Origin: a virus
Length of the DNA stretch: 30,353 nucleotides
IMG/VR virus record: IMGVR_UViG_3300030109_003830
Location: 1-30,353 of that record
Reading direction: 5' to 3' (one strand)
A program made the translations under genes and the position numbers. The notes under the pieces are model-generated. The model worked only from the letters and a program-made list of their open reading frames with translations, did no database searches and was not told the DNA's origin. This document shows positions 1 through 30,353 of the stretch, one piece after another (positions within the stretch are counted from its first letter, which is position 1; the number at the start of each line of letters is the position of its first letter).

Positions 1-1505
1 CCCGCAACATTTAACATCATTTTTCTATCTTGATGTTTCATTAACAGCTTATGAATTAATCGAAAAACATCTTTAAACCCAACCTCACCTAAGATACGTG
101 CAATCAATTCAATCTTCATTCTTTTTGCATCAAAAGCGAGAGCGGCCACACCAGTATTTACATTTGATAGTGTGTTTTCTCCTAAACCCGCTGTTTCGTC
201 ACCAACACCCGTTCTTTGCCGTCTTACGTCATCTAAATAACCCATCATTGTATAAGCTTCGTTAGGTAGCGGATTGTGCGGTATGGGCGTTATGTATTGA
301 CTAGCTGATCCTTCACCTTTATACCTAACAACACCACCAGGCCTCGAAGTTAACAAATCATCAAGATTCACGTGTGAATCATTTACGGCGGTACGAGAAT
401 TGTTAGCAAGATAAGTATTGTCAAGCATTTGTCTTGTAAGTACCGACTTGATGCGTTGTAAATCCATAGTAATATCTGCTATCGATAAACCATAAAACTT
501 ATGTGGCATCAATATCGGAGAACAAGTAGCGAAAGGCATGTGATCGACTTCTTCTATCCCAAGTAATCGACTGCTACCTGAAGTGTAGTTGCCACCAGCT
601 AAAGTTACTCTCAACAACTCTGCAATATCATCTCCATCGCGGTCAATTTTGATATAACATTCCGTTATAAAATAGTTACGCATAGACTCTTCTGATACAT
701 AATCAAAAGGTTCTTCTTCATCTGTTTTGTTACGTCTAGCTAATTCTTCTTCTGTCATTGCGCTTTCATCAAAAGGTAACGACCGTATTAACTCAACGTC
801 ATAACCCATAGTAACTAACTCTGAAAAAGATTTAAGAGTTCTGTGGTAACAAAAATTTGTATCTTCTACATAGGGCGAGCGAGCATTACGAGCAATACCA
901 AACTCCTCCGGCGGCACTGGCTCAATACGAATACTTCCCATTTTTTCAATAACTTTAAACTCAACGTTTAAACCAAACTCAGTCTCTTCAACAGATTCCT
1001 CAATAACTTCACGTTGAACGTTTGGATCAGAAAGTAATTCACCAACTTGAAATTCAGTAAGATTATCGTATTTTTCTTTTGTCTCTTCTTGGGTATCATC
1101 CCAATAAATCTTTAAAATACCTGTTTTAGATAACAACGCATCTTTCAAAAAAGTATAGGTGTTATAAAAACCTCGGTTCTGTTTCCAGTAAACATAATTA
1201 CATGCTGCTGTTTCTAATTTAGCTTGTTCAATATCTGTCTCATTTACAGGGTCAAACTGAATCATGTTTTCTTGGTCGCAAAAGATACGAGCTAGAGATG
1301 GTAGTATCCACTCAACCGTTTCCATCACCTCTCTAGTGACTACCGAGCTGCGACCTTCAGTTTCATCGCCATAAGGCTCACCGTAGTAATAATCTAACGC
1401 TTCAGCTCTTTCGTGGGATATTTCACCAGCCGCACGACCGCTTGCGCCATCTACCTCTGATCGACATATCGACGCTACTTGATCATCTGTTAATGCTTCT
1501 GCCAT
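1..1505 (-). CDS. Phage portal protein, P22-like, 3' end cut by the window edge
   Basis: The portal forms the ring at the capsid vertex through which DNA is packaged and ejected. The frame is open from the ATG at 1505 to the left edge, giving 501 residues with no stop. The N-terminal part has the pattern familiar from P22-type portals of aquatic podoviruses: EALDYYYGEPYGDE, GRSSVVTREVMETVEWILPS, and later LSIADITMDLQRIKS and GDETAGLGE. P22-type portals are about 700 residues, so the C-terminal 200 or so should lie beyond the window. The ATG shares one base with the stop of the large terminase gene (TAATG), indicating translational coupling. It belongs to the leftward late operon. The family call is from memory of conserved motifs; the gene identity is very likely. 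Confidence 0.9.
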   Translation of the reverse strand, partial: MAEALTDDQVASICRSEVDGASGRAAGEISHERAEALDYYYGEPYGDETEGRSSVVTREVMETVEWILPSLARIFCDQENMIQFDPVNETDIEQAKLETAACNYVYWKQNRGFYNTYTFLKDALLSKTGILKIYWDDTQEETKEKYDNLTEFQVGELLSDPNVQREVIEESVEETEFGLNVEFKVIEKMGSIRIEPVPPEEFGIARNARSPYVEDTNFCYHRTLKSFSELVTMGYDVELIRSLPFDESAMTEEELARRNKTDEEEPFDYVSEESMRNYFITECYIKIDRDGDDIAELLRVTLAGGNYTSGSSRLLGIEEVDHMPFATCSPILMPHKFYGLSIADITMDLQRIKSVLTRQMLDNTYLANNSRTAVNDSHVNLDDLLTSRPGGVVRYKGEGSASQYITPIPHNPLPNEAYTMMGYLDDVRRQRTGVGDETAGLGENTLSNVNTGVAALAFDAKRMKIELIARILGEVGFKDVFRLIHKLLMKHQDRKMMLNVA

Positions 1506-2770
1506 TAAACTATTCCTGTTGTACTGTATTCAATCGGTTGCCAATCATAAGTTGTAGGAGTGTAAATACAACCGTATCTAAAAGCATCTGAACCGTGAGA
1601 TGCCCAATCGTGATAAGGTTTTAAACGAAACGTTCTCCTAACCTCGTCATACTGCGCTCGATACTGGCGCAAAGCATCTAAACCTCGTTTACATCGAAGC
1701 TCGTCAAACCAACAGTTTTTAAGCTGTCTACGCACGGCCTCAATACCATCTTCTACCTTTTGTAGTGGTGCAATCGTTACCTCAATTCCTAAAGAGTTAA
1801 GAGCTTCTATCCTAGTGCGACCTGTATCTAATGAACGCTGTCGCACATCGTGAGGAAATACATGATTACCAAACTTCCATTTACCAGCTTTAGCCTTCTC
1901 TTCTAAAACGTTTACGTAATGGGTTAAAGGTTCACCCGTTGCTTCGTAGTAATCAATTAATCGTATTTCTGCACCGTTTCTTTGAGCAAACCAAATGGCG
2001 GTAGAATCAGAGATACCCAAGTCCCACCATGTTTCAACTAACAACGCTGGGTCATGATTAATTTTACTGATACGCTGTTCTTTCTGTGCTTCTTCCAATA
2101 AACGTCCGTAATAACTACCTTGTATAGCGGCAGTCCAAGAACACTCAAACTCTTGATTGTATTGTTCTTCGGACATTTGTTTTTTTGCAGCATCAAGTTC
2201 ATCTTGGCTTACATAGCCGGTTTCACTTGCTCGGTGTATAGCCACATACCAATCAGAGTCTTTCTTAGCCGCTTCATATAAATCGTAAAAGCTGTTATAC
2301 CCTTTAGGTGTACCAATAAATACACCCCAGCCCTTTCTATCGACTAAACTTGGCCTTACTACTTCAGACCACAGTCTCGATGACATTTGGCCATACTCAT
2401 CCATGACCACACCATCGAACCCTAAACCTCGAAGGTGATCAGGATTATCGCCACCATGTAACGATATCCTTGCACCATTAGGAAAGTCTGCACGAAGCTC
2501 AGCCTCGTTATATTGCATGCCCGGAATCGGTCGCGAGTAATGTTTTAACATATCCCACGCTACAGCCTTAGCTTGTCGATATAACGGTGCTAAATAAGCA
2601 AATCTAGGGTTACGACTAGAACAAGTGACACTTGCTTTAATCAATTCATTCATCGCAAATACAGTTTTTCCAAATCGCCTGTGGCAACTAAGCAAGGCAA
2701 ATCGTTGTTTTCTGTTATGCGCTTTGAGCTGTAAGGGTCTCGGACGATACGGTATTTTTACATCTGGCAT
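1505..2770 (-). CDS. Terminase large subunit (ATPase/nuclease)
   Basis: This is the DNA-packaging motor, 421 residues. Visible motifs, in order: a Walker A-type loop HRRFGKT at 30-36, a Walker B-type VVMDEYG at 121-127 with catalytic D124/E125, a coupling motif GTPKG near 153-157, and an RNase H-like nuclease domain with WWDLGISDS (D250), FPHD near 305-308 and a late HGSDAFR (D395). This is the Terminase_6/Terminase_3-like layout at a normal length. The ATG at 2770 has a GGAGG six bases upstream, and the conserved N-terminal PYRPRPLQ motif begins just after it. The first 56 bases therefore really do overlap the end of the methyltransferase gene. It is followed directly by portal. Confidence 0.95.
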   Translation of the reverse strand: MPDVKIPYRPRPLQLKAHNRKQRFALLSCHRRFGKTVFAMNELIKASVTCSSRNPRFAYLAPLYRQAKAVAWDMLKHYSRPIPGMQYNEAELRADFPNGARISLHGGDNPDHLRGLGFDGVVMDEYGQMSSRLWSEVVRPSLVDRKGWGVFIGTPKGYNSFYDLYEAAKKDSDWYVAIHRASETGYVSQDELDAAKKQMSEEQYNQEFECSWTAAIQGSYYGRLLEEAQKEQRISKINHDPALLVETWWDLGISDSTAIWFAQRNGAEIRLIDYYEATGEPLTHYVNVLEEKAKAGKWKFGNHVFPHDVRQRSLDTGRTRIEALNSLGIEVTIAPLQKVEDGIEAVRRQLKNCWFDELRCKRGLDALRQYRAQYDEVRRTFRLKPYHDWASHGSDAFRYGCIYTPTTYDWQPIEYSTTGIV

Positions 2771-3404
2771 CTCTGCCCTCCAATTTAAACCCGCTAGTAA
2801 GAACCTTTTGTTCTTTTACTTCATTAAAATATACTTGAACCGTTACAGTAGGATAACGATGATGAATTCTTTCAATGAATCGCAACCAATCTTCAACAGG
2901 AAATAATGAAACGTGAACATTAGTTCCATCTTCAAAAGTTTTTAGAGCTGGGTAAGTAGCAATATTTAAAAATAATAATTTATTTGCTCTCGCAAACATT
3001 TCTTCTAACACCCACCCCAAATCAGCTTGAGGGACATGCTCTAGCACATCCGTACAAATAACTGCATCGAAAGTTTTATCAGGTAATACGTCAAAATCTT
3101 TTAACGCTGGTTCATATAAATAAACCTTATCTAAGCCCCAGTAATCTTGTAATTTACAATTTAACTTATTAGTTAAATAATGATAATCATTTGTGTATAA
3201 AGTGCCTTGACCTGAACCATAATCTAATAAGGTTTTACAAGAATGTTTTTGTAATAACTTATTGATAATATCAATCCAATCGCGCAAAGATCGCCCATCA
3301 AAGACTTTACCGCCGTCATGCATCTTCTTATATTCATCGAGTAGTTTTATGTATTGAGGAGATGGATTTTCACGACTGAAAAGTATTCTATATTCTATCC
3401 CCAT
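2715..3404 (-). CDS. SAM-dependent class I methyltransferase
   Basis: The 229-residue protein has a class I Rossmann methyltransferase core. Motif I is LLDYGSGQG at 59-67, an acidic residue follows after the second strand (WGLDKVYLYEP), and motif IV-like FDAVICTDVLEHV lies at 112-124. The last motif is typical of methyltransferase type 11/23 families, not of sequence-specific DNA methylases; no DPPY or NPPF motif is seen. The substrate cannot be read from the sequence. It lies between the 765-residue protein and large terminase, overlaps terminase by 56 bases, and starts two bases after the preceding stop. It is thus expressed late with packaging genes. Candidate targets are virion proteins, DNA or a small molecule; none is favoured. 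Confidence 0.85.
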   Translation of the reverse strand: MGIEYRILFSRENPSPQYIKLLDEYKKMHDGGKVFDGRSLRDWIDIINKLLQKHSCKTLLDYGSGQGTLYTNDYHYLTNKLNCKLQDYWGLDKVYLYEPALKDFDVLPDKTFDAVICTDVLEHVPQADLGWVLEEMFARANKLLFLNIATYPALKTFEDGTNVHVSLFPVEDWLRFIERIHHRYPTVTVQVYFNEVKEQKVLTSGFKLEGRDARCKNTVSSETLTAQSA

Positions 3405-3405
3405 T

Positions 3406-5703
3406 TTAAGTTAAAAGACCGCCTGTAATATTTTGTTCTGTTTGGTTTTGTTGAGGCATCGTTAACAGTCCTGAACCTACAACCGGAGCTACAGCACTAA
3501 TTCCAAAACCTTGCGGCGCATCTAACTTACCTTCAATAAAATCTTTTATCTTTTGCGTGTTGTTGATGATTATATGTTTTGCATCTTCATCACCTAGAGT
3601 TTTGATTTCTACCGCTTCCTTATCAATTCCTTTCAGGATTTTCTTAACTTGATTTGGTAAATTTACATCGTAGTATTGTTTAAGACCCGGTGTTCTCCAA
3701 TAATCTGCTTGATTTTTTCCTGATGTAAAAACGATTTTAGGATAATTCTCTCTAACCATTTTTGTTATAAGGTTTTTCACTGCGTGTTGTGTCCACTTTT
3801 CTTTACCAGCAACTAAAGGTTGCGCTTCTATACTATCTTTTTGGACAGCTCTCAAATCAGCTTGCATTGCTAAAGTTGAACTTTCAATTAAGGTTTCATC
3901 GGGAGCAATATTGTCAGGAATATCATCAAAATATTTTCCAAGAATTTTATCGCCAATATCTTTTTCTACATCAAATAATTTGTCAATAATCTGTTTTCTT
4001 GCTGAATTAGCCTCTTCGCTATTGAATCTGCTTAAACCTAATTTTAACTGACCTTTAGTTATTCCGTAATCAGTATTTAATAAATTAAGAATCTGTTTAT
4101 AACCACCAAACTCCGCTTCATCCTCATCAAAAACTTTTAATCGAGGTTTCCTACCAGCACCAGTTTGAGCATAGTCGCTTTGTATTTCATGCACAAATAA
4201 AACATCTTCCCCATCTAAATCTCTATCTGAAACCCTATAATGATAAGCTACATCATCGCCATAATGATTACCAATATTTCCCCCAGCCTCATAAGGTAAA
4301 CGTACAACTATTTCTTTATAATTATCTAATTGATCTTCGCCAGCCCCAATATCCTCTTCAATGATATGATCACGATATCTTTGACCACCAAGCTCATCAT
4401 ACATCTCATAATTTTCAAAACCCAAGTTTCTTAATTGTACTTCTGCTTCATTAAAACTACGGTAGGGATCTCCGATAGTTTCACTCTCATCAAATCTATC
4501 GCCGCCTCTCCTGATACTATATCCTGTTCCCTCACTTCCTACGATATATAACGGAAGTTCTTCGCCATCATTATCAAGTAATCGAGTTATTGTTACTGGA
4601 TCATCATTATAAATTTCTAAAATATAATCTTCTGCATTTTTATTTAATCTTGCTACTCCATCATTATATTGACTTACATCAATTTCTTCTAAATCAAATT
4701 TTTGTTCAAGATCGCTTAATTCTTCACCAAAATAATCTTGAACATAATCTTCTATTTGCTCGTCAAGCAAGTCTTGACCATAACTTTCTTCATAATCTAA
4801 AATTCTTGGCTCTGATACATTTGCTTCAAAGGCATCTCCCGGATCAAAGTCTAATATTTCTTCTCTAAAATTATATTGATGCTCATTCCGAGCAATTGCA
4901 TTACTGATATCTTCTTTCGTAACTTTTCTATTATTTGCTTTAGCATCCTCAATTAAATCAGTAATGCCTAAAAATTTTAATTCTTCCTCGTCAACCTGTC
5001 GATTTCCAATTTGATTTAATGTTGCTTGCGACAAGCCGCCCTTTTGCCCAAATGCCGCTAATATCTGATCCGGTGTACCGCTGTTCGGAAAGTTATCAGC
5101 ATTGAAAACATCTTTAACAGTTGACCGAAAGCCTAACCTGTCAGGAGGATCAAATTTTGTGCCAACCGCTACCGCTGGTGTAGCCATCATAACGTTTGTT
5201 TCTGGATCGGTTGCTAATCTTGCTCCTAATAACCCTTGATCCATTGCCTCTACGACATTTTCTGCTGTGGTGCTGTCATCAATGTCTAATAAGTTTTTTA
5301 GTTGTCGATTAGCTCCATAAACTCCTAATCCAGCCAAAGCTGGTGCAACAAGATTTGCTACCCCAGTTGCCGCTTTTGTTGCTGTTCCTATTGGCGTAAC
5401 GTCAGCTAAATCTAAGACGGAAGTATTTATCAAAGGTACGCCAGCCATATTAAGAGTAACACCTAAACCTGTTTGTGGTGGAACTCCTACAACTGCCCTC
5501 GGATTACCCATTGCCATTTGTCCCGACATGTCCTCCAGTCCACTTAGAAAGAAATCCTCTAATGCCTGACCATAAGGATTACCAGATGGAAAAGTTTGTC
5601 TTAAAATTCCCAAGTAGTTTTGTAAAGCCTGACCTAACCTCATTTGTTTAGTATCAGGCAATGGAGTCATTGTACCCGTTGTTAAATTTGTTAAACGATT
5701 CAA
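3406..5703 (-). CDS. Large polyvalent-type protein, probably virion-associated
   Basis: The 765-residue protein looks modular. Residues 1-130 contain a Gly/Ala-rich hydrophobic stretch (about 104-130). Residues 195-290 form a segment of the type GTPDQILAAF...QATLNQIGNRQVDEEELKFLG...KVTKEDI. Residues 480-520 hold DVAYHYRVSD and VLFVHEIQSDYAQ, and 655-670 hold KIVFTSGKNQADYW. HEIQSD together with a later SGKNQAD-type motif recalls large polyvalent proteins that phages and conjugative elements deliver with their DNA. The C-terminus (PVVGSGLLTMPQQ) resembles ends of internal virion proteins. The start is TTG at 5703, chosen because AGGAG sits six bases upstream and the previous stop ends one base before. 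Function is unknown; the polyvalent relation is by motif only. Confidence 0.6.
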   Translation of the reverse strand: MNRLTNLTTGTMTPLPDTKQMRLGQALQNYLGILRQTFPSGNPYGQALEDFFLSGLEDMSGQMAMGNPRAVVGVPPQTGLGVTLNMAGVPLINTSVLDLADVTPIGTATKAATGVANLVAPALAGLGVYGANRQLKNLLDIDDSTTAENVVEAMDQGLLGARLATDPETNVMMATPAVAVGTKFDPPDRLGFRSTVKDVFNADNFPNSGTPDQILAAFGQKGGLSQATLNQIGNRQVDEEELKFLGITDLIEDAKANNRKVTKEDISNAIARNEHQYNFREEILDFDPGDAFEANVSEPRILDYEESYGQDLLDEQIEDYVQDYFGEELSDLEQKFDLEEIDVSQYNDGVARLNKNAEDYILEIYNDDPVTITRLLDNDGEELPLYIVGSEGTGYSIRRGGDRFDESETIGDPYRSFNEAEVQLRNLGFENYEMYDELGGQRYRDHIIEEDIGAGEDQLDNYKEIVVRLPYEAGGNIGNHYGDDVAYHYRVSDRDLDGEDVLFVHEIQSDYAQTGAGRKPRLKVFDEDEAEFGGYKQILNLLNTDYGITKGQLKLGLSRFNSEEANSARKQIIDKLFDVEKDIGDKILGKYFDDIPDNIAPDETLIESSTLAMQADLRAVQKDSIEAQPLVAGKEKWTQHAVKNLITKMVRENYPKIVFTSGKNQADYWRTPGLKQYYDVNLPNQVKKILKGIDKEAVEIKTLGDEDAKHIIINNTQKIKDFIEGKLDAPQGFGISAVAPVVGSGLLTMPQQNQTEQNITGGLLT

Positions 5704-5704
5704 T

Positions 5705-6073
5705 TTATTCTCCTGACATATAGTCAGTCATTGCATCATCAACTGCATCCCAGCAAATATTTATTTGACCTTCTAGTTCGTGATGTTTCTTTTCACTCCA
5801 ACCCATCCTTGCTTTAGTCCACCAAATGCCAGCCGTTACATTTCCATTTACAGCTTGTTGATGTAAGGATTGAGCTACAGATGTATTAGCTTCAGTCATA
5901 CCTATATCAAGCTCATTTCTAAAGTTATCGTACATTGTCTGCTTTGATATTGGATTTGAAGTGTTTGGATTGATGATACATTTACAAATCTGGTCTACTG
6001 GTATTCCAACCCCAGCCATTTTTTTAACAGTTAACCTCTGCTCTTCACTTGCAATAAATTTATTATTTGGCAT
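5705..6073 (-). CDS. Terminase small subunit-like DNA-binding protein
   Basis: The 122-residue protein has an N-terminal helix-turn-helix (EEQRLTVKKMAGVGIPVDQI, then ISKQTMYDNFRNEL) and a second half with NGNVTAGIWWTKARMGW. This arrangement, 'HTH - ELD.G - A..GN..A..WW.KAR.GW', is the usual pattern of small terminase-like proteins in aquatic podoviruses. They recognise viral DNA and hand it to the large subunit. It sits upstream of large terminase, but the 765-residue gene and the methyltransferase gene intervene. The ATG at 6073 follows a GGGTAGAG stretch. The acidic C-terminus (DDAMTDYMSGE) could contact the large subunit, which is inference. Normal size for the family. Confidence 0.75.
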   Translation of the reverse strand: MPNNKFIASEEQRLTVKKMAGVGIPVDQICKCIINPNTSNPISKQTMYDNFRNELDIGMTEANTSVAQSLHQQAVNGNVTAGIWWTKARMGWSEKKHHELEGQINICWDAVDDAMTDYMSGE

Positions 6074-6166
6074 CTCTACCCTTTTTATAGCGTCTAATTT
6101 AAATTTAAAAATATCTCTATTAATAGCAGCTCAATACGGAAAATAGACTATTTCAACCTTTTTTAT

Positions 6167-6436
6167 TCATGCTTTTTTTGTTCTAGCGTAAACATCTTTA
6201 TCAGCTTTTCTGGCTCCGCCTTTCCCTGTCATAAAACTATTGACTCGACCCATAGCCCATTGCGCCATCGGAACATCTCTCGAACCACTACCAAGATATG
6301 CACCCTGACCTCTACGATAAACTTCAGCTAATTGGCCGTAGGTAAAACGACTATTATCTGCCTTTTTTCGTAGTGCGGTTTTTGTTTTTGCGCTTAGTGG
6401 TTTGCGACTTCGTTTTGGTTTTGCTTTGGCTGGCAC
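6167..6436 (-). CDS. Small conserved phage protein, DUF5824-like
   Basis: The 89-residue basic protein has LSAKTKTALRKKADN near its start, then YGQLAEVYRRGQGAYL and QWAMGRVNSFMTGKGG. As I recall it, this is the pattern of the DUF5824 family, common in marine phages and of unknown function. The likely start is GTG at 6436 with GAGGTG about ten bases upstream, because the conserved part begins right after it. That start lies inside the preceding gene, giving an 83-base out-of-frame overlap. It is the last of six small basic genes between holin and small terminase. A virion or packaging role is inferred from position only. Confidence 0.65.
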   Translation of the reverse strand: MPAKAKPKRSRKPLSAKTKTALRKKADNSRFTYGQLAEVYRRGQGAYLGSGSRDVPMAQWAMGRVNSFMTGKGGARKADKDVYARTKKA

Positions 6437-6596
6437 GACTTCTACTCACCTCTTTAATATTAATATATTCACCACGTTTATATTTCTCAGCGGTTTCTCT
6501 TATCTCTCTTTCTTTTGCCGCCGGATTCTTTGCACCGGATAAATATTTTTTCGGAGTTCCTTTTTTAGTTTTAGCAACCCTTCTGAATTTTCTCAT
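6354..6596 (-). CDS. Small basic conserved phage protein (80 aa)
   Basis: It contains KTKKGTPKKYLSGAKNPAAK followed by EIRETAEKYKRGEYINIKEV and a Lys/Thr/Arg-rich tail. The 'KKG.PKKYLSGA' pattern recurs in small phage proteins I have seen, but I cannot attach a function. Its ATG shares four bases (ATGA) with the stop of the preceding 41-residue gene, so translation is coupled. The C-terminal 27 codons overlap the next gene in another frame, and the tail there is low-complexity (KTKTKSQTTKRKNKN), so overlap may shape its composition. Confidence 0.6.
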   Translation of the reverse strand: MRKFRRVAKTKKGTPKKYLSGAKNPAAKEREIRETAEKYKRGEYINIKEVSRSRASQSKTKTKSQTTKRKNKNRTTKKGR

Positions 6597-6718
6597 TTTT
6601 TTCGCCGTCTTTTACTTGCTTCGATAGCTCTACCTTGCCTCTCAGCCTTCTTTTTAGAACGATAGACTTTACCTGTTGTACCGTATTTATAACCACCTTT
6701 AACTTTTCTTACTGGCAT
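6593..6718 (-). CDS. Very small basic protein (41 aa)
   Basis: It begins MPVRKVKGGYKYGTTGKVY and ends with KKKAERQGRAIEASKRRRKK-type sequence. Well over a third of residues are Lys or Arg. The YGTTGKVY...AERQGRAI pattern is typical of a widespread tiny phage protein. A longer frame starting at a GTG at 6784 exists, but the ATG at 6718 is preferred because the conserved part starts there, AAGG lies about ten bases upstream, and the upstream extension overlaps a good separate reading frame. It ends in an ATGA overlap with the next gene. Function unknown. Confidence 0.55.
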   Translation of the reverse strand: MPVRKVKGGYKYGTTGKVYRSKKKAERQGRAIEASKRRRKK

Positions 6719-6866
6719 TCTTATGAACCTTTTGAACTTCGAAAGGAACTTTCTTACTTGCCCCGGCGTGTTTAACAAATCCACCTTGGGGGTCTTTCAT
6801 CAATTTAAAACCCTTTCCGTGTTTCATCCAATGGAAACCCGGTGGTGCTTCAACTTGCTTTTTCAT
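6699..6866 (-). CDS. Very small basic protein (55 aa) with PPGFHWMKHGKG motif
   Basis: The frame encodes a protein starting MKKQVEAPPGFHWMKHGKG, followed by KLMKDPQGGFVKHAGASKK and VPFEVQKVH. Tiny proteins of the form 'PPGFHWM..G.GF.LM...GGF..H.GA' are recurrent in aquatic phages, and this is why I accept a frame this short. The ATG lies one base after the stop of the preceding 36-residue gene (TAAAATG), and the end overlaps the next gene by 20 bases. No function is known to me; the strong positive charge suggests contact with DNA or RNA, which is inference. Confidence 0.55.
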   Translation of the reverse strand: MKKQVEAPPGFHWMKHGKGFKLMKDPQGGFVKHAGASKKVPFEVQKVHKNASKKS

Positions 6867-6867
6867 T

Positions 6868-6978
6868 TTACTTTTTGACTTTGCGGCGAGGAGTCATTTT
6901 TTTAGGTTTCTTTTTTCCATTCGTCTTTTTAGCTTTCATCCCACCATAGGATTTCATCCCTTTTGCCCCATGCTTCAT
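6868..6978 (-). CDS. Very small Lys-rich protein (36 aa)
   Basis: The frame reads MKHGAKGMKSYGGMKAKK and continues with more Lys and Arg; nearly half its residues are basic. A strong GGAGG lies seven bases before the ATG, and it fills the gap between the 82-residue gene and the 55-residue gene, which supports translation. It could be a DNA-condensing or ribosome-associated peptide, but nothing in the sequence decides this. Unrecognised. Confidence 0.5.
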   Translation of the reverse strand: MKHGAKGMKSYGGMKAKKTNGKKKPKKMTPRRKVKK

Positions 6979-6989
6979 AGTTTATCCTC

Positions 6990-7238
6990 CTACCAGTTTT
7001 TACAGCTCCAATAGCGGGCTGTTAATTTTGATGGGGGAGAAGTATCACAACGATGCCTCGCCCTGAATGATTTACGTTTAGCGGGCTGATTCTTCTTAAT
7101 TTTCATATTTGGATCGCCAAATCTAATTAATTTCACCTCATCGCCCTGTTTTGCTAATACAGCAAATTTCTTTGATTTACCCGGAGTTCTCTTTGGTTTG
7201 TTGTATTTACTAAACTTCTCGCCGCGATATTCAATCAT
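6990..7238 (-). CDS. Small conserved phage protein, DUF5754-like (82 aa)
   Basis: It contains KKFAVLAKQGDEVKLIRFGD, then MKIKKNQPAKRKSFRARHRC and a C-terminal ARYWSCKNW. The 'IRFGD..M.I...P.RRKSFRARH.C....T.ARYWSC..W' arrangement is conserved in many phages; I recall it as DUF5754, without known function. One Cys and one His in RARHRC plus the Cys of YWSC could bind a metal, which is inference. The ATG overlaps the holin stop as ATGA. It follows the lysis genes and opens the small-basic-protein cluster. Confidence 0.65.
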   Translation of the reverse strand: MIEYRGEKFSKYNKPKRTPGKSKKFAVLAKQGDEVKLIRFGDPNMKIKKNQPAKRKSFRARHRCDTSPPSKLTARYWSCKNW

Positions 7239-7633
7239 TTGCGTAAATTATCTCTTGCAACGCCCTTAGACTTCTCAAAAGACCTCAAACCACCCAGGCC
7301 TAGCAGTGACAACGTTAAAGTCATCAATTCGCCTGTGTTGAGGTCTGGAAGGCTAACTTCTGGATACCAGATAGCGGTCATCCACTCAGCGAGCGGCATG
7401 ATAAAAAAAGACATAAGCAACCCTAAAGCACATATCCACATTATTGCTGGACGCGCTCCAGAGACAAATAAACTAGGATGCTTAACCTGTTCCTTGTTTA
7501 CCTCAATCTGAGCCAGATTTGCGTCGTGAAGCTCTCTTTTTAATTCATGTTCAAGTTTTAGCTTTAAATCCTTGTCCACGACAAACTTATCTAAAACCTT
7601 GCCAGCTACGCCAATTACAGCATCTCCAAGCAT
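7235..7633 (-). CDS. Holin, 3-TM superfamily type
   Basis: Holins permeabilise the inner membrane to time lysis. The 132-residue protein has an amphipathic, charged N-terminal half (KDLKLKLEHELKREL), then GARPAIMWICALGL with a hydrophobic run (about 61-80) and a second one near 102-117 after LPDLNTGELM, ending GLRSFEKSKGVA. This is the familiar pattern of 3-TM (GTA_holin_3TM) holins. The ATG at 7633 is chosen over an upstream GTG at 7666: it has GGAG eight bases upstream and starts one base after the endolysin stop. The upstream start would overlap endolysin and add a poorly fitting tail. Order endolysin-holin in the leftward late operon. Confidence 0.8.
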   Translation of the reverse strand: MLGDAVIGVAGKVLDKFVVDKDLKLKLEHELKRELHDANLAQIEVNKEQVKHPSLFVSGARPAIMWICALGLLMSFFIMPLAEWMTAIWYPEVSLPDLNTGELMTLTLSLLGLGGLRSFEKSKGVARDNLRK

Positions 7634-7634
7634 T

Positions 7635-8015
7635 TTAATAACTCCATACCGTTGGCCGGATGCCACGATTTAATTTTGTTAAATCATCCAAATGGATGAA
7701 TCTGCTTGATCCGGTCTGATTAACACCTATACCAGTAAATTTCTTAAGAAACGCAAATTGCAGTAGCAAGTAAGCATCTTTTCGTGAAACTTTTACATCG
7801 ACCGCTCTTCCGGTCGTGTGTGAGCCATTTTTTCCTGAAGAGGACACTTTTTCATTATGTTCAGGGCATCTATAAGCAGATGTAAGTATCAAAGGCATCG
7901 CCATCGATTCTCTCAAATCATCTAGTTTTTCAACGAAATCTTGTTGCATGAGGCATTGATCACAACCACATTTACACATCAATTCATCGTAAGTGAAGTA
8001 TTTTGATTTAATCAT
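7635..8015 (-). CDS. Endolysin, peptidase M15A (zinc D,D- or L,D-peptidase)
   Basis: It cuts peptide bonds in peptidoglycan at lysis. The 126-residue protein shows the M15A signature: YFTYDELMCKCG at the start, LTSAYRCPEHN, the zinc site GSHTTGRAVD (H66, D73) and RFIHLDD (H108). No signal peptide is seen, so export depends on the adjacent holin. The ATG at 8015 is preferred to an in-frame ATG at 8045, because the latter lies inside the intrinsic terminator hairpin. No clear ribosome binding site precedes 8015. It is the first gene after the Q-promoter-terminator module. Confidence 0.88.
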   Translation of the reverse strand: MIKSKYFTYDELMCKCGCDQCLMQQDFVEKLDDLRESMAMPLILTSAYRCPEHNEKVSSSGKNGSHTTGRAVDVKVSRKDAYLLLQFAFLKKFTGIGVNQTGSSRFIHLDDLTKLNRGIRPTVWSY

Positions 8016-8034
8016 GATAAATTTTAGACATAAA

Positions 8035-8057
8035 AAAACCCGCATTGAACGGGTTTT
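8035..8057 (-). terminator. Intrinsic terminator in the leader of the lysis genes (tR'-like)
   Basis: An eight-pair stem (AAAACCCG / CGGGTTTT) with a seven-base loop is followed on the minus strand by a T run. It lies about 20 bases before the endolysin start and only about 20-45 bases after the predicted start site of the promoter at 8084-8112. It would end transcripts from the early operon and also short transcripts from that promoter, unless antitermination occurs. On the plus strand the T tail is weaker. Confidence 0.8.
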
Positions 8058-8076
8058 ATAGGCAGTTATCCTAAGA

Positions 8077-8112
8077 TACTATGATAGTAACTGTTTATTG
8101 TGCAAAAATCAA
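8077..8112 (-). promoter_or_regulatory. Late promoter candidate (pR'-like) with palindrome over the -10 box
   Basis: On the minus strand, TTGATT (8112-8107) and TACTAT (8089-8084) are separated by exactly 17 bases, a sigma70-type arrangement; transcription would start near 8077. A perfect 13-base palindrome, TACTATGATAGTA (8077-8089), covers the -10 box and start. The spacer carries CAATAAACA (minus strand, 8100-8092), also found twice in the immunity region. The position, between the Q-like gene and the terminator before lysis genes, matches lambda pR'. Confidence 0.6.
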
Positions 8113-8117
8113 ACTTT

Positions 8118-8131
8118 TTACTTTATAGTAA
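8118..8131. repeat. Imperfect palindrome TTACT-N4-AGTAA upstream of the late promoter
   Basis: The 14-base element has five-base inverted arms and shares the TTACTAT/ATAGTAA arm sequence with the palindrome at 8077-8089. The centres are about 41-42 bases apart, close to four helical turns. It may be a second site for the same regulator. It lies just downstream of the Q-like gene. Functional meaning is inference. Confidence 0.35.
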
Positions 8132-8142
8132 TTCACAAAATA

Positions 8143-8490
8143 TTAAGCTCTCAAAAACCCTTGAATTGCAGCTTCTCCACAACGTTTGCGCTCATAAACC
8201 GTGCGTTTAGAGCATCGAAATTCTTTCTGCGTTGCCTCTAACCCCGCTAAATAAAACATCCTAGTAACTGCTATATCTTCCCCAACTTTGGTATTAAATA
8301 GTTTATTAAAGGCTTTTTGGAGTTTTTGTAACCTTGCTGGAGGAATTACTCCAGACGGAATTCGTGACTGAAAAGGATCTTCTCCGGGCGAATTTGCTAA
8401 ACGCCAAATAGTCGTAGATTTAGGATAGCCATTAACAGAAATATTCCATTCTGCCCAGTCGCGCAATAAATCCTTTATTTCGTCAGTCAT
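8143..8490 (-). CDS. Phage antitermination protein Q-like
   Basis: Q proteins load onto RNA polymerase at the late promoter and let it pass terminators. The 115-residue protein starts MTDEIKDLLRDWAEW and continues GYPKSTTIWRLANSP, the usual opening of lambdoid Q proteins of the PF06530-like type. It ends with a helix-turn-helix resembling sigma region 4 (ATQKEFRCSKRTVYERKRCG, about 86-105). The ATG at 8490 is chosen over one at 8616, which would overlap the nuclease gene by 134 bases; from 8490 the overlap is 8 bases and the conserved part starts at residue 4. The gene is followed directly by a promoter and terminator, the target layout expected of Q. Homology is by pattern only. Confidence 0.72.
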   Translation of the reverse strand: MTDEIKDLLRDWAEWNISVNGYPKSTTIWRLANSPGEDPFQSRIPSGVIPPARLQKLQKAFNKLFNTKVGEDIAVTRMFYLAGLEATQKEFRCSKRTVYERKRCGEAAIQGFLRA

Positions 8491-8920
8491 AGCCCACAAA
8501 TTCAAGTCTTCCACATGCACCTTGCTCTCGTAACTTGCGCTGTTTTTCGAACTCTTGACGATAGTGAGATGCGATGTTTTTCCGTTCACTTTTCGAATAT
8601 TTAATCTGCAAGTCATTTTTCCTCTCCTTTAATAAATCATATTGGCCAACCCCTAAAGTTAAATTTACAAAAGTCGCAAATTCCATAGGGTTTTCAGTAA
8701 AAAAACGGTGTGAAGTATGGCTCAAACAAAACGCATTGAAAGGATACCAGCGCAAATTTTTATTTCTACGACCGTAAATATGCGCGCATTCCATAACCCT
8801 ACTAACGCCTCTAGCTTGACCGTCTGGATCAACTAGACCACTATGTTCACAAGTCCAATTAGCCCGTTCTCTCACACAATCTGAAAACCATTTGTCTGCA
8901 ATATCACGTTTTATTGCCAT
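8483..8920 (-). CDS. HNH-type nuclease, NinG (Rap)-like position
   Basis: The 145-residue protein has a Cys/His-rich nuclease-like core: WTCEHSG (C24, H26), MECAHIYGRRN (C45, H47) and FCLSHTSHRFF (C65, H68, H71), followed by a helical basic tail. An ECAH...CxxH..H arrangement is typical of HNH/treble-clef nucleases. It lies immediately before Q, where lambda carries ninG, encoding a Holliday-junction nuclease, so a recombination role is plausible. The ATG at 8920 fuses with the upstream stop (TAATG) and has GAGG eight bases before it, so it is preferred to an ATG at 8956. The NinG relation is positional and motif-based. Confidence 0.6.
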   Translation of the reverse strand: MAIKRDIADKWFSDCVRERANWTCEHSGLVDPDGQARGVSRVMECAHIYGRRNKNLRWYPFNAFCLSHTSHRFFTENPMEFATFVNLTLGVGQYDLLKERKNDLQIKYSKSERKNIASHYRQEFEKQRKLREQGACGRLEFVGYD

Positions 8921-9237
8921 TAACTCTGCCTCATATTGGCATTTAAACTTTGCCAAAATTTAAAGGTAAGCATCCAAGATTCCCGTTGTACCTCCAAATG
9001 AACTTTTTCAAAAATTGCATCATTATTTTTGCCACATGCTTCTAAATAAATTTCACTTAAGATTGCTCTTTTTTCTCGCTCAATAACTGTTCCTGAGTCG
9101 GGAAGGCCACGCATTTTTGCAACTTTAATTTCCTTCTCTGTCGCCGCACATTTTGCAAAAGCCTGAGCGTAGGATAAATTTGTTTCATTAATTTTTTGGA
9201 GTGCGAGCCACGCATCGTTTTCATTAGGCAAACTCAT
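8920..9237 (-). CDS. Hypothetical protein, mostly helical (105 aa)
   Basis: I do not recognise it. The protein is predicted by eye to be mainly helical and charged (AQAFAKCAATEKEIKVAK; REKRAILSEIYLEACGK), without membrane segments or clear motifs. Its ATG shares ATGA with the stop of the zinc-ribbon gene and its stop fuses with the nuclease start, so the early leftward genes are tightly coupled. Position between replication and nin-like functions suggests replication or recombination. A helicase-loader role is conceivable because no loader is seen elsewhere, but there is no sequence support. Confidence 0.7.
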   Translation of the reverse strand: MSLPNENDAWLALQKINETNLSYAQAFAKCAATEKEIKVAKMRGLPDSGTVIEREKRAILSEIYLEACGKNNDAIFEKVHLEVQRESWMLTFKFWQSLNANMRQS

Positions 9238-9578
9238 ATCAATTTATTTTTCATAATTAAATCAAAACCCTCTTTTCTCTCGGCTTCCGTTAAATTTTTA
9301 TCAACCATCACTCGAAATGCCGAACCAACAGAGTCATCACGCTTCAAAGACTTTTCCAACATTTCATCCCTAATATCGTCATACCAACTTCTCTCATCCG
9401 GTTGCGGGAGTTTGTAACATTCCACGCAACACATTCCGCCAGTTTTACTCCGGCCGAGAGATCGCATTGAGCCACAATATTTACAAGAAAGTGTTGGTGT
9501 AATGGCCTCTCCTCGCCAACCACACGATTTACACTGATTTGCTTTTATCAACATTCGATCGCAATCTGGGCAATTCAT
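9234..9578 (-). CDS. Zinc-ribbon protein with four CxxC motifs (114 aa)
   Basis: The first 54 residues hold four CxxC pairs: C3/C6, C16/C19, C32/C35 and C51/C54, with an extra C50. This gives two likely zinc ribbons. The rest is charged and helical (DDIRDEMLEKSLKRDD; EAERKEGFDLIM). It follows the O-like replication gene with an ATGA overlap. Zinc ribbons in this place may bind DNA, a helicase or polymerase; the exact role is unknown. The dense Cys spacing makes a chance frame very unlikely. Confidence 0.78.
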   Translation of the reverse strand: MNCPDCDRMLIKANQCKSCGWRGEAITPTLSCKYCGSMRSLGRSKTGGMCCVECYKLPQPDERSWYDDIRDEMLEKSLKRDDSVGSAFRVMVDKNLTEAERKEGFDLIMKNKLI

Positions 9579-10231
9579 TCACTTTCTCCTTTGGGAATAT
9601 CCCCCACATAATCGGAAAACTTTTGCTTGTTAAACAAAGTTGAAGGTTTGATAAATTTGGCCATCACTGGATCGTCTTTCCACTCCCGCCATTTTCTTGC
9701 GATAACCGCTCGACATTCATCTGGGGTAAATCCTTCCCGAAGTCGTGCCCGGATATTGATGTAAGCCCCCTCACCTCTGAAATCTTTCTGAGTTTTTTTA
9801 TTTAACCATTTGAGAATTTGTTGAGCTTCTTCATCATATTTTTTCTGGCTAACCCCACTATTGGTTATTTGATGGTTATATATATTGGTTATGGGCGCAG
9901 AGGTTTCGCCCCCTGATTGCTGATAATTGCGCCCCCCAATGCCATTCATTGCGCCCCGTGCAGAATTTGCGCCCCCCTCAATTTCATGTAATTTATAGAC
10001 TGAAGATTGATTTTTCCGCTCGAATATCTCCAGAAGACCTTTTCTAGCCAAACTACGGACAGCCATTTGCACACCTCGTCTAGAGCTGTCGGTACGGTTT
10101 GCGGTGTAATTGATGGAAGGGAAGCAAACACCTTCATCATTTGCTTGGTCGGCTAACGAAAGATAAACTAACTTTTCAGTTTTAGATAAGCCTTTCGTGT
10201 CCCAAGCGAAATTCATAAATCTAATACTCAA
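9575..10231 (-). CDS. Replication initiation protein, lambda O-like organisation
   Basis: Residues 10-83 form a winged-helix domain (GLSKTEKLVYLSLADQAND, then RRGVQMAVRSLARKGLLEI) as in phage replication proteins and HTH_36 proteins. A Gly/Asn/Ser-rich linker covers about 84-130. Residues 134-210 (QQILKWLNKKTQKDF, DECRAVIARKWREWKDD, FIKPSTLFNKQKFSDYV) match the conserved phage C-terminal domain Phg_2220_C. It should bind the origin and recruit host replication proteins. The start is TTG at 10231: AAGGAG lies five bases upstream, whereas the first ATG (10216) is about 20 bases away. Iterons lie in the linker-coding part of the gene, as with lambda ori inside O. It is first in the leftward early operon. 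Confidence 0.82.
   Translation of the reverse strand: MSIRFMNFAWDTKGLSKTEKLVYLSLADQANDEGVCFPSINYTANRTDSSRRGVQMAVRSLARKGLLEIFERKNQSSVYKLHEIEGGANSARGAMNGIGGRNYQQSGGETSAPITNIYNHQITNSGVSQKKYDEEAQQILKWLNKKTQKDFRGEGAYINIRARLREGFTPDECRAVIARKWREWKDDPVMAKFIKPSTLFNKQKFSDYVGDIPKGESE
9863..9975. other. Candidate replication origin: iterons and AT-rich element inside the O-like gene
   Basis: On the plus strand, TTGCGCCCC occurs three times (9927-9935, 9949-9957, 9967-9975), with a one-mismatch copy TTTCGCCCC at 9904-9912 and an inverted GGGCGCA at 9893-9899. Beside them is an AT-rich stretch (9861-9892) with three GGTTAT copies at 9863, 9874 and 9887. The G+C-rich iterons stand out from the AT-rich surroundings. 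The arrangement of initiator repeats next to an easily melted region, inside the linker codons of an initiator gene, is that of lambda ori. Confidence 0.6.
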
Positions 10232-10254
10232 AAGCTCTCCTTAAAGTTTCTAAA

Positions 10255-10323
10255 CAATAAACAATTGGTTACTCTCTCTAACCAAAACTATACTAATCCA
10301 TAATTTTAGTCAAATGTTTATTG
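10255..10323. promoter_or_regulatory. Immunity-region operator candidates
   Basis: CAATAAACA (10255-10263) and its exact inverse TGTTTATTG (10315-10323) flank the region. The second overlaps the -35 box of the rightward promoter and abuts the -35 box of the leftward one. Two tandem TAAACAA copies lie at 10251-10264. Between them, TTGGTTA (10265-10271) and TAACCAA (10279-10285) form a perfect inverted repeat with a seven-base spacer, near the predicted leftward start. These are candidate sites for the adjacent XRE-like protein and/or the PAS protein. Confidence 0.5.
10287..10313 (-). promoter_or_regulatory. Leftward early promoter candidate
   Basis: On the minus strand TTGACT (10313-10308) and TATAGT (10292-10287) are separated by 15 bases, slightly short for sigma70 but with good boxes. 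Transcription would start near 10280 and enter the O-like gene through a leader of about 50 bases with the AAGGAG ribosome binding site. It lies back to back with the rightward promoter. Confidence 0.5.
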
Positions 10324-10349
10324 ATTTTATTCATTAGAAAGATTATTTT
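10321..10349 (+). promoter_or_regulatory. Rightward promoter candidate for the repressor operon
   Basis: TTGATT (10321-10326) and TATTTT (10344-10349) are separated by exactly 17 bases, and a start near 10356 would give a leader of about 25 bases before the ATG at 10380. The 9-mer TGTTTATTG at 10315-10323 overlaps the -35 box, so autoregulation by a repressor is plausible. Confidence 0.5.
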
Positions 10350-10379
10350 GTTTTTTGGAGAGAACAACAGGGGGCTGCA

Positions 10380-10778
10380 ATGCCAAAACTTAATGTGCCA
10401 GCTTTAAAGAGATTGCTGGAAGAACGTCACGAAGGTGTGCGAGAAAGATTTTGTGAAGATTTTGGTTGCACTCGAAAGAGTTTACGCGATTGGATTAATG
10501 CACAAAAAGTAACAGATTCTAAAATGTTTGAATTGTGTGAGTATTTTGGGGTAAATGAATCGGTGTTAAACGCAGATTTGCAAAGTTTTGATAAAGACTT
10601 GTATTTTGAAATTTATGAAACTCTAAAGAAGAGAGCAACGGATAACAATGTCTCGATTCCTGAAGAATCACTAATTCATTGGACAAGTTTAAATTACCAA
10701 AATTATATTGCGTTAGGTCGAGTTGAAACGGACGCATTTGATTTGCTTTGTAAATCGATGGAGAAAAAAGATGAATAA
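10380..10778 (+). CDS. XRE/Cro-like helix-turn-helix protein, candidate lysogeny repressor
   Basis: The 132-residue protein has an N-terminal helix-turn-helix of Cro/C1 type: VRERFCEDFGCTRKSLRDWI followed by KVTDSKMFELCEYFGV, about residues 19-57. The C-terminal half (about 65-128) is helical and charged. No Ala-Gly cleavage site or LexA-like Ser/Lys protease domain is visible, so classical RecA-driven self-cleavage is not expected. It is transcribed away from the replication operon, with the operator-like repeats between. A G-rich ribosome binding site (AGGGGG) precedes the ATG. It overlaps the PAS gene by eight bases, so the two are co-translated. It could instead be a Cro-type regulator. 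Confidence 0.65.
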   Translation: MPKLNVPALKRLLEERHEGVRERFCEDFGCTRKSLRDWINAQKVTDSKMFELCEYFGVNESVLNADLQSFDKDLYFEIYETLKKRATDNNVSIPEESLIHWTSLNYQNYIALGRVETDAFDLLCKSMEKKDE

Positions 10779-11652
10779 TAATAAGGAATTTGTGGTCGAT
10801 GTAAATAACCCGCCTAGTATTTTAGTAAATAATTCGACTGGTTTGATTGTTGATGTAAATGATAGCTTTTGCGCTTTGACCAAATTTTCAAAAGATGAGC
10901 TTATCGGTCAACATCGACATAAATTAGTTTTATCCCATGGCGATTTTTATCAAGATTATTCTTACGTCAATATCCGCACTAAAAATAAAGAAATTTTACA
11001 GCTTAAGGTGAGACATAATTTTCCTGATTTAAATGTAAATGGTAATAAGATTGCTTGTGTTCAAAGTACTATTGTGCGGGTTAGAAAACTTAGAACGAAT
11101 CCTCAAGAAAATATAGAAAAATACTTCAGGTTTGTTAGCAATGGTAAATTTGACATTGTCACAGGCATTGGAGACTGCCACATTCTAGATAGACTACCTG
11201 TTGGAATTTCAATTTTACATGAAAGTATGAAATTTTTTGTCTATGTCAACTATTTCTACGCAAACCATTTGGGTTACGAATGCCATGAATTTCTTTCAGG
11301 AAAAATCAAACCAGAAGATTTGTGGGTAAATCACGTAAATTTGAATAAACAAATTATAGATATTTCTGATTATTTTGATCGCAAAACTTTTAAGCATGGG
11401 TATTATCATTATCGCCAATGGTTGCGGCGAGACGGGACAATTGCCGAAGGCCGTGTCCTTGCACATAAAATAAAGTTAAAAAAAGATGGTGAGGGTTACA
11501 TTCTAGCCGTGTGTGATTTTCGCAATGCCAATAAATATAGATTAAAACAAACTCCAACGGTTGCTAAAAAATTAGCAGAAAAATTAAATATTGATACGCA
11601 CCGAATCAACGAAGTTCTCTTCGAATTGTCTAAAGAAGGGTTTATTAAATAA
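10771..11652 (+). CDS. Double-PAS protein with C-terminal helix-turn-helix; candidate sensory regulator
   Basis: The 293-residue protein starts at ATG 10771, with GGAG seven bases upstream; a longer frame from 10723 would overlap the repressor gene further. PAS 1, about 14-104, has NDSFCALTKFSKDELIG and ends VQSTIVRVRK. PAS 2, about 141-252, has LPVGISIL, VNYFYANHLGYECHEFLSG, WLRRDGTIAEGRV and GYILAVCDFRN. Residues 262-293 (VAKKLAEKLNIDTHRINEVL, then ELSKEGFI) look like the recognition part of a winged helix. No kinase, cyclase or methyl-accepting domain and no membrane segment is seen. The ligand is unknown; the LOV flavin-binding NCRFL motif is absent. Operon with the XRE-like protein suggests a signal-dependent lysogeny switch, which is inference. 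Confidence 0.75.
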   Translation: MNNNKEFVVDVNNPPSILVNNSTGLIVDVNDSFCALTKFSKDELIGQHRHKLVLSHGDFYQDYSYVNIRTKNKEILQLKVRHNFPDLNVNGNKIACVQSTIVRVRKLRTNPQENIEKYFRFVSNGKFDIVTGIGDCHILDRLPVGISILHESMKFFVYVNYFYANHLGYECHEFLSGKIKPEDLWVNHVNLNKQIIDISDYFDRKTFKHGYYHYRQWLRRDGTIAEGRVLAHKIKLKKDGEGYILAVCDFRNANKYRLKQTPTVAKKLAEKLNIDTHRINEVLFELSKEGFIK

Positions 11653-11660
11653 ACTTTATT

Positions 11661-11704
11661 ACCTCATTTTTAGCTAAAATACGCTATATTTGAGGTTTTT
11701 TTTA
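11661..11704 (+). terminator. Intrinsic terminator after the PAS gene
   Basis: ACCTCA (11661-11666) pairs with TGAGGT (11691-11696), with further pairing inside (AGC / GCT) and two or three mismatches, followed by eight or more T. It begins nine bases after the PAS gene stop and separates the repressor operon from the recombination operon. Confidence 0.65.
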
Positions 11705-11720
11705 CTTTATTTAAGTTTAT

Positions 11721-11777
11721 CTATTGTAAACATTTATATATTATAATAATCTATTGTTACTAAAACGAAACAGGAGG
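11721..11777 (+). promoter_or_regulatory. Promoter/leader of the recombination-integration operon
   Basis: A consensus TATAAT lies at 11742-11747, but no good -35 box is placed 16-18 bases upstream; TTGTAA at 11724 is only 12 bases away, so activation may be needed. CTATTGT occurs twice in direct orientation (11721-11727 and 11751-11757), exactly 30 bases apart, flanking the -10 box. A perfect AGGAGG ribosome binding site (11772-11777) serves the next gene. Confidence 0.45.
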
Positions 11778-11782
11778 TTATT

Positions 11783-12235
11783 ATGTCGAAACAACTTGCC
11801 ACCACACATCTGAAACGTGCCGATGCAAAAGCTGACCTTAATGAAGATATTTACGACATTCTTCGATTTGATCCAGACTTTTGTTTAGACACCGCTACAA
11901 ACCAAAGAAAAACTCAGTTAGCGTTCCAAGCATGGTCGGCTGATCAAGTTTTTACTCAGTTAGAAGCAATTAATTGGTGGGACACCACCGGGGAAGACAA
12001 AGACAGCGTAAGATATTCAGATCATGCGATTACCCCTCTTTTAGCACAGTTATTAGTGACCGAGGGTAAAGATGATTTGTTAGTTGCAAAAATCAGAGAG
12101 GGTTTGAAGAAAAATATTATTGCTTTTTATGAAGTTGAATTAAAAAGACAAATTGAAGAAACCAGGGAACGCGTAGATCTTGAGGCCAACGAACCACCCT
12201 TTGAAGAAGATTACAAAGTAGGGGGTACGGCATGA
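11783..12235 (+). CDS. Hypothetical protein, first gene of the recombination operon (150 aa)
   Basis: I do not recognise it. The protein is acidic overall, with helices such as TLLAQLLVTEGKDDLLVAK-like sequence and a charged C-terminal coil (KRQIEETRERVDLEANE). It has no membrane segment or cofactor motif. Initiation should be strong (AGGAGG, five bases before ATG). The stop overlaps the ERF gene start (ATGA), tying its dose to the annealing protein. Genes in this place often encode recombination accessory proteins or inhibitors of host nucleases; nothing here decides it. Confidence 0.72.
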   Translation: MSKQLATTHLKRADAKADLNEDIYDILRFDPDFCLDTATNQRKTQLAFQAWSADQVFTQLEAINWWDTTGEDKDSVRYSDHAITPLLAQLLVTEGKDDLLVAKIREGLKKNIIAFYEVELKRQIEETRERVDLEANEPPFEEDYKVGGTA

Positions 12236-12837
12236 CGGCTAAAAAAGAGAAACCATCGTTAAATATTTATCAAAGAATAAATAAGATTATGGAGGAACTT
12301 AGTTACGTTCAAAAAGAAGATAAAAAAGTAAATGGTCAATACACATTTGTATCGCACGATGCGGTTGCTGCAAAGGTGCATCCTTTACTAGTTGAACATG
12401 GGGTAGTGATAATTCCAACGGTTGAAAAACATTTTATCGAAGGAAATCGAACTACTGCGATTGTAAAATTTAGCTTTATAAATATAGACGAACCCACCGA
12501 TCGCTTTGAAAGTTATTCAGTAGGTTTTGGGATAGACAATCAAGATAAAGGCATTGGCAAGGCTGTGAGCTATGCTAAAAAGTATGTATGCCTTCAAACC
12601 TTCATGCTTGAAACTGGAGACGACCCTGACCGCGACCTTATTGATTATGAACCTGAAACCATTAGCGAGGTTCAAGTCGCTGAAATCAAGCAATTGATAA
12701 ATGAAACTAACTCTGATGAAAAGCTTTTTTACAAACACTTTGAAATTGATGCTCTAGAGAACTTGCCTATTTGTTCATTTGACAAAGCTGTAAACAGTCT
12801 CAACACTAAAAAGGAGAGAGCTAATGCAAATACTTGA
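12232..12837 (+). CDS. erf: ERF-family single-strand annealing protein
   Basis: ERF proteins anneal complementary strands for phage recombination and genome circularisation. The 201-residue protein carries the family core: NIYQRINKIMEEL, NGQYTFVSHDAVAAKVHPLL, HGVVIIP, and GIDNQDKGIGKAVSYAKKY followed by LQTFMLETGDDPD. Length matches P22 Erf (about 200). The C-terminal 60 residues are a variable helical tail. It overlaps the preceding gene by ATGA and the exonuclease gene by 14 bases, so annealing protein and exonuclease are made together, as for lambda Bet/Exo-type pairs. Confidence 0.88.
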   Translation: MTAKKEKPSLNIYQRINKIMEELSYVQKEDKKVNGQYTFVSHDAVAAKVHPLLVEHGVVIIPTVEKHFIEGNRTTAIVKFSFINIDEPTDRFESYSVGFGIDNQDKGIGKAVSYAKKYVCLQTFMLETGDDPDRDLIDYEPETISEVQVAEIKQLINETNSDEKLFYKHFEIDALENLPICSFDKAVNSLNTKKERANANT

Positions 12838-13705
12838 TATTGAACCTAATACCACTGAACACTTTGATATTCGAAAAAACCATTTTTGTGCCTCAGAGGC
12901 TTCTGCGGTTATGAATCAAGGCAAGTTTGATCCAAAGAATCAGCTTGATTTAGCGGCAGTAAAAAAAGGCATAAAGAAAGTTAATGTATATCAACCAGCG
13001 GTTCAGCATGGCAACGATAATGAACCCTTTGTGCGAGAACGAGTAAATGAAATGTTATCTGATTTATTTCAGCCAAAAATTTGCGTGGAAGGAAAATATT
13101 TAGCCTCCCCTGATGGTTTAAATTTTAGCGGTAGCACTTACTTAGAAATCAAATGCCCCTTTTCACCTAACTCAGAAACAATTAAATCAGCAAAAAACAA
13201 TGAAATCGTAAATCATTATAAGTGGCAATTAGACCATGGTTTATACGTTACCGGAGCGGATAAAGCTGTATTTGCCGTTTTACATCCAGAAAGTAAAGAT
13301 ATTACTCTCATTGATTATTATCCTGATGAAGAACGACAAGCGCAGTTGATTGACGCTTGGGCAGATTTCGAAAAAATCATGAAAAGACCATCTGACGAAA
13401 TAGCTGATCTAACATCAACCACACCATCACCTAAATTCAACAATATGGTCGATGGATTGCTTGATTTATATAATCAGCGTGATTCGTTAACTGACGATAT
13501 TAAAATGCTTGAGCAACAACTTTTAAAAGAACATCAAGGCACGGCTTGGAAACACGATAAGATTTCAATAGTCCGTAAAAAAGCAACTTCAGGAAATCTT
13601 AAATACAAAGATATTTATGATCACGTGAAAGACAAGATTTCTATTAATTTAGAAGATTTTAGAAGTAAACCCACCAAAGAAAGTTTTTATATTAAAAGGA
13701 GATAA
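12824..13705 (+). CDS. YqaJ-type exonuclease (lambda Exo-like)
   Basis: It resects 5' ends of double-stranded DNA to give the annealing protein its substrate. The 293-residue protein starts with a DIRKNHFCASEASAVM segment and shows the PD-(D/E)XK active site: GNDNEPFVRE (E67), ASPDGL (D97) and YLEIKCPF (E108, K110), then HYKWQLDHGLYVTG. This is the YqaJ family pattern. The C-terminal 100 residues are helical (LYNQRDSLTDDIKMLEQQLL), giving a longer protein than lambda Exo (226). AGGAGAG precedes the ATG. Confidence 0.9.
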   Translation: MQILDIEPNTTEHFDIRKNHFCASEASAVMNQGKFDPKNQLDLAAVKKGIKKVNVYQPAVQHGNDNEPFVRERVNEMLSDLFQPKICVEGKYLASPDGLNFSGSTYLEIKCPFSPNSETIKSAKNNEIVNHYKWQLDHGLYVTGADKAVFAVLHPESKDITLIDYYPDEERQAQLIDAWADFEKIMKRPSDEIADLTSTTPSPKFNNMVDGLLDLYNQRDSLTDDIKMLEQQLLKEHQGTAWKHDKISIVRKKATSGNLKYKDIYDHVKDKISINLEDFRSKPTKESFYIKRR

Positions 13706-13706
13706 T

Positions 13707-14087
13707 ATGATTGATTACAGTGGAACAATTATAGAGATACCGGACATTAAAGTAGTTGGTAAAAACCGCGATTTTGAGATTCAAGAGCTTATCGTAGAAA
13801 TTGATGGTGACACCAAATATCCGCAAACGGTGAAATTTCAGATGGTGGGCAAAAACGCTAGAGCTTTAGCAGAATTAAACGCGCAAGTCGGCCAAGAAAT
13901 TGATTTTAGCTTTAATATTAAGGGGCGTGAATATAACGGCTCAGTTTACAATAATCTTGAAATTTGGAAGATTCAAACCCAATCAGATATTCCTCAAAAA
14001 TCACCATCGCAACAATTTGATGATAGAAACCCACCCCCAGCAAAAGATGGAGATTATGACTTTATTGATGACAATATACCGTTCTAG
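13707..14087 (+). CDS. SSB-like OB-fold protein, DUF3127 family
   Basis: The 126-residue protein opens with a beta-rich, OB-fold-like domain (YSGTIIEIPDIKVVGKNRDF; ELIVEIDGDTKYPQTVKFQM; GREYNGSVYNNLEIWKI), the DUF3127 pattern. A disordered Pro/Gln/Asp linker follows (about 97-116). It ends DFIDDNIPF, nearly the acidic Ile-Pro-Phe tip by which bacterial SSB docks partner proteins. It sits between exonuclease and excisionase, where phages often encode SSB. AAGGAG lies a few bases before the ATG. It most likely coats single strands made by the exonuclease. Confidence 0.82.
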   Translation: MIDYSGTIIEIPDIKVVGKNRDFEIQELIVEIDGDTKYPQTVKFQMVGKNARALAELNAQVGQEIDFSFNIKGREYNGSVYNNLEIWKIQTQSDIPQKSPSQQFDDRNPPPAKDGDYDFIDDNIPF

Positions 14088-14095
14088 GAGTAAAA

Positions 14096-14320
14096 ATGGA
14101 AAACACTAAATTACATATTGAAGGCAAAGATTATCTCACTGAAAAGGAGGCTGCACACTATTGTTGCGTTTCGCCAGTGCATTTTCGTAGAAATTACGAA
14201 AGGTATGGTATTTTACCCACAAGTTTTATGGGTAAGAAAGTGTATCGGCTAAGTGATTTAAGGAAAGCGATGGAGGGGTCATGGCAACATTATCGAAACA
14301 AGGCGGCAAATGGACAATAA
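14096..14320 (+). CDS. xis: Excisionase-like MerR/HTH_17 protein
   Basis: The 74-residue protein has the HTH_17 pattern: YLTEKEAAHYCCVSPVHFRR, ILPTSFMGKKVYRLSDLRKAM. Such small winged-helix proteins direct integrases toward excision. It lies immediately upstream of the integrase gene, and its last 40 bases overlap that gene in another frame. GGAG precedes the ATG. A purely regulatory role cannot be excluded, but size and place favour a recombination directionality factor. Confidence 0.75.
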   Translation: MENTKLHIEGKDYLTEKEAAHYCCVSPVHFRRNYERYGILPTSFMGKKVYRLSDLRKAMEGSWQHYRNKAANGQ

Positions 14321-15282
14321 GGTACCGGGAAAAAGGAGGCAAACAAAAAAGAAAGACGCTTTCTGGTTCCTTAAGTAAACGGGAAGCAAATTTAGTTCTC
14401 CAGCAATTTGAGCAAGAAAGAGCTAAACCTGTATTAAGCTCACCTTCTTTTGAAGATTATGTAAATCATGAGTATTTACTAGCTCACAAGATGCGAACTG
14501 AGTTACGAACCCACCAAAGAGTTATCGGGATTGTGCGAAAACATTTGATACCCGCCTTTGGGTATTTGCCTATGTCTTCTTTTGACCACAGGATATTAAA
14601 TCAATATTTTGTAAGAAGAAAAGAATTAGTTCGTTTTGGCACTTTAGAAAAAGAGCTAAACACAATCAAAGCTATTTTTGCAAAAGCATTTGAAGAAAAA
14701 GTAATTTTTGATAATCCAGTCAAAAGTTACTCTCTTGGCAAAAATACGGAAGATAAACCCCCGCCCTACTACAAAGCTGATGAAATAGATTATTTGTTTG
14801 CTAATTCAACCATGAAGGCAAGATGGCAGTTAGCAGTAAATACAGGTTTGCGTCGAGGCGAATTGCTACAACTAAAACATGATCATATTCAAGACGGATT
14901 TATTTATGTGGTATCAACAGAAGAAGCTCGAACAAAATCTGGGAAAAGTCGGCAGATACCCCTAAGCAATAAAGCAGCAGAAGCGATAGATGAATTAAGA
15001 TATGACGAAACTTGGGATAAGCACATGGATAAAAATTACGTTTTTCCTAGAATGCATCCAGCTAGTCTTACTAGAGCTTATCGCAATCATATTGAAAGGT
15101 TGCAGCTACCGGGTTCTTTGCACTGGCTGAGACATACTTTCTGCACATATCACGTACTAAATGGAACGCCGATTAGAGCTATTCAACTGTTAGCTGGCCA
15201 CTCAACCATAGCTGTGACTGAACGCTACACTCATGTCATAAATGAGTTAGAACAATATAAGGGAAATGTAAATGTTGGATAA
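14281..15282 (+). CDS. int: Tyrosine-family integrase
   Basis: It joins attP to a chromosomal attB. The 333-residue protein has an N-terminal arm-binding-like segment (GGKWTIRYREKGGKQKRKTL), a core-binding domain (about 55-150) and a catalytic domain with all expected residues: R191 in NTGLRRGEL, K222 in KSGKSRQIPL, H281 and R284 in HWLRHTF, H307 in GHS and Y316 in ERYTHV. It is therefore apparently active. The ATG at 14281 follows GGAGGGG closely and lies inside the xis gene. The stop lies five bases before the first repeat of attP. Confidence 0.93.
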   Translation: MATLSKQGGKWTIRYREKGGKQKRKTLSGSLSKREANLVLQQFEQERAKPVLSSPSFEDYVNHEYLLAHKMRTELRTHQRVIGIVRKHLIPAFGYLPMSSFDHRILNQYFVRRKELVRFGTLEKELNTIKAIFAKAFEEKVIFDNPVKSYSLGKNTEDKPPPYYKADEIDYLFANSTMKARWQLAVNTGLRRGELLQLKHDHIQDGFIYVVSTEEARTKSGKSRQIPLSNKAAEAIDELRYDETWDKHMDKNYVFPRMHPASLTRAYRNHIERLQLPGSLHWLRHTFCTYHVLNGTPIRAIQLLAGHSTIAVTERYTHVINELEQYKGNVNVG

Positions 15283-15286
15283 TTGT

Positions 15287-15511
15287 TTTAGGCACAATTT
15301 AGGCACATTTCAGACTACTCTATTATACGATATTTCATTTTTGTAAACTTATGTTTACTAAACGTACCCTCAGAGTATATCTAAGTGTTTGATTTTATTA
15401 TGAATAGTTTGCGTCCCCTAGGGGATTCGAACCCCTGTTGCCGCCGTGAAAGGGCGAAAAATTACTATTTTAATCAGAAACTTATATCCAATTTAGGCAC
15501 AAATTGTGCCT
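15287..15511. other. attP: Phage attachment site attP with arm-type repeats
   Basis: The core is the tRNA-Glu fragment at 15411-15456. TTTAGGCACA occurs at 15287-15296 and 15298-15307, exactly 11 bases apart, and again at 15492-15501 next to an inverted copy, together forming the palindrome AGGCACAAATTGTGCCT (15495-15511). These flank the core on both sides, as arm-type integrase sites do. GTAAAC-TTAT-GTTTAC at 15343-15358 is a further inverted repeat. The 248 bases between integrase and the 118-residue gene hold no other convincing gene. Because phage genes lie on both sides, the site is intact and the genome not integrated. Confidence 0.78.
15411..15456 (-). other. attP core: 3' part of a tRNA-Glu(UUC) gene (not a functional tRNA)
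   Basis: Read on the minus strand, the 46 bases give the anticodon loop CUUUCAC (anticodon UUC), the 3' stem GGCGG, the T arm AGGGGTTCGAATCCCCT and the acceptor strand AGGGGAC plus discriminator G and one C. The D arm, 5' acceptor strand and most of CCA are missing. It is nearly identical to that part of Escherichia coli tRNA-Glu as I remember it. On integration it would restore the 3' end of the host gene. Confidence 0.85.
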
Positions 15512-15530
15512 TAAAGCCTAATTTTTACCA

Positions 15531-15887
15531 TTATCTAGCGTCTGACACTACCCCATATATCGTAAAGGTAAGTGCATTGGCTACACTCGATCGTATACCA
15601 AGTGTATCCGTTACCGCAAGAGTAATACCATTACCCATCTGGAAACTTTGCAGTGCATCGTTGATAGCTCCAGTGGCTATAGAAACATCAAAAGCTAAGG
15701 CGTTACTCTCCGTATATGTCGAGCCACCTTGGTCGTGGAAAAGCCTAAACGTAGCCGCAGAACCACTCGTATTTGCAATGATAATACGGCCAATCTCTGT
15801 CTTTAAAGATGCTGTATATAAAGTAGCGGCGTTAGTATCTGATGGCCTTGCTTGTCCTAAAAGCGATGATGGGGCGTAATTATTCAT
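15531..15887 (-). CDS. Small beta-rich probable virion protein (118 aa)
   Basis: It starts MNNYAPSSLLGQARPSDT and continues with short beta-prone stretches (IGRIIIANTSGSAATFRLF; ITLAVTDTLGIRSS; LTFTIYGV). Proteins of the form 'NYAPS.LGQARP....ATLYT......N.SGSAATFR.FHD' are common in aquatic phages and usually called hypothetical. A decoration or tail-associated role is guessed from composition. It is the last leftward gene before attP. No ribosome binding site is evident before the ATG at 15887, which shares CATG with a divergent plus-strand frame. Confidence 0.75.
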   Translation of the reverse strand: MNNYAPSSLLGQARPSDTNAATLYTASLKTEIGRIIIANTSGSAATFRLFHDQGGSTYTESNALAFDVSIATGAINDALQSFQMGNGITLAVTDTLGIRSSVANALTFTIYGVVSDAR

Positions 15888-16053
15888 GAGTGTAATTTTT
15901 ATATTTGTTCTATTAGTTTTAAGGCCGATATTCTGGCTTATTGTTATGTCAGTAGTGTTTTATGGTATTAGTAAATATTCCAGTCCAACTATTAAGAAAA
16001 TTTTATTTTTTGATATTTGGAAAGGAGTAGGAGTTAATCCCCCAAAAGATTAA
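15886..16053 (+). CDS. Putative small membrane protein on the opposite strand (55 aa)
   Basis: The frame starts MSVIFIFVLLVLRPIFW and continues LIVMSVVFYGISKY, giving one or two hydrophobic segments over residues 3-27, then a basic/aromatic tail ending GVNPPKD. It fills the only gap of about 146 bases without a leftward gene in this part of the late region. Its ATG overlaps the ATG of the 118-residue gene (CATG) and its end overlaps the 580-residue gene by 20 bases. The ribosome binding site is weak (GGGGCG, rather far). It could be a lysogenic-conversion gene near attP, or a chance frame. Confidence 0.4.
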   Translation: MSVIFIFVLLVLRPIFWLIVMSVVFYGISKYSSPTIKKILFFDIWKGVGVNPPKD

Positions 16054-17776
16054 AAGCTGGAACTGCCCTTCCTGAAACGCTTCTTACCGTTTGTAATAAG
16101 TCAGGAGTAATATTTTCAGTTATTGGAGGGAGTAACCCTCCTTTTAATGGAAATCCTCCACCAGCCACATATCCTCTTGAGCCTAAATTAAATAAGCTGC
16201 TTGTTATAGCGGGAGCAGTAGCACCAAACGCAAGTGCTGGAAGAATGTTGTTTAATTGTGCATCGCTTAACGCACCAGCTCCAGCAACACCAAGACCTAA
16301 AAGTTTACCAGTATCACCTACTGTTTGTTCGAATCTACCAACTGTTGATCTTGTAGCTGTGCCAGAATCTGCAATATCTTTAAAGGCTTGACCAAATCGC
16401 CCTAATTGATATAGATCACTAGTATCGCGACCAAACCTAAAACCAAATTTATCGATTCTATTTAGAGTATTTGCTAACCTAGCTGGGCTTATATCAGCCG
16501 TTCCAGTATTAACAACGTTAGGTGACTCAATAGCTAATTTATTTTTCCATTTTCTTCGCACATCTTTAAAAGCTGTTAATTTGGCACCACCTAAACTTCT
16601 TTCTGCGGCATCGTCTAAAGACTCTTTAATAGCCGCATATAAAAATCCTTTTTCGAGATCTGAAGCGTTACCTATTACTCCTAAAAGTCTACGAGATTTA
16701 TTGTTAGCTAGAGACTGTAATCTTTGATAATTTTCACCAGTAATTACATCTCCATCTCTTAGTTTATTAAGAACCGTTTTTTCAACGATTTTTACTCCAC
16801 CATCTATTTCATCAATACTATCAATTCCATAACGTTCTAAATTTTGGTTGATTCTATCAAGAATAGTTCCCTCTTCTCCATAATCTAATTTAATTTCTTC
16901 ACCTCTGGTCAATCTATTAAATTCCTCTCCCAGTTTTTTATGAGCTGCATCTAATTTTTCACCAGTAATTTCGGTGCCATCTTCACCAATAGAATTTAAA
17001 GCAATTTGATTATGTTTTTTCTGATTAAAATCTTTTACTGCTTGAATTGGTGCAGAAGTGCTTGGACTAGATTGCATTGAAGCCTCTAATTGTTTTAAAG
17101 GTAAAGAACCTGTCTCTTCAGAAGGTAGTAACTTATAACCTTTTGACTTTGCCCAATCTGCTAATCTTTTGCTTTGACCTTCTAACCTAGTTTGCACAGG
17201 TTGAATTATTCTCCCTAAAAAACGACCTCCTAAGTCTCCAGCAAGACCTAATAAACCGCCCTCAATAGCTTGTCCACTTTGATTATCATCATAAGTAGCT
17301 CCACCTATCAAACCACCAGTAATAACTGCATCTGCCGCTGTACTATCTTTTACTTTATCAGCTACTGTTGCTACATTTTTGAAACCCGGTACTTTACTTG
17401 CAGTTGTAAGACCTGTTCCTAACAAGCCACTTCCAATTCTTAAAGGCAAAGCGAAAAATGGCAACGCTTCTCCTACTGCTGTGCTAACAGGACGTTGCTC
17501 TGATAATTGACTAAAAAGACGATCTTTCTCTTCCTGTTCTCGTGCGATTTCTGCTTGTCTTTGTTCATCAGCAAATAAATTCTGAACTCCACTTACTAAC
17601 TTATCAACCGTTCTTCCAGCACTAATCAACCTTGTTTCTGTGCCTGATGGAACTTGCATACCACTTTCAAAGACGTTTACGGGTTGACCAGGCGTTGAGG
17701 TTTTTGATTGATTACCATCAGCGGGAGGAATCAAAATTCTTTGTAGTTCGTCATCACTTATTTCAATTGTAGCCAT
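16034..17776 (-). CDS. Internal virion / DNA-ejection protein (580 aa)
   Basis: The N-terminus (MATIEISDDELQRILIPP) and the Gly/Ala-rich hydrophobic stretches at about 95-135 (LPFFALPLRIGSGLLGTG), 150-190 (VITGGLIGGATYDD; GGLLGLAGDLGGRFLG) and 490-525 are typical of podovirus ejection proteins that line a channel through the cell envelope. The middle (about 210-470) is helical and charged. There is no enzymatic motif that I can see. It resembles P22 gp16/gp20-type proteins in composition, not in motif. Its place after the tail-fibre block, next to another Q-rich protein, supports a virion role. Confidence 0.65.
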   Translation of the reverse strand: MATIEISDDELQRILIPPADGNQSKTSTPGQPVNVFESGMQVPSGTETRLISAGRTVDKLVSGVQNLFADEQRQAEIAREQEEKDRLFSQLSEQRPVSTAVGEALPFFALPLRIGSGLLGTGLTTASKVPGFKNVATVADKVKDSTAADAVITGGLIGGATYDDNQSGQAIEGGLLGLAGDLGGRFLGRIIQPVQTRLEGQSKRLADWAKSKGYKLLPSEETGSLPLKQLEASMQSSPSTSAPIQAVKDFNQKKHNQIALNSIGEDGTEITGEKLDAAHKKLGEEFNRLTRGEEIKLDYGEEGTILDRINQNLERYGIDSIDEIDGGVKIVEKTVLNKLRDGDVITGENYQRLQSLANNKSRRLLGVIGNASDLEKGFLYAAIKESLDDAAERSLGGAKLTAFKDVRRKWKNKLAIESPNVVNTGTADISPARLANTLNRIDKFGFRFGRDTSDLYQLGRFGQAFKDIADSGTATRSTVGRFEQTVGDTGKLLGLGVAGAGALSDAQLNNILPALAFGATAPAITSSLFNLGSRGYVAGGGFPLKGGLLPPITENITPDLLQTVRSVSGRAVPAFNLLGD

Positions 17777-17794
17777 TATCTTCCTCTAAAAATT

Positions 17795-18862
17795 TTATGG
17801 AGTAACAAAAAAAGTTTTACCTTTATCTTGAAAAACAAAACCTGTTTTACCATCTCTTACTGCTTCACCCATATACTTAGCTCTAACTGATGGCATTTCA
17901 ATGTATGAACCGTTTATCAAAATAAAAGGATTTTGAGATCCTTGCATATAACCTAAAGGTAATGCTCCTTTTGGTAAATTTGCATAACCAGCATTAAACT
18001 TCTCAAGTGAAATACCTTTGTTTAATATCTTTTTTAAATCATTTAGTGAAGCAACAAAGTCTTCTTTTTTTTGCGTCGTACTTAATCGACCTAATGATGA
18101 TTGAGCTTGTTGTCCTTCAAATTCTGTAATTTGACCGCCGCCTTTTAGAGCATTAAAAGCCTGTAAGAACGTTTGACCTTTTATTTGTTGCAATCTTTCA
18201 TACGCATTAGCTAAATCACTTCCCGGATTAATTCTAATTTCTCCCGCTGAAATCAACTCAATTCGTCCTACTAATTCATCTAAACCGGGTGATTCGAGCA
18301 ATCCATCTATACTATTCATAATATTTTCATATTTTTGATAGTTTTTTGGAAAAGATTGTTTTGCTTCTTGTTTAAATTTTGCTTGTTGTTTAGCCGCTTC
18401 TATTTTAGCTTGTTGTCCCGGTTGTTCTACAAATTTCTTTTCTTCCAAATCAAATTGTCGATTTTTTTGCATTGCTTCGACTAAATCTGGAAAAATAAGA
18501 GCTAAACCCGGATTTATTTCTCCTTGCGATCCCATCATTGAATTACTAGAACCTAAGAATTGATCAAACAGCTTATTTTTTAACTCTGCTTCTCTTACTT
18601 GTTGTTGCAACAAGTTACTGTCCATAATGGTTTTATTTAAAGATAATAAGTCTTGAACTTGTTGTTGTTGCAACTTCCTGTTGTTGGCCATATTTTGTGC
18701 AAGCAGACCAGGGATAGACGCTACTCTTTGAAAACCACTAGCTGGTATATTAGGGTTGTTAGCTTGTCCTAATGCTTGAGATAGTAAACTTAAATTACTA
18801 GGTAGTGGTTGCGTTAATAAGCCTTGCATTTGCATATTTAATAAATCATTTACACTTGCCAT
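17795..18862 (-). CDS. Gln-rich coiled-coil internal virion protein (355 aa)
   Basis: The N-terminal 130 residues are rich in Gln, Asn and Leu (NNRKLQQQQVQDLLSLN), then a coiled-coil-like part (about 150-180, KIEAAKQQAKFKQEAKQSF). Residues about 235-285 hold LQAFNALKGGGQITEFEGQQ and LSTTQKKEDFVASL, a block seen in many phage internal or ejection proteins. The end is beta-rich (TGFVFQDKGKTFFVTP). No membrane segment is visible. It pairs with the downstream 580-residue protein. Function in DNA ejection is inferred from composition and place. Confidence 0.65.
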   Translation of the reverse strand: MASVNDLLNMQMQGLLTQPLPSNLSLLSQALGQANNPNIPASGFQRVASIPGLLAQNMANNRKLQQQQVQDLLSLNKTIMDSNLLQQQVREAELKNKLFDQFLGSSNSMMGSQGEINPGLALIFPDLVEAMQKNRQFDLEEKKFVEQPGQQAKIEAAKQQAKFKQEAKQSFPKNYQKYENIMNSIDGLLESPGLDELVGRIELISAGEIRINPGSDLANAYERLQQIKGQTFLQAFNALKGGGQITEFEGQQAQSSLGRLSTTQKKEDFVASLNDLKKILNKGISLEKFNAGYANLPKGALPLGYMQGSQNPFILINGSYIEMPSVRAKYMGEAVRDGKTGFVFQDKGKTFFVTP

Positions 18863-18865
18863 TAT

Positions 18866-19081
18866 TTATTCCCATATAATTACACTGTTTTTTTTTACCA
18901 TTTTTGGAACACACACCGCACCAATCTCAGGTTGCGGATATTTTTTATTATCATAGCGGTAGTTTTGCTTTCTAATAATTTGACTGAACTCCGCACATCG
19001 TAAAGCTGACTTCCAATAACTAACATCGTTTTGTTGCGGTACGCCGTTTATGTAAATCATTAGCTGAAATACTAATATCAT
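18866..19081 (-). CDS. Small hypothetical protein (71 aa)
   Basis: It starts MILVFQLMIYINGVPQ and has ALRCAEFSQIIRKQN and GAVCVPKMV, with two Cys about 30 apart. This is the layout of a small phage family with a short hydrophobic start, 'C..FA..IR.QN' and a late 'A.C.P'. The function is unknown to me. The ATG shares ATGA with the upstream stop. The hydrophobic N-terminus could be a short membrane anchor or export signal. Confidence 0.6.
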   Translation of the reverse strand: MILVFQLMIYINGVPQQNDVSYWKSALRCAEFSQIIRKQNYRYDNKKYPQPEIGAVCVPKMVKKNSVIIWE

Positions 19082-19560
19082 TTACCACCTAAACTTAGAA
19101 CGTAAACGAAACCAATTAATATTCCAATAATTGCAATTGCGCCTAACAATAAAAAAATTGCATCAGCAAATTTACGCCGCATCTCAATCTGTTTATCTAT
19201 TGCTTCTTTTCTTTCTTTTTTTAGCTCATTTTCAATCTGTACTAATTCTTGCCATTTTTCTTTCCCATAACTATAGGTAATCAAGGTATATAATTCTTTT
19301 CTGTGCGTTGCCATGGCTTGACGCATACGCCACAATTCCAGACTTTCTTCTTGTATGCTTTTTTGATTAGTTAATTTTTTAAATAGAGGTGGTTTTTTAT
19401 TCTTCTTAACATGAGTTTGCAAATCACTTTCTGCTTGAAAAAATCTTTGCACATTGTTCATACACCTTTCTATATCTTGCCCAGCATTACAGGCTTTATT
19501 AATTCCTTGAATACATTTATTTGCTACCGCTAAACACGCGGTGATGGACATAAGTTCCAT
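19078..19560 (-). CDS. Coiled-coil protein with C-terminal membrane segment (160 aa)
   Basis: The N-terminus (SITACLAVANKCIQGINKAC) has three Cys; the middle is helical and strongly charged (QIENELKKERKEAIDKQIEM). One clear membrane segment lies at about 134-157 (FLLLGAIAIIGILIGFVYVL). This tail-anchored coiled-coil form would suit a virion protein that enters the membrane, or a lysis accessory protein. Similar proteins occur beside tail genes in aquatic podoviruses. Unrecognised family. Confidence 0.65.
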   Translation of the reverse strand: MELMSITACLAVANKCIQGINKACNAGQDIERCMNNVQRFFQAESDLQTHVKKNKKPPLFKKLTNQKSIQEESLELWRMRQAMATHRKELYTLITYSYGKEKWQELVQIENELKKERKEAIDKQIEMRRKFADAIFLLLGAIAIIGILIGFVYVLSLGGK

Positions 19561-19564
19561 GTTG

Positions 19565-19765
19565 CTATCCTAAAATTAAAGCTATTATCAAACCCCCCAT
19601 TGATGTGATTAATAAAATTGCTACTTTGGTGAGCAGACTTGAAATTTCGTCAAGGCGTTTCTCGATTGACTCTAGACGATTGAAAACTGTTTTAATCCTT
19701 TCATCACACTGCGCTTCGTGCGCTTGTAAATCAGAGGCTACTTCAAATATTTTTTCAGTAGACAT
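19565..19765 (-). CDS. Small coiled-coil/membrane protein, XhlA-like form (66 aa)
   Basis: A helical heptad-rich part (QAHEAQCDERIKTVFNRLES, then IEKRLDEISSLLTKV) is followed by one membrane segment at about 48-66 (AILLITSMGGLIIALILG). This size and topology match haemolysin XhlA-type and related holin accessory proteins, though I see no decisive motif. It shares one base with the 74-residue gene. A role in lysis or membrane attachment is possible. Confidence 0.65.
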   Translation of the reverse strand: MSTEKIFEVASDLQAHEAQCDERIKTVFNRLESIEKRLDEISSLLTKVAILLITSMGGLIIALILG

Positions 19766-19989
19766 TATGACTCGTCTTTCTCAGTTCCATCTTCAAAACA
19801 AAAATATTTATTGTTTGTTCCAGCAATCGTTAGACTGCCAGCATCAACAAGTTGCATGATTGCTACATAGTCAGAATTTTTTTTATTTATTGGAACCGAG
19901 CAGTTATAACCATTTTTTTTGCCAGAGATAGTAGTAACAAATTCGTTGGGAAAAACCTCTGTTTTTACGTATTTAAGTTCAGTATACAT
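19765..19989 (-). CDS. Small tail-fibre-associated protein (74 aa)
   Basis: It has the form 'YT..Y.KTE......TTI.GK....SVPINKKNSDYVAIMQLVDAG', like the many short phage proteins with 'IPFD..N.DY..YL.W..EG' that follow tail-fibre genes and are thought to help fibre assembly. It starts one base after the fibre gene stop. The C-terminus is acidic (DGTEKDES). Function inferred from place. Confidence 0.65.
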   Translation of the reverse strand: MYTELKYVKTEVFPNEFVTTISGKKNGYNCSVPINKKNSDYVAIMQLVDAGSLTIAGTNNKYFCFEDGTEKDES

Positions 19990-19990
19990 T

Positions 19991-21712
19991 TTAAACTCCT
20001 AACTCAGCCGACAAAATAAAAAACCCTCCACTCTGTCCCGGAGTGATATAAACAGCAGAGCCAGAAAACATACCTGAATTGCTTGCATAAGTGACGTTAA
20101 AAGAATCAACGGTTACGTTTACACCGTCATCAGCTCCTTGTGTAAAACCTGTTACGTTCCCACCAGATGCACCTATATATCGCCCACCTTCATAGGTAAT
20201 AGTTCCAGCTACTCTCATCGGAGCTTGGAGTGGCATTGCTAATCTTGCCGATGTAGTAAAAGCATGTCCATTCGCAATTGTTCCAGAATCCATCGTACTG
20301 CCACCTATTTGAACTTTCATGTGTAAATATCGTTTACAGTCATTTACAACATCTGAAAATTTTGGAAACACAAAATCTGATGCAGATGAACCCTTCTCAA
20401 GCATCACTTGCCCTATCCTCAACTTATCAGTGTTAGCCGTTGTGCCTGTTACATTTGACCAAATAAATATTGCAACATTTTTAGTGTTAGCAGTATCTAT
20501 CGTAGCGGTCACTTGATACTTAGCATAGGATGAACTTACGTTCAAATTGCTTGGCGTGTTCTCATAGACGTAGTTGGTAGCAAGTGTCGGATTTACTCCT
20601 TCCGATTCCCAAGCTGAGATGAAGTTAGTGCTACTTATCGGAGGTAAATCCTCATCGCCTGACCAGCTTATAATACTCATACGTACATCGTCCAAATCTG
20701 AAGTAGCTTTAATTTGAGCAGAAAGAGTGACCTCTTGACCGATGATCGACTCACAATTTACGTTCTCCAGAAATTGTACGATGCCGAATTTTTTTGAATT
20801 TGTTTCCACGTCTAGCTCGATTGCAGTTTTTGATCCGGACGGTACTTCTGTTTGCGTCTGAGTAATATCTACAATATTATTTCCGTCCGAAACCAACCGA
20901 TACATATCTATTATTGCTGAAGCGTGATTGTTTGCATTGGAGTACGGTGCGGCATCTGTAATAGATGTGCCTCTTTGCGAATACGAAAACTCTGGGTTCA
21001 AAATATAATTTTTTACTACACCACCAACACCTACTGGGTTTTTAGCAAAAGTAACTGTTTGATTTGATGAAATTGTCATGGCAGTGGTGGGAGCATCGGA
21101 GTCACTTCCGTCGTTAGTCGAAAATATTAACTGACCTTTTTGATCGTCGCTTGTGCCTTCATGACTTGCTTGAATCCTACCGAGTGTTGATTCCTCTGAA
21201 CCTGATTGTAAACCTTTAAATACAATCTGTGATTCTCGCCCTCCGGCTGTATCCTCACTATCTGGATTTTTCAGATTAATTTGATTCTCAGAGGGATGCG
21301 AATCTAACAAAATAAATTTATCTGCTGACGCTTCATACACTACTGCATATACACCACCAGCTCTTATGCTGTTGACAGGCAATTCATTTAAACTTGGAGT
21401 AACGATACCTTTAGCTCCAACTGAGTCTATATTTATCGTGCAATTCCCAGAATTACTATGGTTAAATTTAGCTACATACAGATCGCCAGCCGCATAGCTG
21501 GCAACTGTGCGACTAGCCGCTAGGGTATAAGTGTTTCCAGAACCAGCCGTCGTATTAGCACCATTTGTGTCATTGTAAAAACGTTTGATTCGGGCATAAG
21601 CCTCTCGCATTGTATTGTTTACTGTACTTGGTGCCATTCCTTCCGGTGCGCCATCTGGAGGTGTGGCTGTGTTACTATCGGCACTTACATTATAATCTCT
21701 GATTTCACCCAT
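19991..21712 (-). CDS. Tail fibre / receptor-binding protein (573 aa)
   Basis: The N-terminal part (MGEIRDYNVSADSNTATPPD, then APSTVNNTMREAYARIKRFY) is the usual virion-anchoring start of podovirus fibres. A beta-rich middle includes ANTTAGSGNTYTL and ITPSLNELPV-type repeats. From about 238, NYILNPEFSYSQRGTS, WSGDEDLPP, VAIFIWSNVTGT and RIGQVMLEKGSSASDF form a carbohydrate-binding-like domain seen in many tail fibres; CKRYLHM follows. A C-terminal beta tip (about 490-573) may bind the receptor. It determines host range. No endosialidase or lyase motif is seen. Confidence 0.85.
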   Translation of the reverse strand: MGEIRDYNVSADSNTATPPDGAPEGMAPSTVNNTMREAYARIKRFYNDTNGANTTAGSGNTYTLAASRTVASYAAGDLYVAKFNHSNSGNCTINIDSVGAKGIVTPSLNELPVNSIRAGGVYAVVYEASADKFILLDSHPSENQINLKNPDSEDTAGGRESQIVFKGLQSGSEESTLGRIQASHEGTSDDQKGQLIFSTNDGSDSDAPTTAMTISSNQTVTFAKNPVGVGGVVKNYILNPEFSYSQRGTSITDAAPYSNANNHASAIIDMYRLVSDGNNIVDITQTQTEVPSGSKTAIELDVETNSKKFGIVQFLENVNCESIIGQEVTLSAQIKATSDLDDVRMSIISWSGDEDLPPISSTNFISAWESEGVNPTLATNYVYENTPSNLNVSSSYAKYQVTATIDTANTKNVAIFIWSNVTGTTANTDKLRIGQVMLEKGSSASDFVFPKFSDVVNDCKRYLHMKVQIGGSTMDSGTIANGHAFTTSARLAMPLQAPMRVAGTITYEGGRYIGASGGNVTGFTQGADDGVNVTVDSFNVTYASNSGMFSGSAVYITPGQSGGFFILSAELGV

Positions 21713-21721
21713 TTTAAATAC

Positions 21722-22519
21722 CTATATTTTTACAAAGTTTCCAATGCCTGTAGCAATGTCTTTCACTACTCCCCCAGCAGTCATATTCGCATTTCCTAAA
21801 CGTGCTATATCAGTGGCAAATTTTATACCTTCAATAACTTTTTCAGTTGTACTTAATTCATTTGCTAATTTTGAAGTGCCACCAAAGTTACCAGAAAGTA
21901 AACTTGCGTATCTACCTAAAGCATCAATTGGTTGAGCTTGTAGTTCATTAAATAAATTTATTCTTTGATTTAACTCTCTCTGCATCTGATTCTCACGTTC
22001 TTGACCAGTCAAAGCTAATCTTGCGACATCATCAAACCTCATTTGATTTGCTGTGTCTACATACCGATTTGCATCTAACATTCTATCCCTCTCAGCCTCG
22101 TAAGCTGGAGCATATATACTCGTTGCCAGTTCGTTAAGGTTTCTTCCGAGAGCATTTGCCATAGCACCTGAACCATAACGTCCACCACTTGCAAATTGAC
22201 CAGCTACTGCATCACTTACCGCTCCCGCCGCTTGATCAAAAGTTGCACGCAAAAATGGATTACTCTCTGGTAACAGAAAGTCACCTCTCAGTGTTGAGAC
22301 TAAACCACCTGTTTGCGGTTCTGTAAAAGGATTGCCAGCTCTAGCAAGATTTTCTTGCATTTGCAAAGCATCACCTCTTTGCTCTGACATGGGAACGACT
22401 CTTTGCCCCAAAAAAGGATTTGGAGCTAATTGTCCCCCTTCGTACATTCTTTGCGCTTCACGAAATACCTGATCTAAATAACCAGCCTGATAGGGAGCTG
22501 TTGTTGTTCTTTGAACCAT
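21722..22519 (-). CDS. Internal virion protein, gp7/gp14-like composition (265 aa)
   Basis: The protein is rich in Gln, Ala, Asn and Gly: NPFLRATFDQAAGAVSDAVA, GRYGSGAMANALGRNLNEL, YEAERDRMLDANRYVD, followed by helical repeats and a Gly-rich tail (GGVVKDIATGIGNFVKI). Proteins with 'NP.L...........V...F...GR.GS.A....LG..L..LA......Y...R..' occur in nearly all aquatic podoviruses as ejected or internal proteins. It lies between the gp10-like block and the fibre. No enzyme motif. Confidence 0.68.
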   Translation of the reverse strand: MVQRTTTAPYQAGYLDQVFREAQRMYEGGQLAPNPFLGQRVVPMSEQRGDALQMQENLARAGNPFTEPQTGGLVSTLRGDFLLPESNPFLRATFDQAAGAVSDAVAGQFASGGRYGSGAMANALGRNLNELATSIYAPAYEAERDRMLDANRYVDTANQMRFDDVARLALTGQERENQMQRELNQRINLFNELQAQPIDALGRYASLLSGNFGGTSKLANELSTTEKVIEGIKFATDIARLGNANMTAGGVVKDIATGIGNFVKI

Positions 22520-22520
22520 T

Positions 22521-23966
22521 TTAACCTCTACTAGTTTGTCTAAGTAAATCTGCTAACTCATAATCTAAAATCGTCGGCAAATTTTGATTTGTTTGCTGTG
22601 TTAATAAACTGTTTACTAAATTTGGATTTTCATTAAATCTTACAGGATCAAATCTGTATGAATATCCAGCAGTAAATGGATTGAGAGAACCTGAAGATCC
22701 TAATTGATTAGGCATTAGTAATGATGATAAAGGATTGAGTAAATCTTTTAACTTTCTTTCGTTTCCTTCATTTTGATTGCCCATAGCTTCTGCAACAGAT
22801 CCCGGTGTTCCCCCAGCTTTTAAATAAGGATTTACTAACTCTCCTATGTACAATGCTCTTTTTACAATATCCTCACCTAACTGTGGATCTTGCATACCCG
22901 GAAATTGGAATAGTCTAGTTATATTTTCTAAAGGAGGTGCATTTCCTGTCGGATCTCCCGGAGTAGAAGTAACTGCCCGACGATAAACAGGGTCAGAAAA
23001 TAAAACATTTAAATCTCTAATTACCGGATCTGATTCTGGCTGAATAGAAGTGTTAGTTAAAGCATTTTGTATTGTATTTATTGGATAAGTTGGCGGAGTA
23101 TATTCTCTTCGTGTAGGCATGGCTGCATTAGTTGAACCAGCAGAACTTGAGTTAGCGGCGATTCTTTCATTAGCGGCTATTTGTGCATTGTATAAATCTG
23201 ATCCCTTTGGCGCAGTAATGCTAGTTGCTTCACCCACATTTGATAAAAAAGATGGATCAGTCGATCCTTTGTTTCGACTCAATCCTTTTTTTGTGCCTTG
23301 AATTAAATCTTTTGCTATTTCAGCTTCTACTGAAGTAATTTTAAATGGATTATCGCCTTCAGCTAAATTTTGCGCCGCAACCCCAGCGGCTATAGATGCG
23401 CCTCCGGTAAAAGGTGCTAATGCAAGTCCAGCAATTGCACCAATATTACCTTTTAACAAACTTTTAAAAAAACCTTTTGGTTTTGTTTGCATGTGTTTAG
23501 CATCTTGACGTAAGCCATAATCATACGCTTCAAGCAAAGTGTCTTTAGAAACACCGGGTTGTAAAATACCAGTTTCTAAAAAAGTTACCAGTGCGGCATT
23601 GTTATTTAGACCCCAGTCTTTCATGTGTCTAATAACTGCGAGTTCACCAGCAGACTTATCGTTATTTAATGCCTTGAGTCTTGCATTAAAAACTTTATCA
23701 ACAATATTTCCATCGTGAACTGAAAAGTTTTTTAAACCAATGCCTCTTATATTTACTCCATCTAAAATATCTTGGTAAGGCAAACTTTTTGCATCAAATT
23801 GATTTGCCGTTATTGAATCCATCAAAGGAATATTTGCAAATCCGTAAGTTGCGCCGGGGATATTCTGATTAGCAAAAAGCCTTAATTGTGCTTCTTTTTC
23901 GGGATCAAATGCTTTTTGTCTCTCAACCCTTTCTCGTATAGCTTTTCTACGGTCGGGACTAATCAT
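22521..23966 (-). CDS. Internal virion protein with hydrophobic segment (481 aa)
   Basis: After a basic N-terminus (DRRKAIRERVERQKAF) the protein has a helical part and one Gly/Ala-rich hydrophobic segment at about 178-200 (IGAIAGLALAPFTGGASIAA). The second half is low in motifs and rich in Asn, Ser and Pro. This is the form of ejected virion proteins. TAATG links it to the gp10-like gene. Function unknown beyond the structural inference. Confidence 0.62.
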   Translation of the reverse strand: MISPDRRKAIRERVERQKAFDPEKEAQLRLFANQNIPGATYGFANIPLMDSITANQFDAKSLPYQDILDGVNIRGIGLKNFSVHDGNIVDKVFNARLKALNNDKSAGELAVIRHMKDWGLNNNAALVTFLETGILQPGVSKDTLLEAYDYGLRQDAKHMQTKPKGFFKSLLKGNIGAIAGLALAPFTGGASIAAGVAAQNLAEGDNPFKITSVEAEIAKDLIQGTKKGLSRNKGSTDPSFLSNVGEATSITAPKGSDLYNAQIAANERIAANSSSAGSTNAAMPTRREYTPPTYPINTIQNALTNTSIQPESDPVIRDLNVLFSDPVYRRAVTSTPGDPTGNAPPLENITRLFQFPGMQDPQLGEDIVKRALYIGELVNPYLKAGGTPGSVAEAMGNQNEGNERKLKDLLNPLSSLLMPNQLGSSGSLNPFTAGYSYRFDPVRFNENPNLVNSLLTQQTNQNLPTILDYELADLLRQTSRG

Positions 23967-25426
23967 TACCTACGACCTCTGGAATCTAAATTAGCTCTAA
24001 CACCAATCGCCTCATCAAAACCCCCAGCAATATCTACCCTAAATCTCATATATCTTGCTGTCTTTCTAAAGTTATGCTCACCAATAGAATTAACTGTTTG
24101 ACCAGAAGAATAAGTAAAGTCTGAATTTAAAGAGTCTCTTGTAGCTAAAAATACTGTATTACTAGCTGTTGCGCCTGTTACTAAAGGTCTTACTCTGTCA
24201 CAAAATAAAAACTCCATATCCTCAGTGGCAACCTCTCCAGTTTCTATTCTAGCTGTCAAAGCCGCTCCGTTAAACGTTCCTGATTTGTTATTAGTATCAA
24301 AAACAAAAAGTGCAAGCTGACCACCTTTATACAAATCCGCATCTAAACTTGCTGGTAACGCATCGATTGAAGTATTAATAGAATCTAAACCTTCTAACGT
24401 AAAACCTTGTGACCTTCCAAAGTAAATAATTTGATGATCTATTTGTACAAAACTCCAGCTATCCGTTTTAATATCGTAAATTATTAATTCAGTTGGATCG
24501 CCTTCACCTGTGCAATAACTCCAAACAACTTTGGCATTTGGAACATCAACTTCGCTGGTCATTCTAAAACGTCTGGTTGTTTGTTCTCGTGCGGCAAAAA
24601 ACAAATCTACTTTTTTATCGCCTATACGAGTTATCCTTCCTCCTAAGTCGTATCTCATAAATCCGTCTTGAGAATAAAAGAAACAACTATCACCGTACCG
24701 AACCACGCTTCGAGCGGCTGGAGTTCCCATATTAACTATTGTATTAGTCAGTCTCCAAACTAAAGGACTACCTATATATTCCATCTCCCAGATTGCACGC
24801 TCTTGAAATATAATGACAGTATCGCCGCCCATGACCATTTGTACTTTACCGCCATCACCTTGTAAATCTTGGAAGTCTGATTGAGTGTCAGGGTTAGAAC
24901 CCCAGCTAGTAATATTTTCAAGACCTGACCATTGAATTCTGTTTGGTCTATGTGTGCCGTCATTGACATTTCCTAAAACTAAAAACCCTCGACTAATGCA
25001 AAGCGTTTTAGCTTTTGGTGGAGAGCCACCTAAATCTGCAAAACTACCACTAGCTCCAAAACTGCGAACTTGAATATTGTTGTCAAAATTAGTTGCTATT
25101 ATCTGTTCTCCAAATTTAGCAAACTCCCAGTAAGATTCATCACCACAAGCATAGGTCGATCCACCTACAGATGAAAAAGTAGTACCAGCAAGACGATAAA
25201 GTTTAGTCTCATCTCCAGCAAAAACTTCTGTATTACCCTCTCCATCTGAATACGCTACCGCACCTCTACAAAATGCTGTCAGGGCATCTGTATCTGTGCT
25301 GATACTTTTAAAAGGTAAATAACAGTTTTGATGCGGTATGACATTCTTGGCCATGGACGTACCTTGCGTGAATATGTCAGGTAAGTCTGGCTCGAAGTTA
25401 CCGAAATTAATAGTTTGTATAGCCAT
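23966..25426 (-). CDS. Head-tail connector, P22 gp10-like (phage stabilisation family)
   Basis: The 486-residue protein begins INFGNFEPDLPDI...SMAKNVIPHQNCY and continues with repeated beta-propeller-like blades: VFAGDETKLYRL, GEQIIATNFDNNIQV, PPKAKTLCISRGFLVLGNV, NRIQWSGLENITSW, VMGGDTVIIFQERAIWEM and YGDSCFFYSQDGFMRYD. The pattern 'A.NV.P....Y....', 'R.FLVLGNV', 'W.......ITSW' is that of P22 gp10, which closes the tail below the portal and adaptor ring. TAATG couples it to the upstream adaptor gene. Confidence 0.82.
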   Translation of the reverse strand: MAIQTINFGNFEPDLPDIFTQGTSMAKNVIPHQNCYLPFKSISTDTDALTAFCRGAVAYSDGEGNTEVFAGDETKLYRLAGTTFSSVGGSTYACGDESYWEFAKFGEQIIATNFDNNIQVRSFGASGSFADLGGSPPKAKTLCISRGFLVLGNVNDGTHRPNRIQWSGLENITSWGSNPDTQSDFQDLQGDGGKVQMVMGGDTVIIFQERAIWEMEYIGSPLVWRLTNTIVNMGTPAARSVVRYGDSCFFYSQDGFMRYDLGGRITRIGDKKVDLFFAAREQTTRRFRMTSEVDVPNAKVVWSYCTGEGDPTELIIYDIKTDSWSFVQIDHQIIYFGRSQGFTLEGLDSINTSIDALPASLDADLYKGGQLALFVFDTNNKSGTFNGAALTARIETGEVATEDMEFLFCDRVRPLVTGATASNTVFLATRDSLNSDFTYSSGQTVNSIGEHNFRKTARYMRFRVDIAGGFDEAIGVRANLDSRGRR

Positions 25427-26076
25427 TATGGATTTGCACTGTCTGTCTTAATACCTACGCTACCTTGGCTTGTTCGAGGTAGTCGATAGGATTCTGAAGC
25501 TGACCATACAACTTGCTTGTATTGATCTAAGTAACTTTGTGCCGATTGAAAATCTTGAAGAAATCTATAAGCATGGTAAAGGCTCGCAGTCAAATAAGCA
25601 TCGGGATAATTCTCAATGATCCAATTAGTTGTATTAGAATCTGACAGTCCTGTTACCATCGGGTAATAGGATAATTCATAGGCATAATTGGAATCTGGTG
25701 CAACCTCAAACTCTATTACGTCGCTTATAGTAAAAAATGCTGGTTTACCGCTGCCACTACGATGATTTAAACTTAGTTGATTTGGTGCTAAAAAACGAAG
25801 CGTTGTAAATGTATCAGCGGTTAAGGTAAATCGGTATATCTCTTGAAAGTCTGTTGGTAAAGCTAAGGTAGCTGTACCCGCCACTAACGTTCCTGTTTTT
25901 CTTTGAATATCACCGCGAATACCACCAATTTCAGGTGCCTCAACTGGCACAGGTACACGTTTCAAATATCTCTCCGCTAGATCAATGAAATCGTTTAAAT
26001 TAGACGTAGTGAAATCTGACCTTGCTGTCCAGTTTGATATTGCATTTTTTAAGTCGCTGTAGTTCGCGATTGCCAT
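25426..26076 (-). CDS. Head-tail adaptor protein (P22 gp4 position)
   Basis: The 216-residue protein starts YSDLKNAISNWTARSDFTTS with LNDFIDLAERYLKR, then a beta-rich part (ATLALPTDFQEIYRF; YELSYYPMVTGLSD) and a helical end (PDAYLTASLYHAYRFLQD). This 'Y.DL...I..W..R.D....IP.FI.LAE..L.R...LP.D' pattern is common in aquatic podoviruses and placed between capsid and gp10-like genes. It should form the ring between portal and connector. The first 28 bases overlap the glycosyltransferase gene. Confidence 0.72.
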   Translation of the reverse strand: MAIANYSDLKNAISNWTARSDFTTSNLNDFIDLAERYLKRVPVPVEAPEIGGIRGDIQRKTGTLVAGTATLALPTDFQEIYRFTLTADTFTTLRFLAPNQLSLNHRSGSGKPAFFTISDVIEFEVAPDSNYAYELSYYPMVTGLSDSNTTNWIIENYPDAYLTASLYHAYRFLQDFQSAQSYLDQYKQVVWSASESYRLPRTSQGSVGIKTDSANP

Positions 26077-26732
26077 AATTCTTTCCGTTTATTCAAATTA
26101 TTTATAACCATTTTTGCGTGAACAGAGTCACCCATCATTTCTAACCAACTTACATTGCCTATCATTGATTCATACTCATTCCACCATTCTTTTGCATAAT
26201 CACAATCCCTGGTTTCAGGAAAATGTGGGATACCAGCGGTGTAATGAACAATTGAAGCTGGCTCAGTAGGTTCGTCATAGCCCACACAATAATTAAATTT
26301 TTGTGGTATATCACCTATAGATTCAGCCCAGTCAAAATTCTGCGGAGTGTTTGACTCATCGTTTATATAATCTGCTGTCAGCTTTTTACATAAACTATTA
26401 TTGAAAACCATTAAGGATGCCCATTCAAATTTATGAATGCTTTTTCTCACAGAAACAGCACAGTCATCTTTTACAAATTCTTTTAACTTGTGTATATCAT
26501 CAAGCACTAACATGTCAGCGTCCATAAACACTGACACACCTTGATAGCCGCATAACGCTGGAGCTAGATAACGACTAAAAGTAAAGTCTGTTAGACCTAC
26601 TCTTTTAATTGGTAACTGAAATAAAACTAATGGAATTATGCTTACAGGTTTACTTGCTCTTCTTGTAATAGACCATTGCAAGACGTTGTAGGCAATAGGT
26701 TGTCTGGGGTCAACTCCAATATAGATTCGCAT
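26049..26732 (-). CDS. Glycosyltransferase, GT8-like (GT-A fold)
   Basis: The 227-residue protein opens with MRIYIGVDPRQPIAYNVL, then FSRYLAPALCGYQG, then VFMDADMLVLDDI with the metal-binding D-A-D at 71-73, a block with SLMVFNN, and VHYTAGIPHF near the end. This is the layout of retaining GT-A transferases related to family 8, which transfer a sugar from a nucleotide donor. A strong AAAGGAG precedes the ATG, which lies 91 bases inside the upstream gene. It is cytoplasmic (no signal or membrane segment). Acceptor unknown: a virion protein is favoured by its place in the head-tail operon, host surface sugars are the alternative. Confidence 0.82.
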   Translation of the reverse strand: MRIYIGVDPRQPIAYNVLQWSITRRASKPVSIIPLVLFQLPIKRVGLTDFTFSRYLAPALCGYQGVSVFMDADMLVLDDIHKLKEFVKDDCAVSVRKSIHKFEWASLMVFNNSLCKKLTADYINDESNTPQNFDWAESIGDIPQKFNYCVGYDEPTEPASIVHYTAGIPHFPETRDCDYAKEWWNEYESMIGNVSWLEMMGDSVHAKMVINNLNKRKELWQSRTTAT

Positions 26733-28084
26733 GATTTCTCCTTTAAATATCTCTCTACTTTTCTCACTGTTATTTGAACTGCTTTTTGTACTCCTAGATC
26801 TTGCCGTCTAATAAACTCTACACTTTTCCAATAGGGGCTTTGGCCGTACAAACCTTCATGCCAATGGGGAGTAGAATGAACAATCACAAATGCTTTTTTA
26901 TTTATTGCGCCAGCTAAATGATAAACAGTCGTTGGAACAGTAACGATAGCATCTAAATTTTGCACAAGAGCTGCTACATCTTCTAAGTCTTTACTTTGTG
27001 TACCAAAAGGAAAACGATGAATTTTTATACCCGATTGCTGATAAAACTCATTCACATCGGATTCATCATCACGATATTGGAGAGAAATGAACGAGCAGTC
27101 TAAAGAGAATAAAGGAGAGAGTTCTTTGAGACTGAGAGCGCGAGTTTTCCATCCATCGCTTCCTAACCTACCACCTGACCAAGCAATGCCAATCTTAGGT
27201 TTATCTCCTAACGATTGCATCAACCCTTTCCACATCTCGGTTTTGTCAGGATTTACTTTTAAATAACCATTACGCCGTTTAATTTCTGCCCATTGCATCA
27301 TGGTAGCCATAGAGCTTTGGTGCGTTGAAATAACTGGCTCTTTAAATTCTTTGGCGTATTGTGAAGGATAAACTTTTGAATTAGGAAAAGAACGCTCAAA
27401 CAAAGATTTTAGCTTTGGCTCACAAGTAATTTGCGTTGGTTCAACCGGGCAACAACTCATAAGTGCAATCTGATCACCTAATCCTTGCTCACCATACACA
27501 AATAACCTAACATCATTCTGCCCTTCCCACTCTGGGATGCCATAATCATGTTTTCTGCGGAAGGGTTGGCTTCCTAAACCATATTTATAATGATAAAACC
27601 CTTCTTTCCATTGTCGTTTATGAAATTTTGCATAAGCGTAGGTGGTATGAGCTTGATGATGCGATTCTATCTCTAAAGACAACTTTGAATAATTTTCAGC
27701 ACCAGTGAAATCATAATTTAGAACACAAGCATTTCCTAATAATCGATACATAGTAGCCATGTGCTGTTTAGCAGCCACTTTAGGAAATAAAGCCATTGCT
27801 TCTTTCAATGTTTGCACAGCTTTTTTTGGCTCTTGTAAGTGTTGCTCTACCGCACCTAACATCATTAAAGTGCGCCACGATCTTTGACTGCGTACAACTT
27901 CCATAGCAATAGGGTAAGCAAACGCGGGTTTACCTGAATCAATCAACAAACGACACAGTAACAACTTTGCTTCAAAGTCATCAGGCTTTTCTGACATGAT
28001 TTCTAACAATATCGTACTAGCAAATTCAAATTGACCAGTGCTAATAGCATGACAACAATCGCGATAAAGATTAGAATTAGACAC
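26642..28084 (-). CDS. TPR protein with GT-B glycosyltransferase domain
   Basis: Residues 1-160 are TPR-like helical repeats (MMLGAVEQHLQEPKKAVQTL; RLLGNACVLNYDFTGAENYS). From about 190, VYGEQGLGDQIALMS starts a GT-B half; KIGIAWSGG at 297-305, RALSLKELSPL, and DLEDVAALVQNLDAIVTVPT with VYHLAGAINKKAF (about 366-399) form the nucleotide-sugar half. This resembles O-GlcNAc transferase/heptosyltransferase-like proteins. TPRs often select protein acceptors. The start is GTG at 28084 with CAGGG before it, eight bases inside the upstream gene. The end overlaps the second glycosyltransferase by 91 bases. Confidence 0.8.
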   Translation of the reverse strand: MSNSNLYRDCCHAISTGQFEFASTILLEIMSEKPDDFEAKLLLCRLLIDSGKPAFAYPIAMEVVRSQRSWRTLMMLGAVEQHLQEPKKAVQTLKEAMALFPKVAAKQHMATMYRLLGNACVLNYDFTGAENYSKLSLEIESHHQAHTTYAYAKFHKRQWKEGFYHYKYGLGSQPFRRKHDYGIPEWEGQNDVRLFVYGEQGLGDQIALMSCCPVEPTQITCEPKLKSLFERSFPNSKVYPSQYAKEFKEPVISTHQSSMATMMQWAEIKRRNGYLKVNPDKTEMWKGLMQSLGDKPKIGIAWSGGRLGSDGWKTRALSLKELSPLFSLDCSFISLQYRDDESDVNEFYQQSGIKIHRFPFGTQSKDLEDVAALVQNLDAIVTVPTTVYHLAGAINKKAFVIVHSTPHWHEGLYGQSPYWKSVEFIRRQDLGVQKAVQITVRKVERYLKEKSCESILELTPDNLLPTTSCNGLLQEEQVNL

Positions 28085-28430
28085 GCCCTGTCCCAGTTCT
28101 CAGGTATGCATAGTCTGGACTATTTAATAGCTTTTGCACTTCTTTCCATTGATGCTTGTTAAAAATATCCACACCCAACTCACGTTTCCACTTTAGTATT
28201 ACTGAATTAGGCACAGACGCTACATGCCACCAATCTTTTTTTATCCCTTGCTTAGAGTATTCATTTAAACCCATAGCACCACCACTTCCATGGTTTCTAA
28301 TGGACTTAGCTAATTCTAAAGAAGGTTGAACATCTTGTATTTCAGCGATGGTCGAAAGACCAGTGCTATAATCGTAATCGTGATACACCGTAGTGTTAGT
28401 CAAAGGATCTTGATCTAACAACCTTTTCAT
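28077..28430 (-). CDS. Conserved phage protein near capsid (117 aa)
   Basis: It starts MKRLLDQDPLTNTTVYHDYD and has STIAEIQDVQPSLELAKSIR, YSKQGIKKDWWHVASVPN, ILKWKRELGVDIFN and a late PDYAYLRTGTGR. The form 'D.DPLT....YD......Q.......N......YSK.GIK.DWWH.A.IP..V..KW..E.G.D....' is widespread in aquatic podoviruses just after the capsid gene. Its function is unknown to me. ATGA overlaps couple it to the 56-residue gene before it. Confidence 0.75.
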   Translation of the reverse strand: MKRLLDQDPLTNTTVYHDYDYSTGLSTIAEIQDVQPSLELAKSIRNHGSGGAMGLNEYSKQGIKKDWWHVASVPNSVILKWKRELGVDIFNKHQWKEVQKLLNSPDYAYLRTGTGRV

Positions 28431-28597
28431 GTGTGCTTTTTACTTATTTTTGAAAAAGTAGCTTGCATTGGCATTTGTTTCATACCTTTGTCTGAAAAAT
28501 TACCAATATTTTTTAAAAACTGATTTTTGTTATCAGTAAAGTTTTTTGAATCATGATTCATCTTTTTAGAACCATCTTTTTTCATTCCATGATACAT
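28427..28597 (-). CDS. Very small basic protein after capsid (56 aa)
   Basis: The frame starts MYHGMKKDGSKKMNHD and continues with Lys, Asn and Phe, ending ATFSKISKKHT. AAGGAG lies six bases before the ATG, and the stop shares ATGA with the next gene, both signs of real translation. Unrecognised; it resembles the small Lys-rich proteins at 6.6-7.0 kb in composition (compare MKHGAKGMK). Confidence 0.55.
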   Translation of the reverse strand: MYHGMKKDGSKKMNHDSKNFTDNKNQFLKNIGNFSDKGMKQMPMQATFSKISKKHT

Positions 28598-28615
28598 AAA
28601 TTACTCCTTAAAAGT

Positions 28616-28685
28616 GCGCCCCCTAACAGGGGGGGAAAGAGGGCGCGTGGGTATGTCTGTTATAACTGGGAGGCTAGGACAGACA
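28616..28685 (-). terminator. Two hairpins downstream of the capsid gene, possible partial terminator
   Basis: On the minus strand the capsid stop is followed by a hairpin with arms TGTCTGT/ACAGACA (28654-28685), then by one with arms GCGCCC/GGGCGC and an inner CCCCC/GGGGG (28616-28646) and a short ACTTTT. The G+C-rich run is exceptional in this AT-rich genome. The structures could lower transcription of distal genes relative to capsid, or protect the capsid mRNA 3' end from decay. No other gene lies in 28598-28693. Confidence 0.5.
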
Positions 28686-28693
28686 CAATTTAC

Positions 28694-29665
28694 TTATGAA
28701 GTTGTCGTGGTGTAAATTTTGCCACTAGCCGCTTCATTCTTGGAACCAAGAGTATATTCAGAAATTAACATACGCCTATCACTGTCACCTGTTTTTCCAA
28801 GGTCTTCTGTTTGAATTGGCCGCAGATAAGCAACACACCAATACTCCATATCTAACGCATAAACGTTAGCCGATGGCATAAATCGGTTTGCTACAATCTG
28901 ATGCTGCCCAAAGTCTGATATATAAATATCGGCGGCTCCAACAATAGAACCCGGAGCAATCGCACCACTAGGTTGAACATCTCTAAATTGTGTTCCAATG
29001 CCCGCAAAACCAGATGCGGCTTGTTTGTTAAAAGAACCAGTCATAATTACACCCGGATCTCCACCATTATCCCAACATTGCTTAACCACCGATTTTAAAT
29101 CAGCTTCAACAAAGGTCGCGGCTGTTCCAGCAGTTGGGTCTGTAGTAGGTGCGCCCGACGTAACCGGAGGCGTTGTCGCATTGGCTCCCTTCTGAACTTG
29201 GTTAGTGCTTAGCCAAGCACCAATACCAGCTAAGTTACGTGCGGTACCCGCCCCACCAGCCGAAGCTGCTTGAGTTCCGGTAAGCGCAGTTTCCATATCA
29301 CGCTTAAGCTCTCGACCGCGTTTTGATATCTGATAAGCTAACTCATCAGCGCGACCAGCAGTTGCTACCGCTCGAAGCGTACCTGTTACTCGTGGTACTT
29401 TAGTCGAAATTTGCGTGTAGTTGCCTAGCCTGGTGGTTGCACTACTTGTAGAAGTTACACCATCATCGCCTTCGAGTTGAGCATTGACGGCGGCAGTATC
29501 TAGAGAGTCAGTTTGCCACTCATAAAAAACCGCAGTTGCACTTTCTCTGCTTGCATTTGAAAGAAATGGAGTATCCATAGGTGAAATATCGTAGATGATG
29601 TCTGTTAAATCTTCTCTTTCACCAACGGCTCCATAAGTTGTAAAGGTTTGAGCTGGTACAGCCAT
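28694..29665 (-). CDS. Major capsid protein, SU10-like (DUF5309)
   Basis: The 323-residue protein starts AVPAQTFTTYGAVGEREDLT with DIIYDISPMDTPFLSNA, then VFYEWQTDSLDTAA, GRADELAYQISKRGRELKRD, and ends with DFGQHQIVANRFMP, VYALDMEYWCVAYLRPI and GDSDRRMLISEYTL. This is the DUF5309/SU10 capsid pattern, an HK97-fold protein, at normal length. It follows the scaffold-like gene (one-base overlap, TAATG) and precedes two hairpins, as expected for the most abundant late protein. Confidence 0.92.
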   Translation of the reverse strand: MAVPAQTFTTYGAVGEREDLTDIIYDISPMDTPFLSNASRESATAVFYEWQTDSLDTAAVNAQLEGDDGVTSTSSATTRLGNYTQISTKVPRVTGTLRAVATAGRADELAYQISKRGRELKRDMETALTGTQAASAGGAGTARNLAGIGAWLSTNQVQKGANATTPPVTSGAPTTDPTAGTAATFVEADLKSVVKQCWDNGGDPGVIMTGSFNKQAASGFAGIGTQFRDVQPSGAIAPGSIVGAADIYISDFGQHQIVANRFMPSANVYALDMEYWCVAYLRPIQTEDLGKTGDSDRRMLISEYTLGSKNEAASGKIYTTTTS

Positions 29666-30353
29666 TATTTATTACCTCTTAATTTTAGTTTTTGTGAAAT
29701 TAATGCCGCTGCATCACGATGATCGCCAGTTTGTTTAAGTCTTGCTCTCAGTTTTGCATCAGCATCTATTGTTTGTTGCTTTTTAGACTGTTTAGCTCCC
29801 GGCTTGAGAACTTTTTTTCCAATCTTAGCAACTTTCTTTTTAGCGGTTTCTCCTTTTTCCTTCATTGAGTCGAATTGCATAGCTTTGTGAGCTAACACTA
29901 AAGTTCTATGATCGTACACAGTTTGAAGTTCATCATTAGAGTAACCTTGAGTAAGAAGATAATTAGTCAATTTCACTTGCTCAGCGTTTCTTGTCCCTTC
30001 ATCTTTAAAAGCTGGCAAAGCTCGATATAAACTCTCTTGCTCTCGCTGGAGTACATCTTGCATTTGCTTTTGTTGTTCGACTTTACCAGCGTCTAATTTC
30101 TGTTGATATTGTTGCGCTGCTGTTTGCCGAATATTCTGAATGGCATTTTGCCTTTCAGTAAATTCTTGTCGTTTGATAGACCATTGTTGCGGGTCAGTTG
30201 TTTTTAAATTATCCCACGGAACGTTATTAAATTCGGTCATTAACTGTTGCTCAACCATATTTAATATTTGAGCGTTTTGTTGTGCCGATTGTTCAAATTC
30301 CTGAGCGGCCTTCATCTTTTGATTTTCGTAATCTATTTTAGCTTGCTGTGCTT
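29665..30353 (-). CDS. Scaffold-like protein, 5' end cut by the window edge
   Basis: The frame is open to the right edge; 228 residues plus the stop are visible. The sequence is Gln/Lys-rich and helical throughout (EQSAQQNAQILNMVEQQLM; QKRQEFTERQNAIQNIRQTA-like), with a basic C-terminus (KIGKKVLKPGAKQSKKQQ). A helical, charged protein with a basic end just before the major capsid gene is the usual form of podovirus scaffold proteins, which guide capsid assembly and bind capsid through the basic tail. An in-frame ATG at 30315 is probably internal because the same helical composition continues upstream. Confidence 0.72.
   Translation of the reverse strand, partial: AQQAKIDYENQKMKAAQEFEQSAQQNAQILNMVEQQLMTEFNNVPWDNLKTTDPQQWSIKRQEFTERQNAIQNIRQTAAQQYQQKLDAGKVEQQKQMQDVLQREQESLYRALPAFKDEGTRNAEQVKLTNYLLTQGYSNDELQTVYDHRTLVLAHKAMQFDSMKEKGETAKKKVAKIGKKVLKPGAKQSKKQQTIDADAKLRARLKQTGDHRDAAALISQKLKLRGNK

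Follow-up and report, generated by a model that had tools for sequence, protein, structure and literature searches.

An uncultured integrating phage carries a candidate repressor gene overlapped by the gene of a PAS-domain protein, a possible cytoplasmic sensor

In phage lambda, the CI repressor has a self-cleaving C-terminal domain, and RexA and RexB are exclusion proteins and not PAS proteins. In the ImmR–ImmA system of ICEBs1 and related phages, ImmA is a metallopeptidase. What leads a temperate phage to induction when its repressor is not cleavable through RecA is, to our knowledge, mostly unexplained, above all for uncultured ones. VqmA of Vibrio phage VP882 is a receptor for DPO that consists of a PAS and a LuxR-HTH domain and triggers lysis, acting through the antirepressor Qtip (PMC12802170, PMC8284805). 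In the Aeromonas phages ARM81ld and Apop, XRE-LuxR operons with a smORF control induction without SOS; CI is a separate protein there, the modules being additional regulators that work through the small ORF, and the sensor is an acyl-homoserine-lactone LuxR protein (PMC10432266). Within the open-access literature, our search for PAS domains in phage decision systems found the VqmA work alone to be relevant. To call a switch of the kind described below unlike anything known would be too strong, as VqmA is already PAS-based and lysis-triggering (PMC12802170, PMC8284805).

The stretch of DNA analysed here (30,353 bp, hereafter the window) is most of the 31,924-bp IMG/VR virus record IMGVR_UViG_3300030109_003830. 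Its nearest isolate relatives by TerL are Pelagibacter, Methylophilales and Rhodoferax phages, at identities of at most 48%, and it comes from an uncultured virus of bacteria that is probably marine. The gene order is lambda-like across the window (Table 1). On the minus strand, an O-like initiator, a zinc-ribbon-like ORF, a 105-aa ORF, NinG and Q run leftward, whereas on the plus strand the repressor and PAS genes run rightward, followed by a hairpin, a 150-aa ORF, Erf, YqaJ, an SSB-like gene, an Xis-like gene, the integrase and attP. Because this order is accompanied by an integrase and a tRNA-Glu attP, we conclude that this is an integrating temperate phage. At the attP site, the 5′ half has no tRNA likeness, and a search for the host attB gave no match in 563 genomes, with a poorly chosen 50-nt pattern that included four extra phage bases.

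Table 1. Features of the window discussed in the text, with coordinates, strand and supporting evidence
Feature	Coordinates	Strand	Evidence
O-like replication initiator; first gene left of the switch (lambda pR-side operon)	9575..10231	-	Phg_2220_C 1.1e-19, HTH_36 1.5e-10, phrog_428 1.7e-35
Switch region between O and repressor	10232..10379	.	Perfect palindrome and overlapping promoter-like hexamers, from sequence
132-aa CI/XRE-type repressor candidate	10380..10778	+	ATG start; phrog_2967 2.8e-5; G007 homologue
293-aa soluble protein: PAS1 (~14-104), PAS2 (~137-252), C-terminal HTH-like helices (~253-288)	10771..11652	+	Pfam, NCBIfam, AlphaFold, Foldseek, phmmer
Intrinsic-terminator-like hairpin with T8 tail, closing the repressor–PAS operon	11661..11704	+	MFE -12.7 kcal/mol, z -5.5, 0/200 shuffles
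150-aa ORF opening the recombination operon (lambda pL side)	11783..12235	+	ORF; positional counterparts in G001 (L085) and G007 (L084)
Erf single-strand annealing protein	12232..12837	+	ERF 1.1e-21
YqaJ/RecE-like exonuclease	12824..13705	+	YqaJ 1.1e-13; phrog_7655 3.3e-26
DUF3127 protein; SSB-like judged by position	13707..14087	+	DUF3127 1.3e-17
Xis/AlpA-like small protein	14096..14320	+	Position and sequence; without Pfam match
Tyrosine integrase	14281..15282	+	Phage_integrase 4.4e-24
attP core, 46 nt from tRNA-Glu 3′ end	15411..15456	-	ARAGORN; 97.8% to enterobacterial tRNA-Glu across 46 nt

The candidate repressor taken by itself scores below the Pfam threshold for HTH_3 (0.076) and matches phrog_2967 weakly (2.8e-5). 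Its 129-aa homologue in a related phage, G007, reaches 1.2e-4 with the same model (22.5 bits, against a curated cut-off of 23), and the two proteins, at 31% identity, align end to end (phmmer 3.3e-17); it is through this homologue and the full-length homology that the window protein is assigned a Cro/CI-type N-terminal HTH. Pfam finds no Peptidase S24 or other self-cleavage domain in either protein, in agreement with the prediction of an XRE-like protein that lacks one. Because the repressor has no S24 domain, another route to induction is needed. HTH_3 identifies no other regulator in the record, although the same model also misses the window repressor.

The best start for the PAS gene is the ATG at 10771; a longer ORF from a TTG at 10723 appeared in the mechanical listing and was set aside in its favor. 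The predicted overlap of eight bases with the repressor gene is exact (10771-10778), with GGAG 7 nt 5′ of the ATG, and the two genes are very probably cotranscribed. The locus resembles lambda cI-rexA-rexB in its repressor, its cotranscribed downstream gene and its same-strand recombination operon, xis, int and attP, but a PAS gene fills the rexAB slot and the repressor lacks the self-cleaving domain. As in ImmR–ImmA, the repressor and its would-be controller are encoded in one operon, but the PAS protein matches no peptidase family. The ARM81ld and Apop operons are nearest in layout, pairing an XRE DNA-binding protein with a ligand-sensing HTH protein; here, in contrast, the XRE protein is the sole repressor candidate noticed, and the sensor would be a PAS protein. 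VqmA and the window protein are both cytoplasmic PAS proteins encoded by phages; VqmA ends in an HTH, the window protein in a possible, marginal one, and the SOS-independent tie of VqmA to the lysis-lysogeny decision is predicted in our case. VP882 VqmA has one PAS_4 domain and a GerE domain (7.9e-11, Pfam), and its gene lies ~4-5 kb from an annotated HTH and Peptidase_S24 repressor-like gene. By contrast, the window protein has two PAS domains and a marginal, truncated HTH, its gene overlaps that of the repressor, and neither an S24 domain nor an obvious counterpart of Qtip is present. No BLASTP similarity links the two proteins (E 12 and 3.0), and the window protein has no GerE match.

Both of the PAS domains that had been predicted are supported, by different kinds of evidence. 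PAS1 exceeds the Pfam cut-offs for PAS (1e-6) and PAS_9 (1.1e-6), and NCBIfam sensory_box matches the protein (8.4e-8) in two stretches. PAS2 is too divergent for detection by Pfam but matches the G007 partner, a single-PAS protein that Pfam recognizes (PAS 4.8e-8), with 26% of 126 aligned positions identical (phmmer 1.7e-5); none of the generic PAS domains among 9,943 ORFs scored near this match. In an AlphaFold model of residues 130-293, PAS2 has a pLDDT mostly of ~75-93, with a poor stretch at mid-domain (~47-50), and its best PDB matches in Foldseek are all PAS domains (LOV, FixL, DosP, NifL), with E values from 1.5e-6. Part of the underlying alignment consisted of PAS sequences of other loci, truncated ahead of the last strand, so that the model was partly guided by the assumption of a PAS fold; an earlier model from a two-row alignment (pLDDT 34) was discarded. 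Taken with the homology to a recognized PAS domain, the model and its Foldseek matches argue for a PAS fold in PAS2.

We propose that a single lysogeny operon would comprise the repressor and PAS genes, with transcription running from the switch (10.23-10.38 kb) to the terminator (11.66-11.70 kb). The repressor would keep both early operons shut, and translational coupling would cause the PAS protein to be made in step with it. PAS2, the part conserved between phages, would bind a cytoplasmic ligand, cofactor or partner, and the PAS protein would alter how firmly the repressor holds the switch, through direct contact between the two proteins or, in this phage, helped by the possible C-terminal HTH. 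Induction or establishment would in this way receive an input that bypasses CI self-cleavage. We give about an even chance to the reading that the PAS protein is a cytoplasmic sensor made together with the repressor and tuning it, in which we infer that it modulates the repressor, that it binds a signal, and which way it acts. The pair kept in the diverged G007, the 8-bp overlap with its Shine-Dalgarno sequence and the terminator (z -5.5) speak for a sensor; against it stand the small number of pairs (n = 2), the absence of the overlap in G007, the lack of conservation of PAS1 and of the output domain first predicted, the failure to assign a ligand residue, operator candidates without statistical significance, and a gene position that is the classical one for rex-like accessory genes.

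The distribution of the pair among relatives bears on this reading. A TerL scan of viral contigs gave 80 related loci, and among 45 larger related records searched, a PAS domain occurs in G007 only. G007 is temperate (TerL 70% identical to that of the window phage), has a different integrase, and carries the repressor–PAS pair in the same order and place, followed by a 130-aa ORF, Erf, YqaJ, SSB and the integrase; its two genes do not overlap, with a 26-nt gap from stop to ATG. The original prediction had staked itself on the pair recurring in a related phage, and here it held. Pfam detects an integrase in 3 of 40 lineage records (the window phage, G007 and G009), and both of those with an identified switch region, the window phage and G007, have the pair; G009 is uninformative, its switch region not having been identified in its record. 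The near-sister G001 (TerL 95%, NinG 76% identical) is a 17.7-kb fragment without repressor, PAS gene or integrase across a contiguous stretch from O to the virion genes, in which O and the 150-aa ORF, Erf, YqaJ, SSB and Xis-like genes are present. Because its O protein is only 34% identical to that of the window phage, the switch region was swapped as a module and not cleanly deleted, a point that we counted against the sensor reading. G001 may represent a natural change to a presumably virulent life by module exchange. An ORF of 105 aa and no known function lies at its switch (L085, G001:C1:11500-17740). The presence of the pair in G007, together with the absence of repressor, PAS gene and integrase from G001, indicates that the PAS gene travels with the lysogeny genes and not with the phage backbone.

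Wider searches returned no further pairs. Neither gene has relatives in the phages collection, and none came up when viral and genome contigs were scanned with single-protein patterns, a method limited to close relatives. A profile (A1) had no match in 369 gammaproteobacterial genomes, and of 80 loci from a TerL scan of genome contigs, none has the pair within 10 kb. Two extra matches in scans with the G007 repressor were chance matches inside a large phage protein, a weak PAS match in Desulfatibacillum (L110) belongs to a 694-aa PAS ORF of another family, and a match in L101 to an unrelated, 673-aa multi-PAS protein of another virus.

The main rival, which we consider unlikely, makes the PAS gene a passenger of the rex type. 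It would owe its expression to its position downstream of the repressor and would act on the host or on superinfecting phages (in exclusion or host regulation) and not on the switch. The gene does fill the cI-rexAB slot exactly, with the repressor on one side and the terminator and recombination operon on the other, and a C-terminal HTH could act on host promoters. However, the protein has no match in the PADLOC defense library, and a PAS partner has been kept although the repressors of the two phages are just 31% identical. Passenger genes in the cI-rexAB slot are usually swapped between relatives, which we counted against this explanation.

A PAS sensor might reach the switch by binding DNA itself or by working on the repressor. 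The predicted winged-helix-like end survives in part: residues 258-293 match TrmB (0.0036 with the full protein, 0.0017 with the fragment), the F-93, z-alpha and MarR models match more weakly in the same register, and AlphaFold models the tail as three helices of low pLDDT, but no match reaches its cut-off, and the chain stops at the point where a wing should start, leaving no room for one. A DNA-binding HTH at this end is possible on the basis of these matches and the model. The G007 partner has no recognizable HTH and no recognizable PAS1. Thus, of the predicted path from PAS signal through a DNA-binding end to operators, the overlapping repressor–PAS pair in an integrating phage stands, and recurs in diverged G007, whereas the DNA-binding step is marginal here and missing there. 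What the two pairs have in common is the repressor and PAS2, and not PAS1, the HTH-like tail or the 8-bp overlap; on two examples, this tentatively favors a sensor acting on the repressor over one with its own DNA binding.

In the switch region, a perfect palindrome with 7-bp arms (TTGGTTA-CTCTCTC-TAACCAA, 10265-10285) is a candidate operator only. Words common to both control regions were within chance expectation (shuffles, p 0.45), and shared operators were rejected. The 30.8 kb of G007 contain just two copies of the 9-mer GATCAAGTA (L084:8929-8937 and 10131-10139), one in each control region flanking the pair; with a shuffle p of 0.13, it is suggestive as an operator word. G007 also has a 69-aa Cro/YdaS-like gene divergent from its repressor (L083:2555-2764); nothing of this kind lies between repressor and O in the window phage.

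These regions also bear on the idea that the XRE and PAS proteins are a co-dependent pair of transcription factors, like those of the ARM81ld and Apop XRE-LuxR operons, both needed to activate a target promoter, with the XRE protein not the main repressor. Those operons likewise combine an XRE protein with an HTH protein that senses a ligand (PMC10432266), and the XRE protein here, besides its small size, has no C-terminal domain of the CI type. We nevertheless regard this idea as improbable, with no other repressor candidate noticed (a weak point, given what HTH_3 misses), no counter-oriented small ORF evident when 10232-10379 and 11653-11782 were read (with ORFs of 40 aa and more in the list), and a G007 partner that has no recognizable HTH.

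The nature of the signal can be narrowed by reading the PAS domains. Both lack the NCRFLQ-type cysteine of LOV domains, and we rejected LOV light sensing on this basis. The best PDB match of PAS1 is the FAD-binding MmoS (3ewk, 3.5e-6), over 41 residues only; this match misses the Trp/Asn part, and PAS1 has neither a Trp nor the W.G..N signature of FAD-type PAS domains, so an FAD-type PAS was likewise rejected. No ligand-assigning residues could be named by sequence in the PAS protein. A ligand-free dimerization or adaptor partner (a co-repressor or stabilizer) for a repressor without its own oligomerization domain would fit this lack of a signature, the mere ~65 residues after the repressor HTH and the frequent dimerization of PAS domains, as in VqmA (PMC8284805), but it is quite improbable given that the C-terminal part of the repressor is itself conserved in G007 (repC 2.6e-4) and that a tandem PAS pair exceeds an adaptor's needs.

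Returning to the sensor reading, we tentatively suggest, at somewhat less than an even chance, a class of lysogeny switch not described before, in which a small non-cleavable repressor has a dedicated soluble PAS sensor as operon partner. In these integrating, probably marine phages, lysogeny or induction would then depend on a cytoplasmic small molecule or redox state instead of on damaged DNA or a peptide that the phage makes. If so, having a PAS partner within the repressor operon would place induction under the direct influence of host metabolism, these viruses may choose between dormancy and killing by reading an intracellular chemical signal, and PAS-based phage switches would have a second origin, unrelated to VqmA. 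The pair is a two-gene unit for which a laboratory reporter strain would suffice as a test system, with no need of the native host.

Three further observations concern other loci. The 673-aa protein of L101 (L101:3905-5926, on the 49.7-kb viral contig IMGVR_UViG_3300015024_000008) has about five PAS domains; a 210-aa protein of GAF-like appearance comes before it. In the structural gene block of the window (26049-28084), overlapping genes encode a TPR/glycosyltransferase-9-like protein and a second, possibly glycosyltransferase-like protein. Between 15300 and 15530, several GTGCCTAAA-like repeats flank the tRNA-Glu attP core on both sides and are probably integrase arm sites.
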